Assembly: GCF_036226925.1 (NCBI RefSeq)
Contig: NZ_CP109031.1
Location: 8,494,001 to 8,558,000 of the forward strand
From: Streptomyces sp. NBC_00659
GTDB lineage: Bacteria > Actinomycetota > Actinomycetes > Streptomycetales > Streptomycetaceae
Length of the DNA: 64,000 nucleotides
Reading direction: 5' to 3'
Shown: piece by piece, positions 1-64,000 of the stretch
Layout of the letters: each line of letters begins with the position of its first letter
Numbering within the stretch: position 1 is the first letter of the stretch
Notes under the pieces: model-generated
Seen by the model: the letters and a program-made list of their open reading frames with translations, nothing else
What the model was told of the DNA's origin: nothing
Databases searched by the model: none
Program-made: the position numbers and the translations under genes

Positions 1-1114
1 GGACGGGCACCGACATGGTGGCGTGGACGCCGTACTCCCGGACGTGTCTGCCGCGCGGCCCGTCCGAGCTCAGCCATTCCTCCAGCGTGCCGCTCGCGTT
101 CGGCGCGACGAGGGGCCGGCCTGCGATCAGCGAGTCGGCCTGCGGGGAGGACGCGGGATAGACGTCGATGTCGCCGGGTTCGAGGACGGCCTCCGGGCTG
201 CCCTCGTTCACCGACCGGTGGGCGGCGTGGCGGAGCGTGACCGGGGCGGCCGGCGGTTCGACGTCGTACTCGCCTCCGTTCTCCGGGGGGTCCAGCAGAT
301 CGACGCTGACGAAGTCGGCCAGGGCGGGTACGCAGACGTCGGCCAGCTCCTGGGCCGTCCGGGGGACGTCGAGGGTGGTGCCGATGCGCATGCTCGCCTC
401 GTTGACCAGCTGGAGCCGCTCGCGGGCCCGGTACTGCTCGGTGAAGTCGTGCGCGGCCACGGACACGCCGATCACGCGTCCATGGGTGTCGGTGAGCGGG
501 GCGATCCGCGCGAGCCAGTGCCGCGGCCGGTCCTCGCCGTCGGCGCGCGCGTACGTCGCGACGGCGCGCGGGAGTGCGGAGGCCAGGACCTCGGCCATCT
601 CGCGCTCCAGCTCCTCGCCGGCCCGCCGGGAGCCGAGCTCGGAGACCCGCAGACCCCGGATGCGCTCCTCCGGCAGGCCGACGACCTCGCACATCGCGTC
701 GTTGAGGCCGTACAAACGCAGCCGTTCGTCGTAGACGGCTATGGCGCAGGGAGCCTGCGCGAGGACGGCGCGGACGAGCGGGTCCTCCAGGGTGCGGGGC
801 TCCCGGCCCTCCAGAGGGGTGAGCACCAGCCAGTCCTCGCCCCGCTCCAGGCGGTGGGCGAGCAGCCACACGGGCAGGACCCGGCCGTCGCGGTGGCGCA
901 GGGCGAGTACTCCGTACCGGCGGTCGACGCCGGCCTCCGGGAGCGGGCCCGTGCTCCCGGGGGCCAGGAGATCGGCCGCCGGGCGGCCCTCGACCTCCTC
1001 GGGGGAGTAGCCGAGGAGCCGACGGGCGCCCTCGCTCCAGTGGATCAGGGTGCCGTTCCCGTCGATGACCGCCCGTGCGGTGGCGGCCTCGTCGAGAGGG
1101 TGGACCGGGCTCAT
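1..1114 (-). CDS. PAS/GAF sensor protein, probable SpoIIE-type phosphatase (3' end cut by window)
   Basis: The minus frame stays open from a start near 1114 to base 1, so the C-terminus lies outside the window. The first 120 residues read as a PAS domain (NGTLIHWSEGARRLLGYSPE, then DGRVLPVWLLAHRL). A second PAS follows (APCAIAVYDERLRLYGLNDA) with a PAC-like end (RVIGVSVAAHDFTEQYRARE), and then the start of a GAF domain. In streptomycetes this order usually precedes a SpoIIE/PP2C phosphatase, but that domain is not visible here, so the catalytic part is inference. The start is ambiguous: GTG at 1123 has an AAGGGA only 2 bases upstream, whereas ATG at 1114 has it 11 bases upstream. I chose the ATG. 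The family senses small ligands or redox state and typically feeds partner-switching sigma control. Confidence 0.8.
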   Translation of the reverse strand, partial: MSPVHPLDEAATARAVIDGNGTLIHWSEGARRLLGYSPEEVEGRPAADLLAPGSTGPLPEAGVDRRYGVLALRHRDGRVLPVWLLAHRLERGEDWLVLTPLEGREPRTLEDPLVRAVLAQAPCAIAVYDERLRLYGLNDAMCEVVGLPEERIRGLRVSELGSRRAGEELEREMAEVLASALPRAVATYARADGEDRPRHWLARIAPLTDTHGRVIGVSVAAHDFTEQYRARERLQLVNEASMRIGTTLDVPRTAQELADVCVPALADFVSVDLLDPPENGGEYDVEPPAAPVTLRHAAHRSVNEGSPEAVLEPGDIDVYPASSPQADSLIAGRPLVAPNASGTLEEWLSSDGPRGRHVREYGVHATMSVPV

Positions 1115-1910
1115 CGTCGCCACTTTCCCTTGTGCGCACACTCACAGTGAACAAGCGCGTCGTCCGGGTTCCAGACTAGTGGCTGGGCCGACTCGAGCAC
1201 CCTCGAACGCGGAGGGTCCGGACAGCCATTCGTAGCGGACGGCCCGCGCGCCGCGCCTTCGCGGCCGATGCGGCTCGCGGGACGGAAGTGAGCGCCGGGC
1301 CGGCGTCAGCCGGATCCGTGGGCCCGAATTCCTCCGTCAGAATCCGCTTGTTCGTGGGTGTTTGCCGTAATGCGGCGCGAATGCAAGGCCCCCTGAAATG
1401 GCCCCGGGGCCGCCGACCGAGGACGGGAGGAGCGGGGTCGGCGGCCGGTTTCGCGTGGGAGCGCCCGCCGTCCCGCGCGGGGCCTTCGAGAAGGGCCGGT
1501 CCCAGTGGACCGCGGAGCCGGGTGAGCGGGGAGCGTGCGTGAGAAGCCGGTGTGTGCGCACGGTTCACACGGGGCGCATGAAATGCCGAAAGCCGGACGG
1601 TCCTCCGAGTCGTCGTTCGCTTTTGACATGTTTTCAATAAGGCTGATCTGGCTCGTGCGCCTTGTTGGTGACGAGTGTGTTGTGCGAGGGTGAGCCTCCC
1701 GCGCTTGGTCAAGGGCCGGGTCTGAATCGCTGTTCGCCATTCCCGGCTGTCGACGAGCTCAAGAAGCTCCCTGAGCGACGGTCGCCGCACGGCCTTCGTC
1801 CCCGGCCGTTCTCCCGGCGCTCCGTCAAAAGGTCCACACCAATCGGGACTCCTTTTCGACGGGCAAGCACGTCCTGTGTGCCCCATGCACCTCGGAAGGA
1901 ACCCGCTCCC
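1115..1910. other. Long intergenic region between divergent genes
   Basis: About 800 bases separate two divergent genes. Open frames on both strands here are arginine/proline-rich and lack ribosome sites or recognisable motifs, so I call no gene. It presumably carries both promoters. No RNA gene or clear terminator is visible. It is slightly less GC-rich around 1600-1660 than the flanking genes. Confidence 0.5.
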
Positions 1911-3734
1911 GTGCGCACCCCCCACCCGCCGCTGCCCGACCGTCCGCCCGGCGGATATTTCGGCGAGTCCGACGAGGACCTCGCCGCCGTGCTGAGAGAC
2001 GGGGAGGAGGCCGACAGCACTCGTCCCGTCGCCCTGCTGACAGCCCGGCACTGGCGGCCGGCCTACGACTACGCGGTGATCTGCCTCGCCACGTCCTCGC
2101 AGGTCGCCTCCATGGTCACCGAGGCCTCCTTCCGTCACGTCCTCGACGGCCTCGGAGAGGGTGGGCATGCTCTCGCGCTGCGGCCCCAACTCCTCGTCAC
2201 GGTGCGGGACACGGTCCGGACCTGGGCCGCGGACGACCGGATGTCGGAGGCCCTGCCGGCTTTGAGGAAACCCGCGGGCGGCCGCGGAATGCGCGCGGCG
2301 AAGTCCATGACGGCGGAGAACCGCAAGCTCGCCGAACACGCTTTCCTCGGTCTTCCGGGCGTCGCCCGATGCCTGTTGTGGCACACCGAGGTGGAGGACG
2401 AGTCGCTGTCCGTGCCGGCCGGACTTCTGGGCATGGAGGAGCCCATCGCGGTCGCCGCCTGGGAACAGGCCCGCGAGCAATTCCGCCAGGCCTGTCTGCG
2501 GGCGCATCTGGAATTCGCCCCGACCAGGGAATGCGGTTTCCACAACCGGCTCCTCGACGCGCCGATCCGGCGCGGCGGAGCCCTGCTGCCGGATGTCCAG
2601 GAGCACCTTTCGGAGTGCTCCTACTGCCGGTACGCGGCAGCACAACTCAGCCATTTCGAGGGTGGGTTGGGGCTTCTGATCGCCGAGTCCGTGCTCGGCT
2701 GGGGCGCCCGCCGCTACTACGACTCCCGCCGGGCACGCGGACGGCAGGGACTGCGCCCGCGCAGCGTCTCCCGGTTCCGGGGCAGGCGGCAGCGCGGCGG
2801 TGAGAGCTCCGGGAACGACGGACGTCTCCCGGACGACGGACGCCCGGCGGGCGGCGAGCGGACCGGGAAGGACGCGCGCTCCGGAGACGACGTGCTTCGC
2901 GCGGAGAGCGGCGAGATCCCCGCGGGCCGTGGTCGCGCGGAGAGCGGCGAGACCCCGGCGGGCCGTGGCCGAGCAGGCGCGGGCGGACGCCGTGGCAGGG
3001 AGGGGCGCGCCGAAGGCGGAGCGAGCCCGGCGGGCGGCGGACGCCCCGGCGCGGGCGGGCGCCGTCGTCCGCAGCCCTTGACCGCGTCGACGGGGCGACG
3101 GGCCGCCAGGCCGGCCGAGGTGTCCCAGCAGGCCCTGGTCACCGGGGCCGGTCTGTCGGCCGCGCTGCTGGCGACAGTCCTCGCGGTCAGTCTGTGGCCG
3201 AACGAGGAGGGCGGCACCGACTCCGCCGCCGCCATCGGAGCGAGCAGCAGCCGGACGCTGTCACCGGCCCAGGGTTCTCAGGTCCCGCCCGTGATGTCCA
3301 CGCCGTCCACCGCGGCCGAAGTGGCCTCCAAGGGCGAGCGGACCCGGCTGCGCAACGTGGACGCCGACCTGTGCCTCGACCTGCGGGACGCCAGGGCCGT
3401 GGAAGGCGCCGAGGCCACGCTGGACGTGTGCTCGTCCGCCTGGACCCAGCAATGGGTGTACGAGCGGGACGGACTGCTGCGCAGCGTCGCGAGCACCGGG
3501 CTCTGCCTCGACGCACGTGCCGACGACGGTGTCCTGCTCCTCGGCCGCTGTGCCGACGGGGACGAGGAGCGGCGCGAGGACATGCGCTACGACCTCACCG
3601 ACGAGGGCGAGTTGCTGTCCCGCGGGCGCGACGGACTGGCCGTCGCACCCGTGTCCACGGACCCCGGTGCCGACATCGTGGTCAAGGTCCGCGACTACTC
3701 CGACATCCAGCGCTGGCGGACCGAACGCCCCTGA
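1911..3734 (+). CDS. Sigma-factor-like protein fused to zinc-finger anti-sigma motif, membrane helix and ricin-type lectin
   Basis: A 607-residue protein. Residues 1-215 look like a diverged ECF sigma factor: a region-2-like helix set around RHWRPAYDYAVICLATSSQ and a region-4-like part with LPGVARCLLWHTEV. At residues 232-239 the sequence HLSECSYC is an exact H-x3-C-x2-C motif of zinc-binding anti-sigma domains. A charged Arg/Gly/Glu-rich linker full of repeats (about 280-400) leads to one hydrophobic helix at about 408-429. A ricin-type beta-trefoil follows (CLDLRDARAVEGAEATLDVC; QQWVYERDGLLRSVASTGLC). The topology places the lectin outside the cell. The GTG start is chosen because GGAAGGA lies 11 bases upstream and the open frame further upstream has no domain content. 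Streptomycete ECF groups with fused membrane carbohydrate-binding tails are known; assignment to one is inference. Confidence 0.8.
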   Translation: MRTPHPPLPDRPPGGYFGESDEDLAAVLRDGEEADSTRPVALLTARHWRPAYDYAVICLATSSQVASMVTEASFRHVLDGLGEGGHALALRPQLLVTVRDTVRTWAADDRMSEALPALRKPAGGRGMRAAKSMTAENRKLAEHAFLGLPGVARCLLWHTEVEDESLSVPAGLLGMEEPIAVAAWEQAREQFRQACLRAHLEFAPTRECGFHNRLLDAPIRRGGALLPDVQEHLSECSYCRYAAAQLSHFEGGLGLLIAESVLGWGARRYYDSRRARGRQGLRPRSVSRFRGRRQRGGESSGNDGRLPDDGRPAGGERTGKDARSGDDVLRAESGEIPAGRGRAESGETPAGRGRAGAGGRRGREGRAEGGASPAGGGRPGAGGRRRPQPLTASTGRRAARPAEVSQQALVTGAGLSAALLATVLAVSLWPNEEGGTDSAAAIGASSSRTLSPAQGSQVPPVMSTPSTAAEVASKGERTRLRNVDADLCLDLRDARAVEGAEATLDVCSSAWTQQWVYERDGLLRSVASTGLCLDARADDGVLLLGRCADGDEERREDMRYDLTDEGELLSRGRDGLAVAPVSTDPGADIVVKVRDYSDIQRWRTERP

Positions 3735-3831
3735 GAAGTTCCTGAACAGGGTCGGGTGGCGGCTGCGGTAGAAAAACCCCGTGCCCGGCGGCGGTGGCGC
3801 GGCTACGGTAGGCGCGTCCAGGTGCGCAGGT

Positions 3832-3886
3832 GCCGGTTACTTCGACTGTAAATCGGGAGACGCGGGTTCGAATCCCGCCGCCGGCT
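3832..3886 (+). pseudogene. tRNA-like sequence with GUA anticodon and no D arm
   Basis: A complete T arm is visible (stem GCGGG at 3862-3866, loop TTCGAAT, stem CCCGC at 3874-3878). It is followed by an acceptor strand CGCCGGC (3879-3885) and discriminator T. An anticodon arm sits at 3841-3857: a 5-bp stem including two G-T pairs, loop CTGTAAA, anticodon GTA, hence tyrosine. The 5' acceptor partner GCCGGT (3832-3837) lies only three bases before the anticodon stem, so there is no D arm. The variable loop is four bases, whereas bacterial tRNA-Tyr normally has a long variable arm. A D-loop-like hairpin (GCGC-GGCTACGGTAG-GCGC) lies upstream around 3797-3815, suggesting rearrangement. Most likely a tRNA remnant; a functional unusual RNA cannot be excluded. 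Confidence 0.5.
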
Positions 3887-3888
3887 TC

Positions 3889-3916
3889 GGCAGGTGTAGC
3901 TCAGCGGCCAAGAGCG
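3889..3916 (+). pseudogene. 5' half of a tRNA (acceptor strand and D arm only)
   Basis: Directly after the tRNA-like unit the sequence reads as a normal tRNA 5' half: an acceptor-like strand, the conserved GTAGCTCAGC start, and a D stem GCTC (3899-3902) pairing with GAGC (3912-3915). After about 3920 the sequence no longer forms an anticodon arm and has no T arm. This is a truncated tRNA, of the kind left by integration or recombination at a tRNA gene. Confidence 0.5.
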
Positions 3917-3959
3917 CTGTGTACCGGTACCGAACTTGATCTCTGGACACCGGACACGG

Positions 3960-3989
3960 GCCGCCCGCCACGGGGGAGTTGCGGGCGGC
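3960..3989 (-). terminator. Hairpin terminator of the SLOG/XRE operon
   Basis: A perfect 9-bp stem, GCCGCCCGC (3960-3968) against GCGGGCGGC (3981-3989), with a 12-base loop. It starts 10 bases beyond the stop codon of the minus-strand gene. There is no T-tract, as is common for actinobacterial terminators. Confidence 0.6.
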
Positions 3990-3998
3990 TCTGCTGTG

Positions 3999-4490
3999 TC
4001 AGATCCTCCGGGCGGCGCCCTCCGGCCAGACGACATCGACAGGCAGACCGGCCGCACGGGCCTCAAGGACGGTGTCTGCGGTACCTCCGCCCTTACCGCT
4101 CGGCGGTTCGCCGCTCCAGACGGCAACGAGATGATCCGCGCGCCCGAGGAGCGTGCGGTTCGCGTCCTCGTACGCGGCCCTGTCGGCCGTGTCATGGTCG
4201 AGGACGTCGATCTGGTCGGCGGCCGCGGTGAGCCGGTCGAAGGTCTCGGCGTGGTCGGGCTTCACCTTGTTCTCGCGGTAGTCCGCGGACGGGACGACCA
4301 CAGCCAGGCTGCCGCCGAGTTCCAGGACGACCTCGGCGAAGATCGAATCGGCGCCCTTTGCGATGCACGAGAGGCCGACCAGGTCGCCGGACGCCGCGTG
4401 CGGCTTCAACACTTCTCGCAGAGCGTCCCGCACCAGAGGCACGCTGTCCTCGGTGAGATCCATGTGCCCGGTCACGGCGATCGTGGCCAC
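3999..4490 (-). CDS. SLOG/DprA-like Rossmann-fold nucleotide-binding protein
   Basis: A 163-residue protein starting MATIAVTGHMDLTEDSVPLV and containing LSCIAKGADSIFAEVVLELG and VAVWSGEPPSGKGGGTAD. This resembles the SLOG superfamily (DprA, LOG, TIR-linked nucleotide sensors): a beta-strand followed by a Gly loop, then a conserved Gly-rich segment near the C-terminus. The ligand and reaction are unknown. The start is GTG with AAAGGA 6 bases upstream. It lies 10 bases downstream of the XRE/TPR regulator gene on the same strand, so the two form an operon. Such pairs recur in streptomycete genomes, often near peptide clusters. A role in nucleotide-signal sensing is inference only. Confidence 0.75.
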   Translation of the reverse strand: MATIAVTGHMDLTEDSVPLVRDALREVLKPHAASGDLVGLSCIAKGADSIFAEVVLELGGSLAVVVPSADYRENKVKPDHAETFDRLTAAADQIDVLDHDTADRAAYEDANRTLLGRADHLVAVWSGEPPSGKGGGTADTVLEARAAGLPVDVVWPEGAARRI

Positions 4491-4500
4491 TGTGTTCCTT

Positions 4501-5949
4501 TCAGGTGGAGAGGACTTCGCGGAGTCTGGCCCGCGCTTCGCTGACCGTACTTGAGGTCGATCGACCCACTGTGTACGGGTAGAGCTGGCCGAGTTGCATG
4601 CGGACCCGGCCCGACCGGGTGTCTGCCGCCGCGTCGACGGCCCTGTGGGTCTGCTCGACTGCCCCGGTCACGTCGCCCACCAGGAAGTGGCATTCAGCCA
4701 GCCCGATGAGGTCCAGGGCGTGACTGCGGCCTGCTTCCGCGCCGCGGGTTGTGAGAGCGTTGCGGATGCTCGCGGCGGCAGCCTCAGCGTGCTTGTGGGG
4801 GTTGTGCCGGGCCATGTCGAGGAGCCTGCCGCCGGTGACTCCGGCGAACTCCGCCTCGTTGAAGTAGGCGATCCAGTACGGTTCTTCGGCGCCCGGAGAT
4901 TCAGCGAGGACTTCGGCTGCCTCCTGGGTCGCCCGTTCGAAGGCGGCGGTCCGGCCCATGGCTGCATAGGCCCACGCCTCGCGGGTGTGCAGCATGGCCC
5001 GGACGCGGGGACCGGCCGAGGCGCGTGCACCCTTCTGTGCCAGGCGGATGAGTTCGAGAGCGTCCTGTGGCCTGTCGGTGTACAGCATTTGCCGGGCCAT
5101 TCCGGCCAGCACGTTGGCGCCGAAGCATGCGTCACCGCCCGCGTGCGCGGCGCGGAGCGCGAGTAGATAGTAGTTCTGGGCCTGCTTGTGGAGTCCGGAA
5201 TCCCAGGCCATGGTGGCCGCGACGCCGCCGAGCTGCGCCATCACCCGGAACAGGGCCTGCTCGATAGGGGGCACCTGGTGCTCGTCGAGGTGGCCGGCCA
5301 CCTCGTTCAGCTGGCCGACGACGGCCTTTCGGCGCAGACCGCCACCGTACTTGTGGTCCCAGGCGCGGAACGCCCGTGCCGTGGCTTCGAGTTCCTGGAC
5401 CTCTCGGCGCCCGATCCTGCCGCGCCGGACGGCTGGGTCCGCGGCTGGAGGGTGTTGGAGCCAGGCTTCCAGGGAGTCGAGGAGGGTGGCGCCGAAGATG
5501 GCGGCGCCGGCGACTGTGCGCGCTGCCGTGCGGCGGTCCATCACGAGGTCACTCCTGGTCAGGTCAGCGGCCAGATGAACGGTCGCTGAGGGGCGCCAGG
5601 ATGCGCCGTCGGAAGACCGTGAGGCCGGTGGAGGTGGGTCTGGCGGGTCGGGTTGAGGACGGGTCTCCCAGGGGCGGTCGGCCAAGCCGACCATGCGCCC
5701 GGGGATGCGTAATCCGTCGGCGATGCGGCAGATGACGTCGAAGCTGGTGATGTGCTGCTGCCCGCTGATGATCGTGGAGACCTTGCCGGGGGTGAGCTGG
5801 CAGGCGACGGCGATCCGGTTCTGAGACAGTCCGCCCCACTTCTTGATCAGGGCGAAGGCTGCTGCGAAGTCGTGTTCTGCCAGAGCTCGCCTGACGTCAT
5901 CTCGATCGAGGAGGTCAGGGTCGAGTGGGCCGGGGGTGGTGGCATCCAT
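4501..5949 (-). CDS. XRE-family helix-turn-helix regulator with long TPR-like region
   Basis: A 482-residue protein. Residues about 20-90 form the helix-turn-helix (LSQNRIAVACQLTPGKVSTI and the following SGQQHITSFDVICRIADGLR). A Pro-rich linker follows, and residues about 190-480 are alpha-helical repeats with TPR-like spacing (ALFRVMAQLGGVAATMAWDS, ALELIRLAQKGARASAGPRV). Proteins of this shape in Streptomyces are transcriptional regulators whose TPR part binds a peptide or protein ligand. I chose ATG 5949 because GGAAG lies 8 bases upstream; a longer frame to 6156 crosses the divergent promoter region. It is divergent from the small ORF/DUF6415 pair, and two palindromes lie in the gap. It probably controls both directions. 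Confidence 0.85.
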   Translation of the reverse strand: MDATTPGPLDPDLLDRDDVRRALAEHDFAAAFALIKKWGGLSQNRIAVACQLTPGKVSTIISGQQHITSFDVICRIADGLRIPGRMVGLADRPWETRPQPDPPDPPPPASRSSDGASWRPSATVHLAADLTRSDLVMDRRTAARTVAGAAIFGATLLDSLEAWLQHPPAADPAVRRGRIGRREVQELEATARAFRAWDHKYGGGLRRKAVVGQLNEVAGHLDEHQVPPIEQALFRVMAQLGGVAATMAWDSGLHKQAQNYYLLALRAAHAGGDACFGANVLAGMARQMLYTDRPQDALELIRLAQKGARASAGPRVRAMLHTREAWAYAAMGRTAAFERATQEAAEVLAESPGAEEPYWIAYFNEAEFAGVTGGRLLDMARHNPHKHAEAAAASIRNALTTRGAEAGRSHALDLIGLAECHFLVGDVTGAVEQTHRAVDAAADTRSGRVRMQLGQLYPYTVGRSTSSTVSEARARLREVLST

Positions 5950-5990
5950 CGGGCCAACTTCCGGGGTGATCGTACGCGCTGCGGTGACCT

Positions 5991-6006
5991 GTTCCGAACC
6001 AGGAAC
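5991..6006. promoter_or_regulatory. Palindrome in XRE divergent promoter region
   Basis: GTTCCGAACCAGGAAC is a 5-6-5 inverted repeat 42 bases upstream of the XRE start. It is a candidate operator for that regulator. Confidence 0.4.
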
Positions 6007-6013
6007 GAGCGTA

Positions 6014-6028
6014 TTACCGCCTCGGTAA
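6014..6028. promoter_or_regulatory. Second palindrome in XRE divergent promoter region
   Basis: TTACCGCCTCGGTAA is a perfect 6-3-6 inverted repeat, 8 bases from the first palindrome and about 127 bases upstream of the divergent plus-strand gene. It is a candidate operator. Confidence 0.45.
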
Positions 6029-6154
6029 CCCCCGCCGGTCATCCCGGAGCTAACCGCGGAAGACGACTCTCGATGCATAGACATCGCACCCCGGCGACCG
6101 AGCGACCGGTCCCGGGGGCGTGGCCAACGCTCAAACCTGTGAGGGAGCGTCGAC

Positions 6155-6364
6155 ATGACAGAGAGTAGAGCTTCGGGAGACGGACGCGAAGCCTCCGCGA
6201 AGATGACGCTCAGCGTCTACACCGTCAGCCGTACAGGAGTTGTGACCCGGCCGCGCGCTACGGTCGTCGTGCCGTACGACTACCAGCCCGACCCGGTGGC
6301 CCTGGGGACGCTGTTCCCCGACTGCGTCTGCCCGCTCCACCGCCGGACGGGAGTCGGTCGGTGA
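6155..6364 (+). CDS. Small conserved-type protein of unknown function
   Basis: A 69-residue protein with ATG start and GGGAG 7 bases upstream. The C-terminal half contains VVVPYDYQPDPVALGTLFPD followed by CVCPLHRR, a Cys-x-Cys-x3-His cluster that could hold metal. It has no signal peptide or membrane segment. Its stop overlaps the start of the next gene by 4 bases (GTGA), so the two are translationally coupled. I do not recognise a family. Position upstream of the RiPP genes suggests a partner role in that cluster, which is inference. Confidence 0.65.
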   Translation: MTESRASGDGREASAKMTLSVYTVSRTGVVTRPRATVVVPYDYQPDPVALGTLFPDCVCPLHRRTGVGR

Positions 6365-6846
6365 ACACCGAGACCCGACGCGACAATGTGGACGTGGACG
6401 TGATGCGGCAGACGATCGCCGCACTGCTGCCGCCCTCGGAGGACCTGCCCACCGGACTCGAAGTGCCAGCGCTGACGGAGACCTTGCGCGGGCACATGAC
6501 CGCGCTGATTCCGGAGGTCGAGGAACTGGCCGGCCGACTGCACCGTGACGACATCCCCCGGTACTGCGCGCTCGCGTGTGTCGGGGAGGCCCGGGGCAAG
6601 CTCCGGGCCCGGCCCGCGATGGGCCTCGGCGGGGACGTGGCGTACGCGCGGAAGCTGGCGCGCTCCCTTATCGCGCTGTGCGACCACTTCGAGAGTCTGA
6701 CGGGCCAGGTCATGTGCGTCGCCTGCGACCGTGCGATCCGCCGTCCCGACGACGCCGTACCGCTGGACCAGGTCAGCAACTCGGCCGGGGCGATCACCGC
6801 CCGCGTGCACCCCGACTGCGTCGACGCGCCGCGCCCCCGCCGCTAG
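6361..6846 (+). CDS. DUF6415-like protein associated with natural product clusters
   Basis: A 161-residue, mostly helical protein (MRQTIAALLPPSEDLPTGLE, then LRGHMTALIPEVEELAGRLH). It has a conserved central part with GKLRARPAMGLGGDVAYARK and a Cys pair (VMCVACDRAI). This matches my memory of the DUF6415 family often found beside XRE/TPR regulators and RiPP genes in Streptomyces; the function is unknown. It is coupled to the preceding small ORF by a GTGA overlap. A 144-base gap containing a hairpin separates it from the precursor gene. Confidence 0.65.
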   Translation: MNTETRRDNVDVDVMRQTIAALLPPSEDLPTGLEVPALTETLRGHMTALIPEVEELAGRLHRDDIPRYCALACVGEARGKLRARPAMGLGGDVAYARKLARSLIALCDHFESLTGQVMCVACDRAIRRPDDAVPLDQVSNSAGAITARVHPDCVDAPRPRR

Positions 6847-6916
6847 TTCGGCCGCCCGCCCCGGCGTACGGGGCCCTATGGCGGCCGTTCGGGTCAGGGC
6901 CGCACCCACATTCGCT

Positions 6917-6954
6917 CGGCCCGCCGGCGTCCCGGAAGGCGCTGGCGGGCCGGG
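6917..6954. repeat. Hairpin repeat, copy 1, upstream of the RiPP cluster
   Basis: Bases 6917-6938 are identical to 9547-9568. Each copy folds into a hairpin. Here the arm GGCCCGCCGGCG (6918-6929) pairs with CGCTGGCGGGCC (6940-6951) with one G-T pair. The outer arms differ between copies yet pairing is kept. It lies 37 bases before the precursor gene and could act as terminator or attenuator as well as mark a recombination boundary. Confidence 0.6.
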
Positions 6955-6990
6955 TCTCGCCATCAACTCGCTTCAGACAGAGGAGCAACA

Positions 6991-7284
6991 GTGTTCGTCC
7001 ACTCCGACCGCCTCCCGGCCTCGTCGCCGGTTCCGTCCGGCAGCGTCACTCCGACACCGTGGGGCATTCAGCGCATGGCGCCGTACCCGACGATGGCGCC
7101 GGCCTACGCGCACGCCGACCTCGACCCTGCCACCCAGACCGCCCGATTCTTCGACGGCGGCGGGCGGGTCATGGAGATGCCCGGCCACGGCACCAGCACG
7201 GGGACCTCCCCGTCCACGGGGACCAGCCCCGACGGCAACGGTTCGACGCAGGACAGCGACAGCGGGAGCGACTCCGACCAGTGA
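6991..7284 (+). CDS. tgmA: ATP-grasp-modified RiPP (graspetide) precursor peptide
   Basis: A 97-residue precursor, GTG start with GAGGAG 5 bases upstream. The leader carries the family signature seen in actinobacterial ATP-grasp targets: PWGIQRMAPYP (residues 23-33), LDPATQTARFFD (44-55), then G-R-V-M-E-M and HGT (66-68). The core, from about residue 66 to the end, is Thr/Ser/Gly/Asp-rich, with Thr at 68, 70, 72, 76, 78 and 86 and Asp at 81, 88, 90, 94 and 96. These are the acceptor and donor side chains needed for Thr-Asp ester crosslinks. One Asp-Gly pair (81-82) is a natural aspartimide site. The gene overlaps the ligase by GTGA. Homologous systems give graspetides of the fuscimiditide/amycolimiditide type. 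Which residues are linked here is unknown. Confidence 0.88.
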   Translation: MFVHSDRLPASSPVPSGSVTPTPWGIQRMAPYPTMAPAYAHADLDPATQTARFFDGGGRVMEMPGHGTSTGTSPSTGTSPDGNGSTQDSDSGSDSDQ

Positions 7285-8231
7285 CCGATCCGCGTCCGGT
7301 GCTGGTCGTCACCGCCCTGTACGACCCCACCGCCGACGTGGTGATCACCGAGCTGCACGACCGGGGTGTCCCGGTCGTGCGGCTCGACTCCGGGGACTTC
7401 CCCGGGTCACTTTCGGTGGAGGCTGAGATCACCGCTCACGGCATCCAGGGGACCATCAGCACCCCGTCCCGGACCGCCGACCTCGCAAGCATCCGATCCC
7501 TGTACTACCGGCGCCCCTCCGGGTTCGCCTTCCCACATCTCGACGAGCAGGACGCCCGGTTCGCCGTCACCCAGGCGAGGTACGGAGTCGGGGGAGTGCT
7601 GGCCTCCCTGCCCGGCTGTCTGTACGTCAACCACCCGCACCGCATCGGCGACGCGGAGTTCAAGCCCGCCGGGCTGGCCGCCGCCGTCGCGGCCGGCTTC
7701 GACGTACCGCCCACGCTCATCACTTCGAGTCCCGATGCCACCCGGGCCTTCATCAAGCGGCACATGCCGGTCATCTACAAGCCGCTCCACAATCCGGTCT
7801 ACCTCGTCGACGGGGCGTCGTCCGTTGTGAAGGTCGCCGAAGTCTCGGCCGACGAGGTCGACGACGACGTGGCAGGGACGGCCCACCTGTTCCAACAGCG
7901 CGTGCCCAAGACCGGCGACATCCGGGTGACCGTCATCGGTGACCGCGTCTTCTGCGTGCGGATCGACTCCGACCTGCTCGACTGGCGCACCGACTACAGC
8001 CGCCTCACCTACACCGTCGTCCAGCCGCCACCGGGCATCGAACAGGCGCTGCGCAGCTATCTGCGCCACTTCGGGCTCGTCTTCGGCGCTTTCGACTTCG
8101 CCGTCGACCGTGAGCAGCAATGGTGGTTTCTGGAGTGCAACCCGTCCGGCCAGTGGTACTGGCTGGAGTCCGAGACGGGCCTGCCGATGCGTGCAGCCCT
8201 GGCAGACCTCCTTTTGGAGAGGACGACGTGA
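7281..8231 (+). CDS. tgmB: ATP-grasp peptide ligase (graspetide macrocyclase, SAV_5884-type)
   Basis: A 316-residue protein of the ATP-grasp RiPP maturase family. It has an N-terminal pre-ATP-grasp domain (VLVVTALYDPTADVVITELH; SLYYRRPSGFAFP) and an ATP-binding lysine segment (MPVIYKPLHNPVYLVDGASS). The C-terminal catalytic part has FGAFDFAVD and the metal-binding ECNPSGQW. The family uses ATP to activate Asp/Glu side chains of the precursor core and joins them to Thr/Ser hydroxyls (omega-esters) or Lys. Length is normal. The GTG start overlaps the precursor stop (GTGA), and its own stop overlaps the methyltransferase start in the same way. The three genes are thus one coupled transcription unit. 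Confidence 0.9.
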   Translation: MTDPRPVLVVTALYDPTADVVITELHDRGVPVVRLDSGDFPGSLSVEAEITAHGIQGTISTPSRTADLASIRSLYYRRPSGFAFPHLDEQDARFAVTQARYGVGGVLASLPGCLYVNHPHRIGDAEFKPAGLAAAVAAGFDVPPTLITSSPDATRAFIKRHMPVIYKPLHNPVYLVDGASSVVKVAEVSADEVDDDVAGTAHLFQQRVPKTGDIRVTVIGDRVFCVRIDSDLLDWRTDYSRLTYTVVQPPPGIEQALRSYLRHFGLVFGAFDFAVDREQQWWFLECNPSGQWYWLESETGLPMRAALADLLLERTT

Positions 8232-9340
8232 GCGATCAGGCACTGCTCCAGCAACTCGTCAGCACACTGACCGCGAACGGCAGTCTGCGCACCGCGCCGT
8301 GGAAGCAAGCCGCCGCGGCGGTCCCGCGGCACGAGTTCCTGCGGGGCGGATTCTTCCGCCGGGTCAGCGGCTCTCCCTCGGCCTGGGCGCCGATCCTGGA
8401 GGACGACCCCAGGTGGCTCGACGCCTGCTACGAAGACGAGTCGCTGGTCACCCAGATCGCCGGCACCATCGTTCCGGCCGACATCTGCGGCGAGATCATG
8501 CGCTCGCCCACCAGTTCCAGCACGCTGCCCTCCCTCGTGCTCCGCATGCTCGAAGAGCTCCAAGTCGAGGACGGGATGCGCGTGCTGGAGATCGGCACGG
8601 GGACCGGCTACTCCACCGGCGTGCTCTGCCGGCGCCTCGGCGAGGACTGCGTCACGTCGGTCGAGTACGACGAGGACGTGGCCGCCCGTGCGCAAACGGC
8701 CCTCGGTCGACTCGGCTTGTACCCCACACTCGTCACGGGAGACGGTCTGCTGGGCCACGTTGCGAAGTCCCCGTACGACCGGGTGATCGCGACGTGCGGG
8801 GTCCGCACCGTTCCTCAGTCATGGATCGAGCAGACGCGACCCGGCGGGCTGATCCTGGCCACTGTCGGCGGATGGCTGGCGTCCTCCAGCCTGGCCCGGC
8901 TGACGGTGCACGACGACGGGACGGCGAGCGGGCCGCTGCTCAGCGGTCAGGTCAGCTTCATGCTCGCCCGGCCGCACCTGGCACCGCCGCTCGGGCTACT
9001 GCCTGATCTCGGCGCGGGCAAAGAGCGGGAGGCCGTCCTTGGCGTCGACGTCCTGAACGACTGGACGGCCCGGTTCGTCGTCCAGGACGCCGTTCCGTGC
9101 GCGCAGCGCCTGACGTCGGAGCAGAACGGGCGCCACGAGCACGTCCTGGTCGACGTCGACACCGGTTCGTGGGCTGCTGTCTACGAAGAGGGCAGCCGGT
9201 GGACCGTGCGGCAGGACGGCCCGGTTGCCCTGTGGGATGCCGCGGAGGAGGCCCTTGGGCGCTGGCTCTCCGCCGGCCGCCCTCCGCTGGAGGAGTTCAC
9301 CCTCAGGGTCACCCCGGACGGCCACTCCTACACCTGGTAG
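8228..9340 (+). CDS. PCMT-like methyltransferase of the ATP-grasp RiPP system
   Basis: A 370-residue protein with a class I SAM-binding motif VLEIGTGTGYSTGVL and flanking VTSVEYDEDVAARA and VTGDGLLGHVAKSPYDRVI. This is the protein-L-isoaspartate O-methyltransferase fold. An extended N-terminus (VPRHEFLRGGFFRRVSGSPS) and a C-terminal domain of about 130 residues distinguish it from the repair enzyme. It fits the methyltransferase of ATP-grasp maturase systems. In characterised relatives it methylates an Asp carboxylate of the ester-crosslinked peptide, which collapses to a stable aspartimide. Asp81-Gly82 of the precursor is the obvious candidate target here. The start overlaps the ligase stop (GTGA). 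Confidence 0.88.
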   Translation: MSDQALLQQLVSTLTANGSLRTAPWKQAAAAVPRHEFLRGGFFRRVSGSPSAWAPILEDDPRWLDACYEDESLVTQIAGTIVPADICGEIMRSPTSSSTLPSLVLRMLEELQVEDGMRVLEIGTGTGYSTGVLCRRLGEDCVTSVEYDEDVAARAQTALGRLGLYPTLVTGDGLLGHVAKSPYDRVIATCGVRTVPQSWIEQTRPGGLILATVGGWLASSSLARLTVHDDGTASGPLLSGQVSFMLARPHLAPPLGLLPDLGAGKEREAVLGVDVLNDWTARFVVQDAVPCAQRLTSEQNGRHEHVLVDVDTGSWAAVYEEGSRWTVRQDGPVALWDAAEEALGRWLSAGRPPLEEFTLRVTPDGHSYTW

Positions 9341-9404
9341 ACCCCATTGTCGGCCCCGCTCGTCTGCTTCCCCCGTGGCGGATGGGCGGGGTCTTGTCGT
9401 GTCG

Positions 9405-9540
9405 TCAGTCGACGAGGACGGAGACCCGCTGATCCAGGACGGCGGCGATCCTCAGGAGGTCGCTGTAGCGAGGGTCGCTGGTGCCGGCCTCGATGTGCTG
9501 GAGGATGCGGCGGTCGATGCCGGTGGCTGCGGCACCTGAA
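9405..9540 (-). pseudogene. Remnant of an XRE helix-turn-helix gene (5' end missing)
   Basis: The minus frame ending at 9405 reads ATGIDRRILQHIEAGTSDPR then YSDLLRIAAVLDQRVSVLVD and stop. This is the recognition helix and following helices of an XRE/Cro domain, but the first helices and a start codon are absent. The homology breaks a few bases from hairpin repeat copy 2 at 9547. It is a decapitated regulator, presumably cut during insertion or recombination of the RiPP cluster. Confidence 0.6.
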
Positions 9541-9546
9541 AGCCCC

Positions 9547-9581
9547 CGGCCCGCCGGCGTCCCGGAAGACGCCGGCGGACC
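9547..9581. repeat. Hairpin repeat, copy 2, downstream of the RiPP cluster
   Basis: The first 22 bases repeat 6917-6938 exactly. The arms GGCCCGCCGGCGTC (9548-9561) and GACGCCGGCGGACC (9568-9581) pair with one mismatch. With copy 1 it brackets the precursor-ligase-methyltransferase genes in direct orientation, 2.63 kb apart. Confidence 0.6.
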
Positions 9582-9644
9582 GTACGCCCTTGAGCAGGGC
9601 GCCGATCAGGCAGGGCTCCGATCCGTCGTCGCCTGTCGCCCGGG

Positions 9645-10619
9645 CTACGAGACCACGTCCTGGGGCGGCTTGCCCGCCACGAAGTCCGCGGCGTTCTGGA
9701 CCGCGGCCAGCGCGATCCGTACGAGGGTCTCGCGGGTGACACCGGCGACGTGCGGGGAGAGCACGACGTTCGGCGCCTTGAGCAACCGCAGGGCCGGGGT
9801 GGGTGGTTCGGGGTCGAAGACGTCGAGGCCCGCTCCGGCGAGGGCGCCCGCGTGCAGCGAGTCCGCGAGGGCGTCCTGGTCGATCAGGGCGCCACGCGAG
9901 GTGTTGACGACGAACGCGGTCGGCTTGAGCAGCGCGAGCCGTTCGGCGTTCAGGAGATGACGGGTCGCGTCGGTGAGCGGCGCGTGCAGGCTGACGTAGT
10001 CCGATACGCGCAGCAGTTCGTCGAGTTCGACGTGGCGGGCGCCGAGCCGGGTCTCCGTCTCGGCGGACGCGCGTGTGGGCCCGGCGTAGACGACGCTCAT
10101 GTCGAACGCGACCGCACGCCGCGCGACCTCCTCGCCGATGTGGCCGAGTCCCACGACCCCGAGCGTCTTGCCGGACAGCTCCGTGATCGACTGCTGGAGC
10201 CGGGGCAGCGCCCAGTCCGCCTCGGTCAACGCGGTGTGGGCGGGCACCAGTTGCTTGGCCAGGGCGAGCATGAGGGCGAAGGTCTGCTCGGCCACGTTCT
10301 GCTTCTCGGCGCCGCTGGAACCGATGTTGCACACGGGTATGCCCCGCTCGCGCGCCGCGTCCAGATCGACGTAGTCGAAGCCGTGGCTCGCGCACTGGAT
10401 CAGCTCCAGGTCCGGTGCGGCGGCGATGTGTCCGGCGGTCACGGGGCCGAGGCCGGTGACGACGACGTGCGCCTCGCGCAGCGCGGCGGGGTCCTCGTCC
10501 GTGGTCTCCACGACGGTGACACGGGCCTGCCCCGGGAAGAGGGTGGCGAGCGCCGCTCCCGCCGTACGGCCGCCCACATGCGCGGAGACGACGGCGAGCA
10601 CGTTCTTGGTGACGGTCAT
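9645..10619 (-). CDS. D-isomer-specific 2-hydroxyacid dehydrogenase
   Basis: A 324-residue NAD(P)-dependent dehydrogenase. The Rossmann motif is LGVVGLGHIGEEVA, the family signature is LLKPTAFVVNTSRGALIDQD, and the catalytic His region is VVLSPHVAGVTRETLVRIA. Length matches the family. The likely reaction is reversible oxidation of a 2-hydroxyacid (lactate- or glycerate-like) to the 2-oxoacid; the substrate is not readable. Its ATG overlaps the stop of the upstream FMN oxidase by 4 bases (ATGA), so both are co-translated and probably act on the same hydroxyacid pool. The stop is about 60 bases from the XRE remnant and repeat. Confidence 0.9.
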   Translation of the reverse strand: MTVTKNVLAVVSAHVGGRTAGAALATLFPGQARVTVVETTDEDPAALREAHVVVTGLGPVTAGHIAAAPDLELIQCASHGFDYVDLDAARERGIPVCNIGSSGAEKQNVAEQTFALMLALAKQLVPAHTALTEADWALPRLQQSITELSGKTLGVVGLGHIGEEVARRAVAFDMSVVYAGPTRASAETETRLGARHVELDELLRVSDYVSLHAPLTDATRHLLNAERLALLKPTAFVVNTSRGALIDQDALADSLHAGALAGAGLDVFDPEPPTPALRLLKAPNVVLSPHVAGVTRETLVRIALAAVQNAADFVAGKPPQDVVS

Positions 10620-11785
10620 GCGGTCTCCTCGATGAGGTCCTCGGGGCCGAGGGAGGCGGGACGGGCGTGTCCGGACAGGGCGAGGGTGAGATCGAACTCG
10701 GCGAGCAGACAGCGGACGACGTGTTCGACACCCGGCTGCCCGTCGAGGCCGAGACCGTAGGCGTAGGGACGTCCGACGAGCACCGCCCGCGCCCCGAGGG
10801 CGAGCGCCTTGAAGATGTCGTCGCCGGTGCGGATGCCGCTGTCGAAGAGCACGGTGAGCCTCTCGCCCACCGCCGCCGCCACGCGGGGCAGCGCGTCGGC
10901 GGCGGCGACGGACCCCGCCACCTGCCGGCCCCCGTGGTTGGAGACCACCACGCCGTCCATCCCGGCCTCGGCGGCCTGCCGGGCGTCGTCCGGGTGCAGG
11001 ATGCCCTTGAGGACGATCGGCCCGTCCCAGTTCTCCCTCAGGAAGGCCAGGTCCGGCCAGGTCTTGCCGGGGTCCGCGAACATGCTCACGAAGTGCATCA
11101 CGGCCGCGTTCGGGTCCTCGTGCACCGGCTTGGCCAGACCCGCCCGGAACGCCGGGTCGGAGAAGTAGTTGGCGGTGCCCACGCCGTGCAGGAACGGCAG
11201 GTACGCCTGGTCGAGGTCGCGCGGGCGCCACGCCAGCAGCGGGGTGTCGAGCGTGACGAACAGCGCGGTGAACCCGGCCGCCTTCGCCCGGTCCAGGAAG
11301 CTGCGGGTGACCTCGCGGTCCTTCGCCCAGTAGAGCTGGAACCAGCGCTCGCCGTCCCCCATGGCCTCGGCGACCTGCTCCATCGGGGTGCTGGAGGCGG
11401 AGGACAGGATGTACGGGACGCCCTGCGCGGCGGCGGCCCGTGCGGCGGCGCACTCGGCGTCCGGATGCATGATCGACAGCACGCCGATCGGCGCGAGCGC
11501 CAGCGGCGCGGGCAACGGGCGCCCCAGCACCTCGACGGACAGGTCGCGTTCGTGGACGTCACGCAGCATGCGCGGCACGATCCGGCGCCGGCCGAGGGCC
11601 TCCCGGTTGGCGCGCGCCGTGCTGCCGTCGCCCGCGCTTCCCGCCACATAGCCGACCGGACCGGGGCCGAGCCGCTGCTCGGTGAGCTCCTCCAGCCGCG
11701 TCAGATCGGTGGGCAGCCGCGGCACGGCGCCCGTCATTCCGTTCAGATAGATCTCGTACTGGAAGTCGGCCCAGTGCTTCGCCAT
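10616..11785 (-). CDS. FMN-dependent alpha-hydroxyacid oxidase / lactate 2-monooxygenase family
   Basis: A 389-residue TIM-barrel flavoprotein. The catalytic His signature is VVVSNHGGRQVAGSVAAADA and the FMN phosphate loop is VLFDSGIRTGDDIFKALALG, ending ARAVLVGRPYAYGL. The N-terminus (WADFQYEIYLNGMTGAVPRL) is closer to lactate 2-monooxygenase-type proteins than to glycolate oxidase. It oxidises an L-2-hydroxyacid to the oxoacid or its decarboxylated product. ATG 11785 is chosen, with GAGGCGGGA upstream; the frame further upstream runs into the divergent PucR gene. It is first gene of a two-gene operon, probably regulated by that divergent regulator. Confidence 0.9.
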   Translation of the reverse strand: MAKHWADFQYEIYLNGMTGAVPRLPTDLTRLEELTEQRLGPGPVGYVAGSAGDGSTARANREALGRRRIVPRMLRDVHERDLSVEVLGRPLPAPLALAPIGVLSIMHPDAECAAARAAAAQGVPYILSSASSTPMEQVAEAMGDGERWFQLYWAKDREVTRSFLDRAKAAGFTALFVTLDTPLLAWRPRDLDQAYLPFLHGVGTANYFSDPAFRAGLAKPVHEDPNAAVMHFVSMFADPGKTWPDLAFLRENWDGPIVLKGILHPDDARQAAEAGMDGVVVSNHGGRQVAGSVAAADALPRVAAAVGERLTVLFDSGIRTGDDIFKALALGARAVLVGRPYAYGLGLDGQPGVEHVVRCLLAEFDLTLALSGHARPASLGPEDLIEETA

Positions 11786-11868
11786 CCGTACGTCCCGCCT
11801 CTCGTCCCTGAGACCGCGCTGTACGACGACGATCCTGGCGACTGTGACAAGTCCCGTCCACCGTGGTG

Positions 11869-11881
11869 CGCACAACGTGCG
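11869..11881. promoter_or_regulatory. Palindrome in the PucR divergent promoter
   Basis: CGCACAACGTGCG is a perfect 5-3-5 inverted repeat 18 bases before the PucR start and 84 bases from the oxidase start. It is a candidate operator. Confidence 0.35.
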
Positions 11882-11898
11882 GCTGGGATCATCACCCT

Positions 11899-13077
11899 GT
11901 GACAAACAAGCCGTCCGAGGACCGGGAACGCGTCCGGCAGGAAATGGTCGCCGACCCGCGTGTCGTGGAGGCGATCGTCGCGGCGGTCCACGAACAGGTC
12001 CCGGTGTACGCGGCGCTCGACGACAGCCGGCTGCCCGAGGTACGGGCGATCGCGGCCTGGGGCCTGGAGCGGCTGCTCCACCTGTGGGCCACCGACGGCA
12101 CACTGGGACCGGCCGATCTCCGGCGTTTCCGGGGCATCGCCTCGGCCCGCGCGGCGGACGGGCGCCCGGTGCAGGCGGTGCTGCGCGCCTACCGGGTCGC
12201 GGGCACCGTCCTCACGGACGAGGTCGCCGCCCGCGCGCCCCGGCTCGCCGCCGCCGACGCCTTCGCGCTCGCCCGCATGCTGCTCGCCACCCTGGACACG
12301 CTCTCCGAGGAGATGGCCACCGCCTACGCCGCCACCAGCGAGGACCTGGCCGGCGACCGGAGCCGGGCGCTGCGGCTGCTGTTCGACGACCTCATCGCCG
12401 GACGGCACGCCTCGGTGGGCGCGCTCTCCGACCGTTCCGTCAGACTGGGCATCCAGCTCCCGGATCCGTACTGCCTGCTGGCGGCGGAGCCGGTCGCCGC
12501 GGACCGGCCGGATCTCGCCCACGAGACGGCGACGGCCCTGCTGGACGCACTGGCCCCTCCCGGGGGCGAGGTGACGTCCCTGGCGACGGTACGGGGCTCA
12601 CGTGCCGTCCTGCTGCTGCCGCTCGCGGCGTCCGAGCGGGCCGGGGAGGTGATGGGCGCACGGTCCTGGCGCGGGTGCGTCATCACCGGCGAGAGCCTGG
12701 ACCGGATCGCCCTGGCGCACCGGCTCGCCGCCGACGCGCTCGACACCGCCCCGGCCCACGCCCATCGGTCCGGGCAGGTGCTCACCGACGCCGACGCGCA
12801 GGTGCTCGCCCTGCTCGCCGGGCGCCCGGCCGCCGCGCCCGGCCACATCGCGCGCCTGGTGCTCGGGCCGCTCGCCGAGGCCGCCCGGCGGCATCTGCTG
12901 GACGCCCTCACGGCGTACATCGACGCGGGCTCGGCGAACGCCGCCGCGCGGACCCTGCACCTTCATCCGCAGTCCCTGCGCTACCGCCTGCGCCGGGTGC
13001 ACGAGCTGACCGGCCGCGATCCCCGCGACCCCTGGCACCGGCTCACCCTGGACATCGCCCGGACGATCCGCGACTGA
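11899..13077 (+). CDS. PucR-family transcriptional regulator
   Basis: A 392-residue protein. The C-terminal 60 residues form the PucR-type helix-turn-helix (LHLHPQSLRYRLRRVHELTG, then RDPRDPWHRLTLDIA). The middle is a GGDEF-like sensor domain (DALDTAPAHAHRSGQVLTDA), and the N-terminus is a helical RsbR-like region. Such regulators respond to the substrate of a neighbouring catabolic operon, so it probably controls the hydroxyacid oxidase-dehydrogenase pair. The start is uncertain: GTG 11899 fits the family N-terminus but has no strong ribosome site; GTG 11863 adds 12 residues and would place the palindrome inside the gene. Confidence 0.85.
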   Translation: MTNKPSEDRERVRQEMVADPRVVEAIVAAVHEQVPVYAALDDSRLPEVRAIAAWGLERLLHLWATDGTLGPADLRRFRGIASARAADGRPVQAVLRAYRVAGTVLTDEVAARAPRLAAADAFALARMLLATLDTLSEEMATAYAATSEDLAGDRSRALRLLFDDLIAGRHASVGALSDRSVRLGIQLPDPYCLLAAEPVAADRPDLAHETATALLDALAPPGGEVTSLATVRGSRAVLLLPLAASERAGEVMGARSWRGCVITGESLDRIALAHRLAADALDTAPAHAHRSGQVLTDADAQVLALLAGRPAAAPGHIARLVLGPLAEAARRHLLDALTAYIDAGSANAAARTLHLHPQSLRYRLRRVHELTGRDPRDPWHRLTLDIARTIRD

Positions 13078-13138
13078 GGCTTCGGGGCGGAGCCGGACGA
13101 TTCGCGACCCCGGCAGGCCCTGGGTGCCGCCCGCCCGG

Positions 13139-13690
13139 TCACTCCTCGTCGCCGGGATCGTCCTCCGCCCCGGTGTCCGGGCCCTGCGCCCGAACCCGCT
13201 GCACCTGCTCCAGCGAGTCGCGCAGTTCGCCCAGCCAGTCGTCGGTGTGGCGCTGCACGAGGCGGACGCACCAGGCCAGGGCGTCGCTGCGGCTGCGGGC
13301 GACCCCGGCCGCGACGAGCGTGTCGAGGACCTCGCGTTCGGGCTGGCGCAGCCGGGTCATGACGGGCGCGGCGACATGGGTGAACAGGGCGCGCTCGGTG
13401 CCGCACTCCACACCCCAGGAGACCTTCTTGCGGAAGCGGTGCTCCGCGTCACGGGCCACCTCCATGCGGTCCTCGCGGGTGCGTTCGCGGAACTCCTGGA
13501 TACGGGCCCGGAGCGCCGCCTCCTTCTCGGCGTCCGAGGCGCCTTCGGCGAGCCGCGGCTCGGGGATGCGGCCGACGACGGTGATCTCCTCACGGTCGGC
13601 CGTCACCTCCGTGAGGCTCTCGAAGAGATCGTCGGGCAGGCGGCCGGCGAACCAGCCGCGCAGCTTCTCGCATTGCTCCGATGTAATCAT
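13139..13690 (-). CDS. Conserved hypothetical protein with a ribbon-helix-helix-like segment
   Basis: A 183-residue acidic protein. Residues about 30-100 contain a Glu/Arg-rich amphipathic helix ([20 protein letters not shown]). Residues 125-150 ([20 protein letters not shown]) look like a ribbon-helix-helix or Arc-type segment. The tail is acidic ([14 protein letters not shown]). There is no signal peptide. I do not recognise a characterised homologue; a DNA-binding role is inference from the RHH-like segment and from the palindrome abutting its start codon. It stands alone, convergent with the PucR gene. Confidence 0.75.
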
Positions 13691-13704
13691 GTAATCACCA
13701 TTAC
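13691..13704. promoter_or_regulatory. Palindrome abutting the start codon of the RHH-like gene
   Basis: GTAATCACCATTAC is a perfect 5-4-5 inverted repeat directly upstream of ATG 13690. A third half-site GTAAT occurs at 13683-13687 inside the first codons. This arrangement would suit autorepression. Confidence 0.4.
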
Positions 13705-14031
13705 TCGCCCGGGAGCGCGACGCAAGGGGTGCCGGAGAAGTCCGCCGACAGCGGAAGTCGAGGCGGCGTGACGGTTCAAGTGGAATGTTTCAGGCCTATT
13801 GCTGAGCCGTGTCTTTCCGGCCAGGTGGCTGTCGGCGGTTGTCGTCGGGCGCTCAGTTCCGGGCTTCATCCGTTCGAATTCTGTAACTTCGCGCCACTGA
13901 TTCAATACTCAAAGTTACTGAAATATGTGGGGTCGATGTGTGTTTCCTGTGCGAACTCGGCAGACTCGCGCTCGCCGAACCGGCACCGACCGAGCCGGTA
14001 TCGCATTCGATCGAGCGGAAGGATGCACACA

Positions 14032-14454
14032 ATGCCGAACACCGCGCGTTGGGCAGCGACTCTCACCCTGACGGCCACCGCCGTCTGCGGCCCCCTCGTC
14101 GGGTCCGCCCACGCAGCCCCGTCCGGGCTCTACGCCCCCTCCGCCCTGGTGCTCACCACGGGCCATGGCCAGACCGCCTCCGTCGCGACGCCGGAGCGCG
14201 CGGTCACTCTCAACTGCGCCCCGACGGCCTCCGGGACCCATCCCGCCGCGGCCGACGCCTGCGCCGAACTACGGGGGGTCAAGGGTGATCTCGACGCGTT
14301 GACGCCGAGGAACGATGTCTTCTGTACCAGGCAGTACGACCCCGTGGTCGTCACGGTGGCCGGAGTCTGGCAGGGCAAGCGCGTCTCGTACGAGCACACC
14401 TTCGCCAACGAGTGCGTGAAGACCTCCTACGGGATGACGGTCTTCGCGTTCTGA
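14032..14454 (+). CDS. Subtilisin-inhibitor-like secreted protease inhibitor
   Basis: A 140-residue precursor with a Sec signal peptide (hydrophobic run to residue 29, ending GSAHA-AP). The mature part is the Streptomyces subtilisin inhibitor fold: [15 protein letters not shown] at the N-terminus, four cysteines in the family spacing, and the strongly conserved [20 protein letters not shown]. The reactive loop reads C98-T-R100-Q101-Y-D-P-V, so P1 is Arg, which predicts preference for trypsin-like targets rather than subtilisin. ATG 14032 has GGAAGG 9 bases upstream; ATG 14023 would add three residues. Such inhibitors are exported and control extracellular proteases during differentiation. Confidence 0.93.
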
Positions 14455-14797
14455 GAGACCGGGATCGCGTGGCCGTCGTGGACATGGACCGGGATCCGTA
14501 GCTGGGGAGTGCGGGCACCGTCACGAGGCGCCATGTGATTTCGCACCGAGGGTCGGTCAGACGGAGTGGGGCCGTCGACCGGCCTTCGGCATGTCCGCGT
14601 GCGCCCACCGCGTCACCGCGGTACGGGCGTCACTCACCGGAGGGTGCGAGGGTGCCGCGGCGGACGCCGGCCGTTCCCGCGCCCGTGCCGTACCCCCGTA
14701 CCACGCAGGGGTGGTCCATGCGCCCAACGGTCCATGCCCGTCACCGTTCCGGGTCACCCGGGATGCCGACACGGCCGAGGCGGCGTAGCGGTGGAGC
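14455..14797. other. Intergenic region without recognisable gene
   Basis: About 340 bases between the inhibitor and the PAP2 gene. Small arginine/serine-rich frames here have no ribosome sites or motifs. I see no RNA gene or clear terminator; it should contain the promoter of the downstream gene. Confidence 0.4.
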
Positions 14798-16342
14798 ATG
14801 GGTGCACTCCTCGAATGGGACCAGCGGCTGTTCACGCGGGTGGCCACCGCGCGGGTGCCCGGGGCCGATCCGGCGCTGCGGCGGCTCAGCCACGCCGCCA
14901 ACCACGGCCGCCTGTGGCTCGGCACGGCCGCCGGGATCGGCCTCGTCGGCGGGCCGGCCGGGCGCCGGGCGGCGCTGCGGGGTCTCGGCTCGCTGGCGCT
15001 GGCCTCGTTCACCGTCAACACGCTGGTGAAGTGGAGCGCCCGCCGCCCCCGCCCGCTGCTGGAGGGCGTCCCCGCGATCCGGCATCTGACCCGTCAGCCG
15101 CACACCACGTCCTTCCCCTCGGGGCACTCCGCCTCCGCCGCGGCCTTCGCCACCGCCGTCGCCCTGGAATCCACGCGCTACGGCCTCCTGGTCGCGCCCG
15201 TGGCCGCCGCCGTCGCCTTCTCGCGTGTCTACGTAGGGGTCCACTACCCGGGAGACGTCCTCGCCGGCGTGGCCATCGGCGCGGGCGCGGCCGCCCTCAC
15301 CTGCCGCTGGTGGCCGCCGCGCCCTGACGTGCCGGAGCGGGAACGGCCCGCCGCGCGGGCGCCCGCCCTGCCGCTGGGCAAGGGACTGGTCGTCATCGTC
15401 GACGACCCGGCCCGTGCCGGGGCGCCCGGAGCCCCCGGGGCGCCGCCGGACCACGCCCGGCGGCTGCGCGCCCTGCTGCCCGAGGCCGAGGTGATCGAGC
15501 GAGGCCCCGGCGACGACCTCGCGGAGCTGCTCGCCGCGGCGGCCGACCGGGCGGTGGAGACCGGCGGCGCGCTCGGTGTCTGCGGGGGCGACGCCGTGGC
15601 GGGCGTCGCCGCCCGCGCGGCGGCCGGACGGGGGCTGGCGCTGGCCGTGTTCCCCGGTGGCACCGCCGACCGCTTCGCGCTGGACGTGGGTGTCCGGGAC
15701 CTCGAGGACACCGCCGGCGCGGTGGCCCGTGGCGAGGGGGTGTCGGTGGACATCGGCGTCGCCCGTTCGGGGGCGGGGGAGGACACCTGGTTCCTCAACG
15801 AGTTCAGCGTCGGCCCGTACCCCGAACTCGCCCGGCTGCGCGAGCGGTTGGAGCGCAGCCTGCCCGCCGCGCCGACAACCGCGCTCGCCCTGGCCCGGGC
15901 GCTCGGCACCGCCCGCCCGGTCGAGCTGAACGTCAACGGCCGGCCCCGTCGCCTGTGGCTGCTCCTCGCGGGCAACGGCCGTTTCGTGCCGGAGGGCCTC
16001 GTCCCCGCCTTCCGGCCGCGTCTGGACGACGATCTGCTCGATGTGCGCCTGGTCGACGCGGGGCGACGCCTCGCCCGCACCCGTACCGTCGCCGCCGCGG
16101 TCCTCGGGACCCTGGAGCACTCGCGGGTCTACGAAGCCGAGCGGGTTCCCTGGCTGGAGCTGGACGGTATCGCCGGAGCGGACATCCTGGCCTTCGACGG
16201 TGAACCGCTTTCCGGCGCCACCGGGTTGAGGCTGGAGAAGGAGTACCGGGCGCTGGTCGTGTACCGGCCCGTCCGGGAGAGGGCGAGCCGGTCCGGGAGA
16301 CACGCGGGGCCACCGCGACGGCCCGCCGCCGACGGCGGGTGA
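14798..16342 (+). CDS. PAP2-family phosphatase fused to a diacylglycerol kinase-like domain
   Basis: A 514-residue fusion. Residues 1-175 form a membrane PAP2 phosphatase with all three motifs: KWSARRPRPLLEG, TSFPSGHSASAAAF and SRVYVGVHYPGD. Residues 190-490 form a lipid kinase of the diacylglycerol/sphingosine kinase type: the nucleotide loop GVCGGDAVAGVAARAAAGRG, the signature LAVFPGGTADRFALDVGV, and a C-terminal FDGEPLS. It would dephosphorylate a lipid phosphate and/or phosphorylate a lipid alcohol at the membrane; the two activities are formally opposite. The start is an ATG without a strong ribosome site. It stands alone, followed by a short gap before the ArsR operon. Confidence 0.9.
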   Translation: MGALLEWDQRLFTRVATARVPGADPALRRLSHAANHGRLWLGTAAGIGLVGGPAGRRAALRGLGSLALASFTVNTLVKWSARRPRPLLEGVPAIRHLTRQPHTTSFPSGHSASAAAFATAVALESTRYGLLVAPVAAAVAFSRVYVGVHYPGDVLAGVAIGAGAAALTCRWWPPRPDVPERERPAARAPALPLGKGLVVIVDDPARAGAPGAPGAPPDHARRLRALLPEAEVIERGPGDDLAELLAAAADRAVETGGALGVCGGDAVAGVAARAAAGRGLALAVFPGGTADRFALDVGVRDLEDTAGAVARGEGVSVDIGVARSGAGEDTWFLNEFSVGPYPELARLRERLERSLPAAPTTALALARALGTARPVELNVNGRPRRLWLLLAGNGRFVPEGLVPAFRPRLDDDLLDVRLVDAGRRLARTRTVAAAVLGTLEHSRVYEAERVPWLELDGIAGADILAFDGEPLSGATGLRLEKEYRALVVYRPVRERASRSGRHAGPPRRPAADGG

Positions 16343-16394
16343 GGGGTCGCCGCCTCCCCGCCGACGGCGGTCCCTCGGATCCCTCTTCTATGCT

Positions 16395-16424
16395 TTGACG
16401 GCTATATAGCCATCGAGGCATATT
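16395..16424 (+). promoter_or_regulatory. Promoter with overlapping operator of the ArsR operon
   Basis: TTGACG (16395-16400) and CATATT (16419-16424) are spaced 18 bases apart. The perfect palindrome GGCTATATAGCC (16400-16411) fills the spacer. The expected transcription start, 6-7 bases past the -10, coincides with the ATG at 16431, so the mRNA may be leaderless. ArsR autorepression at the palindrome is inferred. Confidence 0.55.
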
Positions 16425-16430
16425 GGTGTC

Positions 16431-16838
16431 ATGTCCGACGACGCCCTATGGGCCGCCCTCGCCGATCCCCGGCGGCGGGCCATCGTCGCGCTGCTCCTGG
16501 AGCGCCCCCGGGCCGTGGGTGAGATCGTCGAGGCGTGCGGGCTCAGCCAGCCGGGCACCTCGAAGCATCTGCGCGTGCTGCGTGACGCGGGGCTCGTCCG
16601 GGTACGGCAGGAAGCCCAGCGCCGGGTCTACGCCCTCGACCCCGCCCCGATCGCCGCACTCGACGCCTGGCTCGCCGGGTACCGCAGGCTGTGGAACGAG
16701 AGCCTGGACGCCCTCGGCCGCCGTCTGGACGAGGTGGCGGGCGGGCCGTCGGACCGGCGAGAAGAGCCGTTCGCGCCCGGCCGAAGGCAACCGAACGGCG
16801 CAGCACCCCCACAGGAAGCTTCCTCACCGAAGGACTGA
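16431..16838 (+). CDS. ArsR-family transcriptional repressor
   Basis: A 135-residue winged-helix protein. It begins with the typical LWAALADPRRRAIVALLLER, and the recognition helix is SQPGTSKHLRVLRDAGLVRV. It has no metal-binding cysteine pair, so it belongs to the non-metal ArsR group that regulates a downstream SRPBCC protein. The C-terminus is a basic, low-complexity tail. There is no Shine-Dalgarno close to the start; see the promoter entry. Six bases separate it from the SRPBCC gene, making a two-gene operon. Confidence 0.9.
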   Translation: MSDDALWAALADPRRRAIVALLLERPRAVGEIVEACGLSQPGTSKHLRVLRDAGLVRVRQEAQRRVYALDPAPIAALDAWLAGYRRLWNESLDALGRRLDEVAGGPSDRREEPFAPGRRQPNGAAPPQEASSPKD

Positions 16839-16844
16839 GACACC

Positions 16845-17381
16845 ATGTCCGCCGAAGCCACCGCACGCACCGGGACGTACCTCACCCTGGACGACGGCCG
16901 CCCCGCAGTCCGCTTCAGCCGCACCTACGACCATCCCGTCGACCGCGTCTGGCGGTTCGTGACCGACGCCGACGAACTGGCCGCGTGGTTCCCCTCCCGC
17001 GCCGAGATGGAACTGCGCCCCGGCGGCACGATCACCTTCAGCGGCGATCCGAACATGCCCGGGTCGACCGGCCGCGTCCTCGCCGTCGACCCGCCCCGCC
17101 ACCTCTCCTTCGAGTGGGGCGGCGACGAACTGCGCTTCGACCTCGAAGCCCTCGACGGCGGGCGCACCCGCTTCACGCTCACCGACGTGCTTGCCGAGCC
17201 GGACACGGCAGCCCGCAACGGAGCCGGCTGGGAGGTGTGCCTCGCCGCCCTCGGCGCGAGGGCGCGCGGCGAACGCTCCGAGGGGCCGCACGCCGGCGGG
17301 ATCCCGGCCTGGAAGGAGATCTACGAGGTCTACGTCGAAGCGGGCGTCCCCTCCGGCGCGCCGGTTCCGGGGACGGACTGA
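16845..17381 (+). CDS. SRPBCC / AHSA1-like START-fold protein
   Basis: A 178-residue protein with the AHSA1 pattern: FSRTYDHPVDRVWRFVTDAD, LAAWFPSRAEMELRPGGTIT, and near the end GWEVCLAALGARA. The fold binds a hydrophobic ligand in a deep groove. Pairs of ArsR repressor and SRPBCC protein are common in actinobacteria, and the ligand is usually unknown. It is co-transcribed with the repressor. Confidence 0.88.
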   Translation: MSAEATARTGTYLTLDDGRPAVRFSRTYDHPVDRVWRFVTDADELAAWFPSRAEMELRPGGTITFSGDPNMPGSTGRVLAVDPPRHLSFEWGGDELRFDLEALDGGRTRFTLTDVLAEPDTAARNGAGWEVCLAALGARARGERSEGPHAGGIPAWKEIYEVYVEAGVPSGAPVPGTD

Positions 17382-17410
17382 CCGCTCACCCCGGTGGCGG
17401 GGACGACCGC

Positions 17411-20239
17411 TCAGGACAGCTGCCGCCGCACCAGCTCGTGCAGCCGCCCGCCCGTGTCCGCCAGCAACTGCGCGGGCGGGCCCTGCTGGGCGACCCGGCC
17501 GTTCTCCATCACGATGACACGGTCCGCGTCCAGCACCGTCGACAGCCGGTGCGCGATCACCACCCGGGTCGCGTTGAGCGCCTTGGTGCTCTCGATCACC
17601 GTGCGCTGCGTCGCGTTGTCCAGCGCGCTGGTCGCCTCGTCGAAGTAGAGGATGCGCGGCCGCCGTATCAACGCCTGGGCGATCATGAGGCGTTGGCGCT
17701 GACCGCCCGAGATGGCGCCGCTGCCCGAGACGAGTGTGTGCAGCCCCATCGGCATCCGTGCGATGTCCTCGGCCAGGCCCGCCATCTCCGCCGCCTCCAT
17801 CGCCTCCTCCGGCGTGTACGGCTCGGTGCCGCAGATGCAGTCCAGGATCGACCCGGTGAAGGGCTGCGCGTGCTGGAGCACGACACCGCACTGACGTCGT
17901 ACGGCGGACTGGTCGAGGGCCCCCAGATCCTGGCCGTCGTACAGCACACTGCCCGACACCGGCCGGTCGAAGCCGATCAGCAGCCGCAGCAGCGTGGACT
18001 TGCCGCAGCCGCTCGGGCCGACGATCGCCACGAACTCGCCCGGCCGGACGGAGAACGACACGTCGTCCAGGACGAGCGGACCGTCGTCGGCGTACCGGAA
18101 CGACAGCCGCCGCGCATCGACCGAGCCGGACAGCACACCGGGACGCGTACTCGCCCCGCGCACCTCGGGCGTCGCGTCGAGCACCGGCCTGATCTCCTCG
18201 AACATCGGCAGCGCGGCCGCCGCGGAGACCAGCGCGCCGGTGATCTGGGTGACCGACGTCAGCAGCATCGTCACCGATGTGTTGAAGGTGAGGAAGGCCG
18301 CGGCCGACAGCGAGCCCCGCGCCGGGCCCGCCAGGAGCATGAACATCAGCAGGGAGCACAACGGCAGATACACCGCGCCCATCACCGTCGTCAGGTTCTT
18401 GACGCGGCCGACCCGCTGCTGGAGTTCACGGCTGCGCGCGAACTCGCCCGCCCAGGCCGCGTACGCGTAGTTCTCGGCCCCCGCGACCCGCAGCTTGGGC
18501 AGCCCGCGCAGGGTCTGGAACGCCTGGTTGTTGAGCTTGTTGCCCAGGACCACCAGCCGGCGCTGCCCGCGTACCTGCCACAGACCGAGACCGAGGAACG
18601 CGGCCGCGACGACCACGAGCATGCCGATCGCGGCCAGCGCCATCGGCACGCTGTACCAGAGCAGCAGACCCAGGTTCATCGCGCCGACCGTGCCCGCCTG
18701 CGCGAGCGTGGGGCCCACACCGGCGAGCAGACGGCGGATCGCGCTCACGCCCATCGCGGCACTCGCGAGCTCGCCGGTCGAGCGGGCGGCGAAGAACGAC
18801 GTGGGCAGCCTCAACAGCCGGTCCCACACGGCCGGCTGGAGACTCGCCTCGATCCGGCCCTCCATCCGCAGCAGCGTGAGGTTCTGCAACAGCGTGAACG
18901 CCGCCGAGACGACGCCGGCGACCATGAGCGCGAGACAGACCTGCACGATCAGGCCGTGCTCGGCCCTCGGGACGTACTCGCCGAGCACCCGGCCGGTCGC
19001 GATCGGCACCAGCGCGCCGATCGCCACGGTCACCAGAGCGCTGATCGCGAGGTTGCGCAGATCCCCGCCCGTGCCCGCCAGACAGAACCGCAGCAGCCGC
19101 AGCGGGCCGAGCCCGTGCTCGGGCAGCGGGCGGTAGAACATCACGGCCCGCGGTTCGAACTCCGAGGCGTTGGCCTTCTCGACCGGCGTCTCCCGCCCGG
19201 ACGACGGCTGTACGGCGACATAGCCGCCGCGCCGCCACAGCAGCGCCACCGGCGCACCGGACACCGCCCGGCTGCCGACCAGCGGGCCGATGTCGTCACG
19301 CCACCAGCGCCCGTCCAGGCGCACGGAACGGGCGCGGATCCGTGAGGCGAGCGCGATCCGTTCGACAGGGTCGAGCCGTTCGCTCTCCGCGCCGCCTCCC
19401 GCCCGCTCGGCGAGGGTGATCCCGGCCGCGCGGGCGACCAGTTCGCAGGCCGCGTAGGTGGCGTCCGCCTCGGCCGCGGTCGGGCGCTTCGCCGATGCTC
19501 TGCCGATCGAGGCGAGCAGCGCCCGGTCGGCCCGGTCGCGGACGTCCTCACCGGCCTTGATGCCCGCCGCCGCACGGTCCTCGTGACCGGCCTCCAGCTC
19601 CTCTATCCAGCGGTCGAGGGTGGACAGCAGCCGGTACTGCTGGTCGACCATGCTCTGCCAGACACCGGAGTCCATCAGCAGATCGGCCGCCGCCTCGGCC
19701 CCGTACAGCGAGCCGTACTGCACGCTCCCCGGCGGGACCTGCATCCAGAACACGTCGTCGTCGGTGGGAGCGGCGGTGTACTCCCCGGCCGTCGGTGCCT
19801 GGAAGAGGATGGAGAGGCCACGTCCCACGCCGAGCGCGAGGGCGTGCTCCAGCGGGCTCGACGCCGGCGGCACGAACTGCGGGTTGCCGTACGCGTCGTA
19901 CGACCAGGTCGCCGTGTCGGCCGGCCGGTGCAGCTCGCGCAACCCGATCCGGCGCAGCTCGCAGCCGCGCAACGGCCGCCCCACCAGAGTGTGCTGAGGG
20001 CCCGTCACCGGACCGAGCAGCAGGGAGCCCGCTTCGAGCCGGCCGAGGTGATGCCAGTGACCCTGCTGCGCCGCGTCGACCGCGAACAGGTCCATGGCTC
20101 CCGCGGCCACCAGCCACAGGACCTGCGGACCCTCCAGATCGAGACGGCTCACTCCCGCGCAGCCGACATGGGTGCCCATGCCGCCGAGCGCGCCGAGCAC
20201 CATGTCCTGCTCGTGGACGCCTTCGTGGACCGTGCTCAT
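17411..20239 (-). CDS. NHLM-type peptide export ABC transporter, permease/ATPase (second subunit)
   Basis: A 942-residue protein. A long N-terminal cytoplasmic region of about 390 residues lacks a peptidase. Six-helix ABC exporter membrane domains follow (LAISALVTVAIGALVPIATG onward), then an ATPase with Walker A GPSGCGKSTLLRLLIG (about residue 742), signature ISGGQRQRLMIAQAL and Walker B ILYFDEATSALD. This size and order match the ATP-binding protein of NHLM bacteriocin export systems. It probably pairs with the peptidase ABC protein encoded immediately upstream (one base between stop and start). The substrate is presumably the double-glycine peptide at 23371-23586. Confidence 0.88.
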   Translation of the reverse strand: MSTVHEGVHEQDMVLGALGGMGTHVGCAGVSRLDLEGPQVLWLVAAGAMDLFAVDAAQQGHWHHLGRLEAGSLLLGPVTGPQHTLVGRPLRGCELRRIGLRELHRPADTATWSYDAYGNPQFVPPASSPLEHALALGVGRGLSILFQAPTAGEYTAAPTDDDVFWMQVPPGSVQYGSLYGAEAAADLLMDSGVWQSMVDQQYRLLSTLDRWIEELEAGHEDRAAAGIKAGEDVRDRADRALLASIGRASAKRPTAAEADATYAACELVARAAGITLAERAGGGAESERLDPVERIALASRIRARSVRLDGRWWRDDIGPLVGSRAVSGAPVALLWRRGGYVAVQPSSGRETPVEKANASEFEPRAVMFYRPLPEHGLGPLRLLRFCLAGTGGDLRNLAISALVTVAIGALVPIATGRVLGEYVPRAEHGLIVQVCLALMVAGVVSAAFTLLQNLTLLRMEGRIEASLQPAVWDRLLRLPTSFFAARSTGELASAAMGVSAIRRLLAGVGPTLAQAGTVGAMNLGLLLWYSVPMALAAIGMLVVVAAAFLGLGLWQVRGQRRLVVLGNKLNNQAFQTLRGLPKLRVAGAENYAYAAWAGEFARSRELQQRVGRVKNLTTVMGAVYLPLCSLLMFMLLAGPARGSLSAAAFLTFNTSVTMLLTSVTQITGALVSAAAALPMFEEIRPVLDATPEVRGASTRPGVLSGSVDARRLSFRYADDGPLVLDDVSFSVRPGEFVAIVGPSGCGKSTLLRLLIGFDRPVSGSVLYDGQDLGALDQSAVRRQCGVVLQHAQPFTGSILDCICGTEPYTPEEAMEAAEMAGLAEDIARMPMGLHTLVSGSGAISGGQRQRLMIAQALIRRPRILYFDEATSALDNATQRTVIESTKALNATRVVIAHRLSTVLDADRVIVMENGRVAQQGPPAQLLADTGGRLHELVRRQLS

Positions 20240-20240
20240 C

Positions 20241-22463
20241 TCAACGCTCCCTGACCAGACCGGCGTACGGGCCTTCGGCCGCCACCAGTGCCTCGTGCCG
20301 CCCGCGTTCCACGATCGAGCCGTGTTCGAGCACGACGATCTCGTCGCTGTCCCGTACGGTGCTGAGCCGGTGGGCGATCACCACGCAGGCGCAGCCGCGC
20401 CGGCGCAGGTTGTCCATGACGGTCTGCTCCGTCTCCGCGTCCAGGGCGCTGGTCACCTCGTCGAGCACGAGAATGCTGGGCCTGCGCACCAACGCCCGCG
20501 CGATCTCCAGGCGTTGCCGCTGACCGCCGGAGAAGTTCCGCCCGTCCTGCTCGACGCGGCTGTGGATCCCGCCGGGACGGCGGGTGACGACGTCGTACAG
20601 CGCCGCGTCCTTCAGAGCCGCTGCCACGGCGTCGTCGGGGATCGACGGATCCCACAGCGCCACGTTGTCCCGGACCGTCCCCTCGAAGAGGAACACGTCC
20701 TGGTCGACGAAGGACACGGACGACGCGAGCGCTTGGCGCGGGATGTCCTCCAGGCGCCGGCCGTCGATGCGGATCGTGCCCTCCCACGGCGCGTACAGGC
20801 CCGAGATCAGCCGGGACACCGTCGACTTGCCGCTGCCCGAACCGCCGACCAGGGCCACCTGCTGACCCGGCCCGACCGTCAGCGAGAATCCGGTGAGCAG
20901 CGGCTCGTCGAGCGGGCTGTAGCCGAACGTGATGTTCTCCAGCTCCACATGACCCCGCAGACGCCGGGTGGACCCGCCGGTGCCCGGGCGGGCGTAGAGC
21001 GGGTCGGCGCGGAAGTTCTCCACGTCCTTGAGCCGGGCCACGTCGGCCGCGAAGTCCTGGATCCGGCCGGCGACACCGTTGAGCCGGGTGATCGGCGCGG
21101 TGAACCGGGTGACCAGCGCCTGGAAGGCGACCAGCAGCCCCACGGAAACCTGCCCCTCGACCGCCCGCAGGCCGCCGATCCACAGGATCAGCGCGCTGTT
21201 GAGCATCGCCAGCGTGGGGGCGACCACCCCCAGCCATGCGCTCGGCACACCGAGGCGCTGCTGCTCCTCCAGCGTGGTGGCGTGCTGTCCCGCCCACTTG
21301 CGGAAGTAGCCATCCTCGCCGCCGGTGGCCTTCATCGTCTCGATCAACTGGAGCCCGGTGTACGAGGTGTTGGTCAGCCGGGCGGTGTCGGCGCGGAGTT
21401 TGGCGGTGCGGGTCGCGCGCAGCCGGATCACCACCCGCATCGCCACCACGTTGAGCAGCGCGACACCGATGCCGACGGCCGTCAGCTGCGGGTCGTAGGT
21501 GTAGAGCAGCACGGCGTACAGGACGACGACGACCGCGTCCACACCCGCCGCGGCGAGATCGCGCGCGAGGGTCTCGGCCACCGCGTCGTTCGACTGGAGC
21601 CGCTGCACCAGATCGGCCGGGCTGCGCTGGGAGAAGAAGGTGACCGGCAGCCGCAGCAGATGACGCAGGAACCGGGCGCTGGAGAGCGTCGAGGAGATGA
21701 TGCGGCCGCGCAGCAGATTCGCCTGCTGCAGCCAGGTCAGCACCACCGTCAGCAGCACCGAGACGCCCATCGACGCGAACAGCACCCCGAGCAGCGAACT
21801 CTGACCGCCGATCAGATACTGGTCGATGAACGTCCGGCTGAGCGCGGGCACGGCCGCGCCGACCGCCACCAGCAGCAGACTCGCCAGCACCGCGGCGGGC
21901 ATCGTGCCCGAAGTGCCGCGCAGCCGGGCCGGCATGGCACCCAGCACCCCCGGCCTGCGGCCGCCCCTGCGGAACCCGGGACCCGGCTCCATGACCAGGA
22001 CGACTCCGGTGAAGCTGGTGTCGAAGTCCTCCATCGGCACGAAACGACGGCCCTTGCCCGGGTCGTTGATGTGCACACCCCGGCGTCCGAGACGGCGCCC
22101 CATGCCGTCGTACACGACATAGTGGTTGAACTCCCAGAACAGGATCGCGGGTCCCCGCACCTCGGCGAGAGCGGCCGTGTCCATCTGCATGCCCTTGGCC
22201 GTCAGACCGTAACCGCGCGCCGCCTTCAGCAGGTTGCTCGCGCGAGAACCGTCCCGCGAGACACCGCAGGCGATTCGCAGCTCTTCGAGCGGGACGTGCC
22301 GGCCGTGGTGGCCGAGCACCATGGCCAGGGACGCCGCACCGCACTCCACGGCCTCCATCTGGAGGACGGTGGGGGTGCGGACGCTCCTGACCCGGGTCCT
22401 GGGCACGCTGCGCCGGGGCGGCGCGGCGCGCCGTCTCCCGCGGGTGTCCGGTGCGGCGCTCAC
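20241..22463 (-). CDS. NHLM-type peptidase-containing ABC transporter (C39 protease, permease, ATPase)
   Basis: A 740-residue peptidase-containing exporter. The N-terminal C39 domain has oxyanion Gln35, catalytic Cys41 (MEAVECGAASLAMVLG), His114 (NHYVVYDGMG) and Asp134 (HINDPGKG), so it should be active. It cleaves after a Gly-Gly leader and exports the core. Exporter helices follow, then an ATPase with Walker A GGSGSGKSTVSRLISG (about 544) and signature FSGGQRQRLEIARALV. The GTG start at 22463 overlaps the stop of the HlyD-like gene (GTGA). The three transport genes and the peptide gene run in one direction. Confidence 0.92.
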   Translation of the reverse strand: MSAAPDTRGRRRAAPPRRSVPRTRVRSVRTPTVLQMEAVECGAASLAMVLGHHGRHVPLEELRIACGVSRDGSRASNLLKAARGYGLTAKGMQMDTAALAEVRGPAILFWEFNHYVVYDGMGRRLGRRGVHINDPGKGRRFVPMEDFDTSFTGVVLVMEPGPGFRRGGRRPGVLGAMPARLRGTSGTMPAAVLASLLLVAVGAAVPALSRTFIDQYLIGGQSSLLGVLFASMGVSVLLTVVLTWLQQANLLRGRIISSTLSSARFLRHLLRLPVTFFSQRSPADLVQRLQSNDAVAETLARDLAAAGVDAVVVVLYAVLLYTYDPQLTAVGIGVALLNVVAMRVVIRLRATRTAKLRADTARLTNTSYTGLQLIETMKATGGEDGYFRKWAGQHATTLEEQQRLGVPSAWLGVVAPTLAMLNSALILWIGGLRAVEGQVSVGLLVAFQALVTRFTAPITRLNGVAGRIQDFAADVARLKDVENFRADPLYARPGTGGSTRRLRGHVELENITFGYSPLDEPLLTGFSLTVGPGQQVALVGGSGSGKSTVSRLISGLYAPWEGTIRIDGRRLEDIPRQALASSVSFVDQDVFLFEGTVRDNVALWDPSIPDDAVAAALKDAALYDVVTRRPGGIHSRVEQDGRNFSGGQRQRLEIARALVRRPSILVLDEVTSALDAETEQTVMDNLRRRGCACVVIAHRLSTVRDSDEIVVLEHGSIVERGRHEALVAAEGPYAGLVRER

Positions 22464-23269
22464 GGCAGGAGCCAGTCGACGGGGCGCTGACCGGTGAGCC
22501 GGACCGAGGCCGTGGCCAGGGTCATGGAGGTGAGCGCGTAGGGCGGCCCGTCCGCGGACGACCACTTCAGGCCGCTGCGGGTGGCGGACGACCGGTCGAG
22601 CCTGACCAGCACGGCGACCGGCCTGCCCTTCTCGCTGAACTGCTCGCCCAGTTGGGCGTCGCCCAGGTAGGCGGCGATCTGCTGCCGGGTCTGCACGCTG
22701 CGGCCCACCGCCTTCACGTGGCCGCGCAGCACTCCGTACCGCTGGGCGGGCACCGACTGGACGGTGAGGTCGACGGCGGCGTCGGCGGGAACGGCGGCCG
22801 CGCTCGCGGCGGAGACGTACACGGTCGCGTACAGGGGGTCGTCGGCGTGGGCGGCCTTCTCCACGGCGGCGACGTTCGCGCCGGTCGAGATGATCGCGCC
22901 GATGGTGGCGGCCAGGGCGGTGACACGGCCCGCGGCGACCGTACGGACGACGGCCGTCTCCCCTTGCGCCGTACGCACCTTCAGTACGGGGGCGTTCGCG
23001 GGGAGCCGTTCGCCCTCCTTCGCGAGGACCGCCGTGACCTGCCCGGCGACCGGGCTCTGCAGGAGGTAACTGCCCTGCGCCTGGGTGAGGACGGCGGGCG
23101 CTGCGACGGTGGGGGTGACGGTGCCGGTCACGGCCCAGACGGAGGCCGCGGCCATGGCAAGGACCGTCACGGACAGGGCGAGCCGGCCCTGTGGGCGGGC
23201 GAAGCGCACCGGAAGGTCGAGCTCTTCGGGGGAGCGCAGTTTGGCGAGGGCCTGTTGACGGAACTGCAC
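22460..23269 (-). CDS. NHLM-type secretion protein, HlyD-like membrane fusion subunit
   Basis: A 269-residue protein with a short cytoplasmic N-terminus (VQFRQQALAKLRSPEELDLP), one membrane helix (LALSVTVLAMAAASVWAV) and an extracytoplasmic barrel-sandwich/biotinyl-lipoyl-like part (YLLQSPVAGQVTAVLAKEGE). It lacks the long coiled-coil hairpin of Gram-negative HlyD, as expected for NHLM secretion proteins of actinobacteria. It probably docks the exporter. The start codon is GTG. It is about 100 bases downstream of the peptide gene and overlaps the peptidase ABC gene. Confidence 0.88.
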   Translation of the reverse strand: MQFRQQALAKLRSPEELDLPVRFARPQGRLALSVTVLAMAAASVWAVTGTVTPTVAAPAVLTQAQGSYLLQSPVAGQVTAVLAKEGERLPANAPVLKVRTAQGETAVVRTVAAGRVTALAATIGAIISTGANVAAVEKAAHADDPLYATVYVSAASAAAVPADAAVDLTVQSVPAQRYGVLRGHVKAVGRSVQTRQQIAAYLGDAQLGEQFSEKGRPVAVLVRLDRSSATRSGLKWSSADGPPYALTSMTLATASVRLTGQRPVDWLLP

Positions 23270-23370
23270 GGGACTCTTCTCACCTGTTCGAGAGGCTCAC
23301 GGCACCTCATGGCACCCGAGAGTCCCGGAACCGGTGGGGCGGTTCCGGGACTCGGCGGCGTGAAACGCGA

Positions 23371-23586
23371 TCAGAGACCGGCGACCAGGCCGGTGACCGG
23401 GGCGGTGTTCAGGCCGGTCACACCCTCGACGGTGCCGATGGCCGTGCCGACGATGCCGGAGACCGGGGCAACGCCGTCCACCAGGCCGGTGACGGTGCCG
23501 ACGGCGTTCAGCGCGAGGCCACCGGAGACGTTGTCGAGGTCGGCGTCGGAGATCTCGGCGGTCTCGACACGGGGGGTGGAGTTCAT
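23371..23586 (-). CDS. Double-glycine leader peptide, Gly-zipper bacteriocin-like precursor
   Basis: A 71-residue precursor, ATG 23586 with GAAGGGAAG about 8 bases upstream. The leader (1-23) ends in the classical motif ISDADLDNVSGG, a C39 protease site. The 48-residue core has no Cys, Lys, Arg, His or aromatic residue. It is made of Gly, Val, Thr, Ala and Leu, with Gly spaced mostly 3-4 residues apart (GTVTGLVDG; IVGTAIGTVEGVTG; APVTGLVAGL). This GxxxG spacing suggests a helix-packing, membrane-active peptide like unmodified two-peptide bacteriocins. No lanthionine, YcaO or radical-SAM enzyme gene is adjacent. It lies first in the export operon. Activity is inference. Confidence 0.82.
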   Translation of the reverse strand: MNSTPRVETAEISDADLDNVSGGLALNAVGTVTGLVDGVAPVSGIVGTAIGTVEGVTGLNTAPVTGLVAGL

Positions 23587-24336
23587 GATGGAACTTCCCT
23601 TCATATGGATATTCACAAGGGGGGAGAGCGGCCCCCTCTGGGGGACAGACGCGGCCGCCGCCGCAGGGGTGCGGCTCCCGTTGCCGGGAGCGGTGCTGCG
23701 ACCTCCGCGGTGCAACGGATCAAAGCACGGCCGCGGGGCGCGCTTCCAATCAACCAGGGCTCTCACCTGGGAACTTGTGCTCCATGGGCGATGAACCGTG
23801 CACAGGTGCACACGCCTCTGCGGCCACTTCTTCACATGCTGCGCGGCATCGATCCACCCTCACCCTTGCCACTCCCGCGCCGAATCGGACAGTCCCGGCC
23901 CATCGGCGCGCAGGGGGCGCGCGACTGTGCAGATCCCCGGTCCGCGGTGACCTCGGTGAGCATGGGCTGTGCAGATTCCCTGAACCCGGGATTCCGCCAC
24001 CACTCGTCGACGGAGTGTCGTCGGCCGGTCGCTTTCCGTGTCGCCCCGGGTGTGGCTGCCCCTTCGGCGGCACCGTCCGCTCCCTCCGGTCCCTCTCGGC
24101 CCCGGCGGTCCCGCCTGCGCCGGTCCTGCCTGCGCCGGTCCTGCTTGTCCCGGCGTCCTCCCGGTAGGCGGAATGCCCCGGTTGTCTCCGCAATCGATAC
24201 CTTTGGCGAAGTCAACTCCCGCAATTTGCAATGGCAGTTGAACACCCCGGGCGACACACGCGTATCAACGGGCAAGCAGGCGCCCCCTAGTCAGCTGCCG
24301 GACGCGGCATCGACCCCGTCCCCAGGAGGTCAAGAG
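23587..24336. other. Intergenic region between peptide operon and protease gene
   Basis: About 750 bases between divergent genes. It should carry both promoters. Pro/Arg/Gly-rich frames here, including a CCT/GCG-rich repetitive stretch around 24090-24165, have no credible starts. I see no RNA gene. An unannotated short peptide cannot be excluded. Confidence 0.4.
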
Positions 24337-25710
24337 TTGAGTCACAAACGGATACCCAAGCGCAAGGCCGCCATCGCGGTTGGCGGCGTCGCGGCGCTCG
24401 GAGCAGCGGCTCTGCTGCTGCCCAACGCCAACGCGTCGCAGTCGAACGGGGATGCCGCCACTCCCAGAACCTTCGCGGCCAACGACGTCTCGGACGTCGC
24501 TTCCATGCTGGCCTCCCAGCTGGGTGACGCGTTCGCCGGCTCGTACTACGACGCGCAGCAGAAGCAGCTCGTCATCAATGTCGTCGGTAACAACAGCAAC
24601 GTCGTCAACCAGATCGAGAAGGCCGGCGCGGTGGCTCACCAGGTGCAGAACAGCACCGCCGCGCTGCAGACCGCCGCCAAGACCCTCAAGGCCGACGCGA
24701 CGATCCCGGGCACGGCGTGGTCCGTCGACCCGAAGACCAACGAGATCCGGGTGACCGCGGACTCCACCGTCACGGGCGACAAGTGGAACACGGTCGAGTC
24801 GACCGTCAAGGGCCTCGGTTCCGGCGTGGCGACCCTCTCGAAGTCTGCCGGAACCCTGAAGACCTTCGTCGACGGCGGTGACGCCATCTTCGGCGGCAAC
24901 GCGCGCTGTTCGCTGGGCTTCAACGTCACCGCGGGCGACGGAACCCCCGCCTTCCTCACCGCGGGCCACTGCGGTGTCGCCGCCGCCGAGTGGTCGGACG
25001 CGGCGAACGGTGCGCCCATCGCCACCGTCGACCAGGCCACCTTCCCCGGAGACGGCGACTTCTCCCTCGTCAAGTACGACGACCCGGCGACGCAGACGAA
25101 CAGCGCCGTCAACGTCGGCAACGGGCAGAGCGTCCAGATCAACCAGGCCGTCGAGGCCGCCGTGGGCCAGCAGGTCTTCCGGATGGGCAGCACCACGGGT
25201 CTGCGCGACGGCAACGTGACCGGTCTCAACGCCACCGTGAACTACCCGGAGGGCACCGTCACGGGCCTCATCCAGACCGATGTGTGCGCCGAGCCGGGCG
25301 ACAGCGGCGGCTCCCTGTTCACCCAGGACGGCGGCGCGGTCGGCCTGACCTCCGGTGGCAGCGGCGACTGCACGGCCGGCGGCGAGACCTTCTTCCAGCC
25401 CGTCACCACCGCGCTGGCCGCGGTCGGCGCGACGCTGGGAGCCGGTGACGCAGGTGCAGGTGCAGGTGCAGGTGCGGGCGACGCAGGTGCGGGCGACGCG
25501 GGTGCCGGTGACGCCGGTGCCGGCGGGGCGGTGGACCCGAGTGCGAGCGCCGTGGACCCGGGCGCCGGTGACGTGGTGGACCCGAGCGCGGGCGCGGTGG
25601 ACCCGGGCGCCGGCGGTGACGTGGTGGACCCGAGTGCGAGCGCCAGTGACGCGGCGGGCGCGGGTACCGGCCAGAACGGGACGCACCACCGGTCCCGCAA
25701 GCACCAGTAG
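24337..25710 (+). CDS. Secreted streptogrisin/alpha-lytic type serine protease (S1E) with repetitive tail
   Basis: A 457-residue preproenzyme. The start is TTG 24337, chosen because AGGAGG lies 6-7 bases upstream and the signal peptide follows at once (basic N-terminus, hydrophobic AAIAVGGVAALGAAALLLP). Residues 45-175 are the alpha-lytic-type propeptide that folds and inhibits the protease. The catalytic triad is His211 (TAGHC), Asp241 (GDFSLVKYD) and Ser323 (GDSGG). From about residue 375 a tail of Gly/Ala/Asp and VDPSAS/VDPGAG repeats ends in a basic cluster (HHRSRKHQ), suggesting a cell-wall-spanning or binding tail. It is divergent from the peptide/export operon. A role in processing or immunity is possible but unproven. 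Confidence 0.92.
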   Translation: MSHKRIPKRKAAIAVGGVAALGAAALLLPNANASQSNGDAATPRTFAANDVSDVASMLASQLGDAFAGSYYDAQQKQLVINVVGNNSNVVNQIEKAGAVAHQVQNSTAALQTAAKTLKADATIPGTAWSVDPKTNEIRVTADSTVTGDKWNTVESTVKGLGSGVATLSKSAGTLKTFVDGGDAIFGGNARCSLGFNVTAGDGTPAFLTAGHCGVAAAEWSDAANGAPIATVDQATFPGDGDFSLVKYDDPATQTNSAVNVGNGQSVQINQAVEAAVGQQVFRMGSTTGLRDGNVTGLNATVNYPEGTVTGLIQTDVCAEPGDSGGSLFTQDGGAVGLTSGGSGDCTAGGETFFQPVTTALAAVGATLGAGDAGAGAGAGAGDAGAGDAGAGDAGAGGAVDPSASAVDPGAGDVVDPSAGAVDPGAGGDVVDPSASASDAAGAGTGQNGTHHRSRKHQ

Positions 25711-25879
25711 TCCGGCACCGCCACCCCAGTAGTCGGCCGCCGGTGACGGATCGGACCTCGTGTCCGCCCCCGAAGCCGGTGAGTCCGGCGGTCAAGAACC
25801 ACTGACCGGCCAACGGAACAGGGAATTCCGGTCGACAGTGGACAGGTCCGGCCCTCCGGCGGGAGGGTCGGACCGCTCC

Positions 25880-28039
25880 TCATACGGCGCCGTTCCCACC
25901 ACGCGGCCGTACCCGCAGCAGAAGCAGCGCGACGTCGTCGGGCCGCTCCTGCGTGCTCTCCTCGCCCCGCTGGAGCAGAGTGTCGGCCAGCTCGTCCAGG
26001 GGCTGGTGCCCGCTCGCGGCGAGCCGTCGTGCGAGGTCGGCGAGCGCGTCCTCGATGTCGACACCGGGGGATTCGATCAGACCGTCGGTGTACAGGGCGA
26101 GCACCGACCCCGGGACGAGCGGCACCGCGGTCGTCGGATAGACGGCGTGGGGGTCGATCCCCAGCAGCGGCCCGCCGGCCAGGTCGAGCACCTTCACCTT
26201 GCCGTCCGGCCGGAGCAGCAGCGGCGGCGGATGCCCCGCCCTGGCCATCACGGCGACCCCGCGCGCCGGGTCCAGGCGCAGATACAGACAGCTGGCGAAC
26301 AGCTCGGTACCCAGGTCGATGAGCAGCCGGTTCGTGCTCCCCATCACCTCCTCCGGGGCCTGGCCGACCGCCGTGTACGCGCGGACCGCGGTACGGATCT
26401 GCCCCATCAGCCCCGCCGCCGTCACGTTGTGCCCCTGCACGTCCCCGATCACCGCCGCCGCCCGGCCGTGCGAGGACACCAGGTCGTAGAAGTCCCCTCC
26501 GATGTCCATGCCCTGGGTCGCCGGCAGATAGCGCGCCGCCGCCTCGACCGAGGCCAGCGGCGGGAGCGAGGCCGGCAGCAGCGCGGCCTGGAGGCCCTGT
26601 GCGAGCTGGAGTTTCGCGTCGTAGAGCAGGGCACGCTCCAGCGCCTGGGCGATGAGACCGCTCAGACTGGTCAGTACCGCCCGCTCGTCGGGCGCGAAGT
26701 GGTGGGACTGCGCGTACCCGAGGACGCAGGTGCCCACCGGCCGTCCGGAGGCCACCAGCGGCAGATACGCCCACGCGCCCATGCCGTCGGGCGTGGCGTT
26801 CCGCGCCGGATACAGCCGCTCCAGCTGCTCGCGCGAGTCGAAGAACGCGGGCACACCGGTGTTCAGCGCCTGGGTGCCCGGGGTCTGCTCGCTCAGCGGC
26901 AGCCCGTTGAAGCGCTCCACGATGTGAGCGTCCGGATAACCGCGATGCCCCAGGACGTGCATGCGCCCCGCCCGGCTGGCGAGGACGACCAGGGACTGGC
27001 TGCCGACGGCGGGTGAGATCTCGTCCGCCACCAGCTGCACCACGTCCTGCACGCCCGCCGCCTCGGTCAAGGCGCTCGCCAGGCTCAGCACATGGGAGAT
27101 CGTCACCAGGCGGGGGCTGCCGTCGCGCCGCTGCGGGCCCGCCCGCGTCATCTCGGACACCGGCCGGGCCCGCGAGATCCGCACGCTCAGCCCGCTCGTA
27201 CTCGGATACAGGCGGAAGGAGAGCCAGTCGCCCGGCGGACGCAGGGCGACGAAGGAGGTCACGTGCTGGCTGATCAGCGCCGCCCGGTAGCGGTCCTCGT
27301 AGACCGGGTCGTTCAGCCAGGGCACGGCCGCCCACAGCTGGGTGCCCAGGAGACGGCTGACGGGCACTCCGAGCAGCTCGGCCGTCGCCGCGTTGGCGAA
27401 GCAGACCCGCCCGTGCAGATCCAGCGAGCACAGCCCGTACGGCAGCCGCCCCACCATCCGCGTGGCCTCCATCGAGCCGAGCGTGCCGCCGGGCGCCTCC
27501 GCGTACGGCGTGAGCAGGTCCGGCTCGGGGTGCAGCGGCCGGTTCTCCGCGGCGGCACGCTCCAGACGCAGCGTGAGCCGGTCGCAGGCCGCGGTGAGGC
27601 GATCGCGTTCCCGGTCGGAGAGGTCCGGCGGATGCGAGCCGGGCCAGGTCACGAAGACGGCGCCGTACATCGTGGCGGCCGTCGCCACCGGAAGCGCGGC
27701 GAGGGCGAAGGGGTACGGGAGCACCACCGCGATCCGGGGATACCTGCGGGCCATCTCGTGCTCGCCGCCCACCCAGATCAGCCGCCGATCCCGTACCGCC
27801 TCGGCGACGGGGATCGGCGCGTTCAGCCCCACGCGTTCCCACGGCGCGGCGAAGGCCCGTGGCAGCCCGGCGGAGACCGCCATCTCCAGCACCGGCTCGT
27901 GGGAGGACAGCAGGTAGACGGCTCCCGCGTGGGCGTCCACGTCGTCCAGCATCGTGGCCAGCGTCAGCGACAGCAGCGGACGTCCCACCGGGGCCGGCCG
28001 GCCTGCCGGCGCCTGCGCGGCCTCCTGCCCGTCGGACAC
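25880..28039 (-). CDS. GAF-PAS-GAF SpoIIE-type serine phosphatase
   Basis: A 719-residue signalling protein. Order: an N-terminal GAF domain (residues 15-165), a PAS domain (MVGRLPYGLCSLDLHGRVCF) at 200-290, and a second GAF (VLSLASALTEAAGVQDVVQL) at 310-475. A SpoIIE/PP2C phosphatase follows from about 490, with metal-binding Asp in MDIGGDFYDLV and VIGDVQGHN, then ALYTDGLIES and the late RPDDVALLLLRV. It should dephosphorylate an anti-anti-sigma factor in a partner-switching pathway. GTG 28039 is chosen (GAGGAGG 8 bases upstream) over GTG 28078. It is divergent from a second phosphatase of the same class. Confidence 0.9.
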   Translation of the reverse strand: MSDGQEAAQAPAGRPAPVGRPLLSLTLATMLDDVDAHAGAVYLLSSHEPVLEMAVSAGLPRAFAAPWERVGLNAPIPVAEAVRDRRLIWVGGEHEMARRYPRIAVVLPYPFALAALPVATAATMYGAVFVTWPGSHPPDLSDRERDRLTAACDRLTLRLERAAAENRPLHPEPDLLTPYAEAPGGTLGSMEATRMVGRLPYGLCSLDLHGRVCFANAATAELLGVPVSRLLGTQLWAAVPWLNDPVYEDRYRAALISQHVTSFVALRPPGDWLSFRLYPSTSGLSVRISRARPVSEMTRAGPQRRDGSPRLVTISHVLSLASALTEAAGVQDVVQLVADEISPAVGSQSLVVLASRAGRMHVLGHRGYPDAHIVERFNGLPLSEQTPGTQALNTGVPAFFDSREQLERLYPARNATPDGMGAWAYLPLVASGRPVGTCVLGYAQSHHFAPDERAVLTSLSGLIAQALERALLYDAKLQLAQGLQAALLPASLPPLASVEAAARYLPATQGMDIGGDFYDLVSSHGRAAAVIGDVQGHNVTAAGLMGQIRTAVRAYTAVGQAPEEVMGSTNRLLIDLGTELFASCLYLRLDPARGVAVMARAGHPPPLLLRPDGKVKVLDLAGGPLLGIDPHAVYPTTAVPLVPGSVLALYTDGLIESPGVDIEDALADLARRLAASGHQPLDELADTLLQRGEESTQERPDDVALLLLRVRPRGGNGAV

Positions 28040-28228
28040 GGCGACCACCTCCTCGCGGGGCCGTCCACGACTCCGCACCTCCAGGGGTCAAGGCTCCTCC
28101 CTGGAGGTCGATCCCGCACGGCGAGCCGACCCGCCCCCACGGCCGGGCGACCCGCTGTCCCGCCCGGCCGGGACACGAACCGTCACCTCCGTCATGGGCA
28201 CGGTGTGCCTTCGTCACGGGAGCACGGT

Positions 28229-30793
28229 GTGAACGACATGAAGAACGACGGATTCGCTTTCGTCGGATCGGCCGTCCCGTATGGGCTCCGCCGCAGGCCC
28301 GGCGCGTTCGGAACGGTCGCAGGGGCTGCGCCCGAGCCCGGGAAGCGCTGTAATGACGGCGTGGTCAGTGAGGGTGCTGCGGAACGCGGAACGAGAAGGT
28401 CGCGTGCCGAACTTGCCCTGAAGACGCTCACCGCGGATCTCGACCCACGCGAACGGCTGCACCGCCTGCTGGAACAGGCACTCGTCTTCACCGGTGCGAC
28501 CGTGGCCGCCGTGTACTCACCGAGTGTGAGCGGCGGTGAACTGCAGCTGGCCGAGTCCGCGGGGGTGCCCAGGACGCTGTACGGGCTCCGCGACAGCTAC
28601 CCCCTGTCCGGCGGCTCCCCGGCCGCCGAGGCCCTGCGCTCGGGACTGCCGTGCTGGCTCGGACCCGAGGAGCTCGGGCGCTGCGCCGACGCCCGGCGCC
28701 TGGCCTCCCAGGACTTCTCGCTGGCCGTGCTGCCCCTGGGGGACAACGGCTGCCTGGTCGCCGTCAGCGAGCGCCCCGACGGCTTCGGCCCCGAGGACCG
28801 GGCCTGCCTCGGGCTGCTCGCCGATGCCGTGGTCTGCCCGCCCGCGCCGCCGCCGGACAACGCGGCGGACCTGCCCGCCAACGCGTTCAGCCTCGCCATG
28901 GACACCGGGCACGTCGAGGTCGACCGCGAGGTGCTCGACCTGTTCGGACTGTCCCCCACCACCTTCGACGGCAAGGTCGAGACCCTGTTGTCCATGGCCG
29001 TGCCGGAGGACCTCCCGGCCCTGATGTCCGCGGTCGAACCGGACCACATGTCGATCGGTGAACGCGAGCTGGAGTTCCGTATCCACCAGCCGTCCGGCGG
29101 ACACAAGTGGCTGCGGCTGCGCGCCCGGCTGCTGCCCTCCGCCGAGGGCCGCCCCGCACGGCTCGTGGGCATCGTCTCCGACGCCTCCAAACTGCGCTCC
29201 GGCCTGAGCGACGTGGGCCGCGTCCAGCGTCTCGCCGCCGCGCTGGCCACCGCCGGCACCGTCCGCGATGTCGGCCAGGCCGTCGTCGCCGCCCTGCGCA
29301 AACCCCTCCAGGCCGACCGGATCGCCGTCGCCGAGCTGGAGGGCGACCGTCTCGTCGTCACGCTTCTGGACCCGCCACAGCCGGAGTTCTGGCCGGAGCT
29401 GTGGCGCAGTGAATGGCGCTCGGAGTGGCCCGACGCGCCCGTCCGGGCCATGCCCACGCTCGCGGCGGCCCTCAACGAGGGGCGGCCCGCCATCTGGCCC
29501 GCGGGCGCGGACCTGGAATCCGCGCTCGCCGAGGTCGGCCCCGGCGGCCTCGCCGTCCTGCCGCTGCCCGCGGGCGGCCGTATGGCGGGCGCCTGCCTGA
29601 TCGGCTGGGACACCCCGCACGAGTTCGGCCCCGAGGAGAGAGCCCTGCTCACCGCTTCCGCGGGTCTCGCCGGGCAGGCCCTGGTACGCGCCCACGCCTT
29701 CGACGCCGAGCACGAACTGATCGGCATGCTCCAGCGGACCCTGCTCCCACGACGGCTGCCCCGGCTGCCCGGCGCGGTCGCCGTCGCCCGCTATCTGCCG
29801 ACCACCTCCGGCCTGGACGTCGGCGGCGACTGGTACGACGTCATCCCGCTGCCCGACAACCACGTCGCCCTCGTCATCGGCGACGTCCAGGGACACAACG
29901 CCTCGGCCGCGACCCTCATGGGCCAGATGCGCACCGCCCTGCGCGCCTACGCCGTCGAGGGCCACCCGCCGGACGTGGTGGTCTCGCACGCCAACCGGCT
30001 CCTGCTCGACCTGGAGACCGACCTCTTCGCCACCTGCTGCTATGTCGACGTCGACATGGAGGAGGGGTCCGCCTGGTATGTGCGCGCCGGACACATCCCG
30101 CCCGTGCTGCGTCACCCGGACGGCCGTACCGAGGTCCCCGATTCGGAGACCGGACCGCCGCTCGGCGTCATCCGCCAGACCGACTTCCCCATGAGCCCGC
30201 TGCGGCTCCAGCCCGGCACCATCGTCGCGCTGACCACCGACGGACTGGTCGAGTCCGTCGAGGTCGACATCGAGGACGGCCTCAAACGTCTCGCCGAGGG
30301 TCTGGCCGGCTCCGACCCCGCCCACCTCGGTCTCGTCGCCGACGAACTGCTCACGGGCGCCAACCGCAGCGACGACGTGGCCCTCCTGCTGATGCGGTAC
30401 GACGGCATGGAGGTCCTGCCGCTCCGCGAGAGCTGGACCGTCTGGCGGGTCCCCGAGGCGGTCCGGCACGCCCGCCGCTACACCCGGCGCGCCCTGCGGA
30501 CCTGGGGCGTCGGCAAGTACACGGACACCGCCCTGCTGATCGTCTCGGAACTCGTCACCAACGCCCTCGTGCACACCGACGGCAAGGTCCGGCTCGACCT
30601 CACCCTCATCAACCACCGCCTGCGCATCGCGGTCGCCGACAACTCGCCCCGCACGCCGATCAAGCCCACCAGCATCGGCTGGGAGGCCACCGGAGGCCGT
30701 GGCATCCTGCTCGTCGAGGCGACGTCGGCGACCTGGGGCACGGTGCCGGTGAGCGGCGGGAAGCAGGTCTGGAGCGAGATCGCGCTCGACTGA
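28229..30793 (+). CDS. SpoIIE-type phosphatase with GAF/PAS sensors and C-terminal anti-sigma kinase domain
   Basis: An 854-residue protein. Order: GAF-like (60-200), PAS with PAC (LEFRIHQPSGGHKWLRLRAR) about 215-320, a second GAF (325-490) and a SpoIIE phosphatase (LDVGGDWYDVIPLPDNHVAL, VIGDVQGHNASAATLMGQM, TTDGLVESVEVD, RSDDVALLLMRY). A C-terminal RsbW-like HATPase runs from about 730 (N-box SELVTNALVH, G-box GGRGILLVEA). It thus joins phosphatase and kinase halves of a sigma partner switch in one chain. GTG 28229 has GGGAG 6 bases upstream; a later start near 28360 is possible. It is followed at 12 bases by the metallophosphoesterase gene. Confidence 0.9.
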   Translation: MNDMKNDGFAFVGSAVPYGLRRRPGAFGTVAGAAPEPGKRCNDGVVSEGAAERGTRRSRAELALKTLTADLDPRERLHRLLEQALVFTGATVAAVYSPSVSGGELQLAESAGVPRTLYGLRDSYPLSGGSPAAEALRSGLPCWLGPEELGRCADARRLASQDFSLAVLPLGDNGCLVAVSERPDGFGPEDRACLGLLADAVVCPPAPPPDNAADLPANAFSLAMDTGHVEVDREVLDLFGLSPTTFDGKVETLLSMAVPEDLPALMSAVEPDHMSIGERELEFRIHQPSGGHKWLRLRARLLPSAEGRPARLVGIVSDASKLRSGLSDVGRVQRLAAALATAGTVRDVGQAVVAALRKPLQADRIAVAELEGDRLVVTLLDPPQPEFWPELWRSEWRSEWPDAPVRAMPTLAAALNEGRPAIWPAGADLESALAEVGPGGLAVLPLPAGGRMAGACLIGWDTPHEFGPEERALLTASAGLAGQALVRAHAFDAEHELIGMLQRTLLPRRLPRLPGAVAVARYLPTTSGLDVGGDWYDVIPLPDNHVALVIGDVQGHNASAATLMGQMRTALRAYAVEGHPPDVVVSHANRLLLDLETDLFATCCYVDVDMEEGSAWYVRAGHIPPVLRHPDGRTEVPDSETGPPLGVIRQTDFPMSPLRLQPGTIVALTTDGLVESVEVDIEDGLKRLAEGLAGSDPAHLGLVADELLTGANRSDDVALLLMRYDGMEVLPLRESWTVWRVPEAVRHARRYTRRALRTWGVGKYTDTALLIVSELVTNALVHTDGKVRLDLTLINHRLRIAVADNSPRTPIKPTSIGWEATGGRGILLVEATSATWGTVPVSGGKQVWSEIALD

Positions 30794-30805
30794 GGAGGTG
30801 AAGCC

Positions 30806-31315
30806 GTGCGTCTGCTGCTCATGTCCGACACCCACCTTCCGAAGCGGGCCGGGGAACTGCCCGCCGCGCTGCTCGCCGAACTCCCGTCGGCCGACGTCGT
30901 GATCCACGCGGGCGACTGGGTGGACACCGCCACCCTCGACCTGCTGGAGGCCCGTTCCCGGCGGGTCATCGGCGTGTACGGCAACAACGACGGCCCCGGT
31001 CTGCGGGCCCGCCTCCCCGAGATCGCCCGCGCCGAACTGGGCGGCCTGCGCTTCGGGGTCGTCCACGAGACCGGCTCCGCGCAACAGCGCGAACAGCGCT
31101 GCGCGCGGCGCTTCCCCGACCTCGACGTGCTGGTCTTCGGCCACAGCCACATCCCCTGGGACAGCACCGCGCCCACCGGCCTGCGTCTGCTCAACCCCGG
31201 CTCACCGACCGACCGCCGTCGCGAGCCGTACTGCACGTACATGACCGCGACGGTGACCGACGACGGCCGGCTCACCGGGGTGACCCTGCACCGGCTGCCT
31301 CCGCGCAGCGGCTGA
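30806..31315 (+). CDS. Calcineurin-like metallophosphoesterase (YfcE/MJ0936 type)
   Basis: A 169-residue enzyme with the metal ligands of the family in order: MSDTHLPKRAG, VIHAGDWVD, GVYGNNDGPGL, VVHETGS and VFGHSHIPWD, ending LLNPGSPTDRRREP. It hydrolyses phosphodiesters in a two-metal site; the cellular substrate is unknown. GTG start with a perfect GAGGAGGTG. It lies 12 bases after the phosphatase gene, so probably co-transcribed. Confidence 0.92.
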   Translation: MRLLLMSDTHLPKRAGELPAALLAELPSADVVIHAGDWVDTATLDLLEARSRRVIGVYGNNDGPGLRARLPEIARAELGGLRFGVVHETGSAQQREQRCARRFPDLDVLVFGHSHIPWDSTAPTGLRLLNPGSPTDRRREPYCTYMTATVTDDGRLTGVTLHRLPPRSG

Positions 31316-31371
31316 TCCCAGGATCACGGGCCGCTGGGCGCGATTCGCCCGGCGCCGGGCGCGGCTCGGGC

Positions 31372-32646
31372 TCACCGCGGATGGATCGCCCCGCCCCTGG
31401 CTGTCAGGGGCAGCCCGCTGCCGCCCCAGCGCAGCGCGATGATCTCCGCGGCGACGGACACGGCCACCTCCTCCGGTGTACGGGCTCCGAGGTCGAGGCC
31501 GACGGGGGAGCGCAGCCGGGACAGCTCGTGCTCCGGGACACCGGCCGCGCGCAGCCGTTCCAGACGGTCGTCGTGGGTGCGGCGGCTGCCCATCGCGCCG
31601 ATGTACGCGGCCGGACGGCGCAGCGCCTCCTCCAGCAGGGGCACGTCGAACTTGGGGTCGTGCGTCAGGACGCAGATCACCGTGCGCGCGTCGGTCGTCG
31701 TGCCGCTCAGGTAGTGGTGCGGCCAGTCCACGACGACCTCCACACCCGCCGGGAAGCGTTCGGGCGTGGCGAACGCCGGACGGGCGTCGCACACCGTGAC
31801 CCGGTAGCCGAGGAAGGCTCCGATGCGGGCCACGGCGGACGCGTAGTCGATGGCGCCGAAGACCAGCATGCGCGGAGGCGGTGCGAAGGAGTGCAGAAAA
31901 ACGGTGACGGCGTCCTCGCGCCGCTCACCGTGCGGCCCGTAGTGCCGTCGCCCCGTCGCCCCCTGGGCCAGTTCCCCCCGCGCGTCGGCGGCGACGGCGA
32001 CATCCAGCCCCCCGGACCCGAGCGACCCGGCAGTCCCGGTGTCCGGGTCCGTCGGCCCGGGTGGGGCGGAGACGGCGCCGTGCGTGCCGTGCGTGCCGTT
32101 CGTGCTGGCCGTGCTGGCCGTGTCGGCCGCGCCCGCCGTGTCGGCCGCGCCCGCCGTGTCGGCCGCGCCCGTGGAGGCCGCCGAGCCGGGGGTCCCGTTC
32201 TCGGCCGGGGTCTCGTCAGGCCGGACGGCGAGCGTCGCCCCCCGTGGCGCCGGGCCGTCCAGTACCGTCGCCAGCGTCACCGGGCGGCCCGCCGCCACCG
32301 ACTCGGCCACCGCCGCGAAGGCCGGATCGTCGGCGGCCGACACCCGCCGGACCAGCAGGGTGATCTCTCCGCCGCAGGTGAGTCCCACGGCGAAGGCGTC
32401 CTCGTCGCTGTACCCGAACGTCTCCAGGCGGGTCTCGCCGGAGGCGATCACCTCCCGGGCCAGCTCGAAGACCGCGCCCTCGACACAGCCGCCGGACACA
32501 CTGCCCACGATCTCGTCGCCCGGGCCGACCGCCATGGCCGCGCCCGGGTCGCGGGGCGCGCTGCGGTCGACCGCCACCACCGTGGCCAGCCCGAAGGGCG
32601 ATCCGGCCGCGTACCACTCGTACAGCGCGGGGAGGATGTCACGCAT
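31372..32646 (-). CDS. XdhC/CoxI-family molybdoenzyme maturation protein with low-complexity insert
   Basis: A 424-residue protein. The N-terminal XdhC_CoxI domain has VAVDRSAPRDPGAAMAVGPG and SVSGGCVEGAVFELA; the C-terminal Rossmann domain has MLVFGAIDYASAVARIGAFL, VICVLTHDPKFDVPLLEEAL and YIGAMGSRRTHDDRLERLR. The family loads sulfurated molybdenum cofactor into xanthine dehydrogenase/CO dehydrogenase-like enzymes. Between the two domains (about 145-220) lies an Ala/Thr/Gly insert with three GAADTA units, probably a flexible linker. No molybdoenzyme gene is adjacent. ATG with GAGGAG upstream. Confidence 0.88.
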   Translation of the reverse strand: MRDILPALYEWYAAGSPFGLATVVAVDRSAPRDPGAAMAVGPGDEIVGSVSGGCVEGAVFELAREVIASGETRLETFGYSDEDAFAVGLTCGGEITLLVRRVSAADDPAFAAVAESVAAGRPVTLATVLDGPAPRGATLAVRPDETPAENGTPGSAASTGAADTAGAADTAGAADTASTASTNGTHGTHGAVSAPPGPTDPDTGTAGSLGSGGLDVAVAADARGELAQGATGRRHYGPHGERREDAVTVFLHSFAPPPRMLVFGAIDYASAVARIGAFLGYRVTVCDARPAFATPERFPAGVEVVVDWPHHYLSGTTTDARTVICVLTHDPKFDVPLLEEALRRPAAYIGAMGSRRTHDDRLERLRAAGVPEHELSRLRSPVGLDLGARTPEEVAVSVAAEIIALRWGGSGLPLTARGGAIHPR

Positions 32647-32683
32647 CGTCCGCTCCTCTCGCCGCGGGGCCGGGCCCGCCCGG

Positions 32684-32728
32684 GGATCCGGTCACCTCGA
32701 AGGACCAGGATCCGGTCACCTCCAAGGA
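32684..32728. repeat. Tandem 24-bp repeat upstream of the XdhC gene
   Basis: Bases 32684-32704 and 32708-32728 match at 20 of 21 positions, with a 24-bp period. The unit begins GGATCCGGTCACCTC, and a third partial GGATCCG follows at 32726-32732. It lies 38 bases upstream of the XdhC start, outside any gene. Confidence 0.6.
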
Positions 32729-32834
32729 TCCGCCCCGCGACGAGGTTTCGTTGAGCGTTAATGCGTTGCCGTCGCGGGTGGCCACCTGCTGCACTGACGG
32801 GAACGTGTTCACCAGCACCGATGAGGAGCAGCAC

Positions 32835-32945
32835 ATGCGCGCACCGTTCATGTCCACCCAGGAAGGAATCACTCTCATCTCAAAGGACATGACACCCGGT
32901 GCATATGCTCAACCTGGGAATCCTGGCGCACGTAGACGCCGGTAA
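32835..32945 (+). CDS. Short leader ORF overlapping the OtrA-like gene start
   Basis: A 36-codon frame begins with ATG 32835 behind a strong GAGGAG (spacing 6). It runs 47 bases into the OtrA-like gene in another frame, ending in four Arg codons. The main gene itself has a weak, distant ribosome site. A leader peptide that controls or couples translation of the resistance gene is an inference; leader-based control is known for tet(M)-type genes. Confidence 0.4.
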   Translation: MRAPFMSTQEGITLISKDMTPGAYAQPGNPGARRRR

Positions 32946-34884
32946 GACAAGCCTGACCGAGCGGCTGCTGCACACGGTCGGGGTCATCGACGAGATCGGC
33001 AGCGTCGACGACGGGAACACCCGGACCGACTTCCTCGCGCTGGAGCGGCAGCGCGGCATCACGATCAAATCCGCCGTCGTCTCCTTCGCGATCGACGACC
33101 TCACGGTCAATCTGATCGACACCCCCGGTCACCCGGACTTCATCGCCGAGGTGGAACGGGTGCTCGGCGTGCTCGACGGCGTCGTCCTCGTCGTCTCGGC
33201 CGTGGAGGGCGTACAGGCGCAGACACGCGTGCTGATGCGGACGCTCCAGCGGCTGCGCATTCCCACGCTGATCTTCGTGAACAAGATCGACCGCCGCGGG
33301 GCCCGGTGCGAGGAGATCCTGGACAAGATCTCCGAGCGCCTCACCCCGGCGATCGTCCCGATGGGCGAGCCCGGTGAACTCGGCACGCGGGCCGCGTACT
33401 TCGCCCCCTACCCCGCCGACCGGCTGCGGCCGCGTCTCCTCGATCCGCTGGCCGGGCACGACGAGGAACTGCTGGCCGCGTACGTCGAGGACGGCCTGTC
33501 GGACGAGCGTCTGCGCGGGGCGCTGATCCGGCAGACGGGGCAGGCCCTGATGCACCCCGTGTTCTTCGGATCGGCCATGACGGGCGCGGGCGTCACCGAA
33601 CTGATCGCCGGGATCCGGGAGCTGCTGCCCACGGCGAAGGCGGACGCGGACGGGCCGCTGTCGGGCACCGTCTTCAAGGTCGAGCGAGGAGCGGCCGGGG
33701 AGAAGATCGCGTACGCGCGGATGTTCTCGGGCACCCTGCGGACCCGTGACCGGCTGACCCTGCGCGACGGCGAGGAGGGGAAGGTCACCGCGATCAGCGT
33801 CTTCGACCAGGGCTCGGCGGTCCGTGAGGCGAGTGTGACCGCGGGACGCATCGGCAAGCTGTGGGGGCTCGGCGCGGTCCGGATCGGCGACACCATCGGT
33901 GAACCGCCACGCTCGCCGGCGGGTGGACACCACTTCGCTCCGCCGACCCTGGAGACCGTCGTCTCGCCCGGCCGCCCGGCCGACAGGGGCGTGCTGCACA
34001 CGGCGCTCACCCAACTCGCCGAACAGGACCCGCTGATCGGCCTCCGGCACGACGAACTGCGCGGGGAGATCTCCGTGTCGCTCTACGGCGAGGTCCAGAA
34101 GGAGGTCCTCCAGGCGACCCTGGCCGACGAGTTCGGCATCGACGTCCTGTTCCGCGAGACGACCCCGCTCTGTGTCGAACGGCCTCTGGGCACCGGCGCG
34201 TCGGTCGAGTTCAACAAGAAGGACCCGAATCCCTTCCTCGCGACCGTCGGACTGCGGGTCGACCCGGCGCCGGTCGGATCCGGTGTGGCGTTCCGGCTGG
34301 AGGTCGAGCTCGGATCGATGCCGTACGCGTTCTTCAAAGCGGTCGAGGACACCGTCGAGGAGACGCTGGGACAGGGGCTGCACGGCTGGCAGGTCACCGA
34401 CTGCGCCGTCACGATGACGCACTCGGGCTATTCACCGCGTCAGAGCCATGCCCACCAGGGATTCGACAAGAGCATGTCCAGCACGGGTGCCGACTTCAGG
34501 GGCCTGACCCCGCTGGTGCTGACGGCCGCACTGCGCGCGGCCGGGACCCAGGTGTACGAGCCGATGAACGCGTTCCGTCTGGAGGTTCCCGCGGACACGC
34601 TCGGCGCCGTGCTGCCCCTGCTGGCCCGGCAGCGGGCGGTGCCGCGGACCACCCGGATCCAGGGGTCCTCGTGTGTGCTGGAGGGAGTCCTCCCGGTGGT
34701 GCGGGCGCATGAGCTGGAGCAGCAGCTCCCGGGGCCGACGCGCGGAGAGGGTGAGCTGGAATGCTCCTTCGACCACTACGCGCCCGTGGCGCGGGGCGCG
34801 ATCCCGGACCGTCCCCGGACCGATCCGAACCCGCTGGACCGCAAGGAGTATCTGCTGAACCTGACGCGCAGGCTCGGAGGGTGA
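32899..34884 (+). CDS. OtrA/TetM-type ribosomal protection GTPase (tetracycline resistance)
   Basis: A 661-residue EF-G-like translational GTPase. G motifs: G1 LGILAHVDAGKTSLTE, G2 QRGITIKSAV, G3 VNLIDTPGHPDF, G4 FVNKID. EF-G domains II-V follow, including the domain IV sequence TDCAVTMTHSGYSPRQSHAH. Length and motifs match the OtrA/Tet ribosomal protection family, which removes tetracycline from the ribosome by GTP hydrolysis. Such genes also occur in streptomycetes that do not make tetracyclines. Start GTG 32899 or ATG 32905 (MLNLGILAHV); neither has a good Shine-Dalgarno, see the leader ORF. Confidence 0.92.
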   Translation: MHMLNLGILAHVDAGKTSLTERLLHTVGVIDEIGSVDDGNTRTDFLALERQRGITIKSAVVSFAIDDLTVNLIDTPGHPDFIAEVERVLGVLDGVVLVVSAVEGVQAQTRVLMRTLQRLRIPTLIFVNKIDRRGARCEEILDKISERLTPAIVPMGEPGELGTRAAYFAPYPADRLRPRLLDPLAGHDEELLAAYVEDGLSDERLRGALIRQTGQALMHPVFFGSAMTGAGVTELIAGIRELLPTAKADADGPLSGTVFKVERGAAGEKIAYARMFSGTLRTRDRLTLRDGEEGKVTAISVFDQGSAVREASVTAGRIGKLWGLGAVRIGDTIGEPPRSPAGGHHFAPPTLETVVSPGRPADRGVLHTALTQLAEQDPLIGLRHDELRGEISVSLYGEVQKEVLQATLADEFGIDVLFRETTPLCVERPLGTGASVEFNKKDPNPFLATVGLRVDPAPVGSGVAFRLEVELGSMPYAFFKAVEDTVEETLGQGLHGWQVTDCAVTMTHSGYSPRQSHAHQGFDKSMSSTGADFRGLTPLVLTAALRAAGTQVYEPMNAFRLEVPADTLGAVLPLLARQRAVPRTTRIQGSSCVLEGVLPVVRAHELEQQLPGPTRGEGELECSFDHYAPVARGAIPDRPRTDPNPLDRKEYLLNLTRRLGG

Positions 34885-34936
34885 GCCGGCCGGCCGTGCT
34901 GTCGGCCCTGTGCGCCCAGGCGGGTGAAACGAGAAA

Positions 34937-34952
34937 CTTACTCATGAGTCAG
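34937..34952. promoter_or_regulatory. Palindromic operator-like site upstream of the GH5 gene
   Basis: CTTACTCATGAGTCAG has 6-base arms around a 4-base spacer, with one mismatch. It matches in form the perfect palindrome at 38244-38259, CTTACT-N4-AGTAAG. A TTGACG -35-like box follows at 34958. It is a candidate site for the TetR protein at 38351-39022. Confidence 0.5.
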
Positions 34953-34993
34953 AGGTGTTGACGGCTCCTGATGCCGGCGGGACTGTTGTGGAC

Positions 34994-36862
34994 ATGACGA
35001 AGTTACGTGCGCGTCTGCTCGGCGTCCTCGTACTCCTCACCGGTCTCCTCACGGCGGCGGGCACCCGGCCCGCCGCCGCGGACGGACTCCCCGACTCCCT
35101 CTGGTTCGACCAGCCGGCTGCCGCCGCCCTCACGGTCGTGAACGGCCGCTTCACCGACGGCCTGGGCCGCGAGGTCGTCCTGCGCGGCTACAACGTCTCC
35201 GGCGAGACCAAGCTGGAGGAGAACAGCGGACTGCCCTTCGCCTCGGTCGCCGACGCGGCGAAGTCCGCCACGGCGCTGCGCGCCCTCGGCGGCGGCAACT
35301 CCGTGCGCTTCTTGCTCTCCTGGGCGCACGCCGAACCGGTCCGCGGCCAGGTCGACAACGCCTATCTCGCCGCGGTCACCGACCAGATGCGAGCCTTCCT
35401 CGACGCGGGAATCCGTGTCTTCCCCGACTTCCACCAGGACCTCTACTCCCGCCACCTCTTCAACCAGGGAAGCTGGTACTCGGGCGACGGCGCCCCCAAG
35501 TGGGCCGTGACCGCGGGCGGTTACCCGCAGGAGTCCTGCGGCCTCTGCCTCTTCTGGGGCCAGAACATCACCCAGAACAACGCCGTCAAGGCCGCACAGT
35601 ACGACTTCTGGCACAACTCCTACGGACTCCAGGACGCCTTCCTCGCCACGGCCCAGGCCACCATGACGTACGTCCGGCAGCACCTCACCACGGCCGAGTT
35701 CGCGGGCGTCGCCGGCTTCGACCCGTACAACGAGCCCTACGCGGGCAGTTACGACTCGGGCCAGACCAGCCGCACCTGGGAACGCGACCTGCTCTGGCCG
35801 TTCTACGGGAAGTTCCGGGCCCGCATGGACGCGGCCGGCTGGCAGGACAAGCCCGCCTTCGTGGAACCCAACCTCTTCTGGAACGCCAACATCACCTCCC
35901 AGAAGCAGGAGGGCGGACTGCTCGACGCGGGCACCCTCGGCCCGCGCTATGTGTTCAACACCCACTTCTACGACCAGAAGGCCATCTCGGGCATCCTCAT
36001 GTGGGGCAAGGCGGGAGACGGCCAGTACACCGGCGACTTCGGCACCGTACGGAACCGGGCCACCGCCGCCGGGACGGCGGCCGTCGTCTCCGAGTTCGGC
36101 CACCCCCTCTCCGGAACGGTCTCGGACAAGGCCCCGACCGTCGACAAGGCGATGTACCAGGCCCTCGACTCCCGGCTCTCCGGGTCCGGCTGGTGGTCAG
36201 GAGCGGCCTCGTCCGGACCGGTCCTGTCGGGTACCCAGTGGCAGTGGGACATCTACAGCGGCCGGCACCACGAGCTGATGAACGACAACCCCGACAAGGT
36301 CCTGACCTCCGCCGACGCCTGGAACGACGAGGACCTCTCCGCCGTGCGCCTCGACGACTCGGGCACGGCCGTGCTGCGCCAGGACGCCCGGCTCCTCGAC
36401 CGCCTCTACCCCGGCGCCACCACGGGCTCCACCCTCGCCTTCACCTACGAGGACCGCTCCCGCGACGGCTCCACCACCCTGACCTGGAACCCGGTCCCCT
36501 CGACCCTTCCGCAGGTCTCCCAGCTCGTGGGAACGGGCCAGTACGGCCTGCTCGTCTGGCGCTCCGACGGCGGGTCCGCCCCGACGGAACTCCATCTGCC
36601 GGCCTCGTTCCCCTCCTCGGCCACGACGGTGGTGTCCGACCTCGGAGCGCTGGTCTCCCCGCCCGCCTACACCTCGGCCACGCCCGTCGCCGTGGCTCCC
36701 GAGCCGGGCGGCACCGGAAGCCGCCGCCTCCTGCTCACCGCGTCCGGCTCGGGAACCGTGCACTACGCGCTGGTCACGAACGGGGCGAACGCCCCGTCCG
36801 CCGCCCTGCTGAACGGGGCCCGGACCGAACTTGCCGCCTGGGCCGCCGCACGGTTCGGCTGA
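34994..36862 (+). CDS. Secreted glycoside hydrolase family 5 (endoglycoceramidase-like cellulase)
   Basis: A 622-residue protein with a Sec signal peptide (LLGVLVLLTGLLTAAGTRPA). The GH5 barrel includes the first strand LREV-type segment REVVLRGYNVSG, acid/base Glu247 in FDPYNEPYAG and nucleophile Glu367 in VVSEFGHPLSG. VFPDFHQDLYSRHLF resembles the endoglycosylceramidase subgroup that cleaves the glycan from glycosphingolipids. A C-terminal beta-sandwich of about 120 residues follows. ATG 34994 or GTG 34988 are both possible; the latter has GGCGGGA 5 bases upstream. Its 3' end converges on the beta-propeller gene with 7 bases between stops. Confidence 0.88.
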   Translation: MTKLRARLLGVLVLLTGLLTAAGTRPAAADGLPDSLWFDQPAAAALTVVNGRFTDGLGREVVLRGYNVSGETKLEENSGLPFASVADAAKSATALRALGGGNSVRFLLSWAHAEPVRGQVDNAYLAAVTDQMRAFLDAGIRVFPDFHQDLYSRHLFNQGSWYSGDGAPKWAVTAGGYPQESCGLCLFWGQNITQNNAVKAAQYDFWHNSYGLQDAFLATAQATMTYVRQHLTTAEFAGVAGFDPYNEPYAGSYDSGQTSRTWERDLLWPFYGKFRARMDAAGWQDKPAFVEPNLFWNANITSQKQEGGLLDAGTLGPRYVFNTHFYDQKAISGILMWGKAGDGQYTGDFGTVRNRATAAGTAAVVSEFGHPLSGTVSDKAPTVDKAMYQALDSRLSGSGWWSGAASSGPVLSGTQWQWDIYSGRHHELMNDNPDKVLTSADAWNDEDLSAVRLDDSGTAVLRQDARLLDRLYPGATTGSTLAFTYEDRSRDGSTTLTWNPVPSTLPQVSQLVGTGQYGLLVWRSDGGSAPTELHLPASFPSSATTVVSDLGALVSPPAYTSATPVAVAPEPGGTGSRRLLLTASGSGTVHYALVTNGANAPSAALLNGARTELAAWAAARFG

Positions 36863-36869
36863 ACGATCG

Positions 36870-38129
36870 TCAGCTACCGCCCTGGCCGGTCCAGTTCGCT
36901 TCCACATGGCCGAGCCGGACCCGCTGGGGGTGGTCGCCGACCGGCACCGACACCGTTTTCAGCCCGGTCTCGAAGTCGATGGCGGTGACCTGGTCGGCGC
37001 CGCTCTCGGAGACGACACAGTCCTTGCCGTCACCGCTCACGGTCGCCCAGTACGGCTTGGCGGCGGGGACCAGCGGTCCTTCCTGAAGGGTCGCGCGGTC
37101 GACGACCGTCGCGTAGTCGTCCATCGTCCCCGCGACGCACAGCCTGGTACCCGAGGGGTTCATCGAAATGCCGTGGTGGCGCGAGTCGTTGACCCAGGTC
37201 GTGCGGTCGCTGCTGGTGGCGGGGTTCTTCGGGAGGGTCTTCACCCGGGTGATCTTGTCGGTGGCCACGTCGTACTCCAGGAAGCCGTTGAAGAACGACA
37301 CCTGGAAGTACAGCTTGGACTCGTCCGGCGAGAAGACGGCAGGGCGGACGGCGTCGGAGAAGTCCTTGAGGCCGATGGCGTCCAGGCGCTGGCGCATGTC
37401 GATCACCTTGACCTGCTTGAAGGTGGCCGCGTCGACGACCGTGATCTTCCGGTCGCCCTTCGTCCAGTCCAGCCAGGGGTCGTCCAGTGCGGTGGTGACG
37501 TCACCGATGGCCATGTTCCAGATGTACTTGCCGTCGTGGGTGAAGATGTTCTCGTGCGGTTTGTCGCCGGTCGCGAACGAGCCGAGCTGCCTGCCGGTCG
37601 TGATGTCGAGCACGTGCACGGTGTTCGCGGTGGAGGCCGAGACCGCGACCCGGGTGCCGTCGGGCGACACGGCCATGTGGTCCGAGCGGTAACCCGACAC
37701 GGCGAAACGCCAGTTGATTCGCCCGGTGGCGAGGTCGATCGAGACGACATCGGCGAAACTCGGGCGCGAGACCACCACCGACCGGCCGTCCGGCGTCGAG
37801 TACATGTCGTCGACGAACTGGTCGTGTCCCTCGCCGACGCCGTTCCGGATGCCCATGAAGTAGGCCCATTTGATGGGATCGGCGTTGATCGCCGCGAGCC
37901 GTTCGGCCTTGTCCGGGATGACATTGATCCGGCCGATCTTCGCGAAGTCACCGGAGGACTTGATGACGTCCGAGGTGCCTTCCCAGTTGTTGCCGACGAA
38001 CATCACCTCCCGCAGATCGGTGGCGGAGGCCTGCGAGCCGACGGCGGAAGCGGCGGTCGCAGTGCCGCCGAGGGTGAGCGTGAGGGCCGCGGCGAGTGAA
38101 CAGAGGTGTCTGGCTCTGAGGACGGACAT
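36870..38129 (-). CDS. Secreted YncE-like beta-propeller protein
   Basis: A 419-residue protein with a Sec signal peptide (LCSLAAALTLTLGGTATAAS). It has repeated beta-propeller blades, each with a D-x-A-T-G or similar turn (DVVSIDLATGRINW, VHVLDITTGRQLGSFATGDK, ITVVDAATFKQVKVIDM, QVTAIDFETGLKTVSVPVGD). This fits the YVTN/cytochrome-cd1-like propeller group; no heme or catalytic motif is visible, so function is unknown. ATG 38129 is chosen since the signal peptide begins there. It is divergent from the TetR gene with the palindrome between them. Confidence 0.85.
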   Translation of the reverse strand: MSVLRARHLCSLAAALTLTLGGTATAASAVGSQASATDLREVMFVGNNWEGTSDVIKSSGDFAKIGRINVIPDKAERLAAINADPIKWAYFMGIRNGVGEGHDQFVDDMYSTPDGRSVVVSRPSFADVVSIDLATGRINWRFAVSGYRSDHMAVSPDGTRVAVSASTANTVHVLDITTGRQLGSFATGDKPHENIFTHDGKYIWNMAIGDVTTALDDPWLDWTKGDRKITVVDAATFKQVKVIDMRQRLDAIGLKDFSDAVRPAVFSPDESKLYFQVSFFNGFLEYDVATDKITRVKTLPKNPATSSDRTTWVNDSRHHGISMNPSGTRLCVAGTMDDYATVVDRATLQEGPLVPAAKPYWATVSGDGKDCVVSESGADQVTAIDFETGLKTVSVPVGDHPQRVRLGHVEANWTGQGGS

Positions 38130-38243
38130 GGAGGGTCCCTGTCTGGTGGGGGAGTGCGGGTGACGGCACGGTGGAGAAGCGTGCTGTGCGTGCGCGACGT
38201 GCGTGACAGGCGAGAATCTGAACATGCCTGCTTTCAAAGTTCA

Positions 38244-38259
38244 CTTACTGGAAAGTAAG
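38244..38259. promoter_or_regulatory. TetR-type operator between beta-propeller and TetR genes
   Basis: CTTACTGGAAAGTAAG is a perfect 6-4-6 palindrome in the divergent gap, 115 bases from the beta-propeller start and 92 from the TetR start. It is the likely autoregulatory site; see the matching site at 34937-34952. Confidence 0.6.
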
Positions 38260-38350
38260 GACTGAGGGAGCCTCTTCACAAGGGTCGGTGCACGAGAAAA
38301 TCGCGGAAGGGGGCGAACACCGGTTCGTGACGGGTGCTGGGGAGGGACAC

Positions 38351-39022
38351 GTGGCGGGCAGGCTCAGACAGCCCACCGGCCGCTACGGCGGCAGGACGGC
38401 GGAGGAGCGGCAGGCGGAGCGCCGCCGTCGTTTTCTCGACGCCGGGCTCCAGCTCTTCGGCGCCGGGCCCGGGTACCGGTCCACGACCGTGGCGGCCCTC
38501 AGCGAGGCGGCGGGACTGTCCACGCGCCAGTTCTACGAGGCTTTCCGCAGCCTCGAAGACGTACTGGCGGCGCTGCATCTGCAGGTCAACGACTGGGCCG
38601 AGCAGGCCGCTCTGGCCGCGCTCGCCGAAGCCGGCGACCTGCCGCTCGCCGAGCGTGCCACCGCTCTCTTCCGCGCCTACGCGGCGAACGTGACGAGCGA
38701 TCCGCGCCGCATCCGTATCACCTTCGTGGAGATCATCGGCGTGAGCGCGCGGCTGGAGGAACAGCGGCTCGCCCGCCGGGCCCGCTGGGTGGAGTTCATC
38801 TGCGGCGAGGCGGCGGGTGCCATCGCCCGGGGGGAGGCTGCGCCGCGTGACTACCGGCTGGCCGCCACCGCCTTCATCGGCAGCGTGAACGGTCTGCTGC
38901 ACGACTGGAACGCCGGCTGGGTGGACGCGACCCTGGATGAGGTGGTGGAGGAGCTGGTTCGCCAACTGCTCGGGATCCTGCGCCCTGCCGGCTGGAGCGC
39001 GGACGGGATCACGAGTACCTAG
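38351..39022 (+). CDS. TetR-family transcriptional regulator
   Basis: A 223-residue protein. The helix-turn-helix at about 25-70 reads RRRRFLDAGLQLFGAGPGYR then STTVAALSEAAGLSTRQFYE. An all-helical ligand domain follows. GTG 38351 is chosen, with GGGAGG 5 bases upstream. Likely targets are its own promoter, the divergent beta-propeller gene and the GH5 gene, judged from the shared palindrome. Confidence 0.9.
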   Translation: MAGRLRQPTGRYGGRTAEERQAERRRRFLDAGLQLFGAGPGYRSTTVAALSEAAGLSTRQFYEAFRSLEDVLAALHLQVNDWAEQAALAALAEAGDLPLAERATALFRAYAANVTSDPRRIRITFVEIIGVSARLEEQRLARRARWVEFICGEAAGAIARGEAAPRDYRLAATAFIGSVNGLLHDWNAGWVDATLDEVVEELVRQLLGILRPAGWSADGITST

Positions 39023-39091
39023 CAGGACGCGGTCAAGGGCGGCAAAAGGGTTCGCCCTCGCTGGTGCCGTCGGCGAGCAGCCGGCGTTTCC

Positions 39092-39123
39092 GGAGCCGTG
39101 GGAGCCGTGGGAGCCGTGGGAGC
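39092..39123. repeat. Short tandem repeat (9-bp unit)
   Basis: Three full units of GGAGCCGTG and a partial fourth lie in the gap between TetR and the glycosyltransferase gene. It is a simple slippage-type repeat with no evident function. Confidence 0.7.
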
Positions 39124-39142
39124 TGCCGGAGTCAAGGAGCCG

Positions 39143-40402
39143 TCATGGGTGTCCGAAGTGTTCGAGCCGGGTCAGGGCCTCTGCCACCGGGGTCACCCCG
39201 TCCTCCGTGCGAAGGCGTTCCGCCAGGTTCCGCGCGCTTCGCCGGAACGCGGGATCCGTGGTCGCCCGGGCCAGGGCCGGCGCCAGCCGCTCCGCGCGCA
39301 GCCCGCGTGGCGACAGGACGCCGGGCGCGACCCCGAGCGCGACGAGCCGCGCCGCCCAGAAACCCTCGTCGAACTGGACCGGCACGGGCACCGCGGGCAC
39401 CCCGGCCCGCAGCCCCGCCGCGGTCGTGCCGGCCCCGGCGTGATGCACCACCGCCGCCGTCCGGGGAAACAGGATCGAGTGAGGCACCTCCCCGACCGTG
39501 AACATGTCGTCACCGGTGGCGCGCAGCTCGCCCCACCCCCGCTGGATCACCCCACGCAGCCCGGCGGCCCGCAGAGCACGTACGATCTCGCCGCTCAGCC
39601 GTCCGGGATCGGGGACCGTCGCGCTGCCCAGGCCCACGAAGACGGGAGCGGGGCCCGCGTCCAGGAAGTCCTCCAGCGCGGAGGGGAGCCGGGCGTCCTG
39701 GCCGTCGTAGGGCCACCAGTAGCCGCAGACGTCGAGCCCGCGTCTCCAGTCCCGCGGCCGGGGAACCACCAGAGGGCTGAACCCGTGCTGCACCGGCCAG
39801 GCCAGCCGTTCGCGGGCGCGACGGGCGGCGAGGGGACCCACGGGCGGCAGGCCGAGTCCCTCGCGCAGGTTCCGCACCGTCTCCGCGTAGACCCGCTCGA
39901 CGGCCAGGTTCACCCCGTACCCGGCCGCCCGGTTGACCGTGGGTCCCCAGGAGCCGGTGCCGGCCACCGGGGGCGCGAACTCCCTTGTCGGTGCCAGCGG
40001 CTGGAGATGTACTCCCATGCTGGGCAGGCCCAGCCCCTCCGCGACGGCGTACCCGAGCGGTCCCAGCGAACCGGCCAGCAGGAGGACGTCACTGGAGCGG
40101 GCGGCCGCGATCATGTCGTCGGTCAGCCGCCCGACGAGCGACCGGGCGATTCCTGCCAGCCTGATGATCTTCCCGGCGCCCGTGGCACTCCGGTGGAGCC
40201 GCCGCCCTCGCCCGGACTCCAGTTCGGCCCGCGGATCGACGGGCAGCGCGTGGAACCCCACCCCCGAATCCGACACCAGGCCCGCGAAGCACCCGTGTGT
40301 CACCAGGGTCACGTCGTGCCCGGCCCGCACCAGGCCGCGTCCGAGTCCGGTGAACGGGGCCACGTCGCCCCGTGAACCCGCGGTCAGGATCGCTACTCGC
40401 AC
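39143..40402 (-). CDS. UDP-glycosyltransferase family 1 (MGT/sterol glucosyltransferase type)
   Basis: A 419-residue GT-B enzyme. The N-terminus is VRVAILTAGSRGDVAPFTGL, and the nucleotide-sugar signature is TAAVVHHAGAGTTAAGLRAG followed by VPAVPVPVQFDEGFWA. It resembles bacterial sterol/macrolide glucosyltransferases that glycosylate lipophilic aglycones. GTG 40402 is chosen because the family begins at this strand. It is divergent from a polyprenyl-synthase-like gene, suggesting a glycosylated isoprenoid product, which is inference. Confidence 0.88.
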   Translation of the reverse strand: MRVAILTAGSRGDVAPFTGLGRGLVRAGHDVTLVTHGCFAGLVSDSGVGFHALPVDPRAELESGRGRRLHRSATGAGKIIRLAGIARSLVGRLTDDMIAAARSSDVLLLAGSLGPLGYAVAEGLGLPSMGVHLQPLAPTREFAPPVAGTGSWGPTVNRAAGYGVNLAVERVYAETVRNLREGLGLPPVGPLAARRARERLAWPVQHGFSPLVVPRPRDWRRGLDVCGYWWPYDGQDARLPSALEDFLDAGPAPVFVGLGSATVPDPGRLSGEIVRALRAAGLRGVIQRGWGELRATGDDMFTVGEVPHSILFPRTAAVVHHAGAGTTAAGLRAGVPAVPVPVQFDEGFWAARLVALGVAPGVLSPRGLRAERLAPALARATTDPAFRRSARNLAERLRTEDGVTPVAEALTRLEHFGHP

Positions 40403-40555
40403 GAGATCCAGTATGGCGAGGTTCGTGGCACCCGCCGCTTCTCCGGCGGGAAGAGCTCTCAAGGAACCGGCCATGGCGGAAAGTTGCTCTGGCTCACCAT
40501 CATGGCGAATGATCGAATCAGCGCTCGAACAATTTCAGTGGTGGGGGTGGACTGC

Positions 40556-41560
40556 GTGCGGGCGAAGTCGTACATGGATCTGCATCGGGAGATGTCCGCG
40601 GGCATCGAGGCGGAGCGCGCGTCCGCGCTCGACATGCTGGGACCGTCGGCCGTGTCCGTCCGGGCCGCGGTCGCCGAACTCCTGGAGCACCGGACCTTCG
40701 CCTACCCTCTGTCCGTGCTGCCGGTGATCGTCCACGCCGTGGAGACGGGGGCGACCGGACCGGCCGTTCCGCTGGCCGTCGTCCACGAACTGTGGTGGAC
40801 CTCCGCGTGCTACCTGGACGACCTCGCCGACGGTCAGGCCGTCTTCGCCGCCGGCGGTCTCGGCGAGAGCGAGGCGCTGCTCGCCACGGTCATCAGCGGA
40901 ATTCCGCTTCCCCTGCTCGTCGTTCAGTCGCCGCGGATCCCCGAGAAGGCGCGCGGGCCGCTGTCGGCCGAGGTCGTGAGGTGCTGGATCACCGCGACCG
41001 AGGGGCAGTTGAGGGACCTGCGCGCGGACGCGGCCACCCGCGACGCCGTGGTCACGGCCTACCTCGGGAAATCCGGCGCCCCGTTCAGCATGGTCACCGC
41101 CATGGCCGCGCGACTGGCCGACCGCCCGGACGAACGAGTCGAGCTCTGGCGGGAGTTCGGCAACGTCCTCGGCGTTCTGTGGCAGCTCTTCAACGATCAG
41201 CAGGACATCCTGACCGGCCGCAACGAAGACCTCGCGAACGGCACGGTGACCTATCTGCTGGCGTGCGCGCTGGAGAGCGCCGGACCGGATCGCGCGGGCG
41301 ACGTCCTGGAACTGCACGCCGCCGCACGCCACTCGACCGATGCCCGGGCGGAGCTCACCGGCATCCTTCTCGCACCGGACGTGCTGCGCCGCTACGAGAA
41401 GGACACCAGCGTCTTCCGCGACCGTGCCCACCGCCTCCTGGACGAACTCGGGGGCGACACGGCCTATTCGGATGTCCTGCACGACCTCGTGGACCGGGCC
41501 TCCCCGATGCTGCTGCGGGCGGCTGAGCCCGTCGCCCGAGCGGTCACGCCCCAGCTCTGA
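40556..41560 (+). CDS. Polyprenyl synthetase-like protein (ComQ-like candidate)
   Basis: A 334-residue all-helical protein with two aspartate-rich motifs: D88-D-L-A-D92 in WWTSACYLDDLADG and N-D214-Q-Q-D217 in LWQLFNDQQDILTG. These match the first and second Asp-rich motifs of trans-isoprenyl diphosphate synthases, though the usual Arg pair after the first motif is absent. That degenerate pattern is seen in ComQ-type prenyl synthases that prenylate quorum-sensing peptides, and in some terpenoid enzymes. The start is unsure: GTG 40556 has GGGGGTGGA 4 bases upstream; ATG 40502 and TTG 40484 are in frame. It is divergent from a glycosyltransferase. Confidence 0.75.
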   Translation: MRAKSYMDLHREMSAGIEAERASALDMLGPSAVSVRAAVAELLEHRTFAYPLSVLPVIVHAVETGATGPAVPLAVVHELWWTSACYLDDLADGQAVFAAGGLGESEALLATVISGIPLPLLVVQSPRIPEKARGPLSAEVVRCWITATEGQLRDLRADAATRDAVVTAYLGKSGAPFSMVTAMAARLADRPDERVELWREFGNVLGVLWQLFNDQQDILTGRNEDLANGTVTYLLACALESAGPDRAGDVLELHAAARHSTDARAELTGILLAPDVLRRYEKDTSVFRDRAHRLLDELGGDTAYSDVLHDLVDRASPMLLRAAEPVARAVTPQL

Positions 41561-41836
41561 CGGCGACTCGGCCCGCCACAAGCCGGCGCACGCGGCCGCG
41601 CGGTACTCACCGGGGCCGGATACGAAGCCTTCGGGCGGTACGAGCCGCAGGGGGACGCGGATACGAACGCGCCGTCCGCAGGATCGAGTCCAGCAGGGAG
41701 GCGGACACCCGCAGGCCCGCCGCGGAGACCCCGTGCCTCCGTCGAGACCGGTCCGGGCGTGAACTCCCCATCGCCGCGCCCGCGGAGAAGGTCCAGGTCA
41801 GACGAGACGTGACCTGGACCTTCGGCCAGTTCCTCC

Positions 41837-42202
41837 CTACTCGTCCCATGCCTGTACCAGCGTCTGTTCGGCGATCTTGCCGTCGCGCAACGACATCATC
41901 GACGTGCTCATCACCCGTACCCCGTCCGCGTACACGCAGGTCTCGGTGTAGGCGACGTGGTCGCCCTGGATGACGCACTGGTCCATCTTGTGCGTCATGT
42001 CCCGGCTGTAGACGTCGTCGAGCATCTCGGCGATCTCGGCGCGACCGTGTTTGACCATCGGGTGGCTGGGCTGGGTGTTGCGGTCGACGATGCGCAGTTC
42101 CGCGTCGTCGGCGTAGAGCGACAGCAGATCTGCCGCACTGTGTCCTTCAATGCCCCGGCGCAGCGCCTCGGTGTCGAAGGCGGGGGCTGCCGCTGTGCCC
42201 AT
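41837..42202 (-). CDS. SnoaL/NTF2-like protein
   Basis: A 121-residue protein of the NTF2 fold: GIEGHSAADLLSLYADDAEL, IVDRNTQPSHP, AEIAEMLDDVYSRDMTHKMD, then VAYTETCVYADGVRVMST. This group includes SnoaL cyclases, steroid isomerase-like proteins and ketone-binding proteins; substrate and reaction cannot be read. ATG with GAGGAGG 6 bases upstream. It stands alone. About 270 bases lie between it and the polyprenyl-synthase-like gene with nothing recognisable. Confidence 0.85.
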   Translation of the reverse strand: MGTAAAPAFDTEALRRGIEGHSAADLLSLYADDAELRIVDRNTQPSHPMVKHGRAEIAEMLDDVYSRDMTHKMDQCVIQGDHVAYTETCVYADGVRVMSTSMMSLRDGKIAEQTLVQAWDE

Positions 42203-42375
42203 GGGTGACCTCCTCAGGAAGGCGTGGACCGGCCACGAGCCGACCGTGAAGCGCCTCAGTATCGAGCGTCCTCCGCCTCGGGGCCCACGGCAAACGCAAG
42301 GGGCCCGATGCGCCTCCCGGGTGAGCGCGCACCCCGGGCCGTGTCCGCTCCGGGGCCGGAGCCGTTGCTGATTGC

Positions 42376-42672
42376 ATGATCTCAACACGACGTATCGTCG
42401 CCGCCGTTGGTCTCGCCGTCGGCGTCACGGGACTTGTCGCGCCGATGGCGACGGCCGCGGGCTCCGAGGCTCACGGCGCAGGGAAGGCGAACCCCGTCGC
42501 CACGCTCGAATCACTCGCGACGAGCGACATCCCCGACGGGCAGCAGGCCGGGCTTCCGCGGCCCTCCGCCCAGCTCGCGGGTCTGAACCCGCTGAACGAC
42601 CTGAAGCAGTTGCACCAGATCACCGACCTCGCCGCGCCCGTCACGGGGCTCCTCCCGGGCATCCAGGGCTAG
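42376..42672 (+). CDS. Small secreted protein of unknown function
   Basis: A 98-residue precursor with a signal peptide (IVAAVGLAVGVTGLVAPMAT-AAG). The mature part is Leu/Pro/Gly-rich without Cys, ending in LAAPVTGLLPGIQG. The family is common in streptomycetes in my memory but uncharacterised. The C-terminal APVTGL motif resembles the end of the double-glycine peptide at 23371-23586; this may be composition only. Its 3' end overlaps the 3' end of the AraC gene on the other strand by 32 bases. Confidence 0.75.
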   Translation: MISTRRIVAAVGLAVGVTGLVAPMATAAGSEAHGAGKANPVATLESLATSDIPDGQQAGLPRPSAQLAGLNPLNDLKQLHQITDLAAPVTGLLPGIQG

Positions 42673-43642
42673 CGTCCGACGGGCCCTGACGGCCCTGGCA
42701 GGCGTCGGCAGCGGCGGCATCCCCTCCGTCCCGGGCCGAGGGGATGCCCGAGCCGCGTCCGCGTACCGCCGTGCGGAACGCGATGGGAGCCTGCCCGGCA
42801 CGCTGGTGGAAGTACTTGGCGAAGTTCGTGGCGCTGGAGAAGCCGAGCTGCGCGGCGATGCGGGCGGCGGCCAGGTCGGTGTGGGCGAGCAGCCGCTTGG
42901 CCTCCAGGATCACCCTGCGGTCGATGAACTCCTTGGCGCCGATGCCCGCCGATTCGAGGGCGGCCCGGGACAGCGTGCGGGCCGAGTAGCCGAGGGTGAG
43001 GGCGTAGTCGTCCACCCGCCGGGTGCGCGCGAAGTCCCGCTCGACGGCCGCCCGGAAGCGAAGAAAGGTTTCGCCGGGCCCGGTGGGAGGGGCGTCCGAT
43101 CCTTCCGGATGGGCCAGGCGCAGGATCAGCACGTCCAGCAGATGACGCAGTACGGCGCTTCGCGCGTCGCGCGGCAGCCGCCCGGGTGCCCGGAACTCGT
43201 GCACCAGATGCTCGGTCGCCACCCGCAACGAGGTGGCGACCTCGCCTTCGGGGGCGCACAGCACGCGGGCGTGCGGGTCGTCGAGCCGGGCCGCGCGGAC
43301 GGTGGCCGCGCCCGGGAAGTCCCGCTCGAAGGCGATCAGTGTCCCCTCGGCCCCCGTGAGATCCCCCCACTGCAGGACCTGCCCGGGGCGCGTCCACAGC
43401 CAGGTGTCCCGCACGACGTCATGGGCGGTGAAGTCCACGCTCTGGCGCAGGGTGCCGGAGGCCAGCGTGAGCACCTGGTGGAAGGCGGGACGCTGCGGCG
43501 CGCCGAGATCGGTGCCGTGGGCACGGGTCCGGGCGCGCAGCGCGGCGAGCGAGATCACTTCCAGGCCGGCGGGTGGGCCGACGGGGGCCGCGCAGATGGT
43601 TCCGGGGGCGGCCTGCCCGGCCGGGTGTCGGTTGTTGACCAT
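42641..43642 (-). CDS. AraC-family transcriptional regulator
   Basis: A 333-residue protein. The C-terminal AraC domain has two helix-turn-helix units: VDDYALTLGYSARTLSRAAL and IAAQLGFSSATNFAKYFHQR followed by AGQAPIAFRT. The N-terminal cupin-like effector domain reads AFHQVLTLASGTLRQSVDFT. The last 30 residues are low-complexity and overlap the convergent secreted-protein gene, so the natural stop may matter less than the domain end near 42745. The target is unknown. Confidence 0.88.
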   Translation of the reverse strand: MVNNRHPAGQAAPGTICAAPVGPPAGLEVISLAALRARTRAHGTDLGAPQRPAFHQVLTLASGTLRQSVDFTAHDVVRDTWLWTRPGQVLQWGDLTGAEGTLIAFERDFPGAATVRAARLDDPHARVLCAPEGEVATSLRVATEHLVHEFRAPGRLPRDARSAVLRHLLDVLILRLAHPEGSDAPPTGPGETFLRFRAAVERDFARTRRVDDYALTLGYSARTLSRAALESAGIGAKEFIDRRVILEAKRLLAHTDLAAARIAAQLGFSSATNFAKYFHQRAGQAPIAFRTAVRGRGSGIPSARDGGDAAAADACQGRQGPSDASPGCPGGAP

Positions 43643-43921
43643 GATCAGTCGCCTGCGTATCCGGGTGGGACGTGCCTCGCCGCCCGGTCGGGGGTGGCGG
43701 CGTGCGGACGACCGCCCCGGGGCGGAAGGAAGGCATCACCATAGAGGAGAGCCGGGCCGTCGCCAAGGAACCGCCGCGGGATTCTTCGCCGGGCGCGGTG
43801 GAGGGGTGCCGTCCGGACGACGGGGTGTGGTCAACGTGCCGGGGCCGTTCCGAGGCGGGATGCCGGGGATGCCGGGGGTGCGGTCCGGGTGCCGGGCTGT
43901 GGTCCGGTCACCGTGCCCGGG

Positions 43922-46708
<2,787 letters not shown>

Positions 46709-46733
46709 GCCGCGGAGCGTCCTGGCCCGAGCC

Positions 46734-47480
46734 TCACATCGCCACGTCCAGGAGCATCAGCGCGGCCACGGCCAGCAGGGCCCAGGCGAAGATCAGCTGA
46801 AGCGTGCCGCCGGACACCCGGGCCACCAGTCGCTTCCCGTCCCACGCGCCGAGGACGGCGGCCCCGGCGAACGGCGCGACGACCGCCCAGTCCAGGCTCT
46901 GCGCCGTACCCGCGCGGGCGAGCAGCGCCGCGAGCGAGTTCGCCGTGATCACCAGCAGGCTGGTGCCGACGGCGGCCCGCATCCGCAGACCCACGACGTT
47001 CACGAGGGCCGGTACGGCGAGAAAGCCGCCGCCCACCCCCAGTACCCCGGTCACCGCGCCGAGGCCGGCGCCCGTCCCGGTGATCCTTCCGGTCCCCGCG
47101 GGCACGGCGCCCGGCCCACCGGCCGGGGGCCGGAGCATTCGCAACGCCGCGAGGCCCGCGATCAGCGAGAACGCGCCGGTCAGCACGGCCGGAGGAAGCT
47201 GTCCGGAGAGCGCCCCGCCCAGTGCCGCGGGGATCAGCCCGGCCGCCGCGAACAGCGCTCCGGCACGCCAGCGGACAGTGCCCGCCCGGGCGTGCGCCGA
47301 CAGCGCGGTCACCGAGGTCAGGGTGACGATGACCAGACTCGCGGTGGTGGCTGCCGAGGGAGTGAATCCGAGCAGGTAGATCAGGGCGGGCACGGTCAGC
47401 ACGCTGCCACCGCCGCCCAGCGCACCGAGCGCGAGCCCGGTCACGGCCCCGGCGGCGAGGGCGAGGATCAGGACGCTCAC
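46734..47480 (-). CDS. TauE/SafE-family sulfite/sulfur anion permease
   Basis: A 248-residue membrane protein with two TauE/SafE repeats: GAVTGLALGALGGGGSVLTV and GAGLGAVTGVLGVGGGFLAV. Both hold the Gly-rich motif and predict 7-8 helices. In CstR-type operons this transporter is thought to move sulfite, thiosulfate or a related sulfur anion. The GTG start overlaps the stop of the persulfide dioxygenase gene (GTGA), so they are coupled. Confidence 0.9.
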   Translation of the reverse strand: MSVLILALAAGAVTGLALGALGGGGSVLTVPALIYLLGFTPSAATTASLVIVTLTSVTALSAHARAGTVRWRAGALFAAAGLIPAALGGALSGQLPPAVLTGAFSLIAGLAALRMLRPPAGGPGAVPAGTGRITGTGAGLGAVTGVLGVGGGFLAVPALVNVVGLRMRAAVGTSLLVITANSLAALLARAGTAQSLDWAVVAPFAGAAVLGAWDGKRLVARVSGGTLQLIFAWALLAVAALMLLDVAM

Positions 47481-48922
47481 GCCGCGGGGTCCTCGGACGC
47501 GCGGTAGGCCGTGCCGGGGGCGGAGGGGGCGGAGGTCGGCGTGGAGGGAGTGGAGGGGGCGCTCGGCGTCATGGGCAGGCCGGAGGCGGCCGCGGCGGCG
47601 AAGGCGTCGTCGACGGCCACGACGTCCCGGCCCGCCGCGTCGAGCAGCGAGGCGGCGACGGCGGCCCGCATACCTCCGGCGCAGTGCACCCAGACGGTCC
47701 CGGCGGGTATCTCCCCGAGCCGGTCGCGCACCTGGTGCACCGGGACGTGCACGGACCCCGCGACATGCCCCGCGGCGCGTTCGGAGTCGCGCCGGACGTC
47801 CAGGATCACGGGCCGTCCGGGGGAGGCGTACGCCTCGGCCAGTTCGGCGAAGCCGGCGCGCCGGAAGGTGCGCGGCCGTTCCCCCTCGCGCAGCCAGTCG
47901 GCCGGCGAGCCGACCGCCGCCGCGGCCGGACGGTCCACACCGACCTGTGCCAGTTCACGCTGTGCGTGGGCGAGTTGTTCCGGGGACTCGGCGAGCAGGG
48001 TGACCGGCCTGCCCCAGGGCAGCAGCCAGGCCAGATAGACGGCCAGTTGGCCGTCCGCCTCGAAGTTGACCGCTCCGGCGACGTGCCCCGCGGCGAACGC
48101 GAGCCGGCCGCGCAGGTCCACGACCCACTCGCCGGCCGCGAGCCGCGCGGCGATCTCCACGGCGTCCGCGAGCGCGGGCGGGGTCAGATCTACGGGCGCC
48201 GGGCCCCCGGCGTTGGCGGGGCCCATGTGGACGTAGTACGCGGGCACGTCGTCGAGTCCGGCGAGCAGGTCCGCGACGAACGAGTCGACATCCTTGACCA
48301 GGGCCTCGTTGCCGGCGCGCTCGCGCCCGATCGTGGTCGCGTCGCCTTCGGCGGTTCCGGCGGAACAGAAGCTGCCGAAGCCGTGGGTGGGCAGGACGGC
48401 GGTGTCGTCGGGCAGCTCGGCCGCGAGCCGGTGCGCCGAGGCGTGCTGGGCGCGGGCCAGCTCCCCGGTCAGCCGCGGCTCCACCAGATCGGGCCGGCCG
48501 ACCGTGCCGATGAGCAGCGATCCGCCGGTGAAGGCCACGACGGCCTGCCCGTTCTCCCGGAGCACGTACGAGGTGTGGTGCGGGGTGTGTCCGGGCGTGG
48601 CCAGCGCCTCCAGTGTCAGCCCGGTGTCCACCCGCACGGTGTCACCGTCGGCCACGGGGACCCGCTCGAACGCGACCCGGGCACCGGCCGGGACCAGGTA
48701 GGCGGCCCCGGTGAGCCGGGCCAGCTCCAGGCCGCCGCTCACGTAGTCGTTGTGCAGATGCGTCTCGACGACGTGGGTGATCCGCACGCCCCGCCGGGCC
48801 GCCGCCGTGATCACCCGCTCGATGTCCCTGGGCGGATCGACGGCGACGGCGGTGCGCGGGCCGCCGGCCAGATAGCTCCGGTTGCCCAGGCCCGCCACCT
48901 CGATGGTGTCGACGAAGAACAT
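47477..48922 (-). CDS. Persulfide dioxygenase-rhodanese fusion (CstB-like)
   Basis: A 481-residue protein. The N-terminal metallo-beta-lactamase domain is of the ETHE1 type (VVETHLHNDYVSGG, LEALATPGHTPHHTSYVL, TGGSLLIGTVGRPDL, VLPTHGFGSFCS). Two rhodanese domains follow. The first (WVVDLRGRLAFAAGHVAGAV) lacks an active Cys. The second (VILDVRRDSERAAGHVAGSV) has Cys414 in VHCAGGMRAA. It oxidises low-molecular-weight or protein persulfide to sulfite or thiosulfate. A Ser/Pro/Thr tail ends the protein. ATG 48922 with GAGAGGAG upstream. Two CstR-type palindromes lie upstream. Confidence 0.92.
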   Translation of the reverse strand: MFFVDTIEVAGLGNRSYLAGGPRTAVAVDPPRDIERVITAAARRGVRITHVVETHLHNDYVSGGLELARLTGAAYLVPAGARVAFERVPVADGDTVRVDTGLTLEALATPGHTPHHTSYVLRENGQAVVAFTGGSLLIGTVGRPDLVEPRLTGELARAQHASAHRLAAELPDDTAVLPTHGFGSFCSAGTAEGDATTIGRERAGNEALVKDVDSFVADLLAGLDDVPAYYVHMGPANAGGPAPVDLTPPALADAVEIAARLAAGEWVVDLRGRLAFAAGHVAGAVNFEADGQLAVYLAWLLPWGRPVTLLAESPEQLAHAQRELAQVGVDRPAAAAVGSPADWLREGERPRTFRRAGFAELAEAYASPGRPVILDVRRDSERAAGHVAGSVHVPVHQVRDRLGEIPAGTVWVHCAGGMRAAVAASLLDAAGRDVVAVDDAFAAAAASGLPMTPSAPSTPSTPTSAPSAPGTAYRASEDPAA

Positions 48923-48976
48923 GGCAGCACTCCTCTCCCGCGTGAAGCCCGACAGGCTTCGCGGCTCTGCGAAAAT

Positions 48977-48990
48977 TACCCCCGGGGGTA
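48977..48990. promoter_or_regulatory. CstR-type operator, proximal to the dioxygenase gene
   Basis: TACCCCCGGGGGTA is a perfect palindrome 54 bases upstream of the dioxygenase start, one of two sites spaced 35 bp centre to centre. Confidence 0.7.
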
Positions 48991-49009
48991 TGTGTCCCAC
49001 GGTAGCAGA

Positions 49010-49027
49010 GATACCCCCGGGGGTATC
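49010..49027. promoter_or_regulatory. CstR-type operator, distal
   Basis: GATACCCCCGGGGGTATC is a perfect 18-bp palindrome. With the proximal site it suggests cooperative binding over the dioxygenase promoter. Confidence 0.72.
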
Positions 49028-49244
49028 TGGGAGCCGCTGGTGACGCGCCTCTCCTCGCCCTCGTCCGTGGTCCCGGCCGTGTCCTCTGCCTCCGGAACGG
49101 CGGTGCGCGGGGCGCCGCCGGCCGCCACGGGTCGGCCGTTCGCCGCACCGGGACCGTGGCCGCAGCGGCCACCTGGCCTTCTACCGGCCCGTCACCCCGT
49201 AGGGTCGGCTGACGGAACGTCGACTCAGGGAAGGGCTCACTCAC

Positions 49245-50330
49245 ATGGCGCAGGAAGTACGGGGCGTGATCGCACCGGGCAAGAACGAGCCGGTGCGCGT
49301 CGAGACCATCGTCGTGCCGGATCCGGGGCCGGGCGAGGCCGTGGTGAAGATCCAGGCCTGCGGGGTCTGCCACACGGACCTGCACTACAAGCAGGGCGGT
49401 ATCAACGACGACTTCCCGTTCCTGCTCGGCCACGAGGCTGCCGGAATCGTGGAGTCGGTCGGCGCCGGTGTCACGGACGTGGCGCCCGGCGACTTCGTCA
49501 TCCTCAACTGGCGTGCGGTGTGCGGACAGTGCCGTGCTTGTCTGCGCGGACGCCCCTGGTACTGCTTCGACACCCACAACGCGAAGCAGAAGATGACGCT
49601 GAAGGACGGCACCGAGCTGTCCCCGGCGCTCGGAATCGGCGCCTTCGCCGAGAAGACGCTGGTCGCGGCCGGACAGTGCACCAAGGTCGACCCGGCCGTC
49701 TCCCCGGCGGTCGCCGGACTGCTCGGCTGCGGAGTCATGGCCGGCATCGGGGCCGCCATCAACACGGGCAACGTCGGACGGGGCGACACCGTCGCCGTGA
49801 TCGGCTGCGGCGGCGTCGGCGACGCGGCGATCGCGGGATCCCGGCTCGCGGGCGCGGCGAAGATCATCGCCGTGGACATCGACGACCGCAAGCTCACGAC
49901 CGCCGAGAAGCTCGGCGCGACGCACACCGTCAACTCCCGGGAGACCGACCCCGTCGAGGCGATCCGCGAACTCACCGGCGGGTTCGGCGCCGACGTCGTC
50001 ATCGAGGCGGTGGGCCGCCCCGAGACGTACACGCAGGCGTTCTACGCCCGCGACCTCGCCGGTACCGTCGTCCTCGTGGGCGTGCCCACCCCCGACATGA
50101 AGCTCGAACTCCCCCTGATCGACGTCTTCGGCCGCGGCGGCACCCTCAAGTCGTCCTGGTACGGCGACTGTCTGCCCTCCCGAGACTTCCCGATGCTGAT
50201 CGACCTGCACCTCCAAGGACGCCTGGACCTGGGCGCGTTCGTGAGCGAGACGATCGCCCTGGACGGCATCGAGGCCGCCTTCGAGCGGATGCACCACGGT
50301 GACGTGCTGCGCTCGGTGGTGACCTTCTGA
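49245..50330 (+). CDS. mscR: S-(hydroxymethyl)mycothiol dehydrogenase
   Basis: A 361-residue zinc-dependent medium-chain dehydrogenase. Catalytic zinc ligands lie in [18 protein letters not shown] and [12 protein letters not shown], structural zinc cysteines in [15 protein letters not shown], and the NAD motif is [20 protein letters not shown]. The sequence fits the mycothiol-dependent formaldehyde dehydrogenase/nitrosomycothiol reductase of actinobacteria: it oxidises S-(hydroxymethyl)mycothiol to the formyl thioester. Its stop overlaps the next start by one base (TGATG). The pair is conserved in mycothiol producers. Confidence 0.9.
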
Positions 50331-50959
50331 TGACCGCGCGCATCGAACACCTCGTCACCTCGGGCACGTTCGAACTCGACGGCGGCACCTGGGAGGTCGA
50401 CAACAACGTCTGGATCGTGGGCGACGACCACGAGGCCGTCGTGATCGACGCCGCGCACGACGCCGACGCCATCGCGAAGGCGGTGGGCGACCGCCGCCTG
50501 CGCGGGATCGTGTGCACCCACGCCCACAACGACCACATCGACGCCGCTCCCGCCCTGGCGGAGCGCACCGGAGCCACCATCTGGCTCCACCCCGACGACC
50601 TGCCGCTGTGGAAGCTCACCCACCCGGACCGCCTGCCCGACGCCTGGCTCCAGGACGGGCAGGTGATCGAGGCCGCGGGCACCGATCTGACCGTGCTGCA
50701 CACCCCGGGCCACGCCCCCGGCGCGGTCTGCCTCTACGACCCGGGCCTTCGCACGCTGTTCTCCGGCGACACCCTCTTCCAGGGCGGCCCGGGGGCGACC
50801 GGCCGGTCCTACTCCCACTTCCCGACGATCGTCGAGTCCATCCGCGACCGGCTGCTCACCCTGCCCGCCGACACGGTCGTACGGACGGGCCACGGCGGGA
50901 CGACCACGATCGGAGCGGAGGCCCCGCACCTGGAGACCTGGATCGCACGCGGCCACTGA
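50330..50959 (+). CDS. Metallo-beta-lactamase-fold hydrolase paired with mycothiol dehydrogenase
   Basis: A 209-residue MBL-fold protein: the metal motif THAHNDHIDAAPALAE (H-x-H-x-D-H), then LHTPGHAPGAVCLYDPG, FSGDTLFQGGPGATGRS and VVRTGHGGTTTIGAEAPHLE. This type next to the mycothiol dehydrogenase resembles glyoxalase II-like thioester hydrolases. It probably cleaves S-formylmycothiol to formate and mycothiol, which is inference from context. Confidence 0.88.
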   Translation: MTARIEHLVTSGTFELDGGTWEVDNNVWIVGDDHEAVVIDAAHDADAIAKAVGDRRLRGIVCTHAHNDHIDAAPALAERTGATIWLHPDDLPLWKLTHPDRLPDAWLQDGQVIEAAGTDLTVLHTPGHAPGAVCLYDPGLRTLFSGDTLFQGGPGATGRSYSHFPTIVESIRDRLLTLPADTVVRTGHGGTTTIGAEAPHLETWIARGH

Positions 50960-51117
50960 CGCCCCGCCGCCGCGCCGGCCGGACGTCCGTCCCCGCCGCG
51001 CGGCGACACGGCGAAGCCGCCATACGGATACCTGACAGAAGATGTCCGGCTTCCGAGAGAGGCTCGGAGGGACGCACGGGTGAGCGCCCGTGGACGCCAC
51101 GAGCACGGAGGTCGGAC

Positions 51118-52044
51118 ATGTCAGGGCCGCTGGAAGGCACGCTGCGGGACAAGGTCGCGCTGGTGGCGGGCGCGACCCGGGGCGCGGGCCGCGGAATCGC
51201 CGTCGAACTGGGCGCGGCCGGCGCCACCGTCTACGTGACCGGCCGCAGCACACGTGAACGGCGCTCGGAGTACGACCGCCCGGAGACCATCGAGGACACC
51301 GCGGACCTGGTCACCGCGGCGGGCGGACGCGGCATCGCGGTCCCCACCGACCACCTCGTCCCGGCCGAGGTGGCCGAGCTCGTCGCCCGGATCGCGGACG
51401 AACAGGGCCGTCTCGACATCCTGGTCAACGACATCTGGGGCGCCGAGAAGCTCTTCGAATGGGACGTGCCCGTCTGGGAGCACGACCTCGACAACGGACG
51501 CAGGATGCTCCGACTGGCCATCGAGACCCACGCGATCACCAGCCACCACGCACTGCCCCTGCTGCTGCGCACCCCGGGCGGCCTGGTCGTCGAGATGACC
51601 GACGGCACCGCGGAGTACAACCGGGACACCTACCGGATCTCCTTCTTCTACGACATCGCCAAGTCCGCCGTCCTGCGCATGGCGTTCGCCCTCGGGCACG
51701 AACTGGGCCCGCGCGGCGCCACCGCCGTGGCGCTCACCCCCGGCTGGCTGCGCTCGGAGATGATGCTCGAAGCCTTCGGTGTGACCGAGGAGAACTGGCA
51801 CGACGCCGAGGCGAACGTGCCGCACTTCGCCATCTCCGAGACGCCCTGCTACGTGGGGCGCGCGGTCGCCGCCCTGGCCGCCGATCCCGAACGAGCGCGC
51901 TGGAACGGGCAGTCCCTCTCCAGCGGGCAGCTCGCCCAGGTGTACGGCTTCACCGACCGGGACGGCAGCCGACCGGACGCCTGGCGCTACATGGTCGAAG
52001 TGCAGGACAAGGGGAAACCGGCGGACGCGACGGGGTACCGCTGA
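51118..52044 (+). CDS. Short-chain dehydrogenase/reductase with extended C-terminus
   Basis: A 308-residue SDR. The cofactor motif is VALVAGATRGAGRGIAVELG with the downstream TGRSTRERRSEYDRPETIED. The active-site segment holds YNRDTYRISFFYDIAKSAVL; the Tyr-x3-Lys reads Y-D-I-A-K. The loop VALTPGWLRSEMMLEAFGVT is typical of a subgroup annotated as SDR family oxidoreductases. The substrate is unknown. ATG with GGAGG upstream. Confidence 0.88.
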   Translation: MSGPLEGTLRDKVALVAGATRGAGRGIAVELGAAGATVYVTGRSTRERRSEYDRPETIEDTADLVTAAGGRGIAVPTDHLVPAEVAELVARIADEQGRLDILVNDIWGAEKLFEWDVPVWEHDLDNGRRMLRLAIETHAITSHHALPLLLRTPGGLVVEMTDGTAEYNRDTYRISFFYDIAKSAVLRMAFALGHELGPRGATAVALTPGWLRSEMMLEAFGVTEENWHDAEANVPHFAISETPCYVGRAVAALAADPERARWNGQSLSSGQLAQVYGFTDRDGSRPDAWRYMVEVQDKGKPADATGYR

Positions 52045-52105
52045 CGGACGGCGGGTCCGGACCGTCCTCTGTCGCCGTCACGATCATGGAGGTACCTTCG
52101 CAGCC

Positions 52106-52924
52106 ATGACTGCGATGAGGCGCTTCGAGGGACACGGGGTTCTGATCACGGGCGCGGCCCGCGGCATCGGTGCGGCGACCGCCCACCGCCTGGCCGCGGA
52201 GGGGGCTCAGGTCCTCGTCACCGACGTGGACCCGGTCGAGGCCGAGAAGACCGCCGCCGCACTGCGTGAACTCGGCTCGCGGGCCGAGGCGTTCACCTGT
52301 GACGTGGGGCAGCGGGCCCAGGTCGAGGCCGCCGTGGCGTACGCCGTGGACGCCTTCGGCTCGCTCGACGTCCTGGTCAACAACGCCTACCGGTGCAGCC
52401 CCGACGCCCCGCTCTTCGAGGACGAGAGCGACGAGTCATGGGCCCGTGATCTCGACATCACCCTCACCGGCGCCTACCGCTGCTCCCGCGCGGCGCTCCC
52501 GCACCTGGTCGCCTCCGGCCGCGGGGCCATCGTCACCATCGGCTCCGTCAACGGCATCCAGGACTTCGGCAACCACGCCTACAGCGCGGCCAAGGCGGGA
52601 CTGATGTCGCTCACCCGCACGCTGGCAGGCCACGCCGCCGACAGGGGTGTCCGCGTCAACCTGGTGGCGCCGGGAACGGTCCGTACCACGGCCTGGGAAG
52701 GCCGCGAGGACGCTCTGGCCTCGGCGGCCCGGCAGTTGTACCCGCTAGGCCGGGTCGGTGAACCGGAGGACATCGCGGCCGCCGTCGCCTTCCTCGCCTC
52801 CCGCGACGCGTCCTGGATCACCGGGACGACCCTGTGTGTCGACGGCGGCCTGCTGGGCGTCAACAAGAGGTTCCGGCAGGCGGTCGGAGGCGGTGGCGAG
52901 GGCCTGAGCGACGACGGAAGCTGA
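52106..52924 (+). CDS. Short-chain dehydrogenase/reductase (classical type)
   Basis: A 272-residue classical SDR: VLITGAARGIGAATAHRLAA, NNAYRC, catalytic Ser in VTIGSVNGIQDF, Tyr-x3-Lys in HAYSAAKAGLMSLTRTLA, and the PG-motif LVAPGTVRTTAWEGR, ending TGTTLCVDGGLLGV. It would oxidise or reduce an alcohol/ketone with NAD(P). It follows the first SDR by 61 bases on the same strand and may be co-transcribed. Confidence 0.9.
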   Translation: MTAMRRFEGHGVLITGAARGIGAATAHRLAAEGAQVLVTDVDPVEAEKTAAALRELGSRAEAFTCDVGQRAQVEAAVAYAVDAFGSLDVLVNNAYRCSPDAPLFEDESDESWARDLDITLTGAYRCSRAALPHLVASGRGAIVTIGSVNGIQDFGNHAYSAAKAGLMSLTRTLAGHAADRGVRVNLVAPGTVRTTAWEGREDALASAARQLYPLGRVGEPEDIAAAVAFLASRDASWITGTTLCVDGGLLGVNKRFRQAVGGGGEGLSDDGS

Positions 52925-52981
52925 AGCGGGCGACAGGTGTGGTGCCGGTCCGTCCGGGACCCCTGCTGACAGGATGGCCTC

Positions 52982-53335
52982 ATGGAACGTGTGCTCGGAA
53001 TCGGCGGATACTTCCTGCGCGCCGGCGACCCGGCGGCCCTGAGCGCGTGGTACCGCGACTGTCTGGGCCTGGACGCCGACGAGAACGGCCTGTGGCACCC
53101 GGAAGCCGGGCCGACCGTGTTCGCGGCCTTCGAGTCCAAAACCGCCTACTTCGGGTCCCCCGGCCGGCAGACGATGCTCAACTTCCGCGTCCGCGACCTG
53201 GACGCGATGCTCGCGCAACTGCGCGCCCGGGGAGCGGACGTGGCGGAGGAGACCCAGGACATGGACGGCGTCGGCCGGTTCGGCTGGGTCACCGACCCGG
53301 AAGGGAACCGCGTCGAGCTGTGGCAGCCCGCCTGA
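52982..53335 (+). CDS. VOC/glyoxalase-like protein
   Basis: A 117-residue single-module VOC protein: GIGGYFLRAGDPAALSAWYR, MLNFRVRDLDAMLAQLRARG and the closing WVTDPEGNRVELWQPA with Glu. The reaction is unknown; members bind divalent metal and act on or bind small electrophiles. It lies 57 bases after the second SDR. Confidence 0.88.
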   Translation: MERVLGIGGYFLRAGDPAALSAWYRDCLGLDADENGLWHPEAGPTVFAAFESKTAYFGSPGRQTMLNFRVRDLDAMLAQLRARGADVAEETQDMDGVGRFGWVTDPEGNRVELWQPA

Positions 53336-53389
53336 CGCGAGGACCGATGACCGCCCCGTGACCCCTGCGCCGCCAACCGTCGCCGGCCG

Positions 53390-54790
53390 TCACAGGCGTG
53401 GCTCCGTGCGGTGACGCGCGACGGCCGCGAACACCCGGTCCGTGTCCGCCTCGGACGTACGCCAGTTGCTGAACGCGGCCCTCAGCCCGTGGGTGCCGTC
53501 GTAGCACGTCGGTGTCACGAACGCCTCGCCCGAGGCGGCGACGGTGTCGGCCAGCGCGCGCACCCGCCGCTCGGTCGGGTCGTCGGCGAGGGTGAAGCAC
53601 ACGACGTTCAGCCGCACCGGCGCGAGCAGCCGCAGTCCCGGGGTACGGGCGATCCGCTCGCCCAGCCGCCGGGCGAGCGCGACGTTCCGCTCGACGATCT
53701 CGCGATGCCCCTCGCGCCCGTAGGCCGCCAGCGAGAACCAGGCCGGGAGCGCGCGCAGCCGGCGCGAGTTCTCCGGCGTCAGGTGCAGGAAGTCGGGGTC
53801 GCCGCCGGGGAGTCCCAGATAGGGCGAGGCATTGTGGAAGACCCGGACCTGGAGGTCCTGACGACGGGTGAACTGGACGGCCGCGTCGTAGGGGACGTTG
53901 AGCCACTTGTGCAGGTCGACACAGACGGAATCGGCGTCGTCCAGGCCCGCCACCAGCGAGGAGTACGCGGGTGACAGCGCGGCGAATCCGCCGAACGCCG
54001 CGTCGACGTGCAGCCAGAAGTCATGGCGTTCCCTGAGCGCGGCGATGGCCCGCAGATCGTCGAAGTCGACCGTGTCGACGGTCCCGGCGTTCGCCACGAC
54101 GACGGCCGGACGCCCGTCGAGCGCGGTGAGCGCGGCATCGAGGCGCTCGACGTCCACGGCCTCGCGGTTGCCGGGCAGCACCGGCACCCGACGCAGGCTG
54201 TTGCGGCCGAGGCCGAGGATCGACAGGGCCTTGGTGACGCTCGAATGGGGGCGGCCCGACAGCACGTCCACCGGACCGAGCGCGCCGGCTCCGTCGTGCG
54301 CGACCGACACGCCCCGGCGCTCGCCGAGCCACTCCCGCGCGATCGCGAGCCCGACCGTGTTCGAGACCGTCGCGCCGCTCACGAACGCCCCGTGGTGCTC
54401 CTCGCCGAGCCCGAACAGCTCACGCAGCCAGCCCAGCGTCTCGTGCTCCAGCGCGCTCGCGAAGGATCCGGTGGCGCCCGAGACGTTCTGGTCGTAGGCG
54501 CTGGTCAGCCAGTCCCCGGTGAGCGAGGCGGGCGTCGCGCCGCCGGTGACGAACCCGAGGTAGCGCGGGCCCGCCGAGCCGGAGAACCCGGGTGCCCAGC
54601 GTCCGGCGAACCGGGCCAGGGCGCCCTCGGCACCGGCGCCACGGCCCGGAAGGGGGTCGGGGGCGGGCGCCTTGCCGAGCCGGGCGACGGGACGGCCGTC
54701 GAGGCCGCTCACCTCCTGGACGGCGAAGTCCCGGGCGGCCTGCAGGAGTTCGGGGAGACGGTCGAGGTCGTCGGAGAGCGCGGGGTGCAT
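53390..54790 (-). CDS. PLP-dependent amino acid decarboxylase (group II)
   Basis: A 466-residue enzyme of the glutamate/aromatic decarboxylase family. Key parts: GAFVSGATVSNTVGLAIARE, VVVANAGTVDTVDFDDLRAI, the His/Asp segment WLHVDAAFGGFAA, and the PLP lysine K295 in CVDLHKWLNVPYDAAV. The C-terminus reads TCYDGTHGLRAAFSNWRTSE. It decarboxylates an amino acid or related 2-amino acid; the substrate cannot be told. It stands alone, convergent with the VOC gene. Confidence 0.9.
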   Translation of the reverse strand: MHPALSDDLDRLPELLQAARDFAVQEVSGLDGRPVARLGKAPAPDPLPGRGAGAEGALARFAGRWAPGFSGSAGPRYLGFVTGGATPASLTGDWLTSAYDQNVSGATGSFASALEHETLGWLRELFGLGEEHHGAFVSGATVSNTVGLAIAREWLGERRGVSVAHDGAGALGPVDVLSGRPHSSVTKALSILGLGRNSLRRVPVLPGNREAVDVERLDAALTALDGRPAVVVANAGTVDTVDFDDLRAIAALRERHDFWLHVDAAFGGFAALSPAYSSLVAGLDDADSVCVDLHKWLNVPYDAAVQFTRRQDLQVRVFHNASPYLGLPGGDPDFLHLTPENSRRLRALPAWFSLAAYGREGHREIVERNVALARRLGERIARTPGLRLLAPVRLNVVCFTLADDPTERRVRALADTVAASGEAFVTPTCYDGTHGLRAAFSNWRTSEADTDRVFAAVARHRTEPRL

Positions 54791-55051
54791 GACGGCAGCC
54801 TAGAAGGAACGCCCGTCGAACAAGCGGTCCACTTCGCGGAAAGCGGACCGGTCCGGAGCGGACGCGCAGCCGGGCCCGGCCGTCCCGTCGTGATCCGGCG
54901 GACCCGGGGCGACGGCGCGACGCCGGGGGCCGGAGCCGTCACAGCGAGGAATGTCACGGTTTCGTGCCTGTCTGACCGGACGTACAACGCAATACCCTCT
55001 AGGACGGTCTAGTAGGCAGACAGGACGATGGACACAACAGGAAGGTCCGCC

Positions 55052-55747
55052 ATGGGGGACATACGCAGGCGGGGAGCTGTCGCGCTCGGACTCACCGGAC
55101 TGGTGGCACCGCTCACCCTCGCGCTGGGCGCGACGCCCGCCCAGGCCGCGAGCTGCACGACGGCCGCCGGCCCGTACCAGAAGCAGGTGGAGAAGTTCCT
55201 CGGCCGGCCCGTCGACGGCCGGCAGTCCACCACCGACTGCAAGGCGATCCAGGCCTTCCAGAACAAGCACGGCATCACCCCGAACATCGGGTACGCGGGC
55301 CCTGTCACCTGGGGTGTGATGGACCTCATGAACAAGCAGAAGGCCGTGGGGAGCAACCCCAACCGGGACGGCAAGTGCCCGGTGAACAAGGGCCGTATCG
55401 CCTGCGTCAACCTCACGCTCCAGCTCAGCTGGATCCAGGACGGCAGCCGCCTGGTCTACGGACCGGTCCCGGTCCGCACGGGCAGGGACGGCTACGAGAC
55501 CCGCACCGGCCTGAAGAAGATCTACTGGCGCCACATCGACCACGTCTCGACCATCTACAACGTGGCCATGCCCTACAGCCAGTTCTTCGACGGCGGTCAG
55601 GCCTTCCACTCGGTGGGCCTCAGCATGTGGAACCCGCCCGGCTCGCACGGCTGCGTCAACATGACTCCGACGACGGCCAAGAAGTACTGGTCGCTGCTCA
55701 AGAACGGTGACGACGTCTACGTGTACGGCCGCAAGCCCGGCACGTGA
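55052..55747 (+). CDS. Secreted L,D-transpeptidase with N-terminal peptidoglycan-binding region
   Basis: A 231-residue protein. The signal peptide (GLTGLVAPLTLALGATPAQA) precedes a peptidoglycan-binding-like part (PVDGRQSTTDCKAIQAFQNK) and a YkuD catalytic domain with FHSVGLSMWN, then His199-Gly-Cys201 in PPGSHGCVNMTPTTAK. It forms or edits 3-3 crosslinks in the wall. ATG 55052 is chosen (GGAAGG 6 bases upstream) over ATG 55028. An 8-base inverted repeat CCTGTCTG/CAGACAGG (54967-54974, 55017-55024) flanks its promoter. Confidence 0.9.
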   Translation: MGDIRRRGAVALGLTGLVAPLTLALGATPAQAASCTTAAGPYQKQVEKFLGRPVDGRQSTTDCKAIQAFQNKHGITPNIGYAGPVTWGVMDLMNKQKAVGSNPNRDGKCPVNKGRIACVNLTLQLSWIQDGSRLVYGPVPVRTGRDGYETRTGLKKIYWRHIDHVSTIYNVAMPYSQFFDGGQAFHSVGLSMWNPPGSHGCVNMTPTTAKKYWSLLKNGDDVYVYGRKPGT

Positions 55748-55830
55748 GTGACGAGCTTCACGGTCCGTTATGTCGCCCGGTGGGTCTTTACTCACATCAT
55801 CTTCACGTCAAGGGCCGTATGCTTCACGCC

Positions 55831-56010
55831 ATGTGCACCACTCTTGACAACGACACTCAGCGATCCGCTGCCGAAGTCAACGAGGAGATCCGGGCTCTCT
55901 GGTTCCGGGCAGGTGGGTCGCTGAACATGGACGAGCGGCGCGAGTACCAGCGCCTCGTCCTGGAGTGGGCGAAGGCCGCTCCCTCGTCCTCGGCCACCCG
56001 GGCCGCCTGA
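55831..56010 (+). CDS. Small conserved streptomycete protein
   Basis: A 59-residue acidic, helical protein starting MCTTLDNDTQRSAAEVNEEI with ALWFRAGGSLNMDERREYQR. I recognise the pattern as widely conserved in Streptomyces, but the function is unknown. A start at 55819 would add four residues. It lies 83 bases after the transpeptidase gene. Confidence 0.7.
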   Translation: MCTTLDNDTQRSAAEVNEEIRALWFRAGGSLNMDERREYQRLVLEWAKAAPSSSATRAA

Positions 56011-56094
56011 TCCTCCACGTCCGACAGGGCTCCCCGTTCCCGGGGAGCCCTCACCTCATCTCACTTCGAACGTGGCACCGACCTCCGCGGCCCG

Positions 56095-57480
56095 TCAGCC
56101 CCAGCTCTGTGAATACTGCCGCCGGTAGGCGTTGCGGTCCTGCTCGGTGCGGATGAACCGGGTCGCCACGAACGCGATGACGCTTCCCCCGATGACGAGC
56201 AGACCAGGCCCGACATTGTTCGGGTCGGTGAGCTCGGAGACGAACGACACGGCCGCCCCCGTCTCACCCACCGCCTCGACCGCGCCCGGAGCCGCCGAAC
56301 CCGGCGCCCCTCCCTGCGAGGCCATCGCCGACGCCGACGGGGCGAGGGACGGCTGGGCCGCACCACCGGCGCCCTGCGCGGGCTGACCCGCGAGCGTCAC
56401 TCCCAGCGCCGTCAGCGCCTTGGTGACGGGCTGGAAGAACGTCGTACCGCCGATCTTGCAGTCCCCGTTGCCGCCCGAGGTCACCCCGAGCGCGATGCCT
56501 TCGGAGAACAACGGGCCGCCGCTGTCGCCGGGTTCGGCGCACACCGTCGTCTCGACCAGCCCGGTGACCGTGCCCTCGGGGTAGTTGACCGTCGCGTTGA
56601 GCGCGGTCACCTTGCCGTCGCGCAGCCCGCTGGTGCTGCCGCTGCGGAAGACCCGCTGGCCCACCGCCGGATCGGCGGCGCCGGTGATCCGTACGCCGTT
56701 GCCGCCGCCGATGGACACGACGTTGTTCCCGGCAGAGGTCTGCTGCCCGGTGTCGTACTGGATCAGCGAGAAGTCACTGCCGGGGAACGCCGTGGTGACC
56801 GTGCGGCCCACCTGCTGCTTGCCCGTGTTGTCGGAGAACCAGACCGATCCGGCGGGGCCGCAGTGTCCGGCCGTGAGGATGAACTCGCTCTGCCCGTTGG
56901 TCACGTTGAACCCCGCCGAGCAGCGTCCGCTCGTCGAGAAGATCGCCTGCGCGCCGTTCACCCGCGTGGTGAACGTGCCCTGGGTCCGCTGCATCCGCAC
57001 CGAGTCGCCGATGCCGTCGGCCAGTTTGGTCATGCGCGACCAGTCGGTGGCGGAGACCGTGCTGTCGGCCTGCACCACCACCTCGTTCTTCGTGTAGTCC
57101 ACCGCCCACGCCGTGCCCGGTACGCGGGGTGCCGAACCGAGCGTCTGTGTCGCGGACTTGAGGTCCTGCATGCTGTGCGTCACGACCTTCGGGCGAGCAC
57201 CCGCCCGCTTCACCGCGTCCGCGGCGTCCGCGTCGGTGACCGCGACGACGGGACGGCCGTCGGCGGCTATCCAGTTGCCGGCCGTCCGTGAGGTACCCAG
57301 CCGGGACACGAGTCCGGCACCCGTGTCCGCCGCGACCCGCGCCGAACTCGCCGCGGTGCCCGACGCGCCGGAGGGTTCGCTCGCCATGGCGCGTGTCACC
57401 ATGAACCCCCCGCAGAGCAGCCCGCCGACGGCCGCCAGGCGCGCCCCCCGTTGGACGATCCGTCGTCGTGCGTGCCTCAT
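56095..57480 (-). CDS. S1 family serine protease with C-terminal membrane anchor
   Basis: A 461-residue protein. The signal/anchor (LAAVGGLLCGGFMVTRAMAS) is followed by an alpha-lytic-type propeptide and a catalytic domain with His206 (TAGHC), Asp236 (GSDFSLIQYD) and Ser320 (GDSGGPLFSE). After a Pro/Ala/Ser linker a hydrophobic helix (GPGLLVIGGSVIAFVATRFI) and a short charged tail close the protein, so it should stay anchored at the membrane. ATG 57480 with GGGAG 7 bases upstream. It is related to the protease at 24337-25710 but has a different C-terminus. Confidence 0.9.
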   Translation of the reverse strand: MRHARRRIVQRGARLAAVGGLLCGGFMVTRAMASEPSGASGTAASSARVAADTGAGLVSRLGTSRTAGNWIAADGRPVVAVTDADAADAVKRAGARPKVVTHSMQDLKSATQTLGSAPRVPGTAWAVDYTKNEVVVQADSTVSATDWSRMTKLADGIGDSVRMQRTQGTFTTRVNGAQAIFSTSGRCSAGFNVTNGQSEFILTAGHCGPAGSVWFSDNTGKQQVGRTVTTAFPGSDFSLIQYDTGQQTSAGNNVVSIGGGNGVRITGAADPAVGQRVFRSGSTSGLRDGKVTALNATVNYPEGTVTGLVETTVCAEPGDSGGPLFSEGIALGVTSGGNGDCKIGGTTFFQPVTKALTALGVTLAGQPAQGAGGAAQPSLAPSASAMASQGGAPGSAAPGAVEAVGETGAAVSFVSELTDPNNVGPGLLVIGGSVIAFVATRFIRTEQDRNAYRRQYSQSWG

Positions 57481-57804
57481 GCGTGGGCTCCCGAAACCGT
57501 ACGGAGCGGCGGCCTCGCCGCCGAAGGCCCCGGTCGAGGGCCCTCCCCTCATACGTGCGTCCCGGCCCGCGCGTTCACCGCCTTCCGGAGCTCTCGCACA
57601 GGTGGCCGGATCGTGTCGGGAACGGGCCGGCATCAGGGGCGCGCGGGGGCGCTCCTGATGCCGGCCCGGGCTTCGAGCCGCCGAAGTCGCCGCACTCCGA
57701 GGGGCGCTGGGACGACCGGAGTGCGACGCCGTCCGACGGGAGAAACGGGCGCTGTCCGAGGAGAGGGCCGGACCCTGTCCGACAGCAGGACGGGCGTCGG
57801 GGTC
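57481..57804. other. Intergenic region upstream of the anchored protease
   Basis: About 320 bases between the protease start and the MITE. It should hold the protease promoter. I see no gene or RNA; Gly/Arg-rich frames lack ribosome sites. Confidence 0.4.
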
Positions 57805-57973
57805 CTAGTGCCGCGGCAGGCAATGTTTGCCCGTCAAGGAGCGGCGCCCGGTGCGTGCTCTCGGTGTGCCGGCCGGAAGTCCTCGTACTGGATGTACTTG
57901 GGCTTTCGGCCGGTGCGGCGAGAGTGCGTGCCGGGAGTCGCGACGGGGCGAACGTTGCCTGTCACGGCACTAG
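57805..57973. mobile_element. MITE of about 169 bp with CTAG ends
   Basis: The element starts CTAGTGCCGCGGCAGGCAA (57805) and ends in the inverted counterpart TTGCCTGTCACGGCACTAG (57955-57973). The two 30-base ends pair with only a few mismatches. CTAG at both ends fits target duplication or target choice. It contains no transposase gene. Elements of this kind are frequent in Streptomyces in my memory. The right end lies inside the stop codon of the NADH dehydrogenase gene. Confidence 0.8.
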
Positions 57974-59322
57974 ACGCCCGTGCGGGTCCGGGCGGCCACC
58001 TCGGCCCGGCTCAGATACACGTCCGTCCGTTCGAAGTCCCGCAGGGTTCCCTTGCGGTCCGCGAGGAAGCCGGTGCGGACGAAGTCGTCGCCCGCGACGG
58101 CGTTGAGCAGCCAGTTGGCACCCGTACGGAACCGGGCGGCGCCCGTGCGCAGGGCGTACAGGTGGTATCCGCGGGCCACGAGCTGTGCGGGCGCGCCCTT
58201 GAGGCCGATGCCGAGCGGTTTGGACACGGCGTCGTGGCCGCCGAGGTCGACGACCAGACCGAGGTCCTTGTGCCGGTACGGCAGGGTGGGCTCGCCGCGC
58301 AGCTTCGCCGCGAGGACCTTGGCCGCGTGCCGGCCCTGCCGGGCCGCGTGCTGGGCGGTCGGCGGGCAGGCGGAGCCGTCGCCCCTGGCCAGGTCGGGCA
58401 CCGCCGCCGCGTCGCCCAGGGCGAACACCCCGTCGAGTCCCGGCACCCTGAAGTCGGGCTCGGTGACGAGCCGTCCGCGCACCGTCTCCGCGCCCAGTGA
58501 GTCGACCAGCGGACTCGCGGCGACGCCCGCGGTCCACACCAGCGTCCGCGAGGGCAGCACCCGCCCGTCGGTGAGGGTGATCTCGTCCTTGGTGACGGAG
58601 GCGACGGAGGTGCCCAGCGAGATCCGTACGCCGCGTGCGCTGAGCATCCGCAGCGCGCTCGCGCCGAGTTTGTCCCCCAGTTCGGGCAGCAGCTTCGGGG
58701 CGACGTCGATCAGATGCCACTTGATGAGACCCGGGTCGATACGGGGGTGGTAGCGCCGTGCCGCCGCGGTGGTCAGGCGCTGGAGACAGGCCGCCGTCTC
58801 GGTGCCCGCGTACCCGCCGCCGACCACCACGAACTGGAGCCGCGCGGCCTGCTCGTCGTAGTCCGACGTGGCCGCCGCCAGGTCGAGTTGGGCGATGACG
58901 TGGTCGCGCAGATACACGGCCTGGGCGAGCGTCTTCATCCCGCGCGCCTCCTCCGCCAGCCCAGGGATGTCGAAGGTGCGGGTGACGCTTCCCGGGGTGA
59001 GTACCAGGTAGTCGTAGCGCAGATCGACGAGGTCTCCGGTGATCTTCCGGACGACGCACACCTTGGCTTCCGGGTCGACACCGATCACTCCGCCCGGTAC
59101 CAGCGCGGTGCGGTGCAGGATCCGGCGCAGCGAGGGCGCGACGGACTGAGGTGTGACGACACCGGCGGCGACATGGGGCAGCAGCGGCAGATAGAGCTGA
59201 TAGTCGGTGGGGCTGATCAGGGTGACCCTGGCCTCGCCGGGGGCGAGCGTCCGTTCCAGGCTTCTGGCGGCCTCGACTCCGGCGAAACCCGCGCCGACGA
59301 TGACGATGTTCGGTCCTTGCAT
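57970..59322 (-). CDS. Type II NADH dehydrogenase
   Basis: A 450-residue flavoprotein: the FAD motif IVIVGAGFAGVEAARSLERT, the NADH motif FVVVGGGYAGTETAACLQRL, GVFALGDAAAVPDLARGDGS, and a C-terminal amphipathic region for membrane association. It transfers electrons from NADH to menaquinone without pumping protons. Its TAG stop is read from CTAG at the MITE end; the protein's last residues (RAEVAARTRTGV) may thus differ from the ancestral end. Upstream is the palindrome TACCGATCGGTA. It is divergent from the acid phosphatase. Confidence 0.92.
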   Translation of the reverse strand: MQGPNIVIVGAGFAGVEAARSLERTLAPGEARVTLISPTDYQLYLPLLPHVAAGVVTPQSVAPSLRRILHRTALVPGGVIGVDPEAKVCVVRKITGDLVDLRYDYLVLTPGSVTRTFDIPGLAEEARGMKTLAQAVYLRDHVIAQLDLAAATSDYDEQAARLQFVVVGGGYAGTETAACLQRLTTAAARRYHPRIDPGLIKWHLIDVAPKLLPELGDKLGASALRMLSARGVRISLGTSVASVTKDEITLTDGRVLPSRTLVWTAGVAASPLVDSLGAETVRGRLVTEPDFRVPGLDGVFALGDAAAVPDLARGDGSACPPTAQHAARQGRHAAKVLAAKLRGEPTLPYRHKDLGLVVDLGGHDAVSKPLGIGLKGAPAQLVARGYHLYALRTGAARFRTGANWLLNAVAGDDFVRTGFLADRKGTLRDFERTDVYLSRAEVAARTRTGV

Positions 59323-59430
59323 CAGAGCAGCCTCTTTCCACTGGTGCCAGCCGCGAGCCCAGGCTCACACGGGTCGCGGACGCGTGCCACTGCACCGCCG
59401 CGTACCCCGAAGCGTGCGAAGCACGATCTC

Positions 59431-59442
59431 TACCGATCGGTA
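59431..59442. promoter_or_regulatory. Palindrome upstream of the NADH dehydrogenase gene
   Basis: TACCGATCGGTA is a perfect 12-bp palindrome in the divergent gap. TetR proteins commonly bind sites of this form. No TetR gene is adjacent. Confidence 0.4.
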
Positions 59443-59580
59443 ACTACCTCTTCCCCCTCCGTACACGGGCTGCCAGGATCATTTCCGCCACGGCGACGGT
59501 CGCAGGCACCGTCGCCGTCTCGATGTGTGGGTTCGACCAACTCATGTACTCCGACCGACAGTTGTGAAAAGGGGACAGGC

Positions 59581-60216
59581 ATGACGGGACGCGGTGTGGT
59601 GCGCAGGATGGGCGTGGTTTCGGCGGTCGTGGCGCTCGGGATCGGGGGGACGGCCACCGCGGCCGGGTCCGCCGTCGCGGCCCCGGCCCGGACGGTCGCC
59701 AGTGCCTCCGCGACGGCCGGTGTCGACTACGCCACCTGGCAGAACGACGTCCAGGCCGTCATCGACCAGGCGGTGCCGTACGTCGAGCAGCGCACCGCGA
59801 ACGCCGGCGGCCAGAAGCTCGCGGTCGTCTTCGACATCGACAACACCACGCTGGAGACCGACTTCCACCCCTGGTACGCGCTGCCCACCCCGGCGGTCAA
59901 GGCCTCGCTCGCACTCGCCCGCTACGCGCACTCCCGGGGCGTGGCCGTGTTCTTCGTGACCGCGCGTCCGGGCATCATCGCCAGTGAGACGAAGTGGAAC
60001 CTGAAGTGCGTCGGCTACCCGGTGGACGGACTCTACGTGCGGGATCTGCCGGACCTGTTCGGTGAGGTCGGCGCCTACAAGACCGGCAAGCGCGCGGAGA
60101 TCGAGTCCCGCGGCTACACGATCATCGCCAACATCGGCAACAACACCACCGACCTGGCCGGCGGCCACGCGGAGCGCACGTTCAAGCTGCCGGACTACGA
60201 CGGCGAGCTGTCCTGA
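59581..60216 (+). CDS. Secreted HAD-family acid phosphatase
   Basis: A 211-residue protein with a signal peptide (VVSAVVALGIGGTATAAGSA). The HAD nucleophile motif is VVFDIDNTTLETDFHPWYAL (Asp85, Asp87), motif II is VFFVTARPG, and motif IV lies in IIANIGNNTTDLAGG. It belongs to the class B/C acid phosphatases that release phosphate outside the cell. ATG with AAAGGGGACAG upstream. It is divergent from the NADH dehydrogenase gene. Confidence 0.88.
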   Translation: MTGRGVVRRMGVVSAVVALGIGGTATAAGSAVAAPARTVASASATAGVDYATWQNDVQAVIDQAVPYVEQRTANAGGQKLAVVFDIDNTTLETDFHPWYALPTPAVKASLALARYAHSRGVAVFFVTARPGIIASETKWNLKCVGYPVDGLYVRDLPDLFGEVGAYKTGKRAEIESRGYTIIANIGNNTTDLAGGHAERTFKLPDYDGELS

Positions 60217-60271
60217 CCCGGACGGCTCCGGCGCCGAGGGGGCCGTGGACCGTCCCGCATACACTTCCGCC

Positions 60272-60658
60272 ATGGACGAGGCCTCGCTTGACGCGCTGGG
60301 ATCGGGCAAGTATCTGCTGATCACCAGCTATCGGAAGAACGGCACGGGGGTCGCCACGCCCGTGTGGGTGGTGCGGGACGGGGCGGCGCTGGGCGCCTGG
60401 ACCGTCGCGGACAGCTGGAAGGTGAAGCGCATCCGCAACCGTGCCGATGTCCTGGTCGGTCCGTGCGACGTGCGCGGCAGGCCGACGGGGGAGCCGGTCG
60501 CCGGTACAGCCGAGATCGTCGACGCGGCGGAGACGGCCCGCTACCGGAAGCTCATCGCCCGCAAGTACGGCGTGACGGGCCGTCTCACCCTGTTCGGCAG
60601 CCGCCTGCGCCGCGGAGAGAGTGGCACGGTCGGCATCCGTATCACCCTGTCCCAGTGA
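60272..60658 (+). CDS. PPOX-class flavin/F420-dependent oxidoreductase
   Basis: A 128-residue split-barrel protein: KYLLITSYRKNGTGVATPVW, VADSWKVKRIRNRADVLVGP, ending RLTLFGSRLRRGESGTVGIR. This is the PPOX class of small F420- or FMN-binding enzymes. The substrate is unknown. It stands 55 bases after the phosphatase on the same strand. Confidence 0.85.
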   Translation: MDEASLDALGSGKYLLITSYRKNGTGVATPVWVVRDGAALGAWTVADSWKVKRIRNRADVLVGPCDVRGRPTGEPVAGTAEIVDAAETARYRKLIARKYGVTGRLTLFGSRLRRGESGTVGIRITLSQ

Positions 60659-60811
60659 CGTAGTCCGTCGTGAGGACGGCTTTCGAGCCGTGTGCCGTAT
60701 CCCGGGAGGGCGCCGAGGGCGCCCTCCCTTTCGCATGCCCGCCCGACCTTCCACGGCGGCGTGGGTTCGCGGCTGATACGGGAGTCGGCCGGATGAGTGC
60801 TGCCGGAAGCG

Positions 60812-60840
60812 TTGACTAGAAAGCGCTTACCGTTTACGTT
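60812..60840 (+). promoter_or_regulatory. Promoter with LacI-type operator for the pectate lyase operon
   Basis: TTGACT (60812-60817) and TACGTT (60835-60840) are 17 bases apart. The palindrome AAGCGCTT (60821-60828; extended GAAAGCGCTTAC) fills the spacer. LacI-family regulators of sugar utilisation bind GCGCTT-centred palindromes, so repression at this promoter is likely. The 5' leader to ATG 61036 is about 190 bases. Confidence 0.6.
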
Positions 60841-61035
60841 CCCGTTCAGCAGCGTGACCCGTGTGTGACATCTCGTATACGAGACATCAGATCTCCGAGC
60901 CGCACCACCAGGGCAAGTCGCCGTATCCAGCTCGCTTTAGCTCCATGAATGTCATGTCGCACACTCCACGCTGTTCAGATACAGGTATGGCATCCGTGTA
61001 CATGTCCAGAGTCGCCTCTGAAGGGACACACCCGC

Positions 61036-62013
61036 ATGCGTACGCTCCCCCCACGCAAGCGCTCCCGCCTGGCCCTGCTGACGGCCGGGGCCGCCGCCCT
61101 GGCGGTCGCCACGGCACTCGTACTGCCGCAGTCGGCCGGAGCCGCCGAGACCGCGCCGGTCGGCTTCGGTGCCGGGACCACCGGTGGCGGCGGCGCGACC
61201 GCCGTCACCGTCACGACACTCGCCGCCTTCAAGACCGCCGTCACCGGTGACGCGGCCAAGGTCGTGAAGGTCAGCGGCCTGATCTCGCTCAGCGGTCAGG
61301 TCGACATCGGCTCCAACACCACGGTGCTGGGCGTCGGTTCGGCGTCCGGGTTCACCGGTGGCGGACTGCGCCTGAAGAAGGTCACCAACGTCGTCGTCCG
61401 CAATCTGAACATCAGCAAGCCGGTCGCGCCCGCCGACGGGATCACCGTGCAGGCCTCGACGAAGGTGTGGATCGACCACAACGCCTTCTCGTCGGACCGC
61501 GATCACGACAAGGACTACTACGACGGTCTGCTCGACATCACCCACGCCTCCGACTACGTCACCGTCTCGTGGAACACCTTCAAGGACCACTACAAGGGCT
61601 CGCTCGTCGGCCACAGTGACAGCAACGCCAGTGAGGACACCGGGCACCTGCGGGTGACGTACCACCACAACTGGTTCAACAACGTCAACTCCCGCATCCC
61701 CAGCCTGCGTTTCGGCACCGGGCACGTCTACGACAACTACGTCGTCGGCGCCGAAACCGCGGTGCACTCCCGCATGGGCGCCCAGATGCTCGTGGAGAAC
61801 AACGTGTTCCGGAGCACGGCCGTCGCCGTCACCACGAACCGCGACAGCGACGTGGACGGCTACGCCAACCTCACCGGCAACGATCTCGGCGGAGCCGCGA
61901 CCGAGATCTCGCAGACCGGCACGTTCACGAAGCCGCCCTACAGCTACACCGCCGAGCCGGCCTCGACCGTCGTCGCCTCGGTGACGTCCGGCGCGGGCAC
62001 CGGAAAGCTCTGA
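61036..62013 (+). CDS. Secreted pectate lyase, PL1 family
   Basis: A 325-residue protein with a signal peptide (LALLTAGAAALAVATALVLP to SAGAAE). The right-handed beta-helix has the PL1 motifs KVWIDHNAFSSDRDHDKDYY and LLDITHASDYVTVSWNTFKD, then VTYHHNWFNNVNSRIPSLRF with the catalytic Arg region. It cleaves polygalacturonate by calcium-dependent beta-elimination. ATG 61036 has AAGGGA about 9 bases upstream. It is first gene of an operon with the PL3 lyase. Confidence 0.93.
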   Translation: MRTLPPRKRSRLALLTAGAAALAVATALVLPQSAGAAETAPVGFGAGTTGGGGATAVTVTTLAAFKTAVTGDAAKVVKVSGLISLSGQVDIGSNTTVLGVGSASGFTGGGLRLKKVTNVVVRNLNISKPVAPADGITVQASTKVWIDHNAFSSDRDHDKDYYDGLLDITHASDYVTVSWNTFKDHYKGSLVGHSDSNASEDTGHLRVTYHHNWFNNVNSRIPSLRFGTGHVYDNYVVGAETAVHSRMGAQMLVENNVFRSTAVAVTTNRDSDVDGYANLTGNDLGGAATEISQTGTFTKPPYSYTAEPASTVVASVTSGAGTGKL

Positions 62014-62051
62014 CGAACTCCACCACCCCCACAGGAAGAAGGCATCCGGAC

Positions 62052-62858
62052 ATGACGTCATCAGCACGTCCGCGCGCCAGGCGGCGCGCCCTCACCGGCA
62101 CCCTCGCCGCGCTCGGCCTCTCGGCCGCCATGGTGATGGCCGACGGCGCCCTGACACCGGCGAGCGCCGCCACCTGGCCCACCGCGACCGGCAGTCAGGC
62201 GGTCTCCTCCACCATCTCGGTCTCCGGTACCAAGGACTACGGGATGAAGCGTCTCTACGGCACCGGTGACCTGGGCTCGGACAGCCAGGACGAGGACCAG
62301 GGGCCGATCCTGGAACTGGCGGCGGGCACCGTCCTGAAGAACGTCATCATCGGCGCTCCCGCCGCCGACGGTATCCACTGCCTGGGCAGTTGCACACTCC
62401 AGAACGTCTGGTGGGAGGACGTCGGCGAGGACGCGGCGACGTTCCTCGGCTCGTCGTCGTCCAACGTCTACACCGTCAGCGGCGGTGGCGCGAAGGAGGC
62501 CAGCGACAAGGTGTTCCAGTTCAACGGCGCCGGAACGCTGAACGTGTCGAACTTCGCGGTGCAGACCTTCGGCACGTTCATCCGGTCCTGCGGCAACTGC
62601 AAGACGCAGTACAAGCGGACGATCAATCTCAACACCATCGAGGCGACCTACAAGGGAAGCAGGCTCGTCGGCATCAACACCAACTACGGCGACAGCGCGA
62701 CGCTGAAGTCCATCAGGATCGTCGGGGACAGCAGCAAGAAGATCGTCCCCTGCCAGAAGTACATCGGCAACAACACCGGGGCGGAGCCGACCACGAACGG
62801 CAGCGGCCCCGACAGCACCTACTGCAAGTACGCGACGTCCGACATCACCTACAGCTGA
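62052..62858 (+). CDS. Secreted pectate lyase, PL3 family
   Basis: A 268-residue protein with a signal peptide (ALTGTLAALGLSAAMVMADG to PASAAT). The beta-helix of PL3 is visible: LELAAGTVLKNVIIGAPAAD, GIHCLGSCTLQNVWWEDVGE and DAATFLG; FIRSCGNCKTQYKRTINLNT carries the catalytic Lys/Arg region. It also cleaves pectate. It starts 38 bases after the PL1 stop with AGGAAGAAGG upstream, and a strong hairpin terminator ends the operon. Confidence 0.92.
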   Translation: MTSSARPRARRRALTGTLAALGLSAAMVMADGALTPASAATWPTATGSQAVSSTISVSGTKDYGMKRLYGTGDLGSDSQDEDQGPILELAAGTVLKNVIIGAPAADGIHCLGSCTLQNVWWEDVGEDAATFLGSSSSNVYTVSGGGAKEASDKVFQFNGAGTLNVSNFAVQTFGTFIRSCGNCKTQYKRTINLNTIEATYKGSRLVGINTNYGDSATLKSIRIVGDSSKKIVPCQKYIGNNTGAEPTTNGSGPDSTYCKYATSDITYS

Positions 62859-62875
62859 CGGCCGTCGCCCGGCGG

Positions 62876-62910
62876 CTGAACGAACCGGCCTCGTACACCG
62901 GTTCGTTCAG
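62876..62910 (+). terminator. Hairpin terminator of the pectate lyase operon
   Basis: CTGAACGAACCGG (62876-62888) pairs perfectly with CCGGTTCGTTCAG (62898-62910), a 13-bp stem with a 9-base loop, 17 bases after the PL3 stop. There is no T-tract. Confidence 0.85.
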
Positions 62911-63125
62911 CCGCGTCGACAACCCCGCGGGTCGATGCGCCTAGAACCTGGCGCCGTGGCCGCCGGCCCGGCCCTGCGGGCGTGCAGCACGCTGCCGTCC
63001 AGAGGCAGCGGTGTCCGGCCCACCAGGGTGAGGCCCGGGTCGGAATCACCTGGATGCCGGGCTCGGACGGCAAAGAGATCATGGCTGGGGACCGGTTCCG
63101 GGTCCCGCCGACGCGAGGTGGGTTC

Positions 63126-63566
63126 TCAGCTCCAGGCGCTGTACGGGCCGTCGATGAGCTGGAACACCGGCTGCCGGCGCACCGGGTCCTGGGCGGTGGA
63201 GAGCTGGACCCGGTCGCCGCTGTGGATGGTGGCGGGCGAACCCATGACCCGGCCCCGGACCGTGAAGCCCTCCGCCATCTCGATCAGGGAGACGTTGCGG
63301 GCGGCCGGGGTGTTGCGGTGGATCACCGTGGAGTGGCGCACGACGCCCGTGCCCGCGCTCGCCTCCGTACGCAGGTCGCTGCCCGCGCACACGGGACAGA
63401 GCAGGCGGCTGTACATGGCGGTGGCGCACCAGTGGCACCGCTGGAAGAGCAGCACGTCCCCGGCGCGTTGCGCCGAAGCGGTGTCGAGGCGTTCCACGGA
63501 TCCCGCGTCGAGCACGTCCGTCGAGGCGTTCAGGCCCGGGTGAAGGGCGATTCCTGGGTAATACAC
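63126..63566 (-). CDS. Zinc-ribbon/OB-fold protein (DUF35, ChsH2-like)
   Basis: A 146-residue protein. The zinc ribbon CHWCATAMYSRLLCPVCAGS (Cys-x2-Cys...Cys-x2-Cys) is followed by an OB fold (VVRHSTVIHRNTPAARNVSL, MAEGFTVRGRVMGSPATIHS). Such proteins bind acyl-CoA and partner thiolases or MaoC-like hydratases in lipid or polyketide metabolism; no partner is visible here. GTG 63566 has GGGAG 8 bases upstream. A 14-bp direct repeat lies about 90 bases upstream. Confidence 0.88.
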   Translation of the reverse strand: MYYPGIALHPGLNASTDVLDAGSVERLDTASAQRAGDVLLFQRCHWCATAMYSRLLCPVCAGSDLRTEASAGTGVVRHSTVIHRNTPAARNVSLIEMAEGFTVRGRVMGSPATIHSGDRVQLSTAQDPVRRQPVFQLIDGPYSAWS

Positions 63567-63657
63567 GATGTCATCTCCCTGCGCTCGGCCGGAATCTGAT
63601 GTGCGCGGATCGCCGTGCACGACCACAGGCTATGGCACTGAGTGTCACCCGTAAAGT

Positions 63658-63692
63658 ACTCCGTACCTTTCAAATGAAACTCCGTACCTTTC
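63658..63692. repeat. Direct repeat upstream of the zinc-ribbon gene
   Basis: ACTCCGTACCTTTC occurs at 63658-63671 and 63679-63692, a 21-bp period equal to two DNA turns. It is a likely tandem activator or repressor site. Confidence 0.55.
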
Positions 63693-63890
63693 GCGAAGAA
63701 GGGCGCTGGCGGCCGGTCCGCGCTCAGTCCCGCGCGAAGGCCGACTCGAGCTCCTGGACCACGCCCCAGGGAGCCGGCATCGAAGCCGAGATGGTGGCAC
63801 TCGGTGCCGGTGTTATTGCTCCTCGGAGTGCGGGGTTCCTCATGCGGCTGTTGTGTGCTCACAGGTGAACTCCGCGCGCAGAGAGTGAAG

Positions 63891-63919
63891 TTGACAGCCC
63901 ATAAGCAGTGATCGACTAT
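63891..63919 (+). promoter_or_regulatory. Promoter-like sequence near the window end
   Basis: TTGACA (63891-63896), 17 bases, then GACTAT (63914-63919). A GTG at 63956 opens a frame to the window edge, too short to judge. From 63567 to the end I see no other gene. Confidence 0.4.
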
Positions 63920-64000
63920 GAAGTCGAGCCGTGGCCCACCTGACCGGGGGTTCCGGTGTTCTTCGACCACTCACTCCCGGGACGGCCCCAGGCAGACGTG

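Follow-up and report, generated by a model that had tools for sequence, protein, structure and literature searches.

We report a gene trio in Streptomyces sp. NBC_00659 that is very probably a group 13 graspetide (graspimiditide) cluster of the SsfA type, an assignment that extends to the activities of both of its enzymes. The trio lies in the window, by which we mean the whole stretch of DNA analysed, 64,000 nucleotides corresponding to positions 8494001-8558000 of a single 9.66-Mb contig. Three frames on the plus strand (6991-7284, 7281-8231 and 8228-9340) all begin with a GTG start, and a GTGA stop/start overlap joins precursor to ligase and ligase to methyltransferase. A GAGGAG stretch is located directly 5' of the precursor start at 6991. 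The features of the locus are as follows, in window coordinates:

4501..6156, minus strand: divergent NsdA-family regulator with a helix-turn-helix (NF053720 282.6, cut-off 75; HTH_31)
6155-6364, plus strand: small upstream frame
6361..6846, plus strand: DUF6415 protein, upstream (PF19979 106.1, cut-off 27.5)
6991..7284, plus strand: precursor peptide, 97 aa (TIGR04186, PF14408), with the leader at about residues 1-65 and the core at about 66-97
7186..7281, plus strand: core coding region, residues 66-97 (conservation among 55 sequences of 97 aa)
7281..8231, plus strand: predicted ATP-grasp ligase (graspetide synthetase), 316 aa (TIGR04187; solved relatives)
8228..9340, plus strand: predicted PIMT-like Asp O-methyltransferase, 370 aa (TIGR04188, PF01135; closest structure 1dl5)

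The initial annotation had described a precursor, an ATP-grasp ligase and a PCMT-like methyltransferase joined by GTGA overlaps and had proposed comparing them with TIGR04186, TIGR04187 and TIGR04188; the frames agree with this description, and all three genes score above the curated cut-offs. The precursor reaches 84 bits against TIGR04186 (cut-off 25), which upholds its placement in the graspetide leader family, and 61.5 against PF14408 (cut-off 25). The ligase reaches 435.9 bits against TIGR04187 (cut-off 350), and the methyltransferase reaches 444.2 bits against TIGR04188 (cut-off 380) with 362 of 363 positions covered, in line with a PIMT homologue that bears an extra C-terminal part, while also matching PF01135. 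None of the three families exceeded its cut-off in any of 14 well-known control genomes, where sub-cut-off matches were found in 0/14 genomes for TIGR04186, 7/14 for TIGR04187 and 14/14 for TIGR04188. Elsewhere in the same genome (contig 1, 3636559-3637242, minus strand; L132) a further TIGR04188-like methyltransferase scores 246 bits, below cut-off, and possibly belongs to another RiPP type.

The arrangement is more than a chance one: of 52 named loci from relatives, 45 contain the trio with ligase and methyltransferase each aligned over at least 250 residues, a count that leaves out this genome's own second locus, L087 (45 of 53 with it). Ligase or methyltransferase alignments are short or missing in the other seven (L037, L040, L058, L065, L068, L077 and L081). 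At L037, L068 and L077 the precursor is present and the methyltransferase frame was not found by alignment, which may reflect frameshift, assembly error or loss. The ligase carries FLECNP near its C-terminus, aligned with the same stretch of its solved relatives (best 9bou, then 5ig9, AMdnB (7m4s) and CdnC (7mgv)), and FLExN is present in 43 of the 45 ligases of complete relatives' loci. Near the C-terminus of the translated methyltransferase is WLSAGRP, an instance of the WxxxGxP motif of lasso, graspetide and imiditide methyltransferases (PMC13001092); 39 of the 45 methyltransferases of complete loci contain this motif. Its best solved relative is the Thermotoga maritima PIMT 1dl5, a solved enzyme placed in the clade of RiPP-associated methyltransferases (PMC10787088). 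Homology thus favors both an ester-forming ligase (TIGR04187) and an aspartimide site at Asp-Gly served by a PIMT-like methyltransferase, as had been proposed.

The translated core (residues 66-97) contains the six Thr (68, 70, 72, 76, 78 and 86), five Asp (81, 88, 90, 94 and 96) and single Asp81-Gly82 pair initially reported, with the pair inside the loop and followed by Asn83. The precursor tail reads TQDSDSGSDSDQ and ends in Gln97; further landmarks are Glu62, Gly77-Thr78 and Ser89. In the leader, PWG occupies residues 23-25 (TPWG in the window, with RPFG absent), and Pro23 and Trp24 are invariant among 14 diverse precursors. Across a set of 55 sequences of 97 aa that includes the window, five Thr (68, 70, 72, 76 and 78), four Asp (88, 90, 94 and 96), Asp81, Gly82 and Gln97 are 98-100% kept, Asp81-Gly82 and the pair of Thr68 and Gln97 being present in 55/55, and Thr86 is 80% kept. 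Within this set, mean identity to the window precursor is 0.87 for the core and 0.69 for residues 1-65. At DNA level, in 66 pairs drawn from 12 sequences, pN/pS (uncorrected for multiple hits) is 0.27 for the core versus 0.42 for the leader, so that among relatives constraint is stronger on the core. At E up to 1 the precursor matched no solved structure, and the 13 weak matches of a 14-precursor profile at E up to 10, mostly to fatty-acid-binding proteins, were taken as chance.

The closest described counterpart is SsfA from Streptomyces sp. F-3, encoded with an ATP-grasp and a PIMT homologue gene (PMC10787088) in a cluster whose structure is, per a review, the same as that of amycolimiditide (PMC13001092). 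As described in its paper, SsfA has 97 aa and yields a GluC fragment 63-97 by cleavage after residue 62; it has Gly77-Thr78, a methylated Asp81 ahead of Gly82-Asn83, Ser89, and four Asp with no Glu among its last 12 residues (PMC10787088). The window core agrees with SsfA wherever the text names a core residue, a comparison made by published description and not by sequence. One difference is likely beside the core at residue 65, Gly in the window, where a 66-97 fragment and the named trypsin sites suggest Lys or Arg in SsfA (PMC10787088). The full pattern taken from the SsfA text (97 aa, E62, G77-T78, D81-G82-N83, S89, and four D but no E among the final 12 residues) fits 35 of the 55 sequences, window included, and P0037 is the only database relative that fits this list with Lys65; we saw no tie between it and strain F-3.

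Judged from these described features, the window core appears to fall in the already characterised SsfA group. The initial annotation had suggested a ring pattern not seen in known products and had itself named membership of a characterised graspetide group as evidence against that suggestion; such membership appears to hold through the description of SsfA, by text and not by sequence, and the suggestion of a new ring pattern was not sustained, as the core fits the text of a peptide already expressed and analysed. Since its core fits the published description of a peptide made in the laboratory, the locus looks like an unremarkable addition to a family already known. A ring topology peculiar to this core was likewise rejected, because same-length relatives retain its Thr and Asp positions at 98-100% and these positions fit the SsfA text. 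The SsfA authors tried to determine ring connectivity and could not (PMC10787088), so the question of topology belongs to the whole SsfA type and is not special to this locus; a 2026 review still calls the fifth SsfA link "postulated" (PMC13001092), and no later solution is evident from titles and abstract openings in literature from 2023.

The chemistry reported for SsfA suggests a pathway for the window peptide. The ligase would recognise the leader through the PWG region, phosphorylate carboxylates and link these with Thr hydroxyls, so that about five esters would form if SsfA is a guide: with its own ligase, SsfA lost 90 Da and underwent up to fivefold methanolysis, equivalent to five esters (PMC10787088). 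By analogy with SsfM, the methyltransferase would then methylate Asp81 of the cyclised core, and the methyl ester would collapse with the Gly82 amide into an aspartimide that may hydrolyse to isoAsp, the course described for Asp81 of SsfA (PMC10787088). SsfA peptides with zero to four esters were not efficiently modified by SsfM (PMC10787088).

The name "imiditide-type" given in the initial annotation is not supported, as an aspartimide-bearing graspetide is termed a graspimiditide (PMC13001092). In imiditides, or type I pamtides, a PIMT homologue with WxxxGxP makes the aspartimide, as expected here, but the aspartimide is the sole modification of a linear substrate and there is no ATP-grasp ligase (PMC13001092), whereas the window has one. 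Membership of that class was rejected on account of the open ATP-grasp ligase frame overlapping the precursor gene. A peptide bearing an aspartimide alone could account for the PIMT-like enzyme with its WxxxGxP and for the Asp-Gly site, but is extremely improbable given a ligase frame that is open, above its family cut-off and retains FLECNP, five Thr that are 98-100% kept, and the inefficiency of SsfM on linear or partly cyclised SsfA (PMC10787088). Characterised graspimiditides offer further comparisons. Amycolimiditide has a stem-loop form built by Thr-Asp esters, with its aspartimide lying in a loop of 10 residues (PMC12291112, PMC13003496, PMC13001092), and albusimiditide is a Streptomyces graspimiditide with stem-loop esters, as expected of the window type (PMC13001092). 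Fuscimiditide resembles the ladder predicted below in its nested Thr-Asp esters in constant-sum register and its aspartimide in the loop, but has two esters and, in its precursor ThfA, a leader with RPFG where the window has PWG (PMC12291112, PMC13003496).

For the ring order, we put forward a five-rung antiparallel ester ladder for the SsfA type, in which the C-terminal carboxylate of the peptide itself would close the outermost ring; we give this proposal an even chance. The exact ladder predicted from the window sequence, held with about the same balance of belief and doubt, is Thr78-Asp88, Thr76-Asp90, Thr72-Asp94, Thr70-Asp96 and Thr68 to the Gln97 C-terminal carboxylate, and would be nested from Thr78-Asp88 outwards. 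The register rule is that antiparallel rungs give a constant sum of Thr and Asp positions, a rule followed by the fuscimiditide links Thr3-Asp22 and Thr7-Asp18 (PMC12291112). In the window, 78+88, 76+90, 72+94 and 70+96 all equal 166, and a constant sum of 166 places Thr68 opposite position 98, immediately beyond Gln97 and at the site of the C-terminal carboxylate. The SsfA authors also infer that the C-terminal carboxylate participates in the esters (PMC10787088).

The same four in-register pairs of Asp and Thr would serve equally for a product of this cluster with only four side chain-to-side chain esters and a free C-terminus, as in amycolimiditide, for which four ester links are reported (PMC12291112, PMC13003496) against the approximately five expected for the window core. 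We regard this as unlikely: SsfA, whose last 12 residues likewise hold four Asp, showed the -90 Da shift and up to fivefold methanolysis (PMC10787088), and both Thr68 and Gln97, the proposed partners of the fifth ester, are kept in 55/55 sequences of 97 aa.

Returning to the five-rung ladder, we compared registers across 331 cores (227 from database proteins and 104 from loci; 241 unique), some loci representing the same genome twice. Sequences that were frameshifted, extended or mis-extracted had been removed (L015, L048, L062, L098, L100, L119 and L124), six loci are absent as their core was not extracted (L022, L040, L044, L078, L085 and L114), and 13 of the 344 sequences left were dropped for lacking a usable H[GNS]T core, including the genome's second precursor and HFDD-type relatives. 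When the register is computed without the first Thr, 133 of 135 unique DQ-ending cores align that Thr with the C-terminus, one aligns it with an Asp and one is ambiguous, all register counts being drawn from related and not independent cores. Other natural architectures form four-rung registers with gap patterns 4-2-4, 2-4-4 and 2-6-2, and 13 cluster representatives comprise eight with four rungs, three with three and two with one.

The evidence from mirror spacing is tempered by several controls. Support from shuffling is modest for the window core, with P about 0.02-0.03: shuffled C-terminal arms reached its observed score with P 0.023, and for seven other representative cores the values were 0.028, 0.086, 0.196, 0.024, 0.038, 0.121 and 0.279. 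Arms swapped between core types often score four, as good as native, since in some arms Thr occupies almost all even positions. All four register rungs are present in 64 of the 66 D-ending cores of 30 residues, in which Thr10 is invariant (66/66) and has Asp at its register partner in only one. Among 99 D-ending cores the leave-one-out register was ambiguous in 96 and fell outside the peptide in three; of five G-ending cores, two gave Asp and three were ambiguous, as were two more cores. We downgraded mirror spacing as strong proof of a ladder in view of the shuffles, the arm-swap matrix and the unpartnered Thr10. We therefore treat the ladder as the simplest reading that joins the SsfA mass data with the sequences, and not as a demonstrated structure.

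The surroundings of the trio are only patchily shared. NsdA-like regulator frames occur in 10 relatives' loci and DUF6415-like frames in two, which leaves the NsdA-family regulator and the DUF6415 protein as mere candidates for a link to the cluster. Of 83 upstream frames taken from 51 loci (82 of 130 called frames and one added by hand, at L060), 18 carry HTH_31, a plain count for which no enrichment is claimed; a conserved regulator was not accepted as part of the system. Transporters occur singly, with an amino acid permease in three of the 83 upstream frames. Eight groups of frames of at least 80 aa beside the trio recur in at least five loci, the commonest in 12, and one frame each of six groups was scanned, giving GNAT-type, TPR, HATPase, two helix-turn-helix and one without a match; the other two are overlapping frames. 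No dedicated transporter or protease family was common to at least five loci among these six of eight recurring groups, in agreement, as regards the protease, with the statement that no native graspimiditide protease is known (PMC12291112). This lack of a shared transporter or protease family would suit a cluster that is silent or decaying and persists in the strain by chance, a very unlikely account in view of three genes that are all open and overlapping and a core more constrained than the leader among relatives. Farther out in the window lie a plus-strand frame (1662-3734) that carries a ricin-type beta-trefoil lectin domain at its C-terminus and, at 9645-13077, a 2-hydroxyacid dehydrogenase and an FMN-dependent dehydrogenase on the minus strand with a PucR-type helix-turn-helix regulator on the plus strand, the latter three genes apparently unrelated to the cluster.

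A second GRASP locus lies approximately 99 kb away in the same genome, on contig 1 at about 8600331-8601490 (L002:1292-2451, L034:1429-1689). Its precursor matches TIGR04186, with an RPFT leader, an HFDD ending and a core ending in TTTSTAGSQTHFDD, its ligase is just above the TIGR04187 cut-off, and no TIGR04188 methyltransferase match was found beside it. Very similar core endings occur in loci of other genomes, e.g. L092-L096 and L098-L101.

Precursors of this kind are widespread in the genus. A protein search returned 113 relatives of the window precursor at E up to 0.001, and a profile of 14 diverse precursors returned 854 matches. The window precursor was matched in 153 of 392 sampled genomes of the same genus (E up to 0.001), and TIGR04186 in 172 of 297 genomes of the family and in 11 of 396 genomes sampled from the phylum, every one of these from the same genus. 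The locus thus adds a copy to a RiPP type already common in Streptomyces, and its value lies in comparison. A core kept more strictly than its leader among Streptomyces would fit a fixed role and not a varying weapon. SsfA-type core variants, wherein loop length varies and the arms are unchanged, give a rung-by-rung prediction for the connectivity that the papers on SsfA leave unsolved; the ladder, if true, would give this type a side-chain-to-end link.
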